Source of the DNA: Hafnia alvei
GTDB taxonomy: Bacteria > Pseudomonadota > Gammaproteobacteria > Enterobacterales > Enterobacteriaceae
Length of the DNA: 64,000 bases
Direction: 5' to 3'
Assembly: GCF_034424155.1 (NCBI RefSeq)
Contig: NZ_CP139992.1
Coordinates: 1,504,012-1,568,011 of the forward strand
The translations under genes were made by a program, and so were the position numbers. Shown piece after piece: positions 1 to 64,000 of the stretch. Every line of letters begins with the position of its first letter. Position 1 is the first letter of the stretch. The notes below the pieces were generated by a model that was not told where the DNA came from, did not search any database, and worked only from the letters and a program-made list of their open reading frames with translations.

Positions 1-3
1 TGC

Positions 4-26
4 GCCTCCCCCTGCAAGAGGGAGGC
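4..26 (-). other. hairpin between proW and the off-window proX
   Basis: A 7-bp perfect inverted repeat (GCCTCCC / GGGAGGC) with a 9-nt loop lies 10 bases after the proW stop on the minus strand. No T-run is visible before the window ends, so it is more likely an intra-operon processing or attenuation hairpin than a terminator. In E. coli proX follows proW at this point. Confidence 0.5.
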
Positions 27-35
27 TAAGAAGTG

Positions 36-1139
36 TTAACCGCGCTTAACAAAAATACGTGCGACCAAGCCTATAGGGCCAGTCATGTACCAACCCTGCG
101 TACCACGGCTGCGACGATCGCGGCCAACGGACTGGGTTAAGCGGTCGAGAATAATCGCCAGAATTACGATACCTACCCCACCAATGGAAGCCAGACCCAT
201 ATCGAGTCGGCCAATACCGCGCAGTACCATTTGGCCTAAACCACCCACCGCAATCATCGAGGCGATAACCACCATTGACAGCGCGAGCATCAGAGTCTGG
301 TTAACACCGGCCATAATGGTGGGCATTGCCAGCGGTAGCTGCACTTTAAACAGCATCTGGCGCGGGCTTGAACCGAAGGACTCAGCGGCCTCAATCAAAT
401 CAGCCGGAACCTGCTGAATACCCAAGCTGGTTAAACGTACAATCGGCGGCAGCGCAAAGATAATGGTGACGACGACGCCCGGAACATTACCGATACCAAA
501 CAGCATCACGATAGGCACCAAATAGACGAACGCTGGCGTGGTTTGCATGGCATCCAGTAACGGTCTAATTATACGGGCCGCGCCTTTGCTGCGTGCCAGC
601 CAAATCCCTAAGGGCAGGCCGATGAGCATGCAGAAAAACAGTGATGTCAGCACCAATGCAAGCGTCACCATTGCCTGCGACCAAGCGCCGATCGCACCGA
701 TGGCGATGAGGCCAATCAGGGTCGCAGCCCCCATACCAAAACCGGCGCATTGCCATGCAATTAAGGCGAAGACCAAAATCGCGATAGGTGCGGGCATGCC
801 CAGCAAGATGTTTTGAAATCCGCTGAGGACGAAGTCCACCGGCATGCGAATGCCTTGAAAAACAGGGCGGCCGTGGCTGACCAACCAGTCGATGCCATGC
901 GTGACCCACGTGTCGAAGGGCACCCAGGTATGATGGAACGGATCCATCAGATTAAAGTGCTCTGGCTCGGGAGCGGGGGCGCTGCTGAGCCAGTCGCTGC
1001 CTTGGGCTGCATGGTTACTTGCGGCATCAGTCGTGGCCGGTGATGAAGACCATGCGTCTGCGCCTTGCGATGCGGATGATGCGCTGGCGGCTGATTCTGC
1101 GGGTTCTGTTGCCCATGGATTACTCGTTGCGTCACTCAT
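36..1139 (-). CDS. proW: ProW, glycine betaine/proline ABC transporter permease
   Basis: Inner-membrane permease of the osmoprotectant importer ProVWX (ProU). The 367-residue protein has the long acidic, Ser/Ala-rich N-terminal extension typical of ProW, followed by several hydrophobic membrane segments and the cytoplasmic EAA loop ([14 protein letters not shown]), which contacts the ATPase ProV. E. coli ProW has 354 residues. The start overlaps the proV stop by 4 bp (ATGA), so the two are translationally coupled. The periplasmic binding protein ProX should follow beyond the left edge. Identification is secure from sequence and operon context. Confidence 0.95.
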
Positions 1140-2335
1140 TGGTTAGGGCCCTCTTTGTCTAATGCTTGTAATAGCGTGCCTTTATTGATAATGCCGATAA
1201 AAATACCGTCAGCGGACGTCACCGGAACACCACAAGGTGATTGGGCAACCTGCGAAATTAATTCGTTGAGCGAGGTATCTGCATCAACGGCTTCGGGAGC
1301 TGACAGCAGGGCAGAATCTAAAGACTGACCTTGAGAGAGCGCTTGTTTTAATGATTCAACAGAAACAATACCAATATATTTTTGGCCTCGTTCTACCACA
1401 TAACCATAATCATGATCTTCATCCTGCAATAATTTTAGTGCAGCACGAGGCCCGAATCCCGGCGTTTTTCGAATCAACGAAATATGTCTACGGCGAGCAA
1501 TATCTTTTGCACTAAAGACTTGGCTAATATCAACGCCTTTGAAGAAAGTCTTAACGTAATCATTGGCCGGATTATTCAATATTTCTTCAGGCGTTCCAAC
1601 CTGTATTACCTCACCACCTTGCATAATGGCGATGCGGTCACCAATACGCATTGCTTCATCTAAATCATGTGAAATAAATACAATGGTTCTTTGTTGCTGA
1701 GACTGAAGTCTAATTAATTCATCCTGCATTTCAGTACGAATTAAAGGGTCTAATGCTGAGAATGCTTCATCCATTAATAGAATATCAGGATTAATTGCCA
1801 TGGCGCGTGCTAAACCAACGCGCTGACGCATACCACCGGATAATTCATCGGGATAAGAGTTAGCGTGATTTTCTAATCCAACCTGACGCAAGGCATCGAG
1901 TGCTTTCTGATGACGCTCTGCCTGAGGCATACCTGATAGCTCTAGTCCAAAGGCGGTGTTATCGAGCACGTTCAAATGTGGCATAAGTGCAAATGATTGA
2001 AAAACCATGCTGATTTTACTACGACGAATATTACGCAGTTTCTCTTCTGAGACCTGTGCAATATCTTCGCCGTCAATCATGACTTGGCCACGGGTCGGTT
2101 TAATCAGACGATTGAGAAGGCGTACCATGGTGGACTTGCCGGAACCTGAGAGTCCCATGATGACAAATATCTCGCCTTCTTCAATGGCCAGACTGGCATT
2201 TTTAACGCCAACGGTCAGACCTGTTTTTTCAAATATTTGGTCTTTATGTAGACCTGATTCAATAAGTTTAAATGCGCGGTCGGGATGCTCCCCGAATATT
2301 TTGTAAAGGTTCTTAATTTCTATTTTAATAGTCAT
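1136..2335 (-). CDS. proV: ProV, glycine betaine/proline ABC transporter ATPase
   Basis: ATP-binding subunit of ProU, 399 residues (E. coli ProV has 400). Walker A GLSGSGKS is at residues 61-68, the Q-loop at about 113, the LSGGMR signature at 165-170 and Walker B ILLMDE at 185-190. The C-terminal third (about 280-399) is a CBS-domain pair, which in this family senses ionic strength. It is the first gene of the operon and reads away from dinG. Its 5' region is AT-rich, which fits the osmotic and H-NS control known for proU, but I cannot demonstrate such control here. Confidence 0.96.
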
Positions 2336-2789
2336 GCAATAATAGAGTGTCCTATATATAATGAGAAATAGTTCACAGATTATTTAAATCAAATAATCCA
2401 AATATTATGAGCGAAATCGTTTAATACCCTAACATAATGAGATGATGAGACAACCCCTAAATTCAGATTAATGCCGTAATTGGGGTTTACATAAGCATAA
2501 ATATTCGTTATGGTAAAATGCTGCTGCGCTTTCGACCTGATTTTAATATCCATCGATTTTTAAGTTATTTGTGCTGTTAGGCCCTTCAATAAAGCGTAAT
2601 TACGCTGCTGAATATTTATAATCAAAATCATATTATTTGTTAAGAATGCTCCTAATATTTCTTGGCTTTAATCTATTTATGTAAACATTATTATCAACTG
2701 CTATTCCACGTGCATGACAGAATATCAGGCTGATTTTTGATGGTGAATATGAGAAAATAGACCTCTGTTTCTTTCTGTATCGAGTATCA
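2336..2789. other. AT-rich divergent region between proV and dinG
   Basis: 454 bp without a convincing ORF. It must hold the promoters of proV (minus) and dinG (plus). It is strikingly AT-rich with many short A/T tracts, as expected for an H-NS-bound osmoregulated proU promoter. I found no clear LexA box (CTGT-N8-ACAG) before dinG. Confidence 0.6.
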
Positions 2790-4979
2790 ATGGCGCTTTC
2801 TTCCGCAACTAAAAATCAAATTACTCAATGGTATAAAGCCCTTTCTGAGCATATCCCTGATTTTATCCCACGTCCTCAGCAGCGCACGATGATTGCGGAA
2901 GTCGCGAAAACGCTAGCCGGTGATGATGCTCGCCATTTGGCCATTGAAGCGCCAACGGGCGTCGGTAAAACCCTGTCGTATCTGATCCCTGGGATTGCGA
3001 TTAGTCGCGATCAAGAGAAACCTCTGGTGGTGAGCACGGCCAACGTTGCTTTGCAGGATCAGATTTACAGCAAAGACCTTCCGCTGCTGCGCAAAATTAT
3101 CCCCGATTTAAAGTTTACCGCGGCGTTTGGCCGTGGCCGCTATATCTGCCCGCGTAATCTGGCCGCGATGGCGAGTGCTGAAGGCATGCAGGGCGATCTG
3201 AAACTGTTTATTGAAGATGATTTACAGCCCAGCAGCGCGGAAGAAAAAGCGCTATGTCAAAAAATCAGTAAGCAGCTTAGCGGCTATCGTTGGGATGGCT
3301 TGCGCGATCACCTTGATGAGAATATTGATGATGCTCTGTGGGCGAAGCTAAGCACCGATCGCGCCAACTGTTTAGCGCGCAACTGTATGTATTTTCGCGA
3401 ATGTCCTTTCTTTATTGCTCGTCGCGAAATCGAGAGCGCTGACGTGGTGGTCGCAAACCATGCGCTAGTTATGGCTGCGTTGGAGAATGAATCGGTTCTC
3501 CCTAATGCCAAAGATTTGCTGTTGGTGCTAGATGAAGGTCATCATTTACCCGATGTGGCGCGGGATGCGTTAGAGATCGATGGCGAGATTACGGCTATTT
3601 TTGTTAATAGCCAAGTGGAAGGGATCGCGCGACACATCGAGCAGTGCGGTGCACAGTACAGCCCTAAAAATCGCCCGAAGCTGATGGATAGCGAGCGCTT
3701 AAAAGCCCATTGTGAAGAGATGCGACAGTTAACCACGGATTTTGATCGTATGGCGACATCGCTACTTCCTGTGGGAAGCAGTGAGCCAAACTATCGTTTC
3801 GAGATGGGCGTATTGCCGGAGCCCATGGTCGATATTGCCGTTCGTTTATATAAATTGACGGACGGGCTGCGCGGTTTGGCTGAATTCATGATGAATGATT
3901 TGCAGGAAAAGACCGGCAGTCACGACATTATGCGATTGCACAAAGCCATTTTGCAGATGAGCCGTAGTTTTAGCTATTTAGAAGCGATGACGAAACTGTG
4001 GCGTTTGGCGGCAATGGAGAAAGCATCCAATGCGCCGATTTCGAAATGGCTCACGCGTGACGTATTCGATAATGTGCAGCACATCTATATGCATTGCGTT
4101 GGGATCCGTGTCTGCGATCAGCTTGAGAAAATGCTGTGGCGAAAAATCCCACATGCCATCGTCACTTCGGCTACGCTGCGGTCCCTAAATAGTTTTAACC
4201 GAATTAGCGAGCTCTCTGGATTAAATGAAAAAGCGGGAGATCGTTTTGTCGCGTTGGATTCCCCGTTTAACCATCCAGAGCAAGGCCGTTTGGTGATCCC
4301 GCAAATGACGCTTGAACCTGCTATGGCACAGGAAGCGGAGCATTTACGCCAAATGGCACATTTTTTCCGTCATGAATGGGAGAGTGGCAAGCATACTGGC
4401 ATGTTGGTGCTGTTTGCCAGCCAGAGAGCGATGCACACGTTCCTAAGCTTCGTTCCTGCATTACGTTTGGGATTGTTGGTTCAAGGCGACCAACCGCGTT
4501 ACCGCTTGGTTGAAGAGCACTGTCGCCGTGTGCGTAAAGGCCAGCAAAGTGCCTTGGTGGGGCTACAGTCATTTGCGGAAGGGTTAGATCTTAAAGGGGA
4601 ATTGCTCACTCAGGTGCATATTCATAAAGTTGCTTTCCCGCCCATCGATAGCCCTGTGATCCTCACCGAAGGCGAATGGCTGAAAACGCTGAAGCGCTAT
4701 CCGTTCGAAGTACAGAGCTTGCCTGGTGCGTCGTTCACTCTGATCCAGCAGGTAGGTCGCTTGATCCGAAGCCATGAGTGTAAAGGTGAGATTATTATTT
4801 ATGATCGTCGCCTACTGAGTAAAAGCTATGGCGCACGTTTGCTAGGCGCATTGCCGGTCTTTCCGATTGAACAACGCCCAATGCCGGAAGGCGAACTGCC
4901 CGAAATTCCAGCCCCGAAGAGCGATAAAAAACCCGCGAGCGGCTCGCGTGGCAAGCGCGGTGCTCGCCGTCGAGGCTAG
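2790..4979 (+). CDS. dinG: DinG, ATP-dependent Fe-S DNA helicase
   Basis: Superfamily 2 (XPD-like) 5'-3' helicase that unwinds D-loops, R-loops and replication-transcription conflicts. The protein has 729 residues (E. coli 716). Walker A APTGVGKT is at residues 54-61 and the DEGH box at 248-251. The four cysteines that ligate the [4Fe-4S] cluster are at 120, 194, 199 and 205, the same positions as in E. coli as I remember them. The C-terminal motif QQVGRLIRS is motif VI. The tail is Lys/Arg-rich. ybiB follows in the same orientation, as in E. coli. In E. coli dinG is SOS-induced; I cannot see a clear LexA site here. Confidence 0.97.
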   Translation: MALSSATKNQITQWYKALSEHIPDFIPRPQQRTMIAEVAKTLAGDDARHLAIEAPTGVGKTLSYLIPGIAISRDQEKPLVVSTANVALQDQIYSKDLPLLRKIIPDLKFTAAFGRGRYICPRNLAAMASAEGMQGDLKLFIEDDLQPSSAEEKALCQKISKQLSGYRWDGLRDHLDENIDDALWAKLSTDRANCLARNCMYFRECPFFIARREIESADVVVANHALVMAALENESVLPNAKDLLLVLDEGHHLPDVARDALEIDGEITAIFVNSQVEGIARHIEQCGAQYSPKNRPKLMDSERLKAHCEEMRQLTTDFDRMATSLLPVGSSEPNYRFEMGVLPEPMVDIAVRLYKLTDGLRGLAEFMMNDLQEKTGSHDIMRLHKAILQMSRSFSYLEAMTKLWRLAAMEKASNAPISKWLTRDVFDNVQHIYMHCVGIRVCDQLEKMLWRKIPHAIVTSATLRSLNSFNRISELSGLNEKAGDRFVALDSPFNHPEQGRLVIPQMTLEPAMAQEAEHLRQMAHFFRHEWESGKHTGMLVLFASQRAMHTFLSFVPALRLGLLVQGDQPRYRLVEEHCRRVRKGQQSALVGLQSFAEGLDLKGELLTQVHIHKVAFPPIDSPVILTEGEWLKTLKRYPFEVQSLPGASFTLIQQVGRLIRSHECKGEIIIYDRRLLSKSYGARLLGALPVFPIEQRPMPEGELPEIPAPKSDKKPASGSRGKRGARRRG

Positions 4980-5072
4980 GGTTAGCGATAAGTACAATTG
5001 TCAGGGCAAATAATGCCACGTACTATCCCTAATATAACGCAAATGTAAAATGGATGAGTACGAGGTGTTGCC

Positions 5073-5984
5073 GTGGATTATGCACAAATCATTAAAGAAG
5101 TGGGCCGAGGGAAGAACCACGCCCGTGATATTAGCGCTGAACTCGCTCAGAGCTTGTTTAGCGATATGCTGGCCGGTCGTGTCCCTGAGCTGGAGCTAGG
5201 CGGTATTCTGATTGCGTTGCGTATCAAAGGTGAATCCGAGCAGGAGATGCTCGGTTTTTACCGAGCGATGCAGCAGCGTTCCGCCAATCTTGCGCTGCCT
5301 GTTGACATGCCAATGCCGATTGTGATCCCAAGCTATAACGGTGCTCGCAAGCAAGCGAACTTGACGCCATTGCTGGCTTTGTTACTTGCCAGAGAAGGTG
5401 TTCCCGTTTTGGTGCACGGTGTTAGCCAAGATCCAGGCCGAGTTACCAGCGCTGAAATATTCCAAGAACTGGACATTACACCGACACGCGACGTGCAAAA
5501 AATTGATTGGAAAACCGGCAAACCGGTTTTTATCTGCGTGGAAGATTTAGCGCCAGAGATGCATCAAGTGCTGTCATTACGTTGGCGAATGGGCGTTCGT
5601 AATAGCGCACATACTCTAATCAAGATGATTAACCCTTTTGCCGGTGACGCTTTGCGTATTGCCAGCGTTTCTCACCCAGAATATATCCACAGAATGGCGG
5701 GGTTATTTAATCAAACATTATCCACTGCGCTTTTACTCCATGGAACGGAAGGTGAGGCGTATGCAAACCCGTTACGTTGCCCGCAGATGCATTTATGCCG
5801 TGAGGGAGAAATGAGTACGCTAGTGACGCGCGAAATGGGAGAGGGGGATAAACCCGAATTAGCCGAGGCAAAAAGCATAGAGGAAACCGTGCGCTGGACG
5901 AAACGTTGTCTTCGCGGTGAGCTGCCAATACCTCTAAGTCTCAAGCTACAGGTAGAAGCCTGCTTGAATATTGTCAGTGCATAA
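5073..5984 (+). CDS. ybiB: YbiB, TrpD2-family nucleic-acid-binding protein
   Basis: 303-residue homologue of E. coli YbiB, a glycosyltransferase-family-3 fold protein resembling anthranilate phosphoribosyltransferase (TrpD) that is thought to bind nucleic acids rather than act in tryptophan synthesis. The N-terminus (MDYAQIIKEVGRGKNHARD) matches the family well and sets the start at a GTG, with a GAGGTG Shine-Dalgarno sequence at 5062-5067. It lies 93 bp downstream of dinG and is probably co-transcribed with it, as in E. coli. The exact biochemical role is not established. Confidence 0.9.
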   Translation: MDYAQIIKEVGRGKNHARDISAELAQSLFSDMLAGRVPELELGGILIALRIKGESEQEMLGFYRAMQQRSANLALPVDMPMPIVIPSYNGARKQANLTPLLALLLAREGVPVLVHGVSQDPGRVTSAEIFQELDITPTRDVQKIDWKTGKPVFICVEDLAPEMHQVLSLRWRMGVRNSAHTLIKMINPFAGDALRIASVSHPEYIHRMAGLFNQTLSTALLLHGTEGEAYANPLRCPQMHLCREGEMSTLVTREMGEGDKPELAEAKSIEETVRWTKRCLRGELPIPLSLKLQVEACLNIVSA

Positions 5985-6326
5985 AAATAGGGTGAAAGGA
6001 ATTAGCCTACAAGCACAACATTATAAATGTAGTCACTCTAAATAATTATTTATAGGCGTTTTTTTATGCGAATTTAATCGGGGGAAGTCCTGGTTAATGT
6101 AAATAAAACGCTAAGAAAATTCTTTAAATTAGAGTTTAATTCTTTGAGTTCTATTTTTACTGGTGATTTATTTGTTTTTTTTGTTCTCACTGAGCTTATA
6201 TTTTTATTTTTAAGATCTCACTTTAAGTTGTATCTATCAAAAAAGTTATCCAGTATCCTTTTCAGGAAAATTCTACCGTACCCATATTCAACAGTGCATA
6301 ACAGAGTGTGACTTGCTTGTAACATT
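5985..6326. other. intergenic region before fepE-like gene
   Basis: 342 bp, very AT-rich. It holds the 3' end of the ybiB transcript and presumably the promoter of the chain-length regulator. I see no strong terminator hairpin, JUMPstart element or ORF. Confidence 0.5.
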
Positions 6327-7442
6327 ATGACTATTATACATCATGAAAATAATGATGCTGTTTTAGACAGCTCAAACCGCAAATTCCAGCCTCCATTCCC
6401 ACGTGATGATGAAATTGACTTGATTGAATGGTTACTTATTGCAATTAAATCATATAAAACAATTTTAATTATAACGTTCTGTTTTGGCTTAATCGGGTAT
6501 GGGATTGCTAAGATTTTGCCGCAAAAATGGACGAGTGATGCGGTTGTTGTTGCTCCGCAAACTCAGGAACTGACCTCCCTAGATGAACTGAAACCGCAGT
6601 TGGCTATTCTGGGCATCGATTTTAACGTCAGCGAAAAAGATCTATTAAGCCTCTTCGTACGAGACTATGACTCTCAGATCTTACGCCGTGAATACCTTGT
6701 CACAACGGATTATTATAAGCGGCTTATCGAGAAAGTGGCTGCGAATGATGAATTGGCTAAACGTCAGATACTTGACAGTTTGGCGACCAAGTCTTTTGCT
6801 TCCTTCAGCAGTGAATTGAGTAAGACTCCAGCTGATACAGCTTATTCTTACTATAAGCTGTCATTTACCGCTGATAGCAGTGAAGAGGCGCAAAAAACGT
6901 TGGAAGGTTATATCTCTGTCGTTAACGCTTCGGTGGAAAAATTTATCGCCGGTAAGATCCAGCGTTTGATCGATATTAGCCTGAGCAGTGAAGAGTCAAA
7001 ATATGATATGGCTCTTGCTCGTTTAAAAAATGTGCAAGACGTGAATATCAACCGTCTTGGTTATGCATTGTCTATTGCTGATGCGGCTGGCGTGAAACGT
7101 CCACTGTATAGTAACGGCACCGCGATTAAAGATGACCCTGATTTCTCCATTGCGTTGGGTTCTGATGGTTTAAAGCGTAAGCTAGAAATTGAGAAATCGA
7201 TTACCGATCTAGCTCAGTTGAACTCCGGTTTGCAAGACAGCAAGATGATTATCAGCAAACTGCGCGAGCTAAAGTTAGCGGATATCAATTTCACCGCGTA
7301 CAAATACATGATGAAGCCTAATGAGCCAGTGAAAAAAGACAGCCCTAAAACGGCGCTGATTGTCTTGTTGGCACTTATTTTAGGTGGGATCACTTCGGTA
7401 GGTTTGGTCACTGTCCGCCATGTGATCAAAAACCGTAAATAA
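6327..7442 (+). CDS. fepE: FepE-type Wzz O-antigen chain-length determinant
   Basis: Polysaccharide co-polymerase of the inner membrane that sets O-antigen length; FepE members specify very long chains. The 371-residue protein has the expected layout: a cytoplasmic N-terminus, TM1 at about 44-63 followed by the PQKWTS motif, a large periplasmic helical domain, and TM2 at about 343-362. The segment SNGTAIKDDPDFSIALG and the following KLEIEK closely match FepE of E. coli as I recall it, more than WzzB. No O-antigen or enterobactin genes flank it, so it is an orphan copy. Base composition looks more AT-rich than dinG and ybiB, which may indicate transfer. The bidirectional terminator at 7503-7526 ends the gene. 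Confidence 0.88.
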   Translation: MTIIHHENNDAVLDSSNRKFQPPFPRDDEIDLIEWLLIAIKSYKTILIITFCFGLIGYGIAKILPQKWTSDAVVVAPQTQELTSLDELKPQLAILGIDFNVSEKDLLSLFVRDYDSQILRREYLVTTDYYKRLIEKVAANDELAKRQILDSLATKSFASFSSELSKTPADTAYSYYKLSFTADSSEEAQKTLEGYISVVNASVEKFIAGKIQRLIDISLSSEESKYDMALARLKNVQDVNINRLGYALSIADAAGVKRPLYSNGTAIKDDPDFSIALGSDGLKRKLEIEKSITDLAQLNSGLQDSKMIISKLRELKLADINFTAYKYMMKPNEPVKKDSPKTALIVLLALILGGITSVGLVTVRHVIKNRK

Positions 7443-7502
7443 CGTATGTGTTAATTTGAGATCTTAATAGTTTGATAGAAATATCAACTTGTCAGAGATA
7501 AA

Positions 7503-7526
7503 AAAACGGGCCATATGGCCCGTTTT
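7503..7526. terminator. bidirectional terminator between fepE and cycA
   Basis: Perfect stem ACGGGCC / GGCCCGT with loop ATAT (7506-7523), flanked by an A-run on the left and a T-run on the right, so it works on both strands for two convergent genes. Confidence 0.9.
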
Positions 7527-7549
7527 TGTTTAATCAGTGCAGCCTGTAT

Positions 7550-8953
7550 CTATTGTGTGCTGCGACGTTTGCGAATGAACATCCAACCCAGTCCCAGAAT
7601 AACAAACCAGATCGGCGTCACCATCAATGCCTGACGTGTATCAGCTTCCAGCGTGAGCAGTACGATGACAAACGCAAAGAAGGCAAGACACACCCAGCAC
7701 ATCAGCTTGCCAAAAGGCATTTTGTAGATAGATTTTTCATGCAGGTGAGGACGCTGTTTGCGGTAAACCATGTATGAGCACAGAATGATTGACCAAACAA
7801 ACATGAACAAGATTGCTGATACCGTGGTGACCATCGTGAAGACGGTAACAACGTTAGGGATTAAGTAAATAAGTACCACGCCTCCCAGCAGACAAACGCA
7901 GGAGAACGTTAAACCTGATGATGGAACCGCGCGCTTAGACAGCAGGGCAAAACGCTTAGGCGCTACGCCATCCTGCGCTAAGCCATAAAGCATACGGCTG
8001 GTTGAAAAAACGCCGCTGTTGGCGGAGGAGGCCGCAGAGGTCAGCACCACGAAGTTAATGATGCTGGCAGCGGCAGGTAAACCTGCTAACACGAACAGTT
8101 CAACGAACGGGCTTTTATCTGGAACCACAGAGCTCCACGGTGTCACTGACATAATCATGATCAGTGCAAATACGTAAAACATAATGATGCGGATAGGAAT
8201 CGAGTTAATCGCTCGTGGCAGTGATTTCTCAGGATCTTTCGTTTCGGCCGCCGTGGTTCCTACCAGCTCAATACCGACAAAGGCGAACACCGCAATTTGG
8301 AAGCCCGCGAAGAAACCACTTAAGCCTTTCGGGAACCAGCCACCGTCGTTCCAAAGGTTGCTAAATGAAGCCACGCTGCCGGTTGGTGATTCGAAATGCA
8401 TTAACACCATACCTAGCCCGATCAAAATCAGTGCAACGATGGCCACGATTTTAATCATCGCAAACCAGAATTCCATTTCGCCGAACATTTTGACCGTTGC
8501 CAGATTCAGGCCTAACAGCAAAAGCACCACGGCAAGCGAGGCGACCCAATCAGAAAGTCCAGGGAACCAGAACTGCGCGTAGGCGGTTATTGCAACGACG
8601 TCGGCTATCCCAGTGACAACCCAGCAGAACCAGTATGTCCAACCGGTAAAATATCCAGCCCACGGGCCGAGTAAATCAGCAGCAAAGTCGCTAAAGGATT
8701 TATATTCAAGATTGGATAAAAGCAGTTCCCCCATTGCGCGCATCACGAAGAACAGCATAAAGCCGATGATCATGTAGACGAAAATGATCGAGGGGCCTGC
8801 AAGGCTGATCGTTTTGCCGGATCCCATAAACAGGCCGGTACCGATGGCACCACCGATAGCAATAAGTTGAATATGACGGTTGGTGAGATTACGCCGTAGA
8901 TGCTCTTCCCCTTTTGCGGGGCTCGCGGCCTCAACTTTTACCTGCTCTACCAT
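7550..8953 (-). CDS. cycA: CycA, D-serine/D-alanine/glycine permease
   Basis: Inner-membrane amino-acid/proton symporter of the APC family, importing glycine, D-serine, D-alanine and D-cycloserine. The reading frame stays open further upstream, but the start is set at 8953 (MVEQVKVEA) because it follows a strong AAGGAAGAG Shine-Dalgarno sequence and gives 467 residues (E. coli CycA 470). The N-terminal RRNLTNRHIQLIAIGGAIGTG motif and about 12 membrane segments are typical, and identity to E. coli CycA is very high along the whole length. In E. coli cycA lies elsewhere, so its place beside mepS is a rearrangement. In E. coli its mRNA is a GcvB target; not tested here. Confidence 0.96.
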   Translation of the reverse strand: MVEQVKVEAASPAKGEEHLRRNLTNRHIQLIAIGGAIGTGLFMGSGKTISLAGPSIIFVYMIIGFMLFFVMRAMGELLLSNLEYKSFSDFAADLLGPWAGYFTGWTYWFCWVVTGIADVVAITAYAQFWFPGLSDWVASLAVVLLLLGLNLATVKMFGEMEFWFAMIKIVAIVALILIGLGMVLMHFESPTGSVASFSNLWNDGGWFPKGLSGFFAGFQIAVFAFVGIELVGTTAAETKDPEKSLPRAINSIPIRIIMFYVFALIMIMSVTPWSSVVPDKSPFVELFVLAGLPAAASIINFVVLTSAASSANSGVFSTSRMLYGLAQDGVAPKRFALLSKRAVPSSGLTFSCVCLLGGVVLIYLIPNVVTVFTMVTTVSAILFMFVWSIILCSYMVYRKQRPHLHEKSIYKMPFGKLMCWVCLAFFAFVIVLLTLEADTRQALMVTPIWFVILGLGWMFIRKRRSTQ

Positions 8954-9382
8954 ATTGTCTCTTCCTTTTACCTGTCTGTAAGTGGCATGTCTTCTGCTGA
9001 TACTTCGCAGATGATTAGCTGCGGTGCAGCCTATAATTTTAGGTATATAAATGCATTGCGAAAGAGAACGACTCTTTCGCAGGACATCCAAGATATTAGG
9101 GAAGAAAATAAGAATTGAATACAAATAGATTAACTTAATGTTAATTTTTTGTTTTTTTATAGATCTCGATCCACAGTGATTTGTGATGCATTTCAAGCTG
9201 AGTCGGATAAAACATCCGTCCGATCACAAAATCACCGCAATAATCATTCAGCTTCAAGAACGGATTACAGAATATTGTGAAGGTGCTGATAAGGAGAAGC
9301 AGAGGGAGTCGGGCATAAAAAAACGCAACCGAAGTCGCGTTTTATTTGGCATTTAGGACAATCAGGTGTTTGTGCGTCTGGA
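8954..9382. other. intergenic region between mepS and cycA
   Basis: 429 bp. It contains the mepS terminator near 9320-9343 and the cycA promoter and 5' UTR. I see no ORF or RNA gene in the rest. Confidence 0.6.
9320..9343 (-). terminator. terminator downstream of mepS
   Basis: Inverted repeat AAAACGC (9320-9326) / GCGTTTT (9337-9343) with a 10-nt loop. Reading on the minus strand, the stem runs into a T-tract, as expected of an intrinsic terminator 40 bp after the mepS stop. Confidence 0.75.
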
Positions 9383-9967
9383 TTAGCTATGCGCCGGGTT
9401 GGTCAATACTCGACGAGCTTCACGATAACGGCCTTTCCAGTAGCTATCATTCAGGCTTGAAATAGTCACACCGCTGCTGGTGGAAGCATGAACGAATTGA
9501 TCATTACCTAAATAGATACCGACATGGCGACCCGTTGAACCTGCACGGAACAGCACTAAGTCACCGATACGCAGCTTGGTACGCTGAATTTGGCGGCCAG
9601 TATCTTGTTGTTCTGATGTAGAGCGGGGCAGATCCAAACCAAATTGTTCACGGAAAGTACGCTGAACAAATGCTGAACAATCAATGCCACGTTTACTGTC
9701 GCCACCGAGGCGATAACGTACACCTTTCCAGGTTGCGTATTGATCCATAATTTTGGATTTAATATCCACATTACGAACCATTGCTTCAAATTCATCCTGA
9801 GAAGCTTGAAGTAAAAGACCATCTTTGTCTTTAACTGCATGCGTATCAGTTTGTGCGTATCTATCAGATGAAGAATGGTTTGCACTACATGCCGACAGAA
9901 GTACTGCGGCGGCGATAGCAGGTGCTAATCGCAAGATATATCTCAGAATCGGTTGAGACTTGACCAT
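9383..9967 (-). CDS. mepS: MepS (Spr), murein DD-endopeptidase lipoprotein
   Basis: Outer-membrane lipoprotein of the NlpC/P60 family that cuts mDAP-D-Ala cross-links to allow peptidoglycan growth. The 194-residue precursor has a signal peptide ending in the lipobox LSAC with the lipidated Cys at 27. The catalytic triad is visible as Cys97 (GIDCSAF), His148 (GRHVGIY) and His160 (QFVHAS). E. coli MepS has 188 residues. It lies next to lpxT and yeiR, as in E. coli. A CRP-like site at 10050-10065 is about 83 bp upstream of the start. Confidence 0.96.
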
Positions 9968-10049
9968 TGTAGAAGATTTTCCTTTTTGTCCTTAACGACG
10001 GAGTCGCTATCTATAAATGCCATTCAAGAGACTAATAATAGGATCCACA

Positions 10050-10065
10050 TGTGACAATGTTTACA
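10050..10065. promoter_or_regulatory. candidate CRP site upstream of mepS
   Basis: TGTGA-CAATGT-TTACA matches the CRP core TGTGA-N6-TCACA at 9 of 10 positions and sits inside a CATGTG/CACATG inverted repeat. It is about 83 bp upstream of the mepS start on the minus strand. Function is inferred from sequence only. Confidence 0.4.
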
Positions 10066-10325
10066 CATGAAATCTGTGCGGTAGAGCACACTTTTGTCGC
10101 TATTATTCTCAAAAACTCAGAATCTATGCACAAACGTTGAAAGATTACCGGATCGAAATAGGTTTGGCGAGGCTTTTTGTTCATTTTAAAGAATAAGAAG
10201 CTGTTGTAATAATATGTAATATTTAAAGATTATTAAAAAAGATGTGCACGAGATGAAAAGGTCAAAAGAAAGGCAAGATGGTATAGGAATTATCTGAATG
10301 AGAACTTATGCAATATCTGATTTAT

Positions 10326-10356
10326 CCCCCTTAATCGATTATATGGATTCAGGGGG
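10326..10356 (-). terminator. hairpin after lpxT
   Basis: Imperfect 11-bp stem (CCCCCTTAATC / GATTCAGGGGG, one mismatch, 9-nt loop) starting 11 bases beyond the lpxT stop. The following T-run on the minus strand is weak, so it may be a stability hairpin rather than an efficient terminator. Confidence 0.5.
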
Positions 10357-10366
10357 AAGTGATGGA

Positions 10367-11071
10367 TTATTGCGGACGATACTTGCCGGGCAAATGCCGG
10401 TCTAACAAGTTCAATAAGGCATCTGATGCAGGCGTGAGTAGCCACCAGCTTAGACCAACCAGCACAACGCTGAGGGAGCCTACGGCGATATCGCTAAACC
10501 AATGTGCACCAATCATGATGCGCGGCAGAATAAATACCACGAAGATCGCCAGTGCAATAATAAATGAGCGGAGCGTAAAGTAACGCAGCATGAATACGGC
10601 AAAAATAATCAACATCATGCCATGGTCGCCAGGGAAACTGTCGCTTGAACTGTCTTTGGTGTTAATTCCAGTAAGTTCTCCCACGCGATGAATGTGGGAG
10701 AAATAGTTAGTTGGACTCGCACGCTTAACGGGAAGAATATGACCCAGTTGGTTTAAAACCACCGCAGTCAGCAAGATTACCACGCCCAAAATTAGCATTC
10801 GGCGCTTGCCGTAACCATCTTGTTTGACAAAAAATGACAGATATAGCAATCCCATACACAGCAGTGCTATGGCGTCAAACGCACGATTATTGGTATAGGC
10901 GACTAAATAGAGAAAGGCGCGGTTGGTGACAAGATGATCGTTAAAAAAGAAAAAGATCGACGAGTCTATTGGGAACCAGAAACCGTGATTCGGAGCCAAA
11001 TACCAAGAAAAGAATAAAGCGATGCCAAGGAGATTACACAAAATAATCCACGGCAGATTACGACGAGTCAT
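10367..11071 (-). CDS. lpxT: LpxT, lipid A 1-diphosphate synthase
   Basis: PAP2-superfamily inner-membrane phosphotransferase that moves a phosphate from undecaprenyl-diphosphate to the 1-position of lipid A in the periplasm. The 234-residue protein (E. coli 237) has about six membrane segments and the three phosphatase motifs: KRASP, SFPGDHGMM and RIMIGAHWFSD. It lies 37 bp downstream of yeiR on the same strand and upstream of mepS, keeping the E. coli order yeiR-lpxT-mepS. Confidence 0.94.
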   Translation of the reverse strand: MTRRNLPWIILCNLLGIALFFSWYLAPNHGFWFPIDSSIFFFFNDHLVTNRAFLYLVAYTNNRAFDAIALLCMGLLYLSFFVKQDGYGKRRMLILGVVILLTAVVLNQLGHILPVKRASPTNYFSHIHRVGELTGINTKDSSSDSFPGDHGMMLIIFAVFMLRYFTLRSFIIALAIFVVFILPRIMIGAHWFSDIAVGSLSVVLVGLSWWLLTPASDALLNLLDRHLPGKYRPQ

Positions 11072-11108
11072 GTGCTAAGCCTAACCTGTAAAAAATGAAA
11101 ATATCTGT

Positions 11109-12095
11109 TTAATATGCTGTTTTAATACGCGCTTTTAAGAGCGCGCTTTGTAATGTGTTCCAGTCGGTTTCAGCGTCATGAATTAACTCGATGCGACTGT
11201 CCAGCGGCGTGGTTTGCTGCGTTTCAATATGAAAATCAGCGCCTTGTCTATTAACGATCAAGGTTCCTTCAGGGATCCGCAAGCTTCCTTTCACACGCAC
11301 AACTGGTGCGAGACGTACCCATTCCAGCAACGCGACGGTGTCGAAACAGGTCTCCGCGTTGAATACCCATCCGCAGCTAAAATAGCCTTGACCCTGATTC
11401 AGTGAGCGACGCCAGTTTTGCCCTTCAGGCAGACGCAGAGCGGCGATGCCTGAAGCAGGCGCTTTACCATGATGGTGATGTTTAGCGTTAGGTAACTCGG
11501 CGATGTTTTCACGTGGGCTATCGAGCAATACCACATCAAGCTGCCCATGCTGGGTCGATACCAAGCGACGTCCTGAGCCAGCTTGCTGATACCAGCCATC
11601 GAGCTTCTCGCGATCGCTGTCGCTATAGGTGTCGTCTTTATTCGCCACAATGATATCTGCCGCGGCGAGCTGATCGCGGAAATTCTCGTTGCTGGTGTAT
11701 TTGTCATCGCTAAGCTGGCGGGCATCAAGCACACAAAGCGTGGCTTTTAGCTCTAGCCAAGCTTGATAAGTATCAGATGTCAGCAGGTTTAGGATTTGTT
11801 TTGGATGTCCAAGCCCCGTGGGCTCAATCAGCAAGCGATCGGGTTTGGCTTGCTGCAACAACATATTCAATCCAACCTGCATGGGTAGGCCGTTAACGCA
11901 GCACATACATCCACCGGGGATCTCTTTTAACACGGCTCCGGTATCAGCCAACAGCGCACCATCAATCCCAATTTCACCAAATTCGTTGACCAAAACAGCC
12001 CATTTTTCATTCTCGGGTTTGTTTGCTAATAAGTGGCGTAGCGTGGTGGTTTTACCGCTACCCAAAAATCCAGTGATGAGATTTACTTTAGTCAT
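11109..12095 (-). CDS. yeiR: YeiR, COG0523 zinc-binding GTPase
   Basis: CobW/COG0523-family metal-associated GTPase; E. coli YeiR binds zinc and its GTPase is stimulated by zinc. The 328-residue protein has Walker A GFLGSGKT at 9-16, the family GGCMCC metal motif with Cys63, Cys65 and Cys66, and a His-rich stretch (KHHHHGK) in the middle that could also bind metal. Length equals the E. coli protein. It is the first gene of a likely yeiR-lpxT unit. Confidence 0.94.
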   Translation of the reverse strand: MTKVNLITGFLGSGKTTTLRHLLANKPENEKWAVLVNEFGEIGIDGALLADTGAVLKEIPGGCMCCVNGLPMQVGLNMLLQQAKPDRLLIEPTGLGHPKQILNLLTSDTYQAWLELKATLCVLDARQLSDDKYTSNENFRDQLAAADIIVANKDDTYSDSDREKLDGWYQQAGSGRRLVSTQHGQLDVVLLDSPRENIAELPNAKHHHHGKAPASGIAALRLPEGQNWRRSLNQGQGYFSCGWVFNAETCFDTVALLEWVRLAPVVRVKGSLRIPEGTLIVNRQGADFHIETQQTTPLDSRIELIHDAETDWNTLQSALLKARIKTAY

Positions 12096-12461
12096 TTAAC
12101 GCCCCGATTTACCTGCTTTTCGACCAGAATATTACCATAATTACACACTATCTCAGGGGAGAGAAAGTGCTGCAACGTTAAACCAAAGTTAAACGAAAAA
12201 GAAAATATCGCAAAAATATTCGCTTCCGTTATCTACTGTGAGCTTGCTGATTTAGCCTTATTAAACGCTAATAATTTTCTCTATAGCATAGTTACCTGCT
12301 GTATATCGTCTGAACGACATTTTTTCTTAAGGTTTCCTGTTTTGGTGCCGTTGTGTTTTTTACAGACTGCTACCTTTAAATCACTCTCTATGCGCAGGAT
12401 TTGCATGGATTGATGTATTTACCGGCTAGCGTGTATTTGTGTGAAAATCCAAGGGGTGACC
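12096..12461. other. intergenic region between yeiR and the mini-pilin gene
   Basis: 366 bp of AT-rich sequence between divergent genes. No ORF, terminator or recognisable operator beyond a good Shine-Dalgarno sequence for the following gene. Confidence 0.5.
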
Positions 12462-12785
12462 ATGAATAAGGTTTGGTTATCAATGCTTTTCGCTGTCGGC
12501 TTGGGATTGCCTTTTTTCTCTGGATTGATGTCTGAAGCTCAGGCAGGAAATGTGGGGGTCATTCGTTTTGTTGGCTCGATTGTTGAAGATGCCTGTGACG
12601 TTGGCATTGACAAGAATCGTATAAAAACCCGCTGTGACAACGGTGGCCGAACCGCAACGGTCAGTCATCCAATTAGCCAAATAGGTACGGCTCCCGTCGA
12701 TCTCCCTATTTCAGTGGGAACCAGTCAATTAAACTGGATCAATTCCAAACATACCCTCGGTGTGTTAACCATTAATTATCATTAG
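12462..12785 (+). CDS. small secreted fimbrial-like protein
   Basis: 107 residues; the start was chosen at ATG 12462 because of the GGGGTG ribosome site just before it. Residues 1-28 are a signal peptide ending AQA. The mature 79 residues open with GVIRFVGSIVEDACD, the GxIxFxGxIVxxxC pattern of type 1 pilins, with Cys45 and Cys58 placed for the usual pilin disulfide. The chain ends in GVLTINYH, like the final beta-strand of pilins, but it is only half the length of a normal subunit (about 150 mature residues). No chaperone, usher or other fimbrial genes are nearby. The role is unknown; it may be a degenerate or miniature pilin domain. Confidence 0.65.
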   Translation: MNKVWLSMLFAVGLGLPFFSGLMSEAQAGNVGVIRFVGSIVEDACDVGIDKNRIKTRCDNGGRTATVSHPISQIGTAPVDLPISVGTSQLNWINSKHTLGVLTINYH

Positions 12786-12949
12786 ATTTCTTTGCTAATT
12801 CTTTTCTCAATACTTTATAGGTTGGTGGATTCAAATGGGGTTTGGATTATGGTTATCCAGCCCCTGTTATTGATGTATTTTGCCGAGGTCATTTCTCTGC
12901 TGTGATATAATCAGACCAAATTAGGTAAGTGCTCCTATCATTTGGGGAT

Positions 12950-12962
12950 TTGGTCTGGCCAA
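12950..12962. promoter_or_regulatory. candidate UxuR/ExuR-type operator upstream of uxuR
   Basis: The inverted repeat TTGGTCTGGCCAA lies 51 bp before the uxuR start. It has the same TTGG-N5-CCAA form as a site at 17227-17239 in the yeiQ-uxuA region. FadR-subfamily GntR proteins bind TGG-N-CCA type palindromes; the E. coli UxuR site I remember has a 4-base spacer, so this is a plausible variant. Probable autoregulation. Confidence 0.4.
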
Positions 12963-13013
12963 TTGGTAAGCTAGACGATATTCGCCCACGTTATCGGTAT
13001 AAAAGGTAGCAAT

Positions 13014-13757
13014 ATGAGATTGTATCAAGAAGTGGGCAATACTCTGCGTGAGCTGATTGCGCAAGGAGAGTATCCAATTGGCGAGCGTTTGCCCCCTGAG
13101 CGTGATATTGCAGAACAATTTAGCGTTAGCCGCAGCGTTGTTCGTGAAGCACTTATCATGCTCGAGCTGGAAAAACTGATTGATGTTCGTAAAGGTTCCG
13201 GCGTGTATGTTGTTGCTTTGCCGCAAAGCCAGCGACGTGCTGCGGTGACCGATCTCGATGAAAATACCTACGGCCCTTTTGAATTGCTTCAGGCAAGGCA
13301 GTTGCTGGAGAGCGAGATTGCGGCATTTGCGGCCGTTCAGGCAACCAAAGCCGACATCATGAAGATGCGAAAAGCGATTGAACAAGAACGCCAGTCATTG
13401 TCCTCAGGCACGATCGATGAAAGCGCCGATGAACTCTTCCACTGCCTGCTTGCGCAATCTACGCAAAACAGCGTGTTGGCCAGCATGGTTCACGACGCTT
13501 GGCAGGCAAGAAAACATAACCCAATGTGGAGTGGGCTGCACGTGCATACCAGCGATTTCAGCTACCGTTGGAATTGGTTAGACGATCACCAAAAGATTCT
13601 GCATGCCGTTTTACGTCGCGATGCTAAATCTGCGAAACAGGCGATGTGGCAGCATTTGGAAAACGTAAAAACTAAGTTGTTAGAAATCTCCGATCCCGAA
13701 GATCCAAGTTTTGATGGTTTTTTATTTGAATCAACTCCGGTGTTACAGAGCGAGTAG
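13014..13757 (+). CDS. uxuR: UxuR-type GntR repressor of hexuronate genes
   Basis: FadR-subfamily GntR transcription factor, 247 residues (E. coli UxuR 257). The N-terminal winged helix (about 1-70, with GERLPPERDIAEQF and SVVREALIMLE) binds DNA and the C-terminal FCD-type helical domain binds the effector, fructuronate in E. coli. The segment FELLQARQLLES and the C-terminal KQAMWQHLENVK match UxuR/ExuR strongly. Because uxuA and the mannonate-dehydrogenase relative yeiQ are 2-5 kb away, control of those genes is likely. It could also be the paralogue ExuR. Confidence 0.85.
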   Translation: MRLYQEVGNTLRELIAQGEYPIGERLPPERDIAEQFSVSRSVVREALIMLELEKLIDVRKGSGVYVVALPQSQRRAAVTDLDENTYGPFELLQARQLLESEIAAFAAVQATKADIMKMRKAIEQERQSLSSGTIDESADELFHCLLAQSTQNSVLASMVHDAWQARKHNPMWSGLHVHTSDFSYRWNWLDDHQKILHAVLRRDAKSAKQAMWQHLENVKTKLLEISDPEDPSFDGFLFESTPVLQSE

Positions 13758-13936
13758 GCATTATACTTTTGTGAGTGCATTACTACCTTAACTGCACGCT
13801 ATCAACGACGCTTCGCCGTTGGCTTTTTCATAAGCTTGTGCGGTAAGTTCCTATATTTCGCAATAGATTAGCTATTTATGGTCGTTTTTCGACATAATAA
13901 AAATAATATCCGTCGGGAATTACCGGTAACTGATAT

Positions 13937-15472
13937 ATGACACAGCTTTTTCGCTCAGCGAGTTTCCGCCCAGTAGCCAGACTTATCGTCTCTCTACTGG
14001 TCGTTATTTTAATTCTTATTATCGCCGTGTTGACTATTTCATGGCAGATTTCGCGTGGGATGGAGCGCGATATTGAGCAACGCCTGCAGCGTGCGATATC
14101 GCAATTTGATGCGACGTTACAAAATGCGGAGACTGCAGCGAATGCGGTGCATGATTATTTAGGTAAGGCCTGTAACACTGAAACGCAGGACGCGTTACGT
14201 TATCAGGTTACCGTTGTTCCAGATATCCGCACTGTTAATCTGGCTACTGGCGATAATGTTTACTGTTCATCTCTGGCGGGAAAATATTCGACCAGTGTGA
14301 GTACCAGTAAATATGTCGGTGGAATGTTATTGATGCTGAATGGTAATCCGGTAACGCCAAATCGTTCGCTTATTGCATTTCGCAAACCTTACGGCGAGCA
14401 CAGCGTTTTGGTGGGCGTTGATGGCTATTATCTAAAGAATGTTTTGGAGCTACTGCAAACACCAACGGAAATTCATCTATTAGTCGGTACAAGTTGGATG
14501 GACAGTTCAGGCCATGTCTCCGATGAGAAATTCCAGCCCAATGGTACCAGCTATTTTAAGACATCAACGCGCTTCCCTTACACGGTTGCAACAGAAATTC
14601 CTACCAGCACCCATTGGGAATACGTCTGGGAGTACTCTTCTGGCAGCATTATTTTATTCCCACTCTTAGCTGTCTTATTGGGATTTGTGACCTACCGTAC
14701 AATGGGGCGCGTGAATTCGCCTCTGTCCGAGCTGAGAAGCGGGTTGAAGAACCATGAGTTTATTCCGTTTATTCAACCCGTAGTTAGCGGTAATACTAAC
14801 GATCTCACGGGATGTGAAGTGCTCATGCGTTGGCGTCATCCGCAGATGGGGATGATTGCACCTAATCAGTTTATTCCTTTAGCAGAAGAATCTGGGCTGA
14901 TCGTGCCGATGACTCAGGATTTGATGGCGCAGGTGAGAGACTATTTTGCGCCTTTGGCGGAGCGTCTCCCTTATAACTTTCATTTCGGAATCAATATTAG
15001 CGCGAGCCATTTTAAAGATCTCAGTCTGGTTGAGGATTGCCGCCAATTTCTTGCCGCCTTTGAAGGGTATAAAATTCAGCTGGTATTAGAACTGACCGAG
15101 CGCCAACTCATTGTGCCAAGCGAGATGACGCATCGTATATTCCATGAGCTACACGAGCTTGGCGTATTTATTGCCCTGGACGATTTTGGTACTGGCCACT
15201 CAAGCTTGGCTTATCTGCGTGAATTCCATATTGATATTCTTAAGATTGACCAGAGCTTTATCCGCATGATTGGATCAGATGCGCTATCAGGGCATATCGT
15301 AGATAACGTGATTGATTTAGCTAAACGTCTGCAAATGGTGACAGTAGCAGAAGGGGTGGAAACACCGGAACAGGCGGAGCATCTTAAACAATATAACCTT
15401 GATTTTTTGCAGGGGTATTTATTCGGACGCCCAGAAGATCTCAAAATCTTTAGCGATAAGTGGCTGTTGTAG
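13937..15472 (+). CDS. CSS-motif EAL c-di-GMP phosphodiesterase, PdeN-like
   Basis: Membrane-bound cyclic-di-GMP phosphodiesterase, 511 residues. TM1 is at about 14-36, then a periplasmic CSS domain with Cys110-Ser-Ser (and Cys79 as likely disulfide partner), TM2 at about 236-254, and an EAL domain from about 270. The signature reads EVL (294-296) with the catalytic DDFGTG at 415-420 intact, so the enzyme should be active. In the E. coli family, DsbA/DsbB-controlled oxidation of the CSS pair restrains activity. E. coli has pdeN (rtn) beside mepS in this same block, but the sequence is diverged enough that I do not give the symbol. Confidence 0.88.
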   Translation: MTQLFRSASFRPVARLIVSLLVVILILIIAVLTISWQISRGMERDIEQRLQRAISQFDATLQNAETAANAVHDYLGKACNTETQDALRYQVTVVPDIRTVNLATGDNVYCSSLAGKYSTSVSTSKYVGGMLLMLNGNPVTPNRSLIAFRKPYGEHSVLVGVDGYYLKNVLELLQTPTEIHLLVGTSWMDSSGHVSDEKFQPNGTSYFKTSTRFPYTVATEIPTSTHWEYVWEYSSGSIILFPLLAVLLGFVTYRTMGRVNSPLSELRSGLKNHEFIPFIQPVVSGNTNDLTGCEVLMRWRHPQMGMIAPNQFIPLAEESGLIVPMTQDLMAQVRDYFAPLAERLPYNFHFGINISASHFKDLSLVEDCRQFLAAFEGYKIQLVLELTERQLIVPSEMTHRIFHELHELGVFIALDDFGTGHSSLAYLREFHIDILKIDQSFIRMIGSDALSGHIVDNVIDLAKRLQMVTVAEGVETPEQAEHLKQYNLDFLQGYLFGRPEDLKIFSDKWLL

Positions 15473-15517
15473 ATGGTTTTAATACATCGATAGTGTGATC
15501 AGATTAAATTTACAATA

Positions 15518-15543
15518 TTGGCTATCCCATGTGGGATAGCCAA
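15518..15543. terminator. bidirectional hairpin between EAL gene and yeiQ
   Basis: A perfect 12-bp stem, TTGGCTATCCCA / TGGGATAGCCAA, with a 2-nt apparent loop, sits between two convergent genes. T-runs are short on both sides. Confidence 0.75.
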
Positions 15544-15553
15544 TTGACATGAA

Positions 15554-17020
15554 TTATTTAACCAGTGCTGCGCAGGTGCTAGCCGCGCCATTTTTCACGA
15601 GTGCTAAATAAGCATGGATGACGGCTTCGACAAACGTAGCTTGTTTTGGCAACTCATCACCAAATACCGCTTTGATACCTAGCAATGCCTGAACGCGGGC
15701 TTCGCCTTCTTGGCTTTCAGCAACCACCGCCTTTAATGTTTCCACCATAGGATCACGAATATCAATATCTTGTTGATGATCGTCTACGCCGCCGACATAA
15801 CGCATCCAACCCGCCACACCCAGCGCCAAGCATGGGAAAGCGCTACCGTGAGCAAGATGCCAACGAATGGAATCCAGCATGCGCTGAGGCAGTTTCTGGG
15901 TGCCATCCATCGCAATTTGCCAAGTGCGATGTTTCAGTGATGGATTACTGTAGCGCTCGATCAGACGGTCGGCATACTGACCTAAATCAACGCCGGTTAC
16001 GCGTAGCGTCGGGGCTTGTTCTTGCAGCATTAAACGGTGTGCCGCGGTGCGATAGGCCTGATCTTCCATGCAATCATTAATGTGCTGATAGCCAGCCAGA
16101 TATCCCAGATACGCGAGGAATGAATGGCTACCGTTAAGCATGCGCAGCTTCATTTCTTCGTAAGGCAGTACGTCACTCACCAGCTCTGCGCCAGCGATTT
16201 CCCACTGCGGGCGGCCTGCAACAAAATTGTCTTCCACAACCCATTGAATGAAAGGCTCACAGGCGATGCCGCAAGGATCTTCTACTCCAACGGCCTGTGC
16301 TACCTCAGCCAACGTTTCCTCCGTGGCGGCCGGTACAATGCGGTCAACCATGGTGCTTGGGAAGGTGACGTTAAATTCAATCCAAGCAGCCAGATTTTCA
16401 TCGCGTGCCTTGGCTAATCCGAGAACCGCATTTTTAACCACGTGACCGTTTTCAGGGATGTTGTCGCAAGATAAAACGGTAAACGGTGCAAGGTTGCGTT
16501 CGTGGCGTAAACGTAAAGCTTCCACAATCACGCCTGGTGCCGAAGTTGGTGCCAAGGGAGTGGCTAAGTCGCGTTGGATCAAGGCATTATTGAGATCCAG
16601 CTTTCCGCTGCCAGGTTCAATGCAGTAGCCTTTTTCCGTGACGGTCAATGACACAATGGCGACCTGTGGTTCCGCCATTTTCTCGATAACGGCCTGAATG
16701 CCATCGATTTCTGAGTGCAGTGATTCATGCACTGAACCTACCACCACGGCCTGATTATGTTCAGCGCCTTTTTCCAATACGGTGTACAGATGATTTTGTT
16801 CGCGCAGCTGTTCAATCAACTTTTCGCCGCCGAACAGGTTAACTTCACAATAACCCCAATCTCCGCCTTGCTGATTAAGCACTCGGTCAGTCAGCAATGC
16901 CTGATGGGCACGATGAAAAGCACCAAAACCGAGGTGGACGATACGACTTTTTAAAAGGCTACGGTCATAAGTGGGCTGTTTTACACCGTCTGGCAAAGAG
17001 TGGTTGGCTAGGTTTTTCAT
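15554..17020 (-). CDS. yeiQ: YeiQ, mannitol/mannonate dehydrogenase-family oxidoreductase
   Basis: NAD-dependent polyol/aldonate dehydrogenase of the UxuB family. UxuB interconverts D-fructuronate and D-mannonate; YeiQ is its paralogue. The start is set at 17020 (MKNLANHSL) after a GGAG ribosome site, giving 488 residues, equal to E. coli YeiQ as I recall it. The N-terminal stretch HRAHQALLTDRVLNQQGGDWG fits YeiQ better than UxuB, and the gene lies between yeiP and yeiR as in E. coli. Catalytic-region motif MKLRMLNGSHSFLAYLGYL is present. Its neighbour uxuA and the nearby uxuR suggest it works as the fructuronate reductase here. Many annotation pipelines would call it uxuB. Confidence 0.85.
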   Translation of the reverse strand: MKNLANHSLPDGVKQPTYDRSLLKSRIVHLGFGAFHRAHQALLTDRVLNQQGGDWGYCEVNLFGGEKLIEQLREQNHLYTVLEKGAEHNQAVVVGSVHESLHSEIDGIQAVIEKMAEPQVAIVSLTVTEKGYCIEPGSGKLDLNNALIQRDLATPLAPTSAPGVIVEALRLRHERNLAPFTVLSCDNIPENGHVVKNAVLGLAKARDENLAAWIEFNVTFPSTMVDRIVPAATEETLAEVAQAVGVEDPCGIACEPFIQWVVEDNFVAGRPQWEIAGAELVSDVLPYEEMKLRMLNGSHSFLAYLGYLAGYQHINDCMEDQAYRTAAHRLMLQEQAPTLRVTGVDLGQYADRLIERYSNPSLKHRTWQIAMDGTQKLPQRMLDSIRWHLAHGSAFPCLALGVAGWMRYVGGVDDHQQDIDIRDPMVETLKAVVAESQEGEARVQALLGIKAVFGDELPKQATFVEAVIHAYLALVKNGAASTCAALVK

Positions 17021-17469
17021 GCTGAACTCCATTGAGAAGATGAACGTGGCAGACGGGAAAAAGTCTGTCAGCATCAGAACGGTAAAGCAAAAGATGTTAG
17101 ACCACTTTGTCGCGCTTACGCTCACGGCATAAAAATACGTTTATGGCCTGAGAATTAATGCGGTCTGACATCTTCTAAGATCGCTAAAGTGGCTTGCAGT
17201 CTAAAGTCATATGACAGAAAATGAAATTGGTTAGTCCAAAATTCTAAAATATTCGTGAAGTGGATCAACCAATAGTGGATTGGGTTTTGACAGAAAACCA
17301 GCAAAGAGTAAGGTAAAAGCTAAATGATATCTGTGGTATTTGGTATAACAGCTTGAGTTTTTTACCCACTATTTTGCTGGAAACATCGAGAGATTGCTGC
17401 CAAAGCTGCCACAGAAGAATTCCCTTAATCATGATAAATCGTATTTTCACCCGCAGAAGGTAGAGACAG
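17021..17469. promoter_or_regulatory. yeiQ-uxuA divergent control region
   Basis: 449 bp between divergent genes. It contains TTGGTTAGTCCAA at 17227-17239 (same TTGG-N5-CCAA layout as near uxuR), CCAAT-AGTGG-ATTGG at 17269-17283, and a half-site-like TTTGGTATAACA at 17339-17350 resembling the E. coli UxuR core TTGGTATACCAA. Together these suggest joint repression of yeiQ and uxuA by UxuR/ExuR. No protein-coding gene is evident. Confidence 0.5.
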
Positions 17470-18660
17470 ATGGAACAAACTTGGCGTTGGTATGGCCCGA
17501 ACGATCCGGTTTCTTTGGATGATATTCGTCAGGCAGGCGCAACCGGTGTGGTCACCGCATTGCACCATATTCCTAACGGAGAAGTTTGGACAGTTGAAGA
17601 AATTGAGAAGCGTAAGGCTATCTTGGCGGCAAAAGGGCTGACATGGTCCGTGGTTGAAAGCGTTCCGGTTCACGAAGAGATCAAAACGCAAACCGGCAAC
17701 TATCAACAGCACATCGACAACTACAAACTGTCTCTGCAAAATCTCGCGGCCTGCGGCATCGATACCGTTTGCTACAACTTTATGCCCGTTCTGGATTGGA
17801 CACGTACCGATCTTGAATATGAATTGCCAGATGGCTCTAAAGCGCTGCGTTTCGATCAAATTGCGTTTGCGGCGTTTGAACTGCATATTTTAAAACGCCC
17901 AAATGCAGAAGCGGATTACACGGCGGAAGAACAAGTACAGGCTAAAGCCTATTTTGACGCCATGAGCGAAGCCGATATTGCTAAGTTAACAGGCAACATC
18001 ATTGCGGGTTTACCCGGTGCGGAAGAGGGGTACACGCTGGATCAATTCCGCGCTCGTTTAGCCGAGTACGACGGTATTGATAAGGCTAAGCTACGCGAGC
18101 ACATGGGCTATTTCTTGAAAGAGATTGTGCCTGTTGCCGAAGCGTGCGGCTTGAAGCTAGCGGTTCATCCTGATGATCCACCACGTCCAATTCTGGGGCT
18201 GCCACGCATTGTTTCAACCATCGAAGATATGCAATGGCTGAAAGAAACCGTTGATAGTATCTATAACGGCTTCACCATGTGCACAGGTTCATACGGCGTT
18301 CGTGGCGATAACGATCTGGTTAAGATGATTGAAACCTTCGGCGATCGTATTCATTTCACGCATTTACGTTCTACCTGTCGTGAGCAAAACCCGAAAACCT
18401 TCCATGAAGGTGCGCATTTGCAGGGTGATGTCGATATGTATTCCGTGGTGAAAGCGATTCTGACCGAAGAGCAACGTCGTCAGAAAGCAGGGGATATGCG
18501 TCCAATTCCTATGCGTCCCGATCATGGTCACCAAATGCTAGACGATCTGAAGAAGAAAACTAACCCAGGCTATTCTGCGATTGGTCGCTTGAAAGGTTTA
18601 GCTGAAGTGCGCGGCGTTGAACTTGCGCTTAAGCGTGCGCTGTTCCCTGAAATGAAATAA
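17470..18660 (+). CDS. uxuA: UxuA, D-mannonate dehydratase
   Basis: Cytoplasmic TIM-barrel dehydratase converting D-mannonate to 2-keto-3-deoxygluconate in the Ashwell glucuronate pathway; it needs Fe2+/Mn2+. The 396-residue protein (E. coli 394) starts [18 protein letters not shown] and retains the metal-site segments, including [21 protein letters not shown]-like [14 protein letters not shown] and [10 protein letters not shown]. It is divergent from yeiQ, which would supply mannonate, and is followed by a strong terminator. Confidence 0.97.
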
Positions 18661-18672
18661 TCATCGCGCACT

Positions 18673-18700
18673 ATATTGCTGAAGATATATTGCTGAAGAT
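18673..18700. repeat. perfect 14-bp tandem duplication after uxuA
   Basis: ATATTGCTGAAGAT occurs twice head to tail (18673-18686 and 18687-18700) between the uxuA stop and its terminator. Probably a slippage or replication product. Confidence 0.9.
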
Positions 18701-18702
18701 AA

Positions 18703-18730
18703 AAAAAGGGACGCCATCGCGTCCCTTTTT
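18703..18730. terminator. bidirectional terminator between uxuA and yeiP
   Basis: Stem GGGAC / GTCCC (18708-18712 / 18721-18725), extended by A5/T5 pairing, with an 8-nt loop and a T-run. It serves the convergent uxuA and yeiP genes. Confidence 0.9.
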
Positions 18731-18754
18731 GCTGTTTGGTGTGCAGAATCGTAA

Positions 18755-19327
18755 TCAGTCAGCACGGCCCATAAAGCGACGTTCTTCAATATGGATGCGA
18801 ATTTTTTCACCGCTGCTCAGATATTCAGGAACCTGAATCGTTAAGCCGGTGCTCATTACCGCAGGTTTGGTACGTGCGCTGGCAGAACCGCCTTTGATGC
18901 TTGGGCTGGTTTCAACGATTTCCATATCCACGGTCTGTGGCAGCTCAAGTGCCAGCACCTGACCATCCATGGTTAATACCTGAATGCCAGGCATTCCACC
19001 TTCAGGAATAAACAGCAGTTCTTCTTCGATCTGATCTTTTTTGAAGGTATATGGCGTGTAGTCTTCGTTGTCCATAAAGACGTATTCGTCACCGTCAATA
19101 TACGAGAAGTTAACCTGACGACGGCTAAGAGAGATCTCTTCCAGAATGTCATCGCCCTTAAAACGTTCTTCAACTTTCAGACCGGTACGGATATCGGAGA
19201 AACGCATTTTGTACAGCGTGCTCGCGCCACGAGCGCTTGGGCTTTGTACATCGATATCGCGAACCAGCAGTAGTTTGCCGTTTAAAGTGACCGCCATACC
19301 GCGTTTAATTTCGTTAGCTCTTGGCAT
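18755..19327 (-). CDS. yeiP: YeiP (EfpL), elongation factor P-like protein
   Basis: EF-P paralogue of 190 residues, identical in length to E. coli YeiP. The KOW-like N-domain carries the tip loop [12 protein letters not shown], with an arginine where EF-P has its modified lysine, then two OB-fold domains ending in [15 protein letters not shown]. Recent work (as I remember it) renames it EfpL and shows it helps ribosomes pass certain stalling motifs. It is the single gene of its unit, between mtr and uxuA on the minus strand. Confidence 0.95.
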
Positions 19328-19484
19328 AAAAAAACCTTGTTAATGAGTTTGCAAATTCAGTCTTTAGCGTGTGGCGACACGTTACCCGCGCGGCGTTTTC
19401 TAGGCAAGAGGGGAAGATAAAAAAGCAGATAAATTTGACGCAAAATGCCGGAGCGGGCGCTCCGGCATCACAGTTTTTGACGAG

Positions 19485-20735
19485 TTATTGATAAACGGGT
19501 AACAAGTTCATCAGTGACAGAATATGTGCCACGGCGTTAATCAAACCAAAGGCAATAATAAACAGAATCATTGCTGAACCGCCCGGTGCGCGATAGGTCG
19601 CCTGTGGGAAACGTTTACGGCTTGCTCGCGCCATCATTGCCGGTACGATAACCGCCCAAATAGTGGCGGCTAAACCGGCAAAGCCGATGGCATAAAGGAA
19701 GCCATCTGGGAATGCAAGTGCGCCAATCGTTGGCGGCACGAAAGTGACCAATGCCGCTTTGGTACGGCCAGCACGGCTATCATCAAACTTAAAGAAGTCA
19801 GAGATAAAGTCGAACAGACCTAGGGAAACACCCAAGAACGAACTTGCCAACGCCATATAAGAGAACGCGTTAAGCAGCTGGTTGACAATGCTGCTGCTAG
19901 CAACGCTGCCCATCTGTTTTAGCAAACTGCCAATGTTACCGCCTTCAGCGATGATCTGCTGGAACGCCGCGCGGGTGATGTTCCCTTGGATCACATACTG
20001 CCAGAAGATGTAGATCGTCAGTGCGATAAGCGTACCGATAAACAGACTGCGAACCACTGACTTAGCGTCTTTATGATAATACTTCACCAGCCCCGGAACG
20101 TTACCGTGATAGCCAAAGGACGTTAGCAGGTAAGGAAGCGAAGCCAGCGCATAGGGCAAATAACTTGGTTTGTCTTCACCGGTATTAAACAAAACCGCAG
20201 GATCGACATGGGTGAACATATCACCGGTTGAAAGCAAGAAGGTAATCACCATGCCGCCAATCAGAATGGTGCTTAAGCGGTCAACCGCACGCGTCGATAA
20301 CCAGACGATAAAGGCCACGACAATGGCGAATACCAAGCCTGCTGCGGTTTGCCCAACGCCAAAATAGGGTTCCAGCGTGTGGGTGATGATTGAACCCCCC
20401 GCTGAAATATAGGCATAGGTCAGAATGTAGAGAACGAAGGTGATGGAAAGCCCGTTCAACGAGTTCCAGCCTTTGCCTAGCAGATCGCCCACCATGGTGT
20501 GGAAGCTCGCGCCTGCCGGATAATTGAGATTGGCTTCTAATATCATTAGGCCAGAGATGTACATGCAGGCCCAGGTATAGATCAGTAGCAGGACAGAACC
20601 GGTAAACCAGACCCCAGCGGTGACGACCGGAATTGAAAACATCCCCGCACCGACGGCGGTTCCGGCAATAATCATCGCGCCCCCAAGGACTGACGGGCGG
20701 CGTATCGTTTGAGTCAAGGTATTCTCCATCGTCAT
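19485..20735 (-). CDS. mtr: Mtr-type tryptophan permease
   Basis: Inner-membrane aromatic amino-acid/proton symporter of the HAAAP family, 416 residues (E. coli Mtr 414), with about 11 membrane segments. SVLGGAMIIAGTAVGAGMFS near the N-terminus, the SFGYHGNVPGLVKYY motif and the C-terminus HILSLMNLLPVYQ match Mtr better than TnaB or TyrP. The start at 20735 follows CAGGAG with a 6-nt spacer. A TrpR-like operator at 20771-20788 supports tryptophan as substrate. In E. coli mtr is not in this block, so it is an insertion relative to that order. Confidence 0.87.
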   Translation of the reverse strand: MTMENTLTQTIRRPSVLGGAMIIAGTAVGAGMFSIPVVTAGVWFTGSVLLLIYTWACMYISGLMILEANLNYPAGASFHTMVGDLLGKGWNSLNGLSITFVLYILTYAYISAGGSIITHTLEPYFGVGQTAAGLVFAIVVAFIVWLSTRAVDRLSTILIGGMVITFLLSTGDMFTHVDPAVLFNTGEDKPSYLPYALASLPYLLTSFGYHGNVPGLVKYYHKDAKSVVRSLFIGTLIALTIYIFWQYVIQGNITRAAFQQIIAEGGNIGSLLKQMGSVASSSIVNQLLNAFSYMALASSFLGVSLGLFDFISDFFKFDDSRAGRTKAALVTFVPPTIGALAFPDGFLYAIGFAGLAATIWAVIVPAMMARASRKRFPQATYRAPGGSAMILFIIAFGLINAVAHILSLMNLLPVYQ

Positions 20736-21035
20736 GCTGTGCTCCTGATTAGCGGCATGCTAATTCTTATGTACTAGCTCAATGGTACGTGTTGTTTAAT
20801 GAGAAGTAAACAGAGTAATGACGAGTGAGGTAAAAGAATTTGCCAGATTTTGTGCGAGAAAGTCGCGATGAGGCAGAAAGTTACGCGTTTAACCGCCGAA
20901 TGATGTCGATTTATCGGTGTTTTTGCTGTGAGCTTTTACAGCAGAAAAAATGAAAACCCTGTATAAGTGGAGAGCGGATTTTCCGCTCGCTGACTCTGTC
21001 GCAGCTCATTTCAGACAGCCCACCGGAGTACTTCC
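20736..21035. other. mtr-yeiW divergent intergenic region
   Basis: 300 bp with the TrpR-like site near mtr and, closer to yeiW, a perfect hairpin GAGCGGA / TCCGCTC (20972-20988) without a T-run. No gene. Confidence 0.5.
20771..20788. promoter_or_regulatory. candidate TrpR operator of mtr
   Basis: GTACTAGCTCAATGGTAC matches the symmetric TrpR consensus GTACTAGTTAACTAGTAC at 14 of 18 positions, with both outer half-sites kept. It lies 36 bp upstream of the mtr start. On the minus strand a TTTACT-N17-TACCAT promoter-like pair would place the operator over the -10 region. This agrees with known TrpR repression of mtr in E. coli. Confidence 0.65.
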
Positions 21036-21290
21036 ATGGACTGCCGTTCCGATTGTGGAGCTTGTTGTATTGCTCCCTCAATTTCTAGCCCGATCCCCGG
21101 TATGCCTCACGGCAAACCCGCTAATACGCGCTGTGTTCAGTTGGATGATGACATGCGCTGCAAAATCTTTTTATCACCGCTCAGGCCCGCCGTATGTGGC
21201 GGACTTCAGGCCGCTGCGGATATGTGTTTTAGTCATCGAGATCAAGCCCTGAGCTATTTAATTCAGCTTGAGATAGCCACTGCGCCTTGA
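21036..21290 (+). CDS. yeiW: YeiW, small YkgJ-family cysteine-cluster protein
   Basis: 84-residue protein, the same length as E. coli YeiW. Eight cysteines (3, 7, 10, 11, 33, 42, 54, 64) form the YkgJ-family metal-binding cluster (zinc or iron-sulfur; not settled). The opening [17 protein letters not shown] is the family hallmark. A GGAG ribosome site precedes ATG 21036. It keeps its E. coli place in the setB-yeiW-yeiP block. Function unknown. Confidence 0.9.
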
Positions 21291-21370
21291 TGCCGGTTCC
21301 CGCACATTAAGTTTTCGCGGTTTATGCTATGTTCAAAAATCGCGACTTAAGGGACGGGTTAGATCTCAGC

Positions 21371-24163
21371 ATGAAACGTATAGACAGAATTTGCCAGGAA
21401 TTAGAACGCTTAACATTGGGTCTGAACCAGACCGATTTGCAAAACGACGTTGCTTTCACCGCTGAAAGTATTGGTTTTAATCTTGGCCTCGCGCGTAATT
21501 CAGTAAGCAAAGATCTTAACCAACTGTGGAGTGAGCAACGGGTTATTAAGGTAAAAACCCGTCCGGTTTATTTCCTCCATCGCGAGGTGGTAGAAACACT
21601 CATTGGTCATGTGCTACCGGACCATCTCACCGAGGTTCGTTTTGTTAGCGAATTATTGCCAAGTGAAGACCCACTTATCGCCCGCGACCCTTTTACCGCG
21701 CTGATTGGTTACGACCGCAGCCTGAAACTGGCGGTGGAAAAAGGGAAGGCCGCGGTACTCTATCCCAGCGGTTTGCATGTTTTACTGACCGGCCCGTCGG
21801 GCGTGGGGAAAACCTATTTTGCCGAGCTGATGCATCAGTTTGCCTGCCAGCAAAGCGGCAATAACGCACTGCCGTTGGTCTATTTCAACTGTGCTGAATA
21901 TGCGCACAACCCCGAGCTTCTCTCTTCTCATCTTTTTGGTCATCGGCAGGGCGCTTTTACCGGCGCAACCAGCGATAAAACTGGGCTTATTGAGCAGGCT
22001 GACGGTGGCTATCTGCTGCTGGATGAAATTCATCGCCTTCCTTATGAAGGGCAAGAAAAACTGTTTGCCCTGTTAGATAAAGGTGAATTTCGAGCGTTGG
22101 GCTCAAGTCATAAGGCGCGAGCGGTGAGTGTGCGCTTAATCTGTGCCACCACGGAACCGGTGAATTCCACGTTACTACGCACTTTCCAGCGACGAATTCA
22201 GGTTAGTATCGATCTGCCTGCCTTACGCGAGCGTTCAATGGAAGAGCAAATTGAGCTGATTACTGGATTCCTGCATCAGGAAAGTCGAAAAATCAGCCGC
22301 ACCATTCGGGTCGATAAAGCGCTGCTGCTGTGGCTGCTAGAAAAACCGTTGGAAGGCAATATTGGCCAGTTGAAAAGTGATATCCAATTCTTGTGTGCTC
22401 AGGGCTGGGCGGCAGGCATGGGGCAGCAACACGATGTGCTGACGTTGGATAAAAAGCTGGTAGAGCAGTCGGTGATGCCGAGTGCGGACCAACGCTTGCT
22501 GGTCGATAGCATATTTGGTCAACAACAATGGCTGGATATCAGCGCAGATACCCTATCTGCGCTGAAACCCTCGTTGGGCGCGGCCGTGGGGCAAGAAGAC
22601 AGCGACCTGTTTTACCGTTTTCTGACGCGTGAATATGTCAACCTACGCAACAGCAACGTGCCGCCGCAGGAAACGCTGGCTATCCTCAAAAACAAACTGC
22701 GCTCGATATTTGAATATGGTTTGTACAGCCGTGACACTGCGACGGTCGGTTACAGTGGCCAGCTTGAGCAGCGTTTAGCGCTGCTGATTGGCTACGTTGA
22801 GCAGGTGGTTGGGTTTACTCTGCCAGAAAACATGGTTAATCATCTGCGTAAGCACTTCCTCACCTTGCTGAGCTATGTCCAGCGCGGTTTGATTCCTCAG
22901 CTTTACTCTTCAAGCCTGATATTGGATCACTGCAAAGACGAATACAATAACGCGATGCAGCTTTGTCGTCGCATCGATGAAATATTTAATATTCAATGCC
23001 CTGCGACCGAAGTGGTGTATCTGTGCATGTTCCTAAAAGAGTGTCGCCAGCACCGCTGTGAAATTGACGATAGCCCCGAGCTTGGTGTTATTTTTATTGC
23101 CCACGGTGCTACGACGGCCACCAGTATGGCGCAGTATGTGAATCAGGTTTTAGAGCGTGAACTGCTCACCGCGATTGATATGCCGTTCGAGCAGTCAGTG
23201 CATGACACCTTGGAAGTGCTTACCAACCTGATCCGCAGCCGTGGCTACCGGCGCGTGATTCTGATGGTCGATATTGGTTCGCTGGTCCATTTTGGCAGCG
23301 CCATCAGCAAATTGTTCCAGTTTGAAGTATTGCTGCTGCCAAACATGACGCTGACCAGCCTGCTGGAGATTGGTCTGGATTTGACCTATGAATCTAGCGA
23401 TTTTGCCGCGCTGAATGCGTTAATGCAGGAGAAACAAATTCCGTGCCATTGGTGTTCGCCCGAACAGGCCGGTGCGGGAAAAGTGCTGGTGGTGTCCTGC
23501 ATTACCGGTATGGGAACCGCAGAGAAAATCCACAAGGTACTGTCAGAAAGCTTTGGTGAACTGATGGCGCAGGATACGCGCTTATTAATTCTGGATTACA
23601 ACGAGGTTCGAAGCCTAGACCGTATTCAGCAGGTGCTGGCCCCTCATGAACGGCTGGTGGGTATTGTGGGGACGTTCCAACCGGGATTGCCGGACATTCC
23701 CTTTATCTCGCTGGAAGAGATGTTTTCAGAGCAAGGCCCCGAGCTGCTGCTTAGCTTGTTAAACCCCGATCTCAGCACTCAGGAACGCCGCTTAGAAGTT
23801 GAACGTAGTTCAATGCGGTTTATCAGTGCGCTAACGCTCGAAAGTATCATTAATCAGATTTCGGTGCTGAACCCTCGCCGTATCTTGCAGGAAATGGAGA
23901 GCGTCTTACAGCGGATCTGTCAGGCCTCAGACCTCAAACCGAGCCGACAAGTGACACTACGCTTCCTTATCCACTGCTGTTGCATGGTGGAGCGTATCGT
24001 GATTAGCCGTAAACCGTTACAGATGGCGCTGGAAACTCAGCAAGATATTGATGCTGCCGCTATGAGTGTCATCAAACAGGCGTTCGCTCCCATTGAGGAG
24101 GCGTATGCCATTCGTTTATCTGACGCAGAATTCATTTATATTTACGAGCTTCTCTACCGCTAG
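21371..24163 (+). CDS. dgaR: DgaR, LevR-type sigma-54 activator of the D-glucosaminate operon
   Basis: 930-residue PTS-regulated enhancer-binding protein. An upstream ATG at 21329 exists, but MKRIDRICQEL at 21371 is the family-like start. Domains: N-terminal HTH; AAA+ domain with Walker A GPSGVGKT (about 141) and the sigma-54-contacting GAFTGA loop (about 195) plus DEIHRLP; first PRD; an EIIA(Man)-like domain with IAHGATTATSM (about 578); an EIIB-like segment VVSCITGMGTA (about 709); and a second C-terminal PRD. Phosphorylation of these modules couples transcription to substrate uptake. A sigma-54 promoter sits just downstream, before dgaA, and is the obvious target. Confidence 0.9.
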   Translation: MKRIDRICQELERLTLGLNQTDLQNDVAFTAESIGFNLGLARNSVSKDLNQLWSEQRVIKVKTRPVYFLHREVVETLIGHVLPDHLTEVRFVSELLPSEDPLIARDPFTALIGYDRSLKLAVEKGKAAVLYPSGLHVLLTGPSGVGKTYFAELMHQFACQQSGNNALPLVYFNCAEYAHNPELLSSHLFGHRQGAFTGATSDKTGLIEQADGGYLLLDEIHRLPYEGQEKLFALLDKGEFRALGSSHKARAVSVRLICATTEPVNSTLLRTFQRRIQVSIDLPALRERSMEEQIELITGFLHQESRKISRTIRVDKALLLWLLEKPLEGNIGQLKSDIQFLCAQGWAAGMGQQHDVLTLDKKLVEQSVMPSADQRLLVDSIFGQQQWLDISADTLSALKPSLGAAVGQEDSDLFYRFLTREYVNLRNSNVPPQETLAILKNKLRSIFEYGLYSRDTATVGYSGQLEQRLALLIGYVEQVVGFTLPENMVNHLRKHFLTLLSYVQRGLIPQLYSSSLILDHCKDEYNNAMQLCRRIDEIFNIQCPATEVVYLCMFLKECRQHRCEIDDSPELGVIFIAHGATTATSMAQYVNQVLERELLTAIDMPFEQSVHDTLEVLTNLIRSRGYRRVILMVDIGSLVHFGSAISKLFQFEVLLLPNMTLTSLLEIGLDLTYESSDFAALNALMQEKQIPCHWCSPEQAGAGKVLVVSCITGMGTAEKIHKVLSESFGELMAQDTRLLILDYNEVRSLDRIQQVLAPHERLVGIVGTFQPGLPDIPFISLEEMFSEQGPELLLSLLNPDLSTQERRLEVERSSMRFISALTLESIINQISVLNPRRILQEMESVLQRICQASDLKPSRQVTLRFLIHCCCMVERIVISRKPLQMALETQQDIDAAAMSVIKQAFAPIEEAYAIRLSDAEFIYIYELLYR

Positions 24164-24182
24164 CCCGCACTCTGCGGGCTTT
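24163..24182 (+). terminator. terminator of dgaR
   Basis: Hairpin GCCCGCA / TGCGGGC with a 3-nt loop overlaps the dgaR stop codon and runs into TTTCTCT, separating the regulator transcript from the sigma-54-driven operon. Confidence 0.75.
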
Positions 24183-24225
24183 CTCTGCATACCTCCTCGA
24201 TAAAAAACGCGCCGTGACACAATGC

Positions 24226-24241
24226 TGGCACGGGCGTTGCT
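24226..24241 (+). promoter_or_regulatory. sigma-54 (RpoN) promoter of dgaABCDEF
   Basis: TGGCAC-GGGCG-TTGCT is a full match to the -24/-12 consensus TGGCAC-N5-TTGCW. It lies 54 bp before the dgaA start and immediately after a gene for a GAFTGA-type sigma-54 activator. Confidence 0.92.
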
Positions 24242-24294
24242 ATATCAGCCATAGAAACCTTTTATTTCTTTGACTGAATGCCAGGAGGCTCATT

Positions 24295-24726
24295 TTGTCT
24301 ACCACCGCTTCACATTCCCTACCACAGATTTTACTGCTCACTCACGGTGGCTGGGGCAGCCAGCTTTGCGCCAGTCTACGAATGGTTGCCGGAGATATTC
24401 AAGGCGTGGCCGAAATTGCGCTCATGCCGGTCGATACCTTTAGCGAGTTTTTTCAGCGCGTTGAACAAGCCGTAATGGCCATGCCAAAAGGATCACTAAT
24501 CCTGACCGATTTTATCGGTGGAACCACGTCAAACGTGGCGGCTCGGCTGAGTGTGGATTATCCAATCGGCGTGATTTGCGGCCTGAATGCGTCGCTGCTG
24601 CTACAGGCTTTAGAGCTGCGAGAAACCGGTTTATTGACCGATGCAATCGAACAGCTGGTTGAGGCTGGGCGCGACAGTTGCCTCGACGTGGTGGCGCATA
24701 TCAATAGCCTTCAGAGCAACGCATAA
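24295..24726 (+). CDS. dgaA: DgaA, D-glucosaminate PTS EIIA component
   Basis: EIIA of the mannose-type PTS, 143 residues. The phospho-accepting histidine is His17 in LLTHGGWG. The start is an unusual TTG at 24295; it is fixed by a perfect AGGAGG at 24283-24288 with a 6-nt spacer, and no ATG offers a comparable site. It receives phosphate from HPr and passes it to DgaB. First gene of the operon behind the RpoN promoter. Confidence 0.88.
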   Translation: MSTTASHSLPQILLLTHGGWGSQLCASLRMVAGDIQGVAEIALMPVDTFSEFFQRVEQAVMAMPKGSLILTDFIGGTTSNVAARLSVDYPIGVICGLNASLLLQALELRETGLLTDAIEQLVEAGRDSCLDVVAHINSLQSNA

Positions 24727-24773
24727 CCCATTAAATCCGAAATATAAAACCGAATAACGAAAAGGAAAATCAC

Positions 24774-25259
24774 ATGGCTAGCATCGTTTTATGTCGTATC
24801 GACAGTCGTTTAATTCATGGTCAGGTTGTTACTAAGTGGGTTGGACAATCTCAAGCAAACCGCATTGCGGTGGTCAGCGACGAACTGGACGCCGATCCGT
24901 TTATGAAAAATATCTATCTGATGGCGGCACCGCCAAGCATCAAAGTGGATTGCTACAGCAACAGCAGTTTTGCCGCCGCGTGGAAAGAAAATCAGCTGGG
25001 TGAAGGAAAAGTGCTGGTGCTGTTCCCATCGCTGACGGCGGTGCAAGACGCCGTGCATCAAGGCTTTGATGTGCAGACTATTCAGGTAGGGGGATTAGGC
25101 GGTGGCCCAAGCCGCAAAGCCGTGTTCCAAAATATTACGCTAGACGACAAAGATGTGGGCATTTTGGGCGATCTGAAAGATCACGGCATTAAGGTGTTCT
25201 TCCAAACCATTCCAGAAGATAAGCCGCAGTCGCTAGAAGACATTCTAAAAAAATATTAA
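24774..25259 (+). CDS. dgaB: DgaB, D-glucosaminate PTS EIIB component
   Basis: EIIB of the mannose/sorbose PTS family, 161 residues. The active histidine is His15 in CRIDSRLIHGQVVTKW, the family signature. It phosphorylates the substrate as it is carried by DgaC and DgaD. Located 47 bp after dgaA. Confidence 0.92.
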   Translation: MASIVLCRIDSRLIHGQVVTKWVGQSQANRIAVVSDELDADPFMKNIYLMAAPPSIKVDCYSNSSFAAAWKENQLGEGKVLVLFPSLTAVQDAVHQGFDVQTIQVGGLGGGPSRKAVFQNITLDDKDVGILGDLKDHGIKVFFQTIPEDKPQSLEDILKKY

Positions 25260-25317
25260 TCGTCTTTGAGTACCAACTTTGACTGTTGACCATTGATTTT
25301 GACCAGAGGAAATCACT

Positions 25318-26070
25318 ATGGATACCTTGTTTATTGCTATCAGCATGGGGCTGTATTACTGGTTTGCCCGTTTACGTCTTGGGTACACCTTTTCAGGCAT
25401 GCTGGTTCAGCCGATTGTTATTGCCGTGTTCGTTGGGGTGATTTTGGGCGATATGCAAACCTCAATGATTATTGGGGCGGGCATGCAGTTGGTTTATCTC
25501 GGCGTGACATCAACGCCGGGCGGTAATGTGCCTTCCGATCCGGCTCTTGCAGCCTGCATTGCGATCCCCATTGCCGTTCAGGCCCATATGGAGCCTAACT
25601 TAGCTATCGCGCTGGCGATTCCGTTTGGCGTGATCGGCGTCTTCGTCGACCAGCTTCGCCGTACGCTGAATGCGGCGTGGGTGCATATGGCGGACAAATA
25701 CGCCGAAGAGGCCAATACCGGCGGCATTATGCGTTGCGCCTTTTTATATCCGGCGTTGCTGGGGTTGGTTCTGCGTTTCCCGGTGGTATTCGGTGCCAAC
25801 TATTTCGGTCAGAGCGTGGTCGAGAAGTTCCTTGCCTTGATGCCGCATTGGTTAACGCACTCCTTTGAAATTATGGGCGGCATCCTTCCCGCGCTCGGTT
25901 TTGCCATCACCATTATGGTGATTGGTAAGAAAAGCCTGCTGCCTTGGTTTATCGGTGGTTTCTTCGCGGTGCTTTATCTCAAAGTCGACATCATGGCGAT
26001 GGCTATTTTCGGCACCTGCGTGGCGTTTTTGGTGAAAGGTTTGGCAAAGAATGAAGGAGCATCATCATGA
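25318..26070 (+). CDS. dgaC: DgaC, D-glucosaminate PTS EIIC permease
   Basis: EIIC membrane subunit of the mannose-type PTS, 250 residues, strongly hydrophobic, with the family motif GMQLVYLGVTSTPGGNVPSDPALA that helps form the sugar site. Ribosome site AGAGGAAA precedes ATG 25318. Its stop overlaps the dgaD start (ATGA), so the two permease subunits are made in step. Confidence 0.92.
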   Translation: MDTLFIAISMGLYYWFARLRLGYTFSGMLVQPIVIAVFVGVILGDMQTSMIIGAGMQLVYLGVTSTPGGNVPSDPALAACIAIPIAVQAHMEPNLAIALAIPFGVIGVFVDQLRRTLNAAWVHMADKYAEEANTGGIMRCAFLYPALLGLVLRFPVVFGANYFGQSVVEKFLALMPHWLTHSFEIMGGILPALGFAITIMVIGKKSLLPWFIGGFFAVLYLKVDIMAMAIFGTCVAFLVKGLAKNEGASS

Positions 26071-26933
26071 GTGAATCAACCCCAGATATCATGCAGCACG
26101 AATTAGTCGAGCGTGCCCGCCAGAGTTCGGCGCTCACCAAAGGCGATATCACCAAAGCGTGGTTTATTTATTGGCTGGGTGCTGAGGTTTCCAGCTCCTA
26201 TGAACGTCTGCAAAGCCTGATCTTCTGCGCCTCGATGACGCCGATTATCAAAAAACTTTATCCCGAAAAAGAAGAGAGAGCCGAAGCGTTAAAGCGCCAT
26301 TTGAACTTCTTCAACACTGAACAAACGTTTGGTGCGGTGATCCAAGGCGTTGCTATCGCCATGGAAGAACAGAAGACGCGCGGTGAACCCATTTCAGATG
26401 CATCGATCACCGGGATCAAAACGGGATTGATGGGGCCACTGGCAGGTATCGGTGACTCGGTAATTTGGGCGGCGGTAATGCCTTTGCTCATCGCTATCTT
26501 TATTCCATTTGCAGCCAAAGGCAGCGCATTCGGCGGGATCCTGCCACTGGTGCTTTACACCGGTATTACGCTGGCGGTCAGCTACGGGCTGGTACACAAA
26601 GGCTATACCCTTGGGCGCGATTCCATCATCACCTTGTTGCAAGGCGGGCGAATTAAAGAGCTGATTTATGGTGCCAATGTGCTGGGGTTAATCATGATGG
26701 GCGCGCTATCGGCAAGCTACGTCAAGATAACCTCACCGCTTAAAATCAGCGCGCTTGAAGGATCGGAAATTGTCGTACAGCAGATTTTAGATTCCATTGC
26801 GCCTGGGCTTTTGCCGCTGGCCGCGGTGTTCTCTATCTACTTCTATCTCACCAAAAAAGGCCCGCGTTATACCACGATTTTGCTTTCGGTGGTGGTGATT
26901 AGCGTGGTGTGTTCGCTGCTTGGTGTGCTGTAA
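26067..26933 (+). CDS. dgaD: DgaD, D-glucosaminate PTS EIID permease
   Basis: EIID subunit of the mannose-type PTS membrane complex, 288 residues. The soluble N-terminal part (FNTEQTFGAVIQGVAIAMEEQ, and LMGPLAGIGDS) is diagnostic of EIID; the C-terminal end is membrane-embedded. It starts within the dgaC stop (4-bp overlap). Confidence 0.93.
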   Translation: MSESTPDIMQHELVERARQSSALTKGDITKAWFIYWLGAEVSSSYERLQSLIFCASMTPIIKKLYPEKEERAEALKRHLNFFNTEQTFGAVIQGVAIAMEEQKTRGEPISDASITGIKTGLMGPLAGIGDSVIWAAVMPLLIAIFIPFAAKGSAFGGILPLVLYTGITLAVSYGLVHKGYTLGRDSIITLLQGGRIKELIYGANVLGLIMMGALSASYVKITSPLKISALEGSEIVVQQILDSIAPGLLPLAAVFSIYFYLTKKGPRYTTILLSVVVISVVCSLLGVL

Positions 26934-26944
26934 GGAGAGTTGCA

Positions 26945-28069
26945 ATGAATCAAAATATTTACCAACGCCTAGGGCTAAAACGTGTGATTAACGCCTGCGG
27001 GAAAATGACTATTCTGGGCGTTTCAGCGGTATCACCTGAAGTAATGGCCGCAACGGCTGAGGCCGCAGGGGCGTTTGTGGAAATTGATGCGTTGGTCGAT
27101 CGCACCGGCGAGTTGGTGTCAACGCACACCGGTGCGCAGGATAGCTATATAACCTCTTGCGCGTCGGCGGGGATTGCCATTGCGGTGGCGGCGGTTATCA
27201 CGCGCGGTGAACCAGACCGCGTAGCGATGATGCCGGACAGCGCCGGTATGGCCAACGAAATTCTCATCCTGCGCGGTCATAACATTGATTATGGCGCGCC
27301 AATCACCAGCGCCATTCGTTTGGGTGGCGGGCGCATTGTTGAAGTGGGGCAGAGTAACTTGGCTGCGCGCTGGCAGCTTGAGAAAGCGGTTAGCGAACGC
27401 ACGGCGGCGCTGCTGTTTGTGAAATCTCACCACAGCGTACAAAAAGGCATGCTCACGCTTGAGGATTTTGTGGCGGTCGCTAAACAGTTCCAACTGCCAC
27501 TCATTGTTGACGCCGCCGCCGAAGAAGATTTACGCCAATACGTTGCCCGTGGTGCCGATATGGTGATTTACAGCGGAGCCAAAGCGTTCAATGCACCAAC
27601 GTCAGGCTTTATCACGGGCGGGCGTGAGTGGATCCGCTGCTGCAAAGCTCAGCATCACGGAATTGCGCGAGCAATGAAAATTGGCAAAGAAAACATGGTC
27701 GGTTTGGTGAAAGCGCTGGAGCTTTATGGCGAAGGTATCGCCAATATGACGCCAGAAAAACTAACCCCCACGGTCGAGGCGATCTCGGCACTGCGCGGAT
27801 TTAGCGCCGAGATTGAGCAAGACGAAGCGGGACGCGAGATTTGGCGTGTTCAGGTACGCGTTCACCCTGATATTTTGGGCATAGATGCGCGGCAGGTTGA
27901 AGCGATGCTACGAACCGGTGACATCGCTATCTACACGCGTCGATACTTCCTGCATCAGGGTGTTTTCAGTATCGATCCCCGCACATTAGATCACCATGAT
28001 TTAACCACGATCGTTGAAAGACTGGCACAGATCGCCGGTGAACAGGAAAAGCATTATGCAAAGCATTAA
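26945..28069 (+). CDS. dgaE: DgaE, D-glucosaminate-6-phosphate ammonia-lyase
   Basis: PLP enzyme that deaminates D-glucosaminate-6-phosphate to 2-keto-3-deoxygluconate-6-phosphate plus ammonia, as described for Salmonella DgaE. The start at 26945 (MNQNIYQRLGLKRVINACG) follows AAGGAGAG; the frame is open a little further upstream inside dgaD. The protein has 374 residues and the SelA/DgaE fold; the likely PLP lysine is Lys213 in IYSGAKAFNAP. It sits between the PTS genes and the aldolase gene. Confidence 0.92.
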   Translation: MNQNIYQRLGLKRVINACGKMTILGVSAVSPEVMAATAEAAGAFVEIDALVDRTGELVSTHTGAQDSYITSCASAGIAIAVAAVITRGEPDRVAMMPDSAGMANEILILRGHNIDYGAPITSAIRLGGGRIVEVGQSNLAARWQLEKAVSERTAALLFVKSHHSVQKGMLTLEDFVAVAKQFQLPLIVDAAAEEDLRQYVARGADMVIYSGAKAFNAPTSGFITGGREWIRCCKAQHHGIARAMKIGKENMVGLVKALELYGEGIANMTPEKLTPTVEAISALRGFSAEIEQDEAGREIWRVQVRVHPDILGIDARQVEAMLRTGDIAIYTRRYFLHQGVFSIDPRTLDHHDLTTIVERLAQIAGEQEKHYAKH

Positions 28070-28799
28070 TTTTTACCAAGGGCGCGTAGCCATCAACGTG
28101 CTGGCCAAAAATATTGAAAATGCGCGAGCGGTGTATGACGCTGCCGAAGGCCATGCGGTGATTGGCGTGTTGTCGGCACAGTTCGACAATGTGGCGCAGG
28201 GCATTGAAGAAGTTAAACGCTGGCAGCTGCAGGTGCCTTCGATTTCAGTAGGGCTGGGGGCGGGCGATCCTGCTCAGTTTTATAAAGCCGCGATGATTGC
28301 CGCCGCTACCGGTGCTGCACATGTTAACCAAACTTTCACCGGATGTGGCTTCGCCGCCGGTGCGCTGGCTCAGGCTGGGCAGTCGCATACGCATATCAAT
28401 GCGCTAGTGAGCCCAACGGGAAACATCGGGCAGGTACAAATTTCAACCGGCGAGCGCAGTGCCAAGGGGGACAAAGCCATTGTTTCCTGCGATAGCGCGG
28501 TGAATATGATGTTGGATATGGGCGCGCACGCGGCGAAGTTTTTCCCTATGGGCGGGGAGCGTAGCTTAGCTGAGCTAAAAGTCTTGGCGGAAAGCGCGGC
28601 GCGTAACGGTATGACGCTGATAGAACCGACGGGCGGCATCGATTTAGACAACTTTGGGGTTATTTTACAAACCTGTTTGCAGGCTGGCATGAAACGAGTG
28701 ATGCCACACGTCTATACCTCGATTATCGATCCACAAAGTGGTGAGACACGGCCAGAAGATATCAAACACCTGATGGATATGATCAAAGCCATTGTGTAG
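28056..28799 (+). CDS. dgaF: DgaF, 2-keto-3-deoxygluconate-6-phosphate aldolase
   Basis: Class I-type aldolase of the DgaF family, splitting KDGP to pyruvate and glyceraldehyde-3-phosphate, the last step of D-glucosaminate use. ATG 28056 gives 247 residues (MQSINFYQGRVAINVLAKN) and overlaps the dgaE end by 14 bp with an AGGA ribosome site. The family is distinct from Eda. Followed by a strong terminator that closes the operon. Confidence 0.9.
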   Translation: MQSINFYQGRVAINVLAKNIENARAVYDAAEGHAVIGVLSAQFDNVAQGIEEVKRWQLQVPSISVGLGAGDPAQFYKAAMIAAATGAAHVNQTFTGCGFAAGALAQAGQSHTHINALVSPTGNIGQVQISTGERSAKGDKAIVSCDSAVNMMLDMGAHAAKFFPMGGERSLAELKVLAESAARNGMTLIEPTGGIDLDNFGVILQTCLQAGMKRVMPHVYTSIIDPQSGETRPEDIKHLMDMIKAIV

Positions 28800-28819
28800 A
28801 TAACGCAGTAATGCACCGA

Positions 28820-28850
28820 AACGCTGGGATCTTATTTCCAGCGTTTTTGT
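28820..28850 (+). terminator. terminator of the dga operon
   Basis: Stem AACGCTGG / CCAGCGTT followed by TTTTTG, 20 bp after the dgaF stop. Confidence 0.88.
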
Positions 28851-28883
28851 TCCTATAGATCGTATTCCTATCAACCGTAGAGA

Positions 28884-30062
28884 TTACGCTTCTTTGATTT
28901 TCCACATGCAAGCCACGCCCGCAATCAACAAAACCAGCGAAACAAAAAACACGGCGTAGTAGTTCCAGAATTCTGCAATAAAACCAGCCACAGAACCTGC
29001 AAATATCCAGCCGGTACGCCCCGCAGTGGTAAATAAGGTGGTGGCTGAACCTGCCTGACCGGGCATTAAATCCTGAAAATACAGCATGCCGATTCCGGCC
29101 AAAATACCGATAAAAACGGCGTTGAGGAGCTGTAGCGCCAGCAGTGCCCACGGTGCGGTTAAGAATAATAGGCCAGCATAAAAAGCCAAGCCTGCGGCGA
29201 GTGCAACCATCATCAAAAAGCGTTTACCTAAGCGCTTAGCGTAATAGCCCGCGATGAGCATGGTTGGAATTTCTAGGCCTGCGGCGGTGCCCATCATCAC
29301 GCCAGCCAGTTTATCCGGTAAATGCAGTTCATGAATGATGTACAACGGCATATTGATGAGATACATGCTGTTGCAGGTCCACATCAACGTGCAGGCAGCA
29401 AAGAGCAACAGCGTGTCGCGACGATTGCGACGGGGCGCATCCAGCACTTCTGTGGTGCGTACCACTGTTTTTGGCATCGAAGGCAGTGTGTACCACACAA
29501 TCAAACCGCAGACTAAAAACGTCGCCATCGCCGCCATATACATAAACGGAAAGCCAAAACCGAGCGCTAGCGCGAATGAAATTGGTGGCCCAATCACCCA
29601 CGCCAGAGAGACTTGCGCACGCAAAATTGAGCTGAACATCACCGCTTCTTTACCGGTTTTATCTGCGTATTCACGAGCCAGAGCAAACATCTGTGGGTTG
29701 GCGGTGGAACCAAAACTGGTGAGCATGACGCCGACGACGAGCAATAAATAATAGTTACGGTTATAGGCAAACAGTAGACAGCCCGCAGCGCCAAGAATGC
29801 AGCACAATAAAATCAGCTTTTTGCGATCGCCTGAGCGGTCTGAGCGAGCGGCGAGAAACTGACTAACGATGATCCCAATCACCGCGCTGCCGGTATAAAA
29901 CAACCCAACCATGAACGGGCTTTTAACCACTTCGGTGGAGAGAAACAGGCTGAGCGTTGGTGTTTGTAATGCACCTGCAATACCGGTCAAAAAAGCCACA
30001 ATCAAGAATGAGGTGGAGGTTAAATCGGGCAGACGGCGGAGTGCGGTCGAATACATGCGCAT
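28884..30062 (-). CDS. setB: SetB, sugar efflux transporter
   Basis: Major facilitator of the SET family, 392 residues (E. coli SetB 393), about 12 membrane segments. It exports glucose and lactose in E. coli assays. The long motifs TSTSFLIVAFLTGIAGALQT and PEKLAGVMMGTAAGLEIP-like DKLAGVMMGTAAGLEIPTML are nearly unchanged from E. coli SetB. It marks the far end of the conserved setB...mepS block. The first two codons allow ATG at 30062 or 30056. Confidence 0.94.
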   Translation of the reverse strand: MRMYSTALRRLPDLTSTSFLIVAFLTGIAGALQTPTLSLFLSTEVVKSPFMVGLFYTGSAVIGIIVSQFLAARSDRSGDRKKLILLCCILGAAGCLLFAYNRNYYLLLVVGVMLTSFGSTANPQMFALAREYADKTGKEAVMFSSILRAQVSLAWVIGPPISFALALGFGFPFMYMAAMATFLVCGLIVWYTLPSMPKTVVRTTEVLDAPRRNRRDTLLLFAACTLMWTCNSMYLINMPLYIIHELHLPDKLAGVMMGTAAGLEIPTMLIAGYYAKRLGKRFLMMVALAAGLAFYAGLLFLTAPWALLALQLLNAVFIGILAGIGMLYFQDLMPGQAGSATTLFTTAGRTGWIFAGSVAGFIAEFWNYYAVFFVSLVLLIAGVACMWKIKEA

Positions 30063-30397
30063 AGGTTTATCAGGGATCAGTCAGAGGTAAACGGAGAACT
30101 TCAGGGCGGGCATGTTACGCTCGAATGTTAAAAATGAAAAGCTGTTTCAGCCTCTCGAATGTAAGAAAGTCATACAAAAGATAGGGAATAGATTATGCAC
30201 AATAATAAATGGATAGCAGGCTGAAAATAGTTTGCGAAGAGCATTCCACTATTTTTCCTTGGTTCTGACTTTTATCCGTAAAACGCAATAATGGCGGGAA
30301 GTATAAATACGGAGAAAGAACGATGAATTCACTTGTTTTGTGGCTACGATGTAGCTACATTTGTGGTTATAAAACACTCAGTTCATGGAGCGAAGTT
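30063..30397. other. setB-dinJ intergenic region
   Basis: 335 bp between divergent genes. AT-rich near setB. The only clear structure is the operator-like palindrome at 30349-30360 ahead of the antitoxin gene. Confidence 0.55.
30339..30360. promoter_or_regulatory. candidate autoregulatory operator of the dinJ-yafQ pair
   Basis: A perfect 12-bp palindrome ATGTAGCTACAT (30349-30360) is preceded by the related TGTGGCTACGA, so the TGTrGCTAC core occurs twice, 11 bp apart. It lies 37 bp before the antitoxin start, the usual place for RHH-antitoxin operators. Confidence 0.5.
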
Positions 30398-30658
30398 ATG
30401 ACCAAAAGTGATGTGGTAAGAGCCCGAGTTTCCCCTGCGGTTAAAGTGGCCGCCATGGAGAATGCCAGCGCGTTAGGAACCGATCTTTCAACGATCATCC
30501 GGTTATTAGTTAATCAGATAGCCGTGACGGGCGAAGTACCAGCGGAATTGCTTAAGCCTAATGCAAAAACGCTGAAGGCGATCCGCGATCTGGAAGCCGG
30601 TATCGGTGTGAATCGGGCCAGCGATATTGATGAATTAAAGGTAGATCTCGGCTGGTAG
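30398..30658 (+). CDS. dinJ: DinJ/RelB-family antitoxin
   Basis: 86-residue ribbon-helix-helix antitoxin. The start was chosen at ATG 30398 (MTKSDVVRARVSPAV) because of the GGAG site 7 nt before it. The N-terminal RARVSPAVKVAAMENASALGTDLSTIIR is the DNA-binding ribbon-helix-helix; the C-terminal half should wrap and inhibit the toxin. The toxin gene starts 35 bp downstream, so the pair forms a type II module. Confidence 0.85.
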   Translation: MTKSDVVRARVSPAVKVAAMENASALGTDLSTIIRLLVNQIAVTGEVPAELLKPNAKTLKAIRDLEAGIGVNRASDIDELKVDLGW

Positions 30659-30693
30659 CGAGTTGAGAAATCATGATGCAAGGATTGCTCATC

Positions 30694-30963
30694 ATGTTAA
30701 TGATTGTTTATCAGCATCGTTTTAAAAAAGATGCTAAACGCTTTATGGGTAACTTATTCGCTCAGAGAGTGATCCTGCAAACTGTTGCTTTGCTACAGAA
30801 AGGCGAGCCGTTGCCGGAAAGATATCGAGAGCATAAGTTGGTCGGGAATTATATTGGCTATCTTGAATGCCATGGAATGCCCGATCTTTTATTAATCTAT
30901 CAGCGAACCGAAACCGAGCTAAGGCTATACCGTGTGGGAAGCCATGCGGAGTTATTTGATTAG
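30694..30963 (+). CDS. yafQ: YafQ-family mRNA interferase toxin
   Basis: RelE/ParE-superfamily ribosome-dependent endoribonuclease, 89 residues from ATG 30694, which follows AAGGA (ATG 30700 is an alternative). The C-terminal segment YREHKLVGNYIGYLECHGMP then SHAELFD aligns with YafQ: the histidines equivalent to His50, His63 and His87, Asp67 and Phe91 are kept, but the position of Trp68 is Leu. The protein is expected to be toxic unless bound by the upstream antitoxin. Confidence 0.82.
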   Translation: MLMIVYQHRFKKDAKRFMGNLFAQRVILQTVALLQKGEPLPERYREHKLVGNYIGYLECHGMPDLLLIYQRTETELRLYRVGSHAELFD

Positions 30964-31000
30964 CTTTGTTCAATGACTCTTGGTTGAAGACAATGATTAG

Positions 31001-31025
31001 ATAAAAAACGGGGCCGAAGCCCCGT
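31001..31025 (-). terminator. terminator of torYZ
   Basis: Stem ACGGGGC / GCCCCGT with loop CGAA (31008-31025). On the minus strand it runs into TTTTTTAT, directly after torZ. Confidence 0.9.
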
Positions 31026-31056
31026 TGGTGATATGGCTAAAGTTAAGAGTTAGAAG

Positions 31057-33573
31057 CTATGCGCCAGTTGGAACCGCATGGGCGGTGTTCGTGAGTGCAG
31101 GGCCCTGATATTTTTCGATCTCAACCTGCGCCATTTGGCCACAGTTACCCTGCGCCAAGCTGGATGAGCCAATATCAAACGTCAGGCAGTTCACGTTGCC
31201 GTTTTTACACAGCGATCCTGGTGTTGCAGGATCGGCCGGATCAAACCATGCCCCTTCACTGATACGAATCACGCCCTGACGTACATCTTCAGTGACGACT
31301 GCGCCCACCAAGATCTGGCCGCGATCGTTAAAGGCACGTACTAGGTCACCGTTGCTGATGCTGCGAGCTTTTGCGTCAGCAGGATGAATTAGAATGGCCT
31401 CACGATCGGCGACGGCATATTTTTTACGCAGCGGCGTATTGTCTAGCTGAGAGTGCAGACGGTTGATCGGATGCGCGGTATTCAGAGACAGAGGATATTT
31501 TGCGGCTTCTGGCCCTTTATACCACTCATGCGGCGGCATCCACGTTGGAATACCTTTGCAATCTTCATAGCCCATTTTCTCAATGGCGTCAGAGTAGATT
31601 TCAATTTTACCGGACGGTGTACCCAATGGATTTAACAGTGGATTTTCGCGATAGTCAGCGAAGCGTACCCATTGTTTATTTTCTTCTGGCACAGGGAAGC
31701 GAACATAGTTGTTTGACTCCCAGAACATATCGAATGGCGGTAATGCCACACGCGCTGCGCGAGCCTGGGTTTTCATATCGTCATACATGCTTTTCAGCCA
31801 CTGGGTTTCATCTTTACCTTCGGTAAAGGCATCATGTACGCCTAGTTTTTCAGCAAGACCCGCAAAAATATCAAAGTCATTACGTGACTCATTTTGCGGC
31901 GGCACGCATTGATGCATTGGAAAGACATACAGCTGCGAGTAGTCGCCGCCCATTTCCAGATCGTTACGCTCATAGCTGGTCGTTGCAGGGAATACGATAT
32001 CCGCATGTTTGGCTGTTGCCGTCCAGTATGGTTCGTTGACCACAATGGTTTCTGGCTTTTGGAACGCTTTGACGAGGATATTGGTATCCTGTTGCTGGTG
32101 GAAAGTATTACCGCCAGCCACATAAACCATTTTCACGTCAGGATAAGTGACTTGGGTTCCATTAAAATTAATGGTTTTACCTGGATTCATTAAGCATTCG
32201 GCTATACGAGCAACGGGGATCGGTGCGGGCGTATTTGCTGGTGGAGTTCCTGCAGAAATACCGGACAGAATACCACCTTTAGCGGTTGGGCTACCGCCGG
32301 ATGAGTAGTGGTAGCTAAAGCCAAATCCACCGCCCGGCAGACCAATTTGGCCTAACATCGCGGCAACGGTTACCAGCATCCAGTGTTGCTGTTCGCCGTG
32401 ATGCTGACGTTGAATGCCCCAACCGCCCATAATCATGGTGCGATTCTTCGCCATATCACGCGCTAGCTGACGAAGTACGTCGGCATCAACGCCGCTAATC
32501 TCAGCGGCCCAGTTTGCGTCTTTGACGATGCCATCGTCCTGACCCATAAGATAAGCTTCGAACTTATCAAAGCCCACGGTATAGGTTTTCAGGAAATCAG
32601 GGTTATGCAGTTTTTCAGTCAGCAACGTGTGCGCAATACCAATCAGCATGGCGCTGTCGGTATACGGGCGCGGTGCAATCCACTGAGCATTTACGAATTT
32701 TGCGCTGTCGTTATGTACTGGATCGATGCTGATGATCCGCGTGCCTTTTTTCTTCAGCGCCTCAAAGCCAGTTTGGCCGACGTGATCGGGTACGTTCCAG
32801 CTGTTTCTTAGCGTGACCATTGGGTTACATCCCCATAGGATCACTAACTGACTATTTTCAATGACGTTTGGCCATGCGGTTTGTTGTTCGTAAACCTCCA
32901 TGGAACCAACCACGTGAGACATGATTACCTGTGCAGCGCCGGTTGAATAGTCGCCGGAATACCCCAGAAAACCACCGCTCAGGTTCATGAGTCGGTTGAG
33001 CAGGGTGCGGCTGTTATGCAGTTTGCCTAAGCTCTGCCAACCATATGAACCCGCATAAATAGATTGTGGGCCATGCTCTTTTTGCAGGCGTGCGATTTGA
33101 TCGCTCACCAGCGTTAGGGCTTTATCCCAACTTACGCGTACCCACTCGTCACGGCCGCGCAGCTCTGGATGGCTATTGGCAGGGCCACCTTCTAACCAGC
33201 CTTTACGTACCATCGGGTACTTAATACGGTTTTCCGCGTGTACCTGATAAGGCGCCATGGTAATGAGCTCATTCGGGTACGGATCGTCACTAATGGCCTT
33301 AACATCCACCATTTTGCCGTCTTTCACGATGGCTTCGAAAGCGCCCCAGTGTGCGGCGGTGAGTATGCCCGTCTGTGCCTGACGCAGTGCCGTAAACTGT
33401 GGCAACGCTTGGCTGATGGCCTGTGCTAAGGCTGACTTAGGCCATAAACCTGCCAGCAATGGCACGCTCAATACGGCACCTGCGCCGGTCAGAAAGCGAC
33501 GGCGGCTGACTTGAAGCGGTTTTTGTTCGAAATCGTTAACGTTTTCAACGTGGGAGTTCAGATTTTTTTTCAT
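31057..33573 (-). CDS. torZ: TorZ-type TMAO/biotin sulfoxide reductase
   Basis: Periplasmic molybdopterin enzyme of the DMSO reductase family, 838 residues, reducing TMAO and related N- or S-oxides in anaerobic respiration. A Tat signal is at the N-terminus (SRRRFLTGAG, then AXA-type ALAQA). The motif SGDYSTGAAQV carries the serine that ligates molybdenum. GWGIQRQHHGEQQHWMLVT and the SYHYSSGG segment fit TorZ better than TorA. It starts 12 bp after torY, so the two are an operon. No torSTR-like regulator or TorD chaperone is visible. Confidence 0.9.
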   Translation of the reverse strand: MKKNLNSHVENVNDFEQKPLQVSRRRFLTGAGAVLSVPLLAGLWPKSALAQAISQALPQFTALRQAQTGILTAAHWGAFEAIVKDGKMVDVKAISDDPYPNELITMAPYQVHAENRIKYPMVRKGWLEGGPANSHPELRGRDEWVRVSWDKALTLVSDQIARLQKEHGPQSIYAGSYGWQSLGKLHNSRTLLNRLMNLSGGFLGYSGDYSTGAAQVIMSHVVGSMEVYEQQTAWPNVIENSQLVILWGCNPMVTLRNSWNVPDHVGQTGFEALKKKGTRIISIDPVHNDSAKFVNAQWIAPRPYTDSAMLIGIAHTLLTEKLHNPDFLKTYTVGFDKFEAYLMGQDDGIVKDANWAAEISGVDADVLRQLARDMAKNRTMIMGGWGIQRQHHGEQQHWMLVTVAAMLGQIGLPGGGFGFSYHYSSGGSPTAKGGILSGISAGTPPANTPAPIPVARIAECLMNPGKTINFNGTQVTYPDVKMVYVAGGNTFHQQQDTNILVKAFQKPETIVVNEPYWTATAKHADIVFPATTSYERNDLEMGGDYSQLYVFPMHQCVPPQNESRNDFDIFAGLAEKLGVHDAFTEGKDETQWLKSMYDDMKTQARAARVALPPFDMFWESNNYVRFPVPEENKQWVRFADYRENPLLNPLGTPSGKIEIYSDAIEKMGYEDCKGIPTWMPPHEWYKGPEAAKYPLSLNTAHPINRLHSQLDNTPLRKKYAVADREAILIHPADAKARSISNGDLVRAFNDRGQILVGAVVTEDVRQGVIRISEGAWFDPADPATPGSLCKNGNVNCLTFDIGSSSLAQGNCGQMAQVEIEKYQGPALTNTAHAVPTGA

Positions 33574-33585
33574 TGTTATGGCTCC

Positions 33586-34749
33586 TTAAATCTTGTTCGA
33601 CTGATTGGCAGGCATATCACTGGCGTGTTTCTGAACGTATTGGGTCAGAACGCGCAGCTGTTCCTGCGTCAGAGAAGTACGTGGAGCCATACCTTTAACC
33701 ACACCGATCCACTGGTTGGCGTTGAAGCGGTCAAGCGCCGTCAAACCATGGCAACCGGTACAGTTGGCAGACATCATGTCAGAGGCGTAATGCCAAATTT
33801 TTTGTTGGTCATCAACCAGCTGTTTTTTCGGCAACCAAACCTGCAATGAAACCTGATGCCAAACCAGCCCAGTTTCGGCGTCTTTAACCGTGCTGAGGGT
33901 TTTCAGCTGTTTGCGAGCATCTTCGCCCACTAATACGCTGAGGATGCGCTTGCCTTGTGCGGCATAGAACACTTCCGTCACGCCGTCTTGCTGCCAACCG
34001 GCAACGTCAGCCAATACGCGATCGCCTTGACGTTTCACCACTTTTACTTCAGTGGATGGCATCAGGTTACCCGCGTTGTGCTGGGTTTCATCGGCGCTGA
34101 GATAGAACGGTTCGGTCGCGATGGTGTACAGCGTTGTGGCACTGTCTGGCGTTTTCGCTGCGGCGCTGGCCAATTCGCTGGCACCGGCGGCGGCTAATCC
34201 ACTCATGTCTGGCAGGATATGCGCAACACCTTTGTGGCAATCGATACAGGTTTCACCATTTTTGATAGCTACCGGATGCTGCTGACGGGCTTCTGGTTTC
34301 TGCGCGATAACGTCCATCGCGTCGTAGCTGTGGCACGAGCGGCAGGTTGCGGAGTCGTTTTTCTTTAACGTATCCCACACGCTTTGCGCCATGGCGAGTT
34401 TATGCGCCTCATATTTTTCAGGCGTATCAATTTTACCTGTCACTTCGCCATACACGTCTTTCAATGCGGCAACTTTGGTTAGCAGATAATCGATAGGCTG
34501 GTGTGGAACGTGGCAGTCGGCGCATTCAGCGCGGATACCTTTGGTGTTCTGGAAGTGAATACTGCCCTGATATTCGGCGAGAGGTTGTTCCATGGAGTGA
34601 CATGAAATACAGAATTCCGTGTCACTGGTTTTATGCATAACGGTGGCGGTTCCTGCCAGCAGGGCTGCGCCAATGAGGATCCCCAACAATAAAAGCCATA
34701 GCCAGGCTCTGCTCCGGCGCTTGCCGGGAGTCTGATATCGATTGCTCAT
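33586..34749 (-). CDS. torY: TorY-type pentahaem c-type cytochrome
   Basis: NapC/NirT-family membrane quinol dehydrogenase, 387 residues, feeding electrons from menaquinol to TorZ. One N-terminal anchor (about 16-38) is followed by five CxxCH haem sites: CISCH, CADCH, CRSCH, CIDCH and, in the C-terminal domain, CTGCH. The segment HKTSDTEFCISCHSM matches TorY better than TorC. First gene of the torYZ operon. Confidence 0.92.
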   Translation of the reverse strand: MSNRYQTPGKRRSRAWLWLLLLGILIGAALLAGTATVMHKTSDTEFCISCHSMEQPLAEYQGSIHFQNTKGIRAECADCHVPHQPIDYLLTKVAALKDVYGEVTGKIDTPEKYEAHKLAMAQSVWDTLKKNDSATCRSCHSYDAMDVIAQKPEARQQHPVAIKNGETCIDCHKGVAHILPDMSGLAAAGASELASAAAKTPDSATTLYTIATEPFYLSADETQHNAGNLMPSTEVKVVKRQGDRVLADVAGWQQDGVTEVFYAAQGKRILSVLVGEDARKQLKTLSTVKDAETGLVWHQVSLQVWLPKKQLVDDQQKIWHYASDMMSANCTGCHGLTALDRFNANQWIGVVKGMAPRTSLTQEQLRVLTQYVQKHASDMPANQSNKI

Positions 34750-35112
34750 AGTTTATTCCATATAATTATTAATATAGTTTTCTTGCCATATTATTTCTGA
34801 ATCGAATGAATTGATGTTTTTTCAATGCTATAGGATTCGAAATCCCGCTAAGTATAGAAAACTTTTAGGCTGATTACCTATAAAGAAGTAGCAAAATTGG
34901 CAGCTTTTTTATCGTTTTTATTCAATAGGGCGCGGTGTTGAGCGCTGTTTTCATTCATTAACACATTTCGTTAACAGAGAACTGCGTTCTGCAGGTACAT
35001 TGAGCGTTATAGATACCGCTATGATTAAACTGAATCTCTTGAATTGTTTACGAATGTCATTTGAGCGGTAGGTCACGACATTGGCTGTTTGAAATCCTCA
35101 AAGGTTGAATTG
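34750..35112. other. torY/amidohydrolase divergent region
   Basis: 363 bp, AT-rich near torY. A TTGAT-N5-TTCAA sequence at 34811-34825 resembles an FNR site but has one base too many in the spacer. No gene. Confidence 0.5.
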
Positions 35113-36288
35113 ATGAAGAATTTTGACTCCGCAACACTCATTTCCCAGCTACAACGCTCACAGGCTCAGTTGGAAAGTATCCGCCACGAATTTCATGCCA
35201 ACCCAGAGTTAGGCTTTCACGAAACGAATACCTCTAGCAAAGTGGCTGAATTGCTCAATGAATGGGGCTATGACGTTGCCACGGGCATCGGCGGAACCGG
35301 CATTGTGGCAAGTTTAACTAAAGGAACGGGGACAAAATCCATCGGCCTGCGCGCCGATATGGATGCGTTGCCGATTCATGAAGCCAGCGGCGTGAAATAC
35401 CAGAGTGGCTGTTCAGGAAAGATGCATGCCTGTGGTCATGACGGTCATACGTCCATGTTGCTGGGCGCGGCGCAATGGTTAGCAAGCGATAGCGCAAACT
35501 TCAATGGCACCGTTCGTTTGATTTTTCAGCCATCGGAAGAGGATATGCGTGGCGCACAGGCGATGATTGACGATGGGTTGTTTACGCGATTCCCCGTCGA
35601 TGCTGTATACGGTATGCATAATATGCCTGGTTACCCACAAGGGCATATGGCGTTCAAAGAGGGCGCGACGATGGCCGCTGTGGATAGCTTAACGATCACA
35701 CTGACCGGCAAAGGTAGCCATGGCTCAACGCCTGAAAAAAGCATTGACCCGATCGTGGCCGGTGCATCATTGGTGATGGCATTACAAACGATTGTTTCGC
35801 GAAATGTTGCGGCGCAGGATCAAGCCGTGGTTAGCGTGGGGGCTTTTCAGGCCGGTGATGCTGGCAACGTGATCCCGCAGGAGGCGGTGTTGAGGTTAAG
35901 CATCCGCTCCACCGATGAAAACGTGCGCAAAAATGTGCTGCAACGGATTCGAACCATTACTGAAGCGCAGGCTATATGTTATGGCGTGACGGCGTCCATA
36001 GAAAGCGCGGTGGCGGGCGTGGTGTTGATGAATACGCCGCATGAAACCGCGTTTGCCAAGCAGGTGGCGGTTGAGCTACTTGGCAGCGAGAAGGTTGTTG
36101 ATATGCCTAACACGTTTATGGGCAGCGAGGATTTTGCGTTTATGCTCAAGCATAAGCCCGGCTGTTATTGCATTATTGGCAACGGTGATTCGCCGATGCT
36201 GCATCACCCACAGTACGATTTTGACGACCGCAATCTGAGCGTGGGCGCAGCATACTGGGTGGCACTGACCCAATCTTATTTGGCATAA
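35113..36288 (+). CDS. M20D-family amidohydrolase (hippurate hydrolase/IAA-amino acid hydrolase type)
   Basis: Zinc or manganese amidohydrolase of the M20D group, 391 residues from ATG 35113 (AAAGG site 8 nt upstream). Metal-ligand motifs are visible: MHACGHDGHTSML, the PSEED glutamates and the C-terminal LHHPQYDF. A dimerisation domain occupies the middle (about 190-300). Members hydrolyse N-acyl amino acids such as hippurate, N-acetyl-diaminopimelate or auxin conjugates; the substrate cannot be told from sequence. No signal peptide, so cytoplasmic. A hairpin follows the stop. Confidence 0.85.
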   Translation: MKNFDSATLISQLQRSQAQLESIRHEFHANPELGFHETNTSSKVAELLNEWGYDVATGIGGTGIVASLTKGTGTKSIGLRADMDALPIHEASGVKYQSGCSGKMHACGHDGHTSMLLGAAQWLASDSANFNGTVRLIFQPSEEDMRGAQAMIDDGLFTRFPVDAVYGMHNMPGYPQGHMAFKEGATMAAVDSLTITLTGKGSHGSTPEKSIDPIVAGASLVMALQTIVSRNVAAQDQAVVSVGAFQAGDAGNVIPQEAVLRLSIRSTDENVRKNVLQRIRTITEAQAICYGVTASIESAVAGVVLMNTPHETAFAKQVAVELLGSEKVVDMPNTFMGSEDFAFMLKHKPGCYCIIGNGDSPMLHHPQYDFDDRNLSVGAAYWVALTQSYLA

Positions 36289-36300
36289 CGGCGTGAGTGG

Positions 36301-36325
36301 GTTGAGGTAGATTGCCTACCTCAAC
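36301..36325. terminator. bidirectional hairpin between amidohydrolase and ybiI
   Basis: Perfect 10-bp stem GTTGAGGTAG / CTACCTCAAC with a 5-nt loop, between convergent genes and overlapping the last codons of ybiI. Confidence 0.75.
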
Positions 36326-36582
36326 TGACTATCTTTACTGCCTCGACGATTGTATCCGCTGGCGGCCTGCTGCTTTTTGTCGATTTCTGCCTGACAGTTA
36401 ACGCAAAGTTGTACTCCGGGCAGCGCTTTGCGTCGCGCTTCAGGGATCTCGACGCCACATTCTTCACAAAAATGCGCACTTTCGCCGTGGCTCAGCTGGC
36501 TACGTGCACGTGCAACGGCGTCATCAACCGTCGCGTCAATTTGATCCTGAACTGCCCCATCATTTGCCCAACCACTGGCCAT
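36316..36582 (-). CDS. ybiI: YbiI, DksA/TraR-type zinc-finger protein
   Basis: 88-residue protein starting MASGWAND, the same length as E. coli YbiI; ATG 36582 has GGAGG 5 nt upstream. The four-cysteine zinc finger is CEECG ... CVNCQ, and the C-terminus YNRRGSKDSQLR is the typical YbiI tail. It lacks the DksA coiled-coil with its acidic tip, so a ppGpp co-factor role is unlikely. Function unknown. Confidence 0.93.
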   Translation of the reverse strand: MASGWANDGAVQDQIDATVDDAVARARSQLSHGESAHFCEECGVEIPEARRKALPGVQLCVNCQAEIDKKQQAASGYNRRGSKDSQLR

Positions 36583-36652
36583 ATTCACCTCCGGTTATTT
36601 TTTAGGCTACATAAGTATAGATGGGGGCTTAGGACTCAGGATCAACCACGGC

Positions 36653-38014
36653 TTAAAAACTCAGCGTCGCAGATGTCATTATGAAATTCATATCTTTTAA
36701 ATTGGCATGTTTTTCTAAGCTATGACCAACGTCGAAATAGGCATAGGCGAATTTAAACTGCAGCCATTTTTCTGGTGTCCATTGGGTTGAAATCTGATAT
36801 TGATTGCCAATAAAGCGGCTGCCTTGAATGCTGTTTTTAATGGGTTTCATTGGGCTGAGGTAAAATCCGTCCTGCTTTTGCTGCCGCCACATTGCATCCC
36901 AGCTAAGATCAATGGAGAGGGTATCCGTTGGCGTTAACGTGACAGACGGGTGAATGTCTATCAGGTTGGCCGGTGCCACTAGACCGTTCTCGGTCAGATA
37001 AGGCAATTTAGGATACATGGCATTGAAGGTATTCAGTTCGCCGTCGTGCGGGTTTTTGTCGCCGCTCGCTATCCCCATTTTGCCGCCGAAACGTGGTCGC
37101 CATATCCATGTAGACGCGGTATAGCCCGCATGCACTGATGCGGACCACGCCCGAATAGTGCGTGATGCGCCATTGGGTGAAAACTCACCAAATTGATACG
37201 CGGCCTCATTATCCCAATCAAATCCCGCCGAACTGCCGAAAATGCGGCTGCCAACGGTATAGCGGCGTTCACTGCCGCTGCCCTGCGTGTAGGTAGAATC
37301 GTTGCTTTCGAAGCCAAAGGTGTAGAGATCGATAGAAGAGGCGAGTGGGGCTACCGGCGTCGTGGCATATAGCCCCCAGATTTTTTGGCTATTGTCGGTG
37401 TTATCATCAAAACTGCCTTTTTTGATGTTCACCGGATGACCAATAAATGCATCTACGCGATTTTTGGGCGTAGCCCAACTGGCGCGAACGGCATCGAAGG
37501 AGCGGCGCACGTTTGCTCCGTCGCGCGTTCCCATCAAATGCAGTGAGCCAAGTGGGATCTCTTGCCGTCCCACCCGCAGCGTGCCGAGACCCGCGTCGAT
37601 AGGTAATTTTAAATCGATGTATCCTTGCCCTACGTAGGCGTGATCGTCATCCGTTGGCTTGCGTCCCTGATCGCGCGGCGTGGCGATCGATGAACCAAGC
37701 TGAACATAAGTTGACAAATAACGGCCATAGTCGAGTTTAGAACCCAGCAGAAAACGCTGCATAAAGGTACTATCTCGCCCTCCGCCATGGGCGGCCAGAT
37801 CGCGTTGATCGCTCCATTCGTAGCGTTCACGCAGCGAACCGTCGAAGGAAAGCACCGTATTGTCAGTTAACGCTATCTGCTTCCATGCTGGTGATTCTTC
37901 GGCATGCAGATAAGGTGAGTGGACAAGCGTCGTTAGCATCGTTGTCGCAACCAATGCCGGGAGCCATCGATAAGATCGAAATTGATAAGAGTGTTGTTTA
38001 TTAGACTGTTGCAT
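36653..38014 (-). CDS. AlgE-type (alginate_exp) outer-membrane porin
   Basis: 453-residue secreted protein; ATG 38014 is preferred, although a TTG at 38044 is in frame. An N-terminal signal peptide ends near LHAEESPAW. The rest is a beta-barrel pattern: alternating hydrophobic residues, many aromatic girdle residues, the opening VLSFDGSLRERYEW and the terminal aromatic LSF. The GRQEIPLGSLHLMGTRDG segment fits the alginate-export domain. It follows the VOC gene by 59 bp on the same strand and is probably co-transcribed. Despite the family name, such porins often import small anionic or aromatic compounds, so I do not claim alginate export. Confidence 0.72.
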   Translation of the reverse strand: MQQSNKQHSYQFRSYRWLPALVATTMLTTLVHSPYLHAEESPAWKQIALTDNTVLSFDGSLRERYEWSDQRDLAAHGGGRDSTFMQRFLLGSKLDYGRYLSTYVQLGSSIATPRDQGRKPTDDDHAYVGQGYIDLKLPIDAGLGTLRVGRQEIPLGSLHLMGTRDGANVRRSFDAVRASWATPKNRVDAFIGHPVNIKKGSFDDNTDNSQKIWGLYATTPVAPLASSIDLYTFGFESNDSTYTQGSGSERRYTVGSRIFGSSAGFDWDNEAAYQFGEFSPNGASRTIRAWSASVHAGYTASTWIWRPRFGGKMGIASGDKNPHDGELNTFNAMYPKLPYLTENGLVAPANLIDIHPSVTLTPTDTLSIDLSWDAMWRQQKQDGFYLSPMKPIKNSIQGSRFIGNQYQISTQWTPEKWLQFKFAYAYFDVGHSLEKHANLKDMNFIMTSATLSF

Positions 38015-38073
38015 GGGGATCGCTTGCTGATGTCGCGGTGCCAAACAAGGCTGACACCGCGATAAGATAAATA

Positions 38074-38964
38074 TTATTTAGTGTCTTGATGGATTTCCGC
38101 AATATAGCCGCCAGGGAATTGCACCACGGCGCTAGCTCGTTTTTCGCCTGCGACCGACTGCCATAGTATTTTTGCACCGCTGGCCGTTGCTTTGCCGAGG
38201 GTTTCACTCAGATTAGCGACGCCATAGCCGGTACGTTCCTGCCCGAATGGATAGTTCAAATGTCCATCGGTGACAAAGATGCGGGTTTTTCCGAAGGCCG
38301 AGGACAAATTAACCACGCGAATAGCGCTATTTTTCTCACCGCCTATCACGGTAGAGCTTTGCTGTGAATCATCGACGACTTTGCCATTAGAGAATTTCTG
38401 ATAGCTTTTAATAAAATCATCAACGCGATAGCGTGAAAGATAAATACGGTTTTCAGGAATAAAGCTTAGTGGCTGATAGTTAGGTGCTTTGGTATGCCAA
38501 TACAGCTGCATATTCACGCCGCCTGGCCACTGAACAACAGCGTCACGTCCGATAGGATCGTTAAATGGCTCTACGATTACGTCGGCTCCGGCTTTTTTGG
38601 CGCTCGCTATCGCGGCATCCATATTGGTGACTAAGAAACCGTTACGCTCATTGCCAAACGGGTAAGGCGCTGGTGTTTGGAAATCAAATACGGAAAAGCT
38701 TCCGGATGGCGTTAAGATCAGCTGAGAATAGGTTTTGCTCGGTGTAGGGGTGACATCCGCTAAGACGCGCTGGGTCGTGCTTCCACCAAAAGTTTTCAGG
38801 ATACTGTCGACGAAAGGATCCATTTTTCCCGGCTCGACATAGACGTGGGTGGTGTCGTATTGAGGGCCTACGCCAATATCCGCCGCCCAACTGGCCGGAG
38901 ATAAAGTCACTGTTAATGCCGAAGCGACGGCGAAATAGATAGAAATACGCGCTGTTTGATTCAT
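38074..38964 (-). CDS. periplasmic double-VOC (glyoxalase-fold) protein
   Basis: 296 residues with a signal peptide cut after SWAA (residue about 28). Two related halves of about 120 residues both contain a (Y)PFGxERxGxxVxN motif (YPFGNERNGFLVTN and YPFGQERTGYGVAN) and end in xxVQ(W/F)PGG, showing tandem VOC modules. Metal-ligand His/Glu are possible (HVYVEPG, EIHQD). No enzymatic activity can be assigned. Pairing with an outer-membrane porin gene suggests that it binds or modifies the imported compound in the periplasm. Confidence 0.72.
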   Translation of the reverse strand: MNQTARISIYFAVASALTVTLSPASWAADIGVGPQYDTTHVYVEPGKMDPFVDSILKTFGGSTTQRVLADVTPTPSKTYSQLILTPSGSFSVFDFQTPAPYPFGNERNGFLVTNMDAAIASAKKAGADVIVEPFNDPIGRDAVVQWPGGVNMQLYWHTKAPNYQPLSFIPENRIYLSRYRVDDFIKSYQKFSNGKVVDDSQQSSTVIGGEKNSAIRVVNLSSAFGKTRIFVTDGHLNYPFGQERTGYGVANLSETLGKATASGAKILWQSVAGEKRASAVVQFPGGYIAEIHQDTK

Positions 38965-39244
38965 TTCAGTCCCCTTAATATTAAATGTTCGATGCTACCG
39001 GTTGAGTGCACTGCCGATGAACTGTTCATAAAATGCATATTACGGAGAAGTGAAATGAAGGATAGACAGTAATTTTTAACATTTAATTAAAAATAACTAG
39101 GGTAAAATAGAGTTGTAATTAACGAGGTTAAAGAGTGGGTGCTGGCAGAATAGTTGAAAATAGCCGTCACTCTGGATTTAGCAGAATGACGGTCTAGGAA
39201 TAGTTCTAAAAAATAATTTCTTGTATCTTTAAAATGTATATTTA

Positions 39245-41305
39245 TTAATGGTTAATGATATTGTCGTTTATTAATAATGGTGGAGTGTAAAAGCCCTCAT
39301 CATTAAACAAAATTTCAGTGGTGTATTGGGCTGTATGCATACAGAGACGGAGTTTGCCAGTGTGCTTATTATCACATAATGAAAACTCAGCGCCCGTCAG
39401 ACCGTTATCTAAATCAAATAGGGTTAAATAGGTCATTTCTAACTCATGTGAACGCAGCGTGAGTTGGCAAATGTTTTGCGTATTGGGATTATCTGGTGCA
39501 TTGCTGGCAATAAGTAAATTTCGCGCTGAATTTTGCTCTGCCATCAACTTGGGCATTATTTGGGTATAAATAGTGACAGTCGAAGCGGTTGTCTTCGCCA
39601 CCGTTTTCTGCATGTCGCTGCCCGACTTTACCCAACTCGGTTTCACATGGCATAGCATCGTTTCATTGTGAGCATCATCGTATTGCTCGGGAGTCGTTAA
39701 GCTGCCATTGATTATCCAATTTAAATCAGCGCATTGCCTGTGTGGATTTTGAATCGTTGAAATATCAATAATGATGTTACCGATAAGCATTACACGGCGT
39801 CTAAAGCTAACCTGCTGGTAAGCCTTCTCATCCCAATTTGTTATGTAAAAACTGTCGGGAGTTTCAGCCTTGCTTGCCCAATCAACTATCACGTCAATAT
39901 AGTGATACTTATTGGTTTTAAGATAGGCGTTGACCACCGGACTCACCGGCGGCTGGTTCGCGAGATTGATTGCCAGCGTGCTATGTGACGCGGTTTTCTT
40001 GTAATAATCGCGATGTAAGTCGGTGCCATAACCTGTCGTCCCCAGATCTTTCACCAGCTCTTTGCCTTGGTGAAAAATAATAATGCTAAGACTATCGCTG
40101 TGATCGTGTTCTCCGCCGTAGGGAAGATGTTTTATCAGTACTGTGCTTTGCGTCTCTGGCTGTTGAAATAACGTTAAGCCAAGCTGACTATCGTTATTGA
40201 AAGTTTGGATAGGAAGGGCATTTCCCAGAGGTGCATGCTCATTGCCATACAGAATAAAATCGGTGTTGATGCGATTTTTCCGGCTATAAATAATATCCAA
40301 TGCCTGTACATAACCCGGATCAGCATAATAGCTGTAGGCAAACTCATAGATGTCGGAATGGATAAGTTTTTCTTGGCCAAAAACGCAATCGTTAAGACGA
40401 GGGAAACAGCCGTTCGGCATTAGCAATGACAACGGTACACGAAGCATTCGCGGATAGTAGGGGAGATCTAATAAGCTGTATTTCGTTCCCTTAGCTATTT
40501 TCTCGAATGCAAAAAAACCTTGTAGTGCATACAGATGATAATGCAGCGAGCCTTCAAACCACAGGCTGCCATTAATTAGCGAATGTTCTAGCTGATAGCG
40601 CAAGCCATAGCGTGTATTTAAAGCAAAGTTAAGGTAGGGCTCTTTCTCCAAAACCAGCCCAATAACGGCAATGGCACTGTTAATTTTCACTTCATGGTTA
40701 TGAATTTGATCGTGTCGCTGCTGCATCAAGAATTCAGCGCCGGGCTGTAATAATTGCTGCTGAATAAAATTTTGTTCGTCAGTGGATAAATGATCGCAAA
40801 TCAAATCGTAGCCGCGTACAAAATCAAGCAAGCAATTGGCTTCACACAATGCCTGCGCATTCATTTTTCCGTTAGCGTTATAAGGAATGCCGCCATGCTC
40901 CTGATAGTAGGGATAATAGCTGGCATAAGTTAGCAATAGATCGCGAACGCGCTGGAAATAGGATTCATTTTCGGTGACTTGCCATAATAACCCGACTTCG
41001 TAGCAGGCCTTGGCATTTAAGCCATTCATCCAACGCCACCATGCGCCATCATAGGGCTCACCGCTGAAGGTTTTATTATCTACTGGGCAGTTATGATGGT
41101 GTTCATAGCGATAGTCCCAATTAAGTCGCACTCCGTGCTCAGGGCAATAATAGTAGTGGTTCCAGGTCGCAATTCCGGAGGTCGGTACTTTTAACGGATG
41201 ATTTAACACCGTGGCGTTGTCGGCATTCAATGTATCAATCCACTCAGGCCAGCGCTGTGCGCGCTGGCGGATGATGGCGATTTCAAGGGTACTGAATTGT
41301 TTCAT
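39245..41305 (-). CDS. heparinase II/III-family oligouronide lyase
   Basis: About 686 residues, no signal peptide, so cytoplasmic. The N-terminal (alpha/alpha) toroid includes HNHEVKINSAIA (Asn-His pair) and a Tyr in LWFEGSLHYHLYAL; the C-terminal beta-sandwich starts with GGEHDHSDSLSIIIF and has YKKTASHSTLAIN, as in PL15/PL17-like oligoalginate lyases. It probably releases unsaturated monomers from imported oligouronides. It starts 9-15 bp after the periplasmic lyase gene and is the last gene of the operon. Start may be GTG 41311. The substrate (alginate, glucuronan, heparin-like) is not resolvable by eye. Confidence 0.75.
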   Translation of the reverse strand: MKQFSTLEIAIIRQRAQRWPEWIDTLNADNATVLNHPLKVPTSGIATWNHYYYCPEHGVRLNWDYRYEHHHNCPVDNKTFSGEPYDGAWWRWMNGLNAKACYEVGLLWQVTENESYFQRVRDLLLTYASYYPYYQEHGGIPYNANGKMNAQALCEANCLLDFVRGYDLICDHLSTDEQNFIQQQLLQPGAEFLMQQRHDQIHNHEVKINSAIAVIGLVLEKEPYLNFALNTRYGLRYQLEHSLINGSLWFEGSLHYHLYALQGFFAFEKIAKGTKYSLLDLPYYPRMLRVPLSLLMPNGCFPRLNDCVFGQEKLIHSDIYEFAYSYYADPGYVQALDIIYSRKNRINTDFILYGNEHAPLGNALPIQTFNNDSQLGLTLFQQPETQSTVLIKHLPYGGEHDHSDSLSIIIFHQGKELVKDLGTTGYGTDLHRDYYKKTASHSTLAINLANQPPVSPVVNAYLKTNKYHYIDVIVDWASKAETPDSFYITNWDEKAYQQVSFRRRVMLIGNIIIDISTIQNPHRQCADLNWIINGSLTTPEQYDDAHNETMLCHVKPSWVKSGSDMQKTVAKTTASTVTIYTQIMPKLMAEQNSARNLLIASNAPDNPNTQNICQLTLRSHELEMTYLTLFDLDNGLTGAEFSLCDNKHTGKLRLCMHTAQYTTEILFNDEGFYTPPLLINDNIINH

Positions 41306-41320
41306 TCTCACCGCTTCCTT

Positions 41321-42538
41321 TTATGGCACCAACGACGCACTTACGGTCAACAGATTGATGTTTTTTGGATCTTTCTGCTCGAGATAAGCCGCTTTTTCTT
41401 TGAAAATAGCGTCAGGGTAGGCTCTTTCAGCGGCTAAAATATTGCCAACGGCCTCGTTTTCATCGAATTTTAATTCAGGGAACGGCCACGGCTTAGGGTT
41501 GTCGATTTGTTGAGCCACAACAAGCAAAGCTTGTTTAAGATTGTGATCGTCTAAATCGAAATGCCACATATCTATACCGGCTAGTTCACCATATCGCGCT
41601 AGGCGCATAAAAGCCGAAAGAGAGAAATTGGTGTAGTGCCATGAGCGTGTTCTCTCTATTTCTTCGGTGAGCAATCCCTTGTTATCTATTTGAGCCGCTA
41701 AATGACGCAGTTGGGCAATTTTTAACTGGCGGCGAGCGAGGTCTGGCTGATCGGTAAATAATGAAAAAGCAACAACTTGAGTATCGAAAAATGTGCCGTG
41801 GTTATTGTGCCAGTTACTTTCTTCAAATCCATTTTCACTGGTTAATAGCCATTGGTTAAACTGTTTATACCAGTGCTTAATAGCCTGATAATTTTTCTCG
41901 CTCAGCGTATTTGCTGGGCGAATAAGCTCAATGCTATCCATAACGTCAATCAAAGCACGACTATCGATAATGCCTATCCCTCGTCCATCTACAATTCCGG
42001 GAATAGCCTGTGCATAGGCCAAACTGGGGTTCATCTTGGTTTTGGGTGCGACAAACCATGCGGTGGCGAGATCTGCAGCCTTTTGTGCATATTCGATTTT
42101 GCCAGTGAAGTAATAAGCTAGCCCTAGGCGCTTCATGTCGTTGGCAAAATGCGCCATACGTTGACTGTCTGTTGCGTCAGTTTTGGTATCTGGATTCGTT
42201 TTCCCATCTTGGCGAATATAGGGGAGGTGATTAGGCGTATTGGGATTAGGCCACCAATAAGTACCAAAGCTGTAGTAGTCGTGTTTATTATTCGATGCCG
42301 GTGAAAGACTCTTATCAACGACGCTGTAATTGGCGTGTTTAAGTGCGCTGTTTGCCTCGGCGATAAGTTGTTCGAAAGCAGGCTGCAGCACAGATGCGGG
42401 TTGTTTTAGCTGCTGTTTGCTGGTGGCTAATGTTTCTGGCGAGTAAGTAAAATAGCGGGATTCGGCCGCATGGCTTAATGCAATAGAGCTAAATAACACG
42501 CATGAAATAACGCTGACGAGTAATTTAATCTTCATCAT
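41321..42538 (-). CDS. periplasmic alginate_lyase-domain (PF05426-type) lyase
   Basis: 405 residues with a signal peptide (IALSHAAES). The family motif HDYYSFGTYWWPNPNTP, the central ESNWHNNHGTFFDTQ and ERTRSWHYTNFSLSAFMRL contain the Asn-His, Arg and Tyr residues used by PL5/PL38-type alginate and glucuronan lyases. It should shorten oligouronides after they pass the KdgM porin. A second ATG three bases downstream has a better-spaced AGGA. Third gene of the operon. Confidence 0.78.
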   Translation of the reverse strand: MMKIKLLVSVISCVLFSSIALSHAAESRYFTYSPETLATSKQQLKQPASVLQPAFEQLIAEANSALKHANYSVVDKSLSPASNNKHDYYSFGTYWWPNPNTPNHLPYIRQDGKTNPDTKTDATDSQRMAHFANDMKRLGLAYYFTGKIEYAQKAADLATAWFVAPKTKMNPSLAYAQAIPGIVDGRGIGIIDSRALIDVMDSIELIRPANTLSEKNYQAIKHWYKQFNQWLLTSENGFEESNWHNNHGTFFDTQVVAFSLFTDQPDLARRQLKIAQLRHLAAQIDNKGLLTEEIERTRSWHYTNFSLSAFMRLARYGELAGIDMWHFDLDDHNLKQALLVVAQQIDNPKPWPFPELKFDENEAVGNILAAERAYPDAIFKEKAAYLEQKDPKNINLLTVSASLVP

Positions 42539-42563
42539 TTTTCCTATTTAAAATTGGTGTTTG

Positions 42564-43319
42564 TTACAAGGTAAATGTCATACCAATACGATAACGTGAT
42601 TCAGGAATATTTCCCTCGCCGTCGTAGTATCCAGTTCTATCTAAATAATCATATTCGATATATGGGCTAAACCAATCATTCCACTTATAACGTAATGAAA
42701 AGGCATTTTCCGTCGACCAGGTTTTTCCATTTTTATATTCATACTGATCGCTGGCATGTTTATAAACTGTACCTTGATATTGCACGCTCCACGTATCATT
42801 TATTTTATACCTGAGATACAAATCTAAGCGATTAACGCTATCACGGTGATATTCTCCGTTATCATTTGTCGTTTCATAATCATTATAGTCATAGCGATAG
42901 CGTAGGCTAGTGCTAAGGTCTGGGGTGATTTTGTAATTAATTCGAAAATAAGGCCGAAGCTGAGTGCCTTTACTGCTCCAGTGTAAAATTCCCCCGGGCT
43001 GAAGGCTCCATTTATCGGTTAATTTATAGGTATAGTTGGTCTCTATTTCGTTATAGTCAGAGGTTATATCTCCCAGCGAATGTGCGCTATCGCTTTGATC
43101 AGCGCCGTTAGGCCCTTTGCCATTATTTTTGTTGTTTTTATTATCGGTTTCCATACTGGCCCACCAGCCATTTTTCCAGCTTTCGCTGACTTTGAAGCGA
43201 GACTCATAGCTGTGGCTGCCTGCTCGGTATCCACCTCGCACATCGAAGGTGAGCGCATGAGAAACGAGTGGGGTCGCTGCAATCAGTAAACTGATGACAG
43301 AAATAATCGGTTTTTTCAT
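42564..43319 (-). CDS. KdgM-family oligouronide outer-membrane porin
   Basis: 251-residue precursor with signal peptide (PLVSHA) and a small monomeric beta-barrel ending in IGMTFTL. The opening TFDVRGGYRAGSHSYESRFKVSESW is the KdgM signature. KdgM porins admit oligogalacturonates, and relatives serve oligoalginate. AAGGGAA ribosome site. It follows the MFS gene by 9 bp, so both transport steps are co-expressed. Confidence 0.88.
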   Translation of the reverse strand: MKKPIISVISLLIAATPLVSHALTFDVRGGYRAGSHSYESRFKVSESWKNGWWASMETDNKNNKNNGKGPNGADQSDSAHSLGDITSDYNEIETNYTYKLTDKWSLQPGGILHWSSKGTQLRPYFRINYKITPDLSTSLRYRYDYNDYETTNDNGEYHRDSVNRLDLYLRYKINDTWSVQYQGTVYKHASDQYEYKNGKTWSTENAFSLRYKWNDWFSPYIEYDYLDRTGYYDGEGNIPESRYRIGMTFTL

Positions 43320-43328
43320 GATATTCCC

Positions 43329-44600
43329 TTATATAAAAGCAGTTTTGTGTGAGGTTTTATTGGCTTCTTTCTCTTTAACTAAGGTCCATAAGAAAGCAGC
43401 GCCAATAAGATCAAAAAACCCTAAACCGACAAAAAAGAAGTTGTAGCCAATCACCGCGACGGACGCGCCTAAGAACATTGAGAAGAGAAAGTTTCCCGTA
43501 CCACCGCTGAGTGCAGCAAAGCCGGTCGCCGTAGCTACTTCGGATTTATTAAATAGATCCGAAGACATGGTGATAACGGTAATAGAGAGGCATTGATGTG
43601 CAAAACCTGCAATGCAGAATAGCGCGACGGCCAAATAGATATTTTCGACGTGACAAATAAAGGCCATGCTGACCATCAGACAGGCGGCAAATGTATAGGT
43701 AATTCGGCGTGAATTAATAATGTTGATACCGCGATTATTTAGATAACGCGCCATTATTCCCGAAAAGAGGCAACCTAAATCTGACGTTAAAAAAGGGAGC
43801 CAGGTAAACATCGCTACGTGGGCCATATCAAGATGACGTTCGGTGACTAAATAAAGCGGCATCCAATAATGCAATGTTCCCCATGCGGGATCGGCCATAA
43901 AGCGCGGTAGGGAAATGCCCCATAAATTACGATTTGTGAGCATGTCTTTGAGTTTAACCCGCTGGATTTTCTCCGTAGATTTAATCTGCCCATCGGCAAT
44001 CAAAATGCGCTCTTCATCTGACAACGCCGGATTTTTTTCTGGCGACTGATAAAAGAATAGCCATAGAGCAACCCAAATAAGGCCAATCGCACCGGTAATA
44101 ATAAAGGACATTTCCCAGTTATATTCGAGTATGGCCCAGACGACCAAGGGAGGTGCCAGCATCGCGCCGAGCGAGGTTCCCATACTGTAGATCCCGCAGG
44201 CCAAGCCGCGTTCTTTAGCGGGAAACCATTCTGCCACCACTTTCATCCCAGCAGGATTCGCCGAAGATTCGGTAACGCCCATGGTGCCTCGCCAAAAGGC
44301 GAGAGACTGCCAGCCGCCTGCCGTGCCATGAGCCATATTGGCGATAGACCAAGCGATAGCAAAAATGGCAATGCCCCATTTCACACCGATGATGTCGATG
44401 ACATATCCCACCACCGGCGCAGCCAGCGCGTAGGTTGCTTGAAAGGCACTGACTACGTATGAATATTGTTGCTGACTGATACCGAGTTCTTTAATTAAGG
44501 TTGGCGCGGCAATACCTAACGCGCTGCGAGATAAATAGTTGGTAATTGTCCCTACGGTAACGAGCGCAATTATCCACCAGCGTAATCCTTTAATTTTCAT
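43329..44600 (-). CDS. MFS (ACS family, ExuT-like) uronate transporter
   Basis: 423-residue anion:cation symporter of the ExuT/GudP group with 12 membrane segments. TNYLSRSALGIAAP in TM1 and the RGTMGVTESSANPAGMKVVAEWFPAKERG loop are diagnostic. Its place as first gene before a KdgM porin and two polyuronate lyases suggests that it carries mono- or di-uronides across the inner membrane. A KdgR-box ends 22 bp before the start codon. Confidence 0.85.
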   Translation of the reverse strand: MKIKGLRWWIIALVTVGTITNYLSRSALGIAAPTLIKELGISQQQYSYVVSAFQATYALAAPVVGYVIDIIGVKWGIAIFAIAWSIANMAHGTAGGWQSLAFWRGTMGVTESSANPAGMKVVAEWFPAKERGLACGIYSMGTSLGAMLAPPLVVWAILEYNWEMSFIITGAIGLIWVALWLFFYQSPEKNPALSDEERILIADGQIKSTEKIQRVKLKDMLTNRNLWGISLPRFMADPAWGTLHYWMPLYLVTERHLDMAHVAMFTWLPFLTSDLGCLFSGIMARYLNNRGINIINSRRITYTFAACLMVSMAFICHVENIYLAVALFCIAGFAHQCLSITVITMSSDLFNKSEVATATGFAALSGGTGNFLFSMFLGASVAVIGYNFFFVGLGFFDLIGAAFLWTLVKEKEANKTSHKTAFI

Positions 44601-44958
44601 CCGTTATTCACTCTTCTGTTTTATGAAACGATGTTTTATTAAAACAGATTTGATGTTTTGTTTATTGTGATCGATGATCAATATATTGATATTGTTGAAT
44701 TTTTTCCATGAATGATTCTTTGAGACACATTATCGCTATCGATCATTTAATTTAATTATCGTGAGAAGAAGAATTTTTATTTGAAATAAACTGGAAGGAA
44801 CTCAATAGATTGGTATTTTTTAGCTGAGTCTAATAAAGGCGTTATTACAATAAATAGCGATTTATTTAATAAGTATCGAATTTAAAACGTAAGGGAGAGG
44901 TTTCAACGTCACCCAAAATCAGGGGTGACGTTAAATAGGGAGAGGTTGAACTCAGCGA
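44601..44958. other. intergenic region upstream of the polyuronate operon
   Basis: 358 bp, AT-rich. It holds the KdgR box and an ATTGATC-ATC-GATCACAAT near-palindrome (on the minus strand, about 44665-44685) that has one perfect CRP half (TCACA) only. The hisI 3' side shows no clear terminator hairpin. Confidence 0.5.
44622..44640. promoter_or_regulatory. KdgR box of the polyuronate operon
   Basis: TATGAAACGATGTTTTATT matches the KdgR-box consensus AATRAAAYRNYRTTTYATT (as I remember it) at 18 of 19 positions, including every core position. It lies 22 bp upstream of the MFS start, well placed for repression relieved by 2-keto-3-deoxygluconate. Confidence 0.75.
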
Positions 44959-45581
44959 CTATTTTTCATGCCGTTGACGCAGATTATTAATCACTGCGCT
45001 AAGATCCAGATCTTGATCCTGTAGCAATACCATCAGGTGATATACCAAGTCTGAAGCTTCATTCACCAGTTCGTCGCGGTCGTGCACCGTGGCGGCTAGC
45101 GCGGTTTCCACGCCTTCTTCTCCCACTTTCTGCGCGATTCGTTTGGTGCCGCTGGCGTACAGGCTCGCGGTATAAGAGCTTTTCGGATCGGCATTTTTAC
45201 GCTCTGCAAGTAACTGTTCTAACTGGAACAAAAATGCCCAGTCGGAGGCTGCAGGAGAAAAACAGCTGCTGGTGCCTTTGTGGCAGGTTGGGCCCTGAGG
45301 CTCCGCCAGCACCAGCAACGTATCGTTATCGCAGTCGGGGGTGATGCTGACAACGCTAAGGAAGTGGCCTGAGCTTTCACCTTTGGTCCACAGGCGCTGC
45401 TTAGTACGCGAGTAAAACGTTACGTGGCGGCTACGATTGGTTTCATCGAGTGCTTCGGGCGTCATATAGCCCAGCATGAGCACTTCGCCGGATACCGCAT
45501 GTTGAACGATCGCAGGCATCAGGTTATCAACTTTGTTCCAGTCTAATTGTTCTTTCTGCTGTTCAGATAAAAAGGATTCTT

Positions 45582-45588
<7 letters not shown>
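44959..45588 (-). CDS. hisI: HisI(E), bifunctional PR-AMP cyclohydrolase / PR-ATP pyrophosphatase
   Basis: 209 residues, carrying out steps 2 and 3 of histidine synthesis. The N-terminal cyclohydrolase has [21 protein letters not shown] and the metal Cys/Asp motif DCDNDT; the C-terminal MazG-like pyrophosphatase has [10 protein letters not shown] and [14 protein letters not shown]. It overlaps hisF by 7 bp and is the last gene of the operon. Confidence 0.97.
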
Positions 45589-51198
<5,610 letters not shown>

Positions 51199-51203
51199 CG
51201 CTA

Positions 51204-52103
51204 TTACTCCATCATTTTTTCGATTGGCAGAACCAGAATCGAGCTAGCACCCAGAGATTTCAGTTTTTCCATGGTTTCCCAGAACAGGGTTTCGCTGCTC
51301 ACCATGTGCATGGCGACGCGGTTTTGGTCACCAGCCAGCGGCAGTAATGTTGGACGTTCAGCCCCCGGCAACAGCTGAATAATTTGTTCCAGCTTGTCGC
51401 TTGGCGCGTGCAGCATGATGTACTTAGATTCGCGAGCTTGAATTACGCCTTGAATGCGGGTCATCAGTTTGTCGATAAGTTCTTGTTTAGCGGCTGGCAT
51501 TTCGCCATCGCGCTGGATCAGGCAGGCCTTGGAGCGATAAATCACTTCGACTTCGCGTAGACCGTTGGCTTCAAGCGTTGCACCAGTAGAGACCAAATCG
51601 CAGATCGCGTCGGAAAGGCCAGCGCGCGGCGCGACTTCCACCGAGCCGTTCAGCAAGCATGATTTAAAGCGGATATTTTGTTTATCGAGGTATTGCTTAA
51701 GCAGGTGTGGGTAGGAGGTCGCGATGCGGGAATCTTGTAAACACTGCGGGCCGTCGTAAGGAACGTCTAACGGCATCGCCAGTGATAAACGACAGCTGCC
51801 GAAATCCAAGCGACGCAGCGTGAAGTAGCGCGGATCTTCGCCCTGAGCGCGGCGGCTCAACAGCTCTTCTTCCAAAACGTTCTCGCCAATGATGCCCAAA
51901 TCAACAACGCCATCCATCACCAATCCGGGGATATCGTCATCGCGAACGCGCAGAATATCGATAGGCATGTTTTCAGCGAATGCGATCAAGCGTTGCTGCT
52001 GTAGATTAATTTTAATGCCGCAGCGTGCCAGAAGTTCTTGAGAGTCTTCGCTCAGGCGACCGGATTTTTGCATGGCGATACGTAAACGAGTTTTGTCTAA
52101 CAT
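51204..52103 (-). CDS. hisG: HisG, ATP phosphoribosyltransferase (long form)
   Basis: 299-residue first enzyme of histidine synthesis, same length as in E. coli, with the C-terminal ACT-like regulatory domain that binds histidine. The start [18 protein letters not shown] and the PRPP site segment [14 protein letters not shown] are conserved. It follows the attenuator. Confidence 0.98.
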
Positions 52104-52160
52104 GTGGCTTCCCTTAATATTTTATAAATTCTGTGATGTTATTTACTAATCTTCGGGCAA

Positions 52161-52195
52161 CAAAAAAGCCCTCGGAAGATAATCTTCCGAGGGCT
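52161..52195 (-). terminator. his operon attenuator terminator
   Basis: A 12-14 bp stem AGCCCTCGGAAGAT / ATCTTCCGAGGGCT is followed on the minus strand by TTTTTTG. An upstream hairpin CTGGAAGA / TCTTCCAG (52216-52223 / 52234-52241) shares GGAAGA/TCTTCC arms with it, giving the mutually exclusive pairings needed for attenuation. Confidence 0.95.
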
Positions 52196-52260
52196 CTCTT
52201 TTGCGTTCTGCGCCACTGGAAGATTGTTAACCGTCTTCCAGCACTCATCGGCCTGTCAGA

Positions 52261-52311
52261 CTAGTCAGGATGATGGTGATGATGGTGGCTGAACTGAACG
52301 CGAGTAAGCAT
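52261..52311 (-). CDS. hisL: HisL, his operon leader peptide
   Basis: 16-residue leader MLTRVQFSHHHHHHPD with six consecutive His codons (E. coli has seven, as MTRVQFKHHHHHHHPD). Ribosome stalling at these codons when His-tRNA is scarce lets the antiterminator form and the operon be read. Confidence 0.97.
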   Translation of the reverse strand: MLTRVQFSHHHHHHPD

Positions 52312-52651
52312 TTTTTGTAATCCAATAATTTGGCAGACACGATTGTCTGCGTTAACTGTAAATTAACCTAAACCAAATGCAGGGGGGATGGCAACCCCTT
52401 TTTTGTGGTCATTTTTTGTTTTATCTCTAGCTGGCACAGAGCGAGAAAAGTTTAATATTTCGTTTTTGTTTCATTTACCCAGCATGATTGATTATTACTG
52501 ACAATACTTTACTGCACGATATAGCGTGGAAATTGTATAAACAGAGAGAGTGGCGTAGCCTGATTTATATGAATAAATTGTTTTCCATGCATAATTCATC
52601 AGAACAAAGGGTGCGATTAGGTCGCAGGTCATGCGTATTGAGAGGGCCGCA
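52312..52651. other. hisL-yeeZ divergent region
   Basis: 340 bp with the his promoter (52365-52394) and a perfect 7-bp hairpin GCAGACA / TGTCTGC (52333-52350) in the his leader RNA upstream of hisL. The part near yeeZ holds only a Shine-Dalgarno sequence; no other gene. Confidence 0.55.
52365..52394 (-). promoter_or_regulatory. his operon promoter
   Basis: On the minus strand TTGCCA (52389-52394), an 18-bp spacer and TAGGTT (52365-52370). TAGGTT is the -10 I recall for enterobacterial his promoters. It lies 54 bp before hisL. Confidence 0.6.
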
Positions 52652-53479
52652 ATGAAAAAAATATCAATAGTAGGACTTGGTTGGGTTGGTATGCCGTTGG
52701 CCCTATCTTTGCTGGGGCGCGGCTATCAGGTCGTTGGCAGTAAAACCACGTCCGACGGCGTTGAAGCCGCTCGTATGAGCGGGATTGAATGTTATCCGTT
52801 GGTGATGACGCCTGAACTTGAGTGCGAGCAAGACGATCTGGAACAGTTGCTCGATGCCGATGCTTTAGTGATTACGCTGCCAGCCAGTCGTAGACCCGAA
52901 GAGGGGGAGCGTTATCTGCATGCGGTTCAGCTTTTGGTGGATAGCGCTTTGGCACATAACATTCCACGGATTATTTTCCTGAGCTCTACCTCGGTTTATG
53001 GCGACGCCGTTGGTACCGTCAACGAACGATCTGAGCTGCAACCGAGCACCAGCGCTGGCCGCACGTTGGCTGAGTTAGAAACGTGGCTGCACGATTTGCC
53101 AAATACCTCTGTCGACATTTTACGCTTGGCGGGATTGGTTGGCGCAGGGCGTAATCCGGGCCGTTTTCTTGCAGGAAAAACCGGTATTGCTGGCGCCAAC
53201 AGCGGCGTGAATCTGGTGCATCAAGATGACGTGATTGCGGCCATTCAAATGCTGCTCAAACTGCCTCAGGGTGGGCATGTATATAACCTGTGTGCGCCGA
53301 TCCATCCGACTAAGGCCGAGTTTTATCCGCCTCTAGCGCGAGCTTTAGGATTGGAGCCACCGCAGTTTGCCGATGAAGATCAGCCTGCGCAGGGAAAATT
53401 GGTGGACGGCAGTTTAATCAGCAAAGAATTAGGGTTCGAATATCAATATACAAATCCGACGCTGATGCCATTGAATTGA
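52652..53479 (+). CDS. yeeZ: YeeZ, NAD(P)-binding Rossmann-fold protein
   Basis: 275-residue SDR/epimerase-like protein of unknown substrate (E. coli YeeZ 274). The start at 52652 (MKKISIVGLGWVGMPLA) follows GAGGG; it opens with the dinucleotide motif GLGWVG, and IIFLSSTSVYGDAVG contains the SDR Ser and Tyr. Divergent from hisLG as in E. coli, ending at a good terminator. Confidence 0.93.
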   Translation: MKKISIVGLGWVGMPLALSLLGRGYQVVGSKTTSDGVEAARMSGIECYPLVMTPELECEQDDLEQLLDADALVITLPASRRPEEGERYLHAVQLLVDSALAHNIPRIIFLSSTSVYGDAVGTVNERSELQPSTSAGRTLAELETWLHDLPNTSVDILRLAGLVGAGRNPGRFLAGKTGIAGANSGVNLVHQDDVIAAIQMLLKLPQGGHVYNLCAPIHPTKAEFYPPLARALGLEPPQFADEDQPAQGKLVDGSLISKELGFEYQYTNPTLMPLN

Positions 53480-53496
53480 TTTGCGCTTAAAGTAAA

Positions 53497-53522
53497 AAAG
53501 CCTGTCAGATGACAGGCTTTTT
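53497..53522 (+). terminator. terminator of yeeZ
   Basis: Stem AAAGCCTGTC / GACAGGCTTT with loop AGAT, followed by more T. Confidence 0.92.
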
Positions 53523-53644
53523 ATTGTCAGCTTTAAACCACCTCCTCGGGAGGTGGTGATTGTCCCTGTGAGGCTATAGCCTGAAGGAAGCCCATGCCAG
53601 AAAATTCCAGCTTACTCACCACAAGTAAGAAGGAAATCACTGAC

Positions 53645-54082
53645 ATGAGCAGTTATAGAAGTTCAGCACATGTATTCTGGCGTTGCAAATATCACTTGGT
53701 GTGGACGCCAAAGTATCGCTACAAGGTTTTAGCAGGGGCGGTAGGTAAAGAGCTTTATCGCTCAGTTTATATACTTTGCAATATGAAAGATTGTGAGGTA
53801 CTTGAACTGAATGTTCAGCCAGACCATGTTCATCTTGTCGTGATGATCCCACCGAAACTCTCGATCTCAACGCTGATGGGCGTCCTGAAAGGGCGCACAG
53901 CTATTCGTCTCTACAACAAGTTTCCGCATATACGAAAGAAGCTGTGGGGTAATCATTTTTGGGCGAGGGGATATTTTGCCGACACAGTTGGAGTGAACGA
54001 AGAAATTATCAGGCGCTACGTGAGGCATCAGGATAAGAAAGACCAAGAATACGAACAGCAAATGGCGTTATTACAGGATTAA
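53645..54082 (+). CDS. tnpA: TnpA, IS200/IS605-family Y1 transposase
   Basis: 145-residue HUH single-strand transposase; start at ATG 53645 (MSSYRSSAHVFWRCKYH). The HUH histidines are His61 and His63 (QPDHVHLVVM) and the nucleophilic tyrosine is probably Tyr125 (RRYVRHQ). Full length and apparently active. No accessory tnpB is present, as is usual for IS200. Confidence 0.93.
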   Translation: MSSYRSSAHVFWRCKYHLVWTPKYRYKVLAGAVGKELYRSVYILCNMKDCEVLELNVQPDHVHLVVMIPPKLSISTLMGVLKGRTAIRLYNKFPHIRKKLWGNHFWARGYFADTVGVNEEIIRRYVRHQDKKDQEYEQQMALLQD

Positions 54083-54091
54083 AACGAACAA

Positions 54092-54110
54092 GGCCCCCTT
54101 TTAGGGGGCC
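54092..54110 (+). terminator. internal hairpin of the IS element
   Basis: Stem GGCCCCC / GGGGGCC with a 5-nt loop, 9 bp after the tnpA stop; no T-run, but probably limits read-through. Confidence 0.6.
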
Positions 54111-54167
54111 CCATTTAAAGCCACCTCTTCAAGAGGTGGATTTTTACTGCAGAAATGAACGTCGTTA

Positions 54168-55484
54168 TTACGCGCTAACGCTGCCCCACATATCATATTC
54201 ATCAACGTTTTCGATGGTGACGTTAACCACGTCGCCGATCTTCAAGGTGGTTTCGCCGTTGAGATAGACCGCGCCGTCGATTTCAGGTGCATCAGCCATG
54301 CTGCGGCCAATAGCGCCTTCTTCGTCCACTTCATCGATGATAACGGGAAGGGTTAGGCCAATTTTGTCTTTCAGACGCTGGGCTGAAATTTGTTGCTGAA
54401 GCTGCATAAAGCGGTGGAAACGTTCTTCCTTCACTTCTTCCGGCACTTGGTCAGCCAATTCATTGGCGGTAGCCCCTTCAACTGGGCTGAATTTGAAACA
54501 GCCAACGCGGTCGAGTTTCGCTTCAGTCAGGAAATCGAGCAGCATCTGGAAGTCTTCTTCGGTTTCGCCTGGGAATCCAACGATAAATGTTGAACGCAAC
54601 GTGAGCTGCGGGCAAATTTCGCGCCAGCGTTTAATGCGCTCAAGGGTGCGTTCTACTGCGCCAGGGCGCTTCATCAGTTTAAGGATTTTTGGACTGGCGT
54701 GCTGAAGCGGGATATCCAGATACGGCAACACTTTGCCTTCTGCCATCAATGGAATGACGTCATCAACGTGCGGATAGGGATAAACGTAGTGCAAGCGAAC
54801 CCAAACGCCAAGTGAGGAAAGCTGTTCGCACAGGCCGATCATGCTGGTTTTCACCGGCTGTCCGTTCCAGAATCCGGTGCGGTGTTTGACGTCAACGCCG
54901 TAGGCCGAGGTATCCTGCGAGATAACCAGCAGTTCTTTGACGCCCGCATCAACCAAACGTTTTGCCTCATCCAATACGGAACCAATCGGACGACTGTCCA
55001 GATCGCCGCGCATGGATGGAATGATGCAGAACGTGCAACGATGATTACAGCCTTCAGAAATTTTCAGGTAAGCGTAATGTTTCGGCGTGAGTTTGACACC
55101 CTGTTCTGGCACCAAACTGGTAAACGGATTATGCGTTGGTTTCGGCACATACTGGTGTACGTGTTCAAGCACGGCTTCGTAGCTGTGTGGCCCCGTGATT
55201 TCCAAAACTTTAGGGTGAACTTCGCGGATCTGGTTCTCTTTTGCCCCTAAGCAGCCGGTAACAATCACTTTGCCATTTTCGTTGAGCGCTTCACCGATAG
55301 CCTCTAACGATTCTTGCACGGCGCTGTCGATAAAACCGCAGGTGTTCACGATTACGAGTTCGGCGTCGTCGTAGCGGGGGACTACATCATAACCTTCGGT
55401 GCGCAGTTCGGTCAGAATACGTTCGGAGTCCACTAGGTTTTTCGGGCAGCCCAGAGACACAAAACCAATACGCGGTTGGTGCAT
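54168..55484 (-). CDS. rimO: RimO, ribosomal protein S12 methylthiotransferase
   Basis: Radical-SAM methylthiotransferase modifying Asp88 (E. coli numbering) of S12, 438 residues (E. coli 441). The N-terminal cluster domain has [23 protein letters not shown] and VTGCLGAKE; the radical-SAM motif is [11 protein letters not shown]; a TRAM domain closes the protein. Monocistronic here. Confidence 0.97.
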
Positions 55485-55638
55485 ATATTACGCTCACAAA
55501 ATGTTCAAAGAAGAAAAACGGCTGAGATTTTACACGGGAATTTATTTTGCCTCTAGTTTTTATCATGACGGGTGCTTAGGCTAGATAAATTCGTCGTGAT
55601 GTTGTCAGAAATCTTGACCGATTTTTAAGGATACATAG

Positions 55639-56199
55639 ATGGTAATGCTCGAAACTCAAAGACTCATCATGCGGCAAATAAATGAATCAGACTGGACGTT
55701 TTTCAGCGATCTTTACCGTGATGAGCAAGCTATGGCGCTGATTGCCGACACGCAAACGGAGCAGCAGATTTTGGCTGCTTTCGATTGCCGCTTACCTGAA
55801 TGGCGTAATGAACTGCCCCAATGGTTGTGCTTAGTCATGATTGATCGAGACTCTGGTCAGCGAGTGGGATTAACCGGCTTTGTTTCTGAATGGATGCCAC
55901 ATCGTATGGCCGAAGTTGGTTTTATCATCAGCCCACAGTTTCAGCGTAAAGGCTATGGCAAAGAGTCTCTCACCGCGCTGATTCATTTTGCGTTTTCACA
56001 ATGTGGTTATCACAAGCTAAAGGCGGTGGTGACGTCAGGTAATGAGGCATCGCGGGGATTGCTAATACGCAGCGGCTTTCAGCAGGAAGGCTGTTTGAGA
56101 CAAAATTATTTTCTGCAGGGGAAATGGCATGATGACTGGGTCTTCGGCTTGTTGGCCGAGGAATATAGCAGGGGCGAACCCCTGCTGAGATTTGGTTGA
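55639..56199 (+). CDS. GNAT acetyltransferase, RimJ/RimL type
   Basis: 186-residue N-acetyltransferase of the Acetyltransf_3 group. It opens with LETQRLIMRQINESDW, typical of RimJ-like proteins, and the acetyl-CoA loop is QRKGYGKES. The ASRGLLIRSGFQQEG segment is the usual C-terminal motif. Substrate unknown. Ends one base before the convergent MFS gene ends. Confidence 0.85.
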   Translation: MVMLETQRLIMRQINESDWTFFSDLYRDEQAMALIADTQTEQQILAAFDCRLPEWRNELPQWLCLVMIDRDSGQRVGLTGFVSEWMPHRMAEVGFIISPQFQRKGYGKESLTALIHFAFSQCGYHKLKAVVTSGNEASRGLLIRSGFQQEGCLRQNYFLQGKWHDDWVFGLLAEEYSRGEPLLRFG

Positions 56200-57396
56200 T
56201 TATTCAGCTAATTTCCTTTTCACGAAGAGCTGAACACAGAGAAGAAGCACTAATACTCCGGCGATAACCAGCAAATGTTGGATGCGGAAATGATCGGCAA
56301 GCGGGCCGAATAGCACCATACCCAGCGGCAAAGCGCAGCAGTTGGCAACCTGCACCAAGCTGAAAATTCTACCGTGCATTTCGGGTATCACTTTCTCTTG
56401 TAGAAGAGAAGTCACCGGCGCGTTAAAGCACGGCATAGTGATCCCTATCAGGAAATTAAAAACCAGATAAATGCTGAATAGAGGCGCGCAGCCCAGTGCG
56501 ATCATGAAAAAGCCATAGGCGCCGCCAGCGAATAAGGTGGTGCGTAGGCGATTGGTAAATCCTCCCCACATCGCAATCAATATCCCGCCTGCAATAGCGC
56601 CGCTGCTAAACGCCATTTCATTGATAGCTAACCGCCATGCCTCTGGGCCAAACGAACGGCTGACCATCAGGGGCGTCATAAATGCCGCGGGGCTTATCAA
56701 GATCATCATGACAATCAAGAACATAATCAGATAACGGATAAACGGGTTTTGTCGCAGGTAGCGAAAACCTTCACCGATAGCCTTGATTGTCGATTGACCG
56801 TCAAGATTGTCGTTTGTGAGCTTGGTGATCTTTAACATCGACATCAACACTAAGCCAATCGCGGCGGTAATGACGTCGGCGAAGAAGATTTTTTCGATGG
56901 AGAAATAAGCATACAGAACGCCACTGGCCGCCGGTGCAATTAGCATATTCAACGAGCTTAAGGTGCTGTTTATTCCATTTATTTTTATCAAACGGTCTTT
57001 GGGAACTAACTGAGGAATGATCGCATTTACCGTAGGCGTTTGAATTCCCGTACCAAAGGAACGAACGGCCAATACGGCAAAGATCAGCCATAGCGGCTTG
57101 TATCCTAAGATAAATGAAACGGCCAGTAGCAGCGTCACTAGCGTAATAGCCGCGTCTGAAATCATGCTGACATACTTGCGGTTATAGCGGTCTACCCATA
57201 CACCGGCAAACAGCGAAATAATGAGCTGAGGTAAAAAACCGCATAGCGTCGAAATGGTGATCATCAGCCCTGAAGACGTAGTCAGCGTGATGTACCAAAT
57301 AATGGCGTATTGCACGATGGATGAACCAAGCAGAGTCACTGTTTGGGCTGAGAGGAAAAGGGCAATGTCCTTTTTCCAATGAAGTTGTTGCGTCAT
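56200..57396 (-). CDS. Mef-like MFS efflux transporter
   Basis: MFS_3-family exporter. ATG 57396 (MTQQLHWKKDIALF) gives about 398 residues; an in-frame TTG at 57411 is possible. Twelve membrane segments; the first loop GVWVDRYNRKYVSMISDA, the N-terminal FLSAQTVTLLGSSIVQYAIIWYIT and RSFGTGIQTPTVNAIIPQLVP resemble Mef macrolide pumps and EntS. It is preceded by a long leader with small ORFs and a terminator, so expression is probably induced by attenuation. The exported compound is unknown; a ribosome-targeting drug is an attractive guess. Confidence 0.82.
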   Translation of the reverse strand: MTQQLHWKKDIALFLSAQTVTLLGSSIVQYAIIWYITLTTSSGLMITISTLCGFLPQLIISLFAGVWVDRYNRKYVSMISDAAITLVTLLLAVSFILGYKPLWLIFAVLAVRSFGTGIQTPTVNAIIPQLVPKDRLIKINGINSTLSSLNMLIAPAASGVLYAYFSIEKIFFADVITAAIGLVLMSMLKITKLTNDNLDGQSTIKAIGEGFRYLRQNPFIRYLIMFLIVMMILISPAAFMTPLMVSRSFGPEAWRLAINEMAFSSGAIAGGILIAMWGGFTNRLRTTLFAGGAYGFFMIALGCAPLFSIYLVFNFLIGITMPCFNAPVTSLLQEKVIPEMHGRIFSLVQVANCCALPLGMVLFGPLADHFRIQHLLVIAGVLVLLLCVQLFVKRKLAE

Positions 57397-57421
57397 GGTA
57401 TTGATACTCAAGTTTTTTCAA

Positions 57422-57457
57422 TAAAAAAGCCGGTTCGCACTGTTGGCGGCCCGGCTT
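57422..57457 (-). terminator. attenuator-type terminator just before the MFS gene
   Basis: On the minus strand, stem AAGCCGG / CCGGCTT (57451-57457 / 57427-57433), 17-nt loop, then TTTTTTAT. It ends only about 26-45 nt upstream of the possible MFS start codons and 10 nt after the stop of a small ORF, so it must be bypassed for the pump to be made. Confidence 0.85.
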
Positions 57458-57466
57458 AAAGATTGT

Positions 57467-57502
57467 CTATTTCAACAATCCGTCACGGATGTTTTGCAAC
57501 AT
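57467..57502 (-). CDS. putative leader peptide 3 of the MFS gene
   Basis: Eleven-residue ORF MLQNIRDGLLK. Its ATG overlaps the stop of the preceding small ORF (TGATG), so it may be translated by coupling. Its last codons and stop lie in a GATTGT / ACAATC hairpin (57461-57480) immediately before the terminator stem, so a ribosome here would change RNA folding. Confidence 0.4.
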   Translation of the reverse strand: MLQNIRDGLLK

Positions 57503-57534
57503 CAAGGCCACAGATAAAGCGTGGCGAGAGACAT
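57502..57534 (-). CDS. putative leader peptide 2 of the MFS gene
   Basis: Ten-residue ORF MSLATLYLWP, preceded by AAGGG at short distance and ending in a stop that overlaps the next ATG. Small, unproven, but well placed for stalling control. Confidence 0.4.
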   Translation of the reverse strand: MSLATLYLWP

Positions 57535-57626
57535 AAACCCTTAGTTTCAGCTAGCAAAAAGCGACGTAACTAAACGACCGATAACGAGCTAGCTGATGAA
57601 GAGTTTAAGCAGCGGATGGCTGCTGA

Positions 57627-57707
57627 TTAGGCTCCGAACAACGCTTCATCTTTCGATTGCGCGGAGCTGCGTCTGGTGACGGATTTTTTGAAGTAGGTAC
57701 AAACCAT
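57627..57707 (-). CDS. putative leader peptide 1 of the MFS gene
   Basis: 26-residue ORF beginning MVCTYFKKSVTRRSS, basic in the middle, starting about 42 nt after the predicted transcription start. It has only a weak GAG ribosome site. The RNA after it contains a GCTGC hairpin and a 9-bp TCAGCTAGC / GCTAGCTGA stem (57547-57555 / 57588-57596). Confidence 0.4.
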   Translation of the reverse strand: MVCTYFKKSVTRRSSAQSKDEALFGA

Positions 57708-57755
57708 GAAATTCACTCGATACCAAGAGACAAATTCTCTTTAGATTAGGTGCGA

Positions 57756-57784
57756 ATTATATCTGTGTAATATAGATAGGGCAA
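57756..57784 (-). promoter_or_regulatory. sigma-70 promoter of the MFS leader
   Basis: On the minus strand TTGCCC (57779-57784), 17-bp spacer, TATAAT (57756-57761, perfect -10). The predicted start near 57749 yields a leader of about 350 nt before the MFS gene. Confidence 0.7.
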
Positions 57785-57802
57785 ATCGAGGTCTTTTGAT
57801 GG

Positions 57803-58621
57803 CTACTCTAGGCTAAGGATATCGCCGGTATTAAACGGCTGAGCATTTAACCATAAGCGACCCCAACCACCGGTACAGTGGCAGCCATAAATGAGGTTGA
57901 TTTTTTGCTATTGGAAATAGCGTCGGGTGCGGAGCATTTCAGGCAAACCTGCGCTGCGTAAATGTAGACCGCCGATAACGGCGCTAACTTTTTCTACTCC
58001 GGCGATCTGCTTGGCATAGTCAATGATATCGCAGATGCCTGAATGTGAGCAGCCAACAATAATCACTAAACCTTGGCTTCCACGCCAGATTAAACAGCTA
58101 TCATCTCTGACATAGTCAGTTTCATAACCGGTATCATTTTCAATTAAGCCGAAGCGTTTATCGGGATTGCTGCGGGGGATTTCTCCGGCAAAAATAAAGC
58201 GCGTACCAATGTTTACCGGTTGGCGTGAAAGCTGAAAGGGGAAATGGGTTTGTAATTGCGTTTTGTTATTTTCAGGGGATATTTTTTTAATTTTGATGGC
58301 ACGAGAACCGATAAAGCCCCCCGCATAGCGCGTGAGGAATACATCGGGGTGACATATGACCTTAGGCTTGTGTGGAGTGTAGGGAATCAGATAAGGAAGC
58401 CCACCAAAGTGATCGTAATGCCCGTGTGAAAGCACCACGGAAGAAACAGTGCTTAAATCTATTCCTAAACGTTGCGCGTTATGACAAAAACGCCGATCTT
58501 GCCCCGTATCAAATAGGACCCGCTGTTCGCCATCATCCAGCCATAAACTTAATCCTACGCCGCTGTTTAAATCCGCGTGACGGGTGTGATTTTCTAGCAA
58601 AACCGTAATCTTAAGCGACAT
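57803..58621 (-). pseudogene. MBL-fold hydrolase gene interrupted by an in-frame amber codon
   Basis: COG1237-type metallo-beta-lactamase-fold protein (dihydropterin-phosphate synthase-like). The open frame (57908-58621, 237 residues) has the metal motif SHGHYDH (His66, His68, Asp70, His71) and VGCSHSGICDI, but stops at TAG 57908-57910 after RTRRYFQ. The same frame continues for 34 codons to 57803 and encodes QKINLIYGCHCTGGWG, the conserved C-terminal HCTG region, giving the normal family length of about 272. A CAG-to-TAG change explains it. Either a recent pseudogene, or the protein is made truncated or by suppression. Confidence 0.8.
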
Positions 58622-58659
58622 CTGTTATTTGTCCGCACAGTTGATAATGACTAACTAAA

Positions 58660-59595
58660 CTAGATATGAATCAGACAGCCGTTTTCTTCGAGCTGAGCCA
58701 GCTGTGCCGGATAGTGGCCAAATGAATTCCAACGCAGATCGAGTCGTTTAAGATTCTTGAGCGTGTAGATACTGTCTGGCAATGAGGTGAGATTATTTGC
58801 TCGCAGATCCAGCGTTTGTAGCTGGGTAAGAGCGGCAATACTTTCTGGTAATTCAGACAGATTATTGAATCTGAAATTAAGATCTTGTAAACGGCTTAAT
58901 TGCGTTAAGGCATCCGGAATCGATTTAATGCGGTTACCCGATATATCTAGCACGCGTAGCTGGGTGAGCTGATTGATTTGGTCTGGGAACTGGCTGAGAT
59001 GATTGTTCATTAAATGCAGTTCTTTGAGATTTGTCAGCTCCCCTATCTTTTCAGCAAACAACGATATTTTATTATTGTATAAGCGCAGCTCTTCCAAGGC
59101 GTACATGGAAAAAACGGTTTCTGGAATGGTGGTGAGGTGGTTATCAGTGATATTCAGGTAACGCAGGTTATGTAGTGCTGACAACGTTGCTGGAATATCG
59201 TTGAGTTGGTTATTGCTCAAATAGAGATAGACCAATTCAGTTAGCTGTCCAAGCGTGCTGGGCAATTCAGATAATTTATTATGCCCGAGATCGAGCATTT
59301 CCAGCGCGCGAAGCTGCCCAATAGAGTCAGGAATATGTGGGATCTGATTACAGGATATATTGAGCACCTGTAGCTTAGTTAAGCTGTCAATTTGCTCGGG
59401 ATAGTCGCGTAGCTGGTTGTTATAGACGCTAAGACCTGTCAGCCCTTCATTCAATTTAATGTTATCAAGCTGCTCAAGTTGTTGATTATCAAGATTGAGA
59501 AACGGCGCGTTAGCCTGTTCTGTCGATGTTATTGAGCGTTGGTGTAATAGCATAGGGATGAATCCAATGAGTGAGGCTGGCAGTGAGGAGATCAC
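58660..59595 (-). CDS. leucine-rich repeat protein
   Basis: 311 residues (an ATG at codon 15 is an alternative start). After a short N-terminus it consists of about eleven 23-residue leucine-rich repeats of the LxxLxLxxNxLxxLPxxIxx type, e.g. LEMLDLGHNKLSELPSTLGQ, and ends soon after the last one. No NEL ubiquitin-ligase domain, no signal peptide with a clear cleavage site, no membrane anchor. Such repeats are protein-interaction scaffolds. The first residues are hydrophobic (LPASLIGFIPMLLHQ). Function unknown; AT-rich composition and an LRR architecture uncommon in enterobacterial core genomes hint at acquisition. Confidence 0.85.
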   Translation of the reverse strand: MISSLPASLIGFIPMLLHQRSITSTEQANAPFLNLDNQQLEQLDNIKLNEGLTGLSVYNNQLRDYPEQIDSLTKLQVLNISCNQIPHIPDSIGQLRALEMLDLGHNKLSELPSTLGQLTELVYLYLSNNQLNDIPATLSALHNLRYLNITDNHLTTIPETVFSMYALEELRLYNNKISLFAEKIGELTNLKELHLMNNHLSQFPDQINQLTQLRVLDISGNRIKSIPDALTQLSRLQDLNFRFNNLSELPESIAALTQLQTLDLRANNLTSLPDSIYTLKNLKRLDLRWNSFGHYPAQLAQLEENGCLIHI

Positions 59596-59777
59596 TGTAG
59601 CCAGTTTGCCTCGTGATGGGAAGAAAAGGGGAGCAAAACTGAGTGCTCACAAGGATAAAATAAATCCTATTACGTGTTGTTTATAAACAGTGAGTTGGCG
59701 CACGTTGCTACGATGAATAGCTTCTCATAATGCCACTAACCATAATGCTACTAACGTTAACGAACCTGGGAAGAATA

Positions 59778-60416
59778 ATGGAACCATTACATGCGGTTTG
59801 GGTCACTGTTGGGTTGTTTGTTCTGACCTTTTTTAATCCGGGAGCGAACCTTTTTGTGGTGGTTCAGACGAGCCTATCTTCTGGGCGGCGCGCGGGTGTG
59901 CATACAGGATTAGGCGTAGCGCTGGGCGATGCCATTTATTCTGGTCTTGGCCTATTTGGCATGGTGGCCTTGATGACCCAGTTTGAAAGCCTGTTTTCAA
60001 TCATCAAAATAGCAGGTGGTGTTTATCTGCTTTGGTACGCTTACGGCGTCGTCAAAAATCAAAATGATATACAAATTGGCGCGTTGCATACGCTGGTTCC
60101 CGGCGAAGGTGCGGTATTTTTCCGCCGTGGACTGATTACCGATCTTTCTAACCCACAAACTGTGCTGTTTTTTATCAGTATTTTCTCAGTAACGCTGAGC
60201 GCTGAAACGCCGACTTGGGCTAAGTTATTAACGTGGTTTGGCATTGTGATGAGTTCGGTCATTTGGCGTATTTTCCTCAGTCAGGCTTTTTCTCTCTCGG
60301 TGGTACGCCGTGGTTATTCCCGCATCCAACGCGTAATTAGCAAAGTGATCGGTGCCGTTGTCGGGGCGTTTGCGTTACGCCTGATTTACGAAGGTGGCCG
60401 CGAACTTAGTCGTTAA
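59778..60416 (+). CDS. yahN: YahN, LysE/RhtB-family amino-acid exporter
   Basis: 212 residues from ATG 59778 (MEPLHAVWVTVGLFV, GGGAAG site upstream; the frame is open further up). Six membrane segments of the LysE family. TFFNPGANLFVVVQTSLSSG and FFRRGLITDLSNPQTVLFF match E. coli YahN almost word for word. Presumed amino-acid or homoserine efflux; substrate unproven. A tandem duplication covers its stop codon. Confidence 0.92.
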   Translation: MEPLHAVWVTVGLFVLTFFNPGANLFVVVQTSLSSGRRAGVHTGLGVALGDAIYSGLGLFGMVALMTQFESLFSIIKIAGGVYLLWYAYGVVKNQNDIQIGALHTLVPGEGAVFFRRGLITDLSNPQTVLFFISIFSVTLSAETPTWAKLLTWFGIVMSSVIWRIFLSQAFSLSVVRRGYSRIQRVISKVIGAVVGAFALRLIYEGGRELSR

Positions 60417-60435
60417 CGCGAGCTTAGCCGTTAAA
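60400..60435. repeat. 18-bp imperfect tandem duplication at the yahN stop
   Basis: GCGAACTTAGTCGTTAAC (60400-60417) is followed directly by GCGAGCTTAGCCGTTAAA (60418-60435), 15 of 18 identical. The first copy carries the final yahN codons and stop. Confidence 0.8.
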
Positions 60436-60868
60436 TAGCATCACCGGGATAAGCCGCAACGCTTATTAATATTTCAACTATGCTGTTATTGGGCGAAAGA
60501 CAGATATGTTGCGGGATGATAAGTATGACTAATTCACTTTGGGAGTGAGGTTGCTGCTTATTGGTATCGATCGCGGCTTAGGTCACTAAGACGATCGTTT
60601 TTTGAGTTGTATGCAAAATTGTTAGATTTATGGTGGGTTATTTAATCAAATAATCAACATTTTGTGCGATCCGTCACACTTACATAGTTATAAACGTCTA
60701 CCGCTTGTTTTCCTCCCTAATCAGTAAGTTACCCGTAACAATTCGTTTTATTCACGCCAAAACTGCCATTTCCAAACGTAGCGTAACGTAAACAAATGTT
60801 TCATAACAACACATTCAGCAAGGAAATGGTGTTAAATAACTGATAACATTTTGTAGATAGGCAATGTC
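60417..60868. other. intergenic region before the dehydrogenase operon
   Basis: 452 bp. It contains a CRP-like site at 60663-60678 and AT-rich sequence, with the operon promoter presumably in the last 200 bp. No ORF of note. Confidence 0.55.
60663..60678. promoter_or_regulatory. candidate CRP site of the gluconate dehydrogenase operon
   Basis: TGTGC-GATCCG-TCACA matches the CRP core TGTGA-N6-TCACA at 9 of 10 positions, about 190 bp upstream of the first gene, within A/T-rich flanks. Confidence 0.5.
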
Positions 60869-61606
60869 ATGGCAAATGAAAAATCTGGAAGCTCAAGAAG
60901 AGATTTCCTTCTAAAAACAATAACATTAGTACCCGCAGTGGCTATCGGTGGAACAGGTATTGGCTCACTGGCTGCTCCGATGGTTGCGCATGCAGCCGAA
61001 CCTAAAACGCCGGAAAAACATACGGCACGTGATTACACTCCTACCTTTTTTACTCCTGAAGAATATGCGTTTGTGCAAGCGGCCGCTGCACGCCTGATCC
61101 CGAATGACGATCGCGGCCCCGGCGCGCTAGAAGCGGGCGTGCCTGAATTCATCGATCGCCAAATGAATACCCCCTATGCCACAGGTTCGCAGTGGTATAT
61201 GCAGGGGCCATTCAACCCTGATGCGGAACATGACTTTGGCTATCAGCTACCGTTAACGCCGCAGCAGATTTATCGCTTAGGCGTAGCCGAAGCCAATGAT
61301 TACGCTAAAAAACAGGCGGGCAAAATCTTTGCTGAATTACCGCAAGACAAACAAGACGATCTGTTAAGCCAAATGGAAGGTGGAAAAGCGGAATTTACTC
61401 AGGTTCCAGCCAAGATCTTCTTCTCTTTCTTACTGCAAAATACCCGTGAAGGTTTCTTTAGCGATCCCATCCATGGCGGTAACCAAGGCATGGTCGGCTG
61501 GACGCTAATTAACTTCCCCGGCGCACGTGCAGATTTTATGGACTGGGTAGAGCGCGGTGAACGTTATCCGTTCCCTCCGGTGTCTATTCGCGGAGAAAGA
61601 GGATAA
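60869..61606 (+). CDS. gluconate 2-dehydrogenase subunit 3 family protein
   Basis: 245-residue small subunit of the membrane-bound FAD dehydrogenase. A Tat signal (SSRRDFLLK, cleavage near AHAAEP) carries it, and probably its flavoprotein partner, to the periplasm. [33 protein letters not shown] is the family signature. Three bp separate it from the flavoprotein gene. Related complexes oxidise gluconate, 2-ketogluconate, sorbitol or fructose; the exact substrate is open. Confidence 0.9.
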
Positions 61607-61609
61607 ATC

Positions 61610-63394
61610 ATGGCGAATACAATGAAGAAAGTCGATGCGGTAGTGGTGGGATTCGGTTGGGCGGGTTCCATTATGGCGAAAGAGCTCACTGAAGCCGGTT
61701 TAAATGTGGTTGTACTGGAGCGTGGGCCGCATCGTGATACCTATCCTGATGGCGCCTATCCACAGGTGATTGATGAACTAACCTATAACACGCGTCGCAA
61801 GCTATTTCAGGATTTATCCAAAAGCACCGTAACCATTCGCCATAACGTCTCTCAAACTGCGTTGCCTTATCGCCAGTTAGCGGCATTTTTACCGGGAACG
61901 GGTACCGGTGGGGCGGGTCTGCACTGGTCTGGGGTGCATTTCCGTATCGACCCGATGGAATTGCGCATGCGCAGCCATTATGAAGAACGCTATGGCAAAA
62001 ATTTCATTCCTGAAGGGATGACGATTCAAGATTTCGGCGTTACCTATGAAGAGCTTGAGCCGTATTTTGATAAGGCTGAGAAAGTCTTTGGTACGTCAGG
62101 CACGCCGTGGAGCGTGAAGGGGAAAGTGATTGGTCAGGGCAAAGGGGGAAACCCGTTTGCGCCAGATCGCTCTGACAATTTCCCGTTACCGGCTCAGAAA
62201 CGCACCTTCTCTGCACAGATGTTTGCTCAAGCCGCGGAGTCTGTGGGCTATCATCCTTATGACCTGCCTTCGGCGAACACCTCAGGCCCGTACACCAATA
62301 CCTATGGCGCTCAGATGGGGCCATGTAACTTCTGCGGATTCTGTAGTGGTTATGCGTGCTACATGTACTCCAAAGCTTCTCCAAACGTTAACGTGTGGCC
62401 AGCTTTACGCCAAGAGCCTAAATTCGAGCTGCGTACCAACTCACATGTGCTGCGCGTTAATCTGACCGATGATAAAAAGCGCGCCACCGGTGTGACCTAT
62501 GTGGATGCGCAAGGACGTCAGGTTGAGCAACCTGCTGATTTGGTTATTTTGGCTGCATTCCAGTTCCATAACGTGCATCTGATGCTGCTGTCTGGCATTG
62601 GCCAGCCTTACAACCCAATTACTAATGAAGGGGTGGTAGGCCGTAACTTTGTGTACCAGAATATTTCAACCATCAAGGCTTTCTTCAATAAAGATATTTT
62701 CACTAATACCTTCATTGGTGCCGGTGGTGCAGGTGTCGGCGTGGATGACTTTAACGCTGATAACTTTGATCACGCCAAATATGGTTTCGTCGGCGGATCG
62801 CCGTTCTGGGTGAACCAAGCGGGGACTAAACCGATTTCAGGTTTGCCAACTCGCCCAGGAACTCCAGCGTGGGGAAGCAAATGGAAAGCCGAAGTCGCTG
62901 ATGTTTATCCGCATCATGTCTCTATGGATGCGCATGGCGCGCACCAGTCTTATCGTGCTAACTATTTGGATTTAGACCCTAATTACAAAGATGTTTATGG
63001 TCAACCACTGCTGCGCATGACGTTCGACTGGCAGGAAAATGACATCAAAATGTCGCAGTTTATGCATGGACGTATGCATAAAATCGCCGAGGCCATGAAC
63101 CCAACGGTGATTAGCGGTGCGCCTAAAAGTGAAGGGACGCATTTCGATACCACCGTCTACCAAACCACGCATATGAACGGTGGGGCGATTATGGGCGACG
63201 ATCCGAAAACCAGCGCCATTAACCGCTATTTGCAAAGTTGGGATGTGCCAAACGTATTTGTACCGGGAGCATCGGCATTCCCGCAGGGCTTGGGCTATAA
63301 CCCGACCGGAACCTTGGCGGCTCTGACTTACTGGTCTGCTCGTGCCATTCGCGAACAGTATTTGAAAAATCCAGGACCGTTGGTGCAGGCTTAA
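61610..63394 (+). CDS. GMC flavoprotein subunit of gluconate 2-dehydrogenase type
   Basis: 594-residue FAD enzyme of the GMC oxidoreductase group, lacking its own signal peptide and so presumably co-exported with the Tat subunit. The FAD-binding GFGWAGSIMAKELTEAGLNVVVLERG is at the N-terminus; a Cys-rich CNFCGFCSGYAC stretch in the middle may bind a cluster (as in fructose/glucose dehydrogenases); the C-terminal VPGASAFPQGLGYNPTGTLAALTYW holds the His/Asn catalytic region. It donates electrons to the following cytochrome. Confidence 0.9.
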   Translation: MANTMKKVDAVVVGFGWAGSIMAKELTEAGLNVVVLERGPHRDTYPDGAYPQVIDELTYNTRRKLFQDLSKSTVTIRHNVSQTALPYRQLAAFLPGTGTGGAGLHWSGVHFRIDPMELRMRSHYEERYGKNFIPEGMTIQDFGVTYEELEPYFDKAEKVFGTSGTPWSVKGKVIGQGKGGNPFAPDRSDNFPLPAQKRTFSAQMFAQAAESVGYHPYDLPSANTSGPYTNTYGAQMGPCNFCGFCSGYACYMYSKASPNVNVWPALRQEPKFELRTNSHVLRVNLTDDKKRATGVTYVDAQGRQVEQPADLVILAAFQFHNVHLMLLSGIGQPYNPITNEGVVGRNFVYQNISTIKAFFNKDIFTNTFIGAGGAGVGVDDFNADNFDHAKYGFVGGSPFWVNQAGTKPISGLPTRPGTPAWGSKWKAEVADVYPHHVSMDAHGAHQSYRANYLDLDPNYKDVYGQPLLRMTFDWQENDIKMSQFMHGRMHKIAEAMNPTVISGAPKSEGTHFDTTVYQTTHMNGGAIMGDDPKTSAINRYLQSWDVPNVFVPGASAFPQGLGYNPTGTLAALTYWSARAIREQYLKNPGPLVQA

Positions 63395-63406
63395 GGAAAC
63401 CAGAAC

Positions 63407-64000
63407 ATGAAAAAAATACTCTCAGTGCTGGTATTTGGTGCGTTTAGTCTCAGCGCATTGGCTCAGGAAATGAGCGGCGCAGATTTGATTAAACGCGGTG
63501 AATATCTGGCTCGCGCCGGAGACTGCGTGGCCTGCCATACCAGCAAAGGCGGAACCCCGTTTGCAGGTGGGCTACCGATGGCAACGCCAATCGGCACGAT
63601 TTACAGTACCAACATCACGCCAGATAAGAAGCACGGCATTGGTGAATACTCTTTTGAGGATTTTGACCAAGCGGTGCGCCATGGCGTGGCGAAGAACGGC
63701 AGTACGCTATATCCGGCGATGCCATATCCTTCTTATGCCGTGGTGACTGAACCGGACATGCGCGCGCTTTATGCGTATTTCATGCAGGGTGTGAAACCTG
63801 TCGATCAGGCAAACAAAGATAGCGATATTCCTTGGCCGTTGTCGATGCGCTGGCCATTGTCGATTTGGCGCGGGATGTTTGCGCCAGATGTGCAGGATTT
63901 CAAACCCGCACAGGGTGAAGATCCCGTACTGGCGCGTGGTCGCTATCTGGTGGAGGGTTTAGGGCACTGCGGTGCTTGCCATACGCCACGCAGTATCACC
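63407..64000 (+). CDS. cytochrome c subunit of the gluconate-type dehydrogenase (partial)
   Basis: First 198 codons of a multihaem cytochrome c; the gene runs past the right edge. Signal peptide MKKILSVLVFGAFSLSALA. Two CxxCH haem sites are visible (CVACH and CGACH); a third is expected beyond the edge. It starts 12 bp after the flavoprotein gene. Passes electrons from the FAD subunit to ubiquinone in the membrane. Confidence 0.92.
   Translation, partial: MKKILSVLVFGAFSLSALAQEMSGADLIKRGEYLARAGDCVACHTSKGGTPFAGGLPMATPIGTIYSTNITPDKKHGIGEYSFEDFDQAVRHGVAKNGSTLYPAMPYPSYAVVTEPDMRALYAYFMQGVKPVDQANKDSDIPWPLSMRWPLSIWRGMFAPDVQDFKPAQGEDPVLARGRYLVEGLGHCGACHTPRSIT

Follow-up and report, generated by a model that had tools for sequence, protein, structure and literature searches.

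The gene for a Mef-like efflux pump in Hafnia alvei is probably controlled by a ribosome-operated transcription attenuator of the uup type, located on the minus strand of the 64,000-nucleotide stretch of contig NZ_CP139992.1 analysed here (the window). Comparison of sequences showed coding conservation of a leader ORF (ORF1), a uup helix with compensatory changes, a conserved intrinsic terminator (T2) and, in Hafnia and many Bacillota, complementarity between the second arm of the uup hairpin and a further hairpin, T1. The preliminary description of this DNA had proposed an attenuator with three leader peptides; a single leader peptide with alternative folds ahead of a Mef-like pump is retained here, and the three peptides are not. 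The features are as follows.

57756..57784 (-), sigma-70-type promoter TTGCCC-N17-TATAAT, 10/12 match; predicted start site near 57749
57627..57707 (-), leader ORF (the ORF1 described previously), MVCTYFKKSVTRRSSAQSKDEALFGA and a stop codon; V-T-R-x-x-S core, pN/pS 0.06
57631..57676 (-), uup RNA (Rfam RF03060), 40.0 bits against a cut-off of 36.8, E 2.2e-06
57657..57667 (-), arm 1 of the uup hairpin, GCTCCGCGCAA, containing the S-A-Q codons
57631..57650 (-), arm 2 and loop segment A, GATGAAGCGTTGTTCGGAGC; possible partners are arm 1, B or T1
57608..57624 (-), second small hairpin AGCAGC-CATCC-GCTGCT; both-side changes at 7/7 pairs, 77.7% of cells paired (alignment A3)
57595..57601 (-), segment B, CTTCATC, complementary to A
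57534..57607 (-), B:C hairpin, including the 9-bp repeat described previously, with C at 57547-57555; -25.6 kcal/mol
57507..57525 (-), T1 hairpin, GCCACGCTTTATCTGTGGC, the complement of arm 2, here lacking a good T-run
57467..57502 (-), the ORF3 described previously; contains 57471-57486, the 3' partner of a long-range pairing
57423..57457 (-), intrinsic terminator T2, AAGCCGG...CCGGCTTTTTT, -16.9 kcal/mol
56200..57396 (-), Mef-like MFS transporter of 398 aa; Pfam MFS_1, TIGR00900

The leader ORF and the uup RNA

The promoter was found as previously described, and both hexamers are invariant in 4/4 Hafnia genomes; the match alone is weak evidence, because one promoter-like site was found in the region against 2.8 expected in shuffles. 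The leader is conserved in four Hafnia genomes, and its folding energy of -120 kcal/mol compares with -86 kcal/mol in shuffles (z -6.7; 0/100 shuffles equal). The 9-bp repeat (TCAGCTAGC/GCTAGCTGA), the GATTGT/ACAATC pair and three small ORFs, with ORF2 (MSLATLYLWP) and ORF3 (MLQNIRDGLLK) overlapping as TGATG, are likewise present in the sequence as reported.

Among these ORFs, coding selection is supported for ORF1 alone. Summed over pairs among four Hafnia sequences and one from Klebsiella, the differences over 17 codons fall at 28 third, six second and no first positions. When 49 of the 72 loci introduced below were placed in four groups of our choosing, leaving aside MATE leaders having L043/L046-type MATE genes, pN/pS was 0.06 for Hafnia with Klebsiella, 0.41 for Bacilli, 0.41 for the gammaproteobacterial group and 0.61 for Clostridia; in the wrong frames of the leader ORFs it was 0.91 to 1.98 where defined. 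Most uup leader ORFs have 21-48 codons, and in Bacillota and Gammaproteobacteria the 3' half of such an ORF constitutes the uup RNA. Residues were counted in 67 of the 72 loci. V-T-R-x-x-S is common to 17/17 gammaproteobacterial leaders counted, and most Bacillota cores read R-[KR]-x-x-S-[VA]-Q; Ser is invariant by construction, since the stem filter demands a Ser codon in arm 1. The ribosome-binding site of ORF1 in Hafnia is weak (GAGT). A C-terminal stalling peptide, MK[RH]C[STAP]E, was considered and discarded: past the core the reading frame shifts (Hafnia, Klebsiella, L110, L128, L129) or ends early (L033, L034, L060), while the RNA letters are unchanged.

The uup RNA itself had been overlooked in the preliminary description. 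An extended model constructed from leaders other than those of Hafnia and Klebsiella gave 60.5 bits (E 7e-16) over 57571-57691. Over 52 aligned leaders uup helix 1 is 94.9% paired, with both-side changes at 4/11 pairs. For the whole structure, 86.3% of cells are paired against 39-43% in slid controls, and 75 cells are doubly changed against 37 in shuffles (0/500 as high); two further whole-structure measures are weak against shuffles, namely both-side-changed pairs (23/500) and further pair types (58/500).

These comparisons drew on a pattern scan that gave 80 loci, 58 of which passed the stem filter, with L056 omitted as a copy of L002. Four that fail the filter look genuine by eye (L042, L066, L068, L075), and the other 17 are apparent chance or coding matches. 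The 72 members comprise the 58 filtered loci, L001-L004, L033 and nine family matches (L124-L132), L125 and L126 being second copies from the genomes of L063 and L107; outside the 72 stand L133 and L134, recognised by eye with SVQ and SAQ leaders, and the weak L135. Conservation of arm 2 is not judgeable from the pattern scan, because the scan fixes 20 arm 2 letters; the family matches L124 and L127-L134 do vary within arm 2. Alignment A3 holds 52 of the 72, omitting 15 with unusual loop or spacing (including the MATE leaders), L003, and identical and cut rows. The loci assessed numbered 71 for B:C shuffles, 67 for arm 2/T1 and 57 for T1-T2, 13 more lacking T1 or T2.

Terminators and the proposed switch

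The intrinsic terminator reported ahead of the MFS gene is present and ends 26 nt before the ATG at 57396. Its stem and T-run are invariant in 4/4 Hafnia genomes, so the loss from relatives that had been named as a possible refutation was not seen within this genus. T2 is missing from the terminator scan of the window because its loop is 17 nt. A separate, crude terminator scan of the uup loci overlooks terminators detected by other tests, for example T2 of L061 and T1 of L083. The duplex of arm 2 with T1 was calculated at -20.1 kcal/mol in the window (2/500 shuffles as good), and a helix of 10 bp is found in 4/4 Hafnia genomes (at most 1/200 shuffles). Arm 2 is complementary to T1 at or below 10/200 shuffles in 40 of 67 loci, the four Hafnia included; beyond Hafnia, 0/13 gammaproteobacterial loci passed, and covariation between the variable purine of arm 2 and T1 was not significant (p 0.086). 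Candidates for both T1 and T2 were found in 57/70 loci, with the T1 3' arm complementary to the T2 5' arm in 32 of those 57. T1 was chosen by hairpin strength, probably wrongly in some loci (L049, L074, L095, L099). In the window this T1-T2 pairing is 7 bp and at chance level (78/200, 143/300 and 46/200 shuffles as good).

The mechanism that we infer, comprising stalling, a drug signal, an effect on T2 and inducibility, is as follows. ORF1 would be translated while RNA polymerase makes the leader. Behind an unhindered ribosome the uup hairpin (arm 1:arm 2) would form, T1 and T2 would fold and transcription would stop before the pump gene. A ribosome-blocking compound would cause a stall on the conserved V-T-R-R-S-S codons; because the stalled ribosome would then mask arm 1, arm 2 (GATGAAGCGT...) could pair with T1 (ACGCTTTATC). 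The 3' arm of T1, thereby released, would compete for the T2 5' arm, allowing read-through into the pump gene. In Bacillota the released T1 3' arm could engage a second terminator.

When stalled ribosomes were modelled in the window, T1 switched with ribosome position, P(T1) being 0.00-0.03 at codons 10-15 and 0.87-1.00 at other codons. T2 did not switch: its P was 0.90-0.94 for the window and 0.78-0.94 for L004 across all modelled states. The T1 read-out of L050, which was out of register, was left out. For the Bacillota leaders L061 and L090 the equilibrium fold model showed no switching of T1, and any switch in these two would have to be kinetic. One interpretation of the unswitched T2 is that the leader peptide acts on translation, on mRNA stability or via Rho, and not on intrinsic termination. 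The Klebsiella locus L049, in which the leader ORF is present and the crude scan recognised no terminator, would also fit. We consider this somewhat unlikely, however, given the invariance of T2 in Hafnia and the recurrence of T1 and T2 candidates, often with complementary arms, in the counts above.

It could also be that the leader has decayed, so that in Hafnia the switch is defunct and the pump is either off or expressed at a constant low level. The T1 without a T-run and the weak T1-T2 relay are consistent with this, as is a repeat insertion in the leader of two Hafnia genomes, adjoining the ORF2 start. Decay is nevertheless unlikely, as ORF1 is under purifying selection and both T2 and the arm 2/T1 complementarity are retained in 4/4 Hafnia genomes.

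Genes behind uup leaders and comparison with known systems

The genes behind the 72 uup leaders encode ABC-F proteins (39), methyltransferases (11), Mef-like MFS pumps (10) and MATE pumps (8); thus 68/72 loci carry one of four families, and the remaining four have too little DNA. The usual association of uup RNA, upstream of a Uup/ABC-F-type ATPase, does not hold in the window, where the gene is an MFS pump. Since MFS, MATE and methyltransferase genes are found behind the motif as well, the ATPase association is a habit of uup RNA and not a defining trait.

The NCBIfam ranking supported the earlier assignment of a Mef-like pump, the best models being TIGR00900, Mef(B) and Mef(A), each below its own cut-off. 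TIGR00900 scored 253.2 bits against a cut-off of 319.6, and the cut-offs of Mef(A), Mef(B) and Mef(C) were missed (198 against 675, 208.5 against 800 and 180.7 against 870 bits). Identity to Mef(A) and Mef(B) is ~31%. A plasmid search with the pump returned 116 records, none of at least 60% identity; among the 20 listed the best was 48%, and 12 of those were mef(B) at ~31.5%. The leader and pump DNA had no match in E. coli, and the pump had no sequence match in the PDB at E 0.001. Pump and leader probably originated in Bacillota.

There is, in our estimation, close to an even chance that uup RNA is the core of a portable antibiotic-sensing attenuator. Such a device would consist of a basic-x-x-S leader peptide and a two-terminator relay (arm 1:arm 2, arm 2:T1, T1 3' arm:T2 5' arm), would precede resistance-type genes of unrelated kinds (those for ABC-F ribosome protectors, Mef-like and MATE pumps and a methyltransferase) and would have moved with the pump from Bacillota to Hafnia. 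This would offer a function for an RNA family listed without one in the accessible text of a 2024 review (PMC11477304), predict that four unrelated gene families share an inducing signal, and suggest a likely role in the drug response for ABC-F, MATE and methyltransferase genes that have yet to be characterised. The two-terminator relay, if true, would be an unusual layout; a shallow literature search, mostly without subscription papers, recognised no other attenuator of this kind.

The same review, in its accessible text, places uup RNA among riboswitch-like motifs with no further evidence of being one (PMC11477304). That it is a riboswitch or protein-binding site, with the leader ORF incidental, would accord with its status as a curated structured cis-regulatory family. 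This is quite improbable, however: the ORF running through the uup RNA is under coding selection, the helix is simple and the downstream genes are chemically unrelated.

The attenuator reading is best placed beside systems already described. The window element has the sequence and helix of RF03060, above the gathering score; that motif is described before Uup-kind ATPases in the review's accessible part (PMC11477304), whereas the window element precedes an MFS pump. The 48-position Rfam model holds no leader ORF, segment B, arm 2-T1 pairing or tandem terminators. The mef(E)/mel system of Streptococcus pneumoniae is alike in its leader peptide, 327-nt leader, alternative stems, intrinsic terminator and Mef pump; its peptide MTASMRLR is unrelated to that of ORF1, and the portions of its description available to us mention no uup element (PMC4335068). 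The uORF attenuators of ARE ABC-F genes (vmlR, msrD, cplR) resemble the proposed switch, as far as their accessible descriptions go, in that uORF stalling controls a resistance gene by transcription and/or translation attenuation. Their reported consensuses, MIN (vmlR), MR[I/M] (cplR), MK[L/Q] (vmlR2) and MAGN (lsaA), are unlike the core of the longer uup leader ORF (available excerpts of PMC10201436). In bmrB-bmrCD of Bacillus subtilis, ribosome-mediated transcription attenuation likewise controls a drug transporter, although of a different class; the likeness is to the partial published description and not between leaders (PMC4191407).

ORF2, ORF3 and additional pairings

The preliminary description had named a lack of conservation of the small ORFs in relatives as grounds for refuting its claim; conservation was found for ORF1 and not for ORF2 or, beyond Hafnia, for ORF3. 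The ORF2 ATG is GAG in 2/4 Hafnia genomes, beside the repeat insertion, and ORF2 (57502-57534) covers the T1 hairpin. ORF3, being invariant in 4/4 Hafnia genomes, is uninformative on coding there, and the matching Klebsiella stretch encodes MGYPQRFIHHY and MF, each ending in a stop codon, with no ORF3-like peptide. The 57471-57486 stretch in ORF3 pairs in the fold model with the ORF1 start (57676-57692), with probability 1.00 in the free leader. Parts of published accounts give two leader peptides for ermB, a precedent for attenuators with more than one peptide (PMC8274638), and an antibiotic-sensing uORF, toiL, in E. coli (PMC12121999). That all three ORFs are translated and sense a drug in turn is very improbable: the ORFs exist, ORF2 and ORF3 do overlap and a TGATG occurs in Klebsiella too, but the ORF2 start is missing from two genomes, ORF3 gives no readable coding signal and differs in Klebsiella, and ORF2 lies over T1, a hairpin more likely to act as RNA.

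That the long, self-complementary leader might be a mobile element was rejected, the uup search having found one copy in its own genome and one per genome in 10 member genomes. The A:B and B:C pairings have no clear place in the switch model. B:C lies at or below 5/100 shuffles in 28/71 leaders, and at 0/100 in the window. The A:B pairing of the window, taken alone, is equalled by 11/100 shuffles, and its six core pairs are standard in 52/52 aligned leaders.

The Hafnia leader and its uup RNA

The region between a presumed metallo-beta-lactamase-fold gene and an MFS pump gene had been described as an attenuator made up of a promoter, three small ORFs and a terminator ahead of the MFS gene, and all of these elements are present in the sequence.

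57396-57790 (approximate), minus strand: leader of ~350 nt with promoter, three small ORFs and terminator, between the metallo-beta-lactamase-fold gene and the MFS gene
57627-57707, minus strand: ORF1, the first small leader ORF
57502-57534, minus strand: ORF2
57467-57502, minus strand: ORF3
57631-57676: uup RNA (Rfam RF03060), with a helix of arm 1 with arm 2

Folding of the leader gave a z of -6.7, and the promoter hexamers, ORF1 and the terminator were kept in all four Hafnia genomes compared (the window's own and G001-G003). The uup RNA, which was missing from the preliminary description, was found by Rfam and scores 40.0 bits (cut-off 36.8). The motif was reportedly defined by Weinberg in 2017. 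The core pattern was present at a minimum of 80 loci in a scan of one genome per species (84,980 species). Rfam family searches found uup RNA in the class to which a Paenibacillus belongs (7/250 genomes, one known beforehand), in that of a Tissierella (7/245, two known), in the window's class (2/274, one known) and in the window's family (3/149, one known); these counts are small even with the known carriers included, so the RNA is uncommon and patchy. An extended RNA model, the filters of which lose weak matches, placed the leader in 4/4 Hafnia and 0/95 other relatives. Matches at five loci (L040, L041, L102, L108 and L111) were rejected as false hits, as the core pattern falls inside a gene reading, by eye, about GNIYVDEALFRA, which we take to be mutM. 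The working set comprised 72 loci with the uup helix, two being second copies of one genome each. A 2024 review describes uup RNAs from Bacillota and Gammaproteobacteria as simple structures, often found with ATPases whose biochemical function is unknown, and sees no further evidence that they are riboswitches (PMC11477304). The literature excerpts consulted, in which the known attenuators are those of vmlR, cplR, msrD, mef/mel, bmrCD, ermB and toiL, contained no link between uup RNA and a leader peptide.

The gene upstream of the leader (ORF 57908-58621, minus strand) is presumably of metallo-beta-lactamase fold, judging from its sequence. It stops with TAG at 57908, where three other Hafnia genomes have CAG, and its last stretch is lost in the window genome. 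A leucine-rich-repeat protein of 311 aa (58660-59595, minus strand; by eye from the translation) adjoins the locus, and the ORF at 53594-54082 (plus strand) is, we assume from its translation, an IS200/IS605-type transposase look-alike.

Leader peptide and RNA pairings

The best start called by script lay 54-66 nt ahead of arm 2 in 65 of the 72 loci, and the leader ORF enters or crosses the uup helix, in Bacillota often from a start with a strong ribosome-binding site. No start was found in L054, L127 and L100, the last at a locus end; the frame called in L055 is probably wrong, internal starts were picked in L052 and L059, and L077 was assigned a TTG at -36. Four of the peptides are as follows.

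Window (ORF1, minus strand): MVCTYFKKSVTRRSSAQSKDEALFGA
Aeromonas (L038): MTLYASDQRVTRVNSVQMRTMKRCPEPVEA
Cytobacillus (L061): MLYIKFVKLIRKLCSAQMYTMKRCTELNQEA
Pseudoflavonifractor (L099): MKNRIVIDELKRRISSVQMYPMKHCTELKLKA

Relative to a Ser codon, R or K stood three residues before (56/67 leaders), V or A one residue after (56/67) and Q two residues after (57/67). All 17 gammaproteobacterial leaders carry V-T-R-x-x-S, while those of Bacillota mostly read R-[KR]-x-x-S-[VA]-Q. In the right frame, changes fall preferentially on silent sites: pN/pS is 0.06 in Hafnia plus Klebsiella, 0.41 in Bacilli, 0.41 in gamma and 0.61 in Clostridia. The wrong frames give 0.91-1.98 where the ratio exists; in Hafnia plus Klebsiella it does not, as pS was 0 there. 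The peptide of Klebsiella sp. BIGb0407 (L049) is identical to that of the window. Beyond the S-x-Q codons the frame is shifted to ...DE[AT]L.GA and a stop in Hafnia, Klebsiella, L110, L128 and L129, and in L033, L034 and L060 the ORF stops straight after them. The RNA letters of arm 2 are mostly retained despite this loss of frame, and hence the leader peptide seems to count as far as the core and the RNA sequence thereafter.

Across 52 aligned leaders the proposed pairs were formed in 86.3% of cells, while slid controls reached 39-43%. There were 75 doubly changed cells against 37 in shuffles (0/500 as high); the signal was weaker for pairs changed on both sides (13, matched by 23/500 shuffles) and for further pair types (35, matched by 58/500). 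The uup helix was 94.9% paired and showed double changes at four pairs, and the second hairpin was 77.7% paired with both-side changes at 7/7 pairs. Between leader segments A (GATGAA) and B (TTCATC), six core pairs were standard in 52/52 leaders; the outermost positions were mostly unpaired (31/52 and 39/52), one of them showing C-G, A-U, G-C and U-G pairs. When the downstream stretch was shuffled, A:B was reached in 5/100 shuffles or fewer in 41/71 loci (window, 11/100) and B:C, the pairing with segment C, in 28/71 (window, 0/100).

Arm 2 (GATGAAGCATTGT) is complementary to T1, the first terminator (ACAATGCTTTGTC), in its loop and upper stem, over 13-14 bp in 27/67 loci, every one Bacillota, and over 10 bp (GATGAAGCGT/ACGCTTTATC) in 4/4 Hafnia. 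The complementarity was reached in 10/200 shuffles or fewer in 40/67 loci; 13 other gammaproteobacterial loci (Aeromonas, Klebsiella and others) failed this test. The window duplex was calculated at -20.1 kcal/mol, equalled by 2/500 shuffles. The T1 partner of the one variable purine in arm 2 follows it as a trend only (p 0.086). T1 in turn complements, with its 3' arm and tail, the 5' arm of the second terminator, T2, in 32/57 loci (10/200 shuffles or fewer); in the window this match is 7 bp, no better than chance in shuffles.

Modelled ribosome stalling

Stalls were modelled by masking an assumed footprint, from -14 nt to +15 nt of the first P-site base, at each ORF1 codon. In the free window leader the ORF1 start pairs with ORF3 (probability 1.00). 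T1 was lost only with stalls at codons V10-S15 (VTRRSS; P 0.00-0.03, elsewhere 0.87-1.00), where arm 2 paired with T1, and leader L004 behaved alike (0.00-0.02 and 0.84-1.00). In this model T1 switches with ribosome position; T2 stays folded (P 0.90-0.94 in the window, 0.78-0.94 in L004). T1 did not switch under equilibrium folding in the Bacillota leaders L061 and L090, on which that read-out rests (L050, out of register, was left out), so any switch there must be kinetic.

One interpretation of these data is that a ribosome on the VTRRSS codons would free arm 2 to pair with T1, so that T1 would be lost; pairing of the T1 3' arm and tail with the T2 5' arm would then be a relay between the terminators. 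The window leader is conserved and is probably a uup-type, drug-responsive attenuator with one leader peptide, not the three first proposed. The functional reading of the uup RNA is the strongest new point, and the overcoming of T2 in Hafnia the weakest.

ORF2 overlies T1, and its ATG, missing in 2/4 Hafnia, is GAG in the two genomes that carry a 124-nt dispersed repeat; the Klebsiella counterpart of the ORF2/ORF3 region encodes MGYPQRFIHHY and MF, each ending at a stop. In these leaders (L002 and L003) the repeat is inserted between C and T1; the window's genome has matches to it at 29 other places, and several of these matches are short. It spares ORF1, the uup helix, B, C, T1 and T2, and would therefore fit a modular switch. 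A crude scan recognised no terminator in the Klebsiella leader.

Genes behind uup leaders and origin of the pump

Four gene families were sought behind the 72 leaders, counting the first found within 900 nt: ABC-F (39), class I methyltransferase (11), MFS (10, four of them Hafnia) and MATE pump (8); for the other four loci no more than 635 nt of sequence was available. Two ABC-F proteins (L065 and L068) pass the NCBIfam ribosomal-protection-like ABC-F model at 390 and 380.2 bits against a cut-off of 380, and a third (L076) fell below it at 360.7. In L063, L071 and L088 the ABC-F gene is followed by an MFS gene, 1.4-1.9 kb from the leader, an order that recalls mef/msr operons. An apparent ABC-F gene start was observed between leader and MFS gene in L045 (tblastn) and L093 (by eye), where it looks as if the switch had been kept and the ABC-F gene exchanged for the pump. 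The similarity of the window pump to the Mef group (TIGR00900, Mef(B) and Mef(A), each below cut-off) might favour macrolides as inducers, a conjecture that the ABC-F relatives would widen to lincosamides, pleuromutilins, phenicols or oxazolidinones.

A quick tree built from 75 MFS rows (SH-aLRT support, no bootstrap) placed the 15 with a uup leader upstream, two of them identical, in one branch (support 100). The Hafnia and Klebsiella sp. BIGb0407 pumps, 79% identical, nest in its Bacillota part, joined to Clostridia rows (support 91). Of the remaining 60 rows, none above 49% identity, 58 had no uup core by a strict pattern within ~1.5 kb, a range beyond which a leader would be missed, and two (L081 and L105) had a leader after the MFS gene and none before it. 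A motif-independent search of 590 Bacillota genomes gave two best full-length matches (60 and 57%), both behind a uup leader, and a partial 52% match in G519. These sequence comparisons are most simply read as a transfer of the pump from Bacillota.

The class I methyltransferase behind the uup leader in 11 gammaproteobacterial loci (L033, L034, L038, L047, L052, L059, L060, L062, L070, L083 and L094) is uncharacterised and a candidate drug-response gene; that of L083 was checked against families and the 10 others were assigned by similarity to it.
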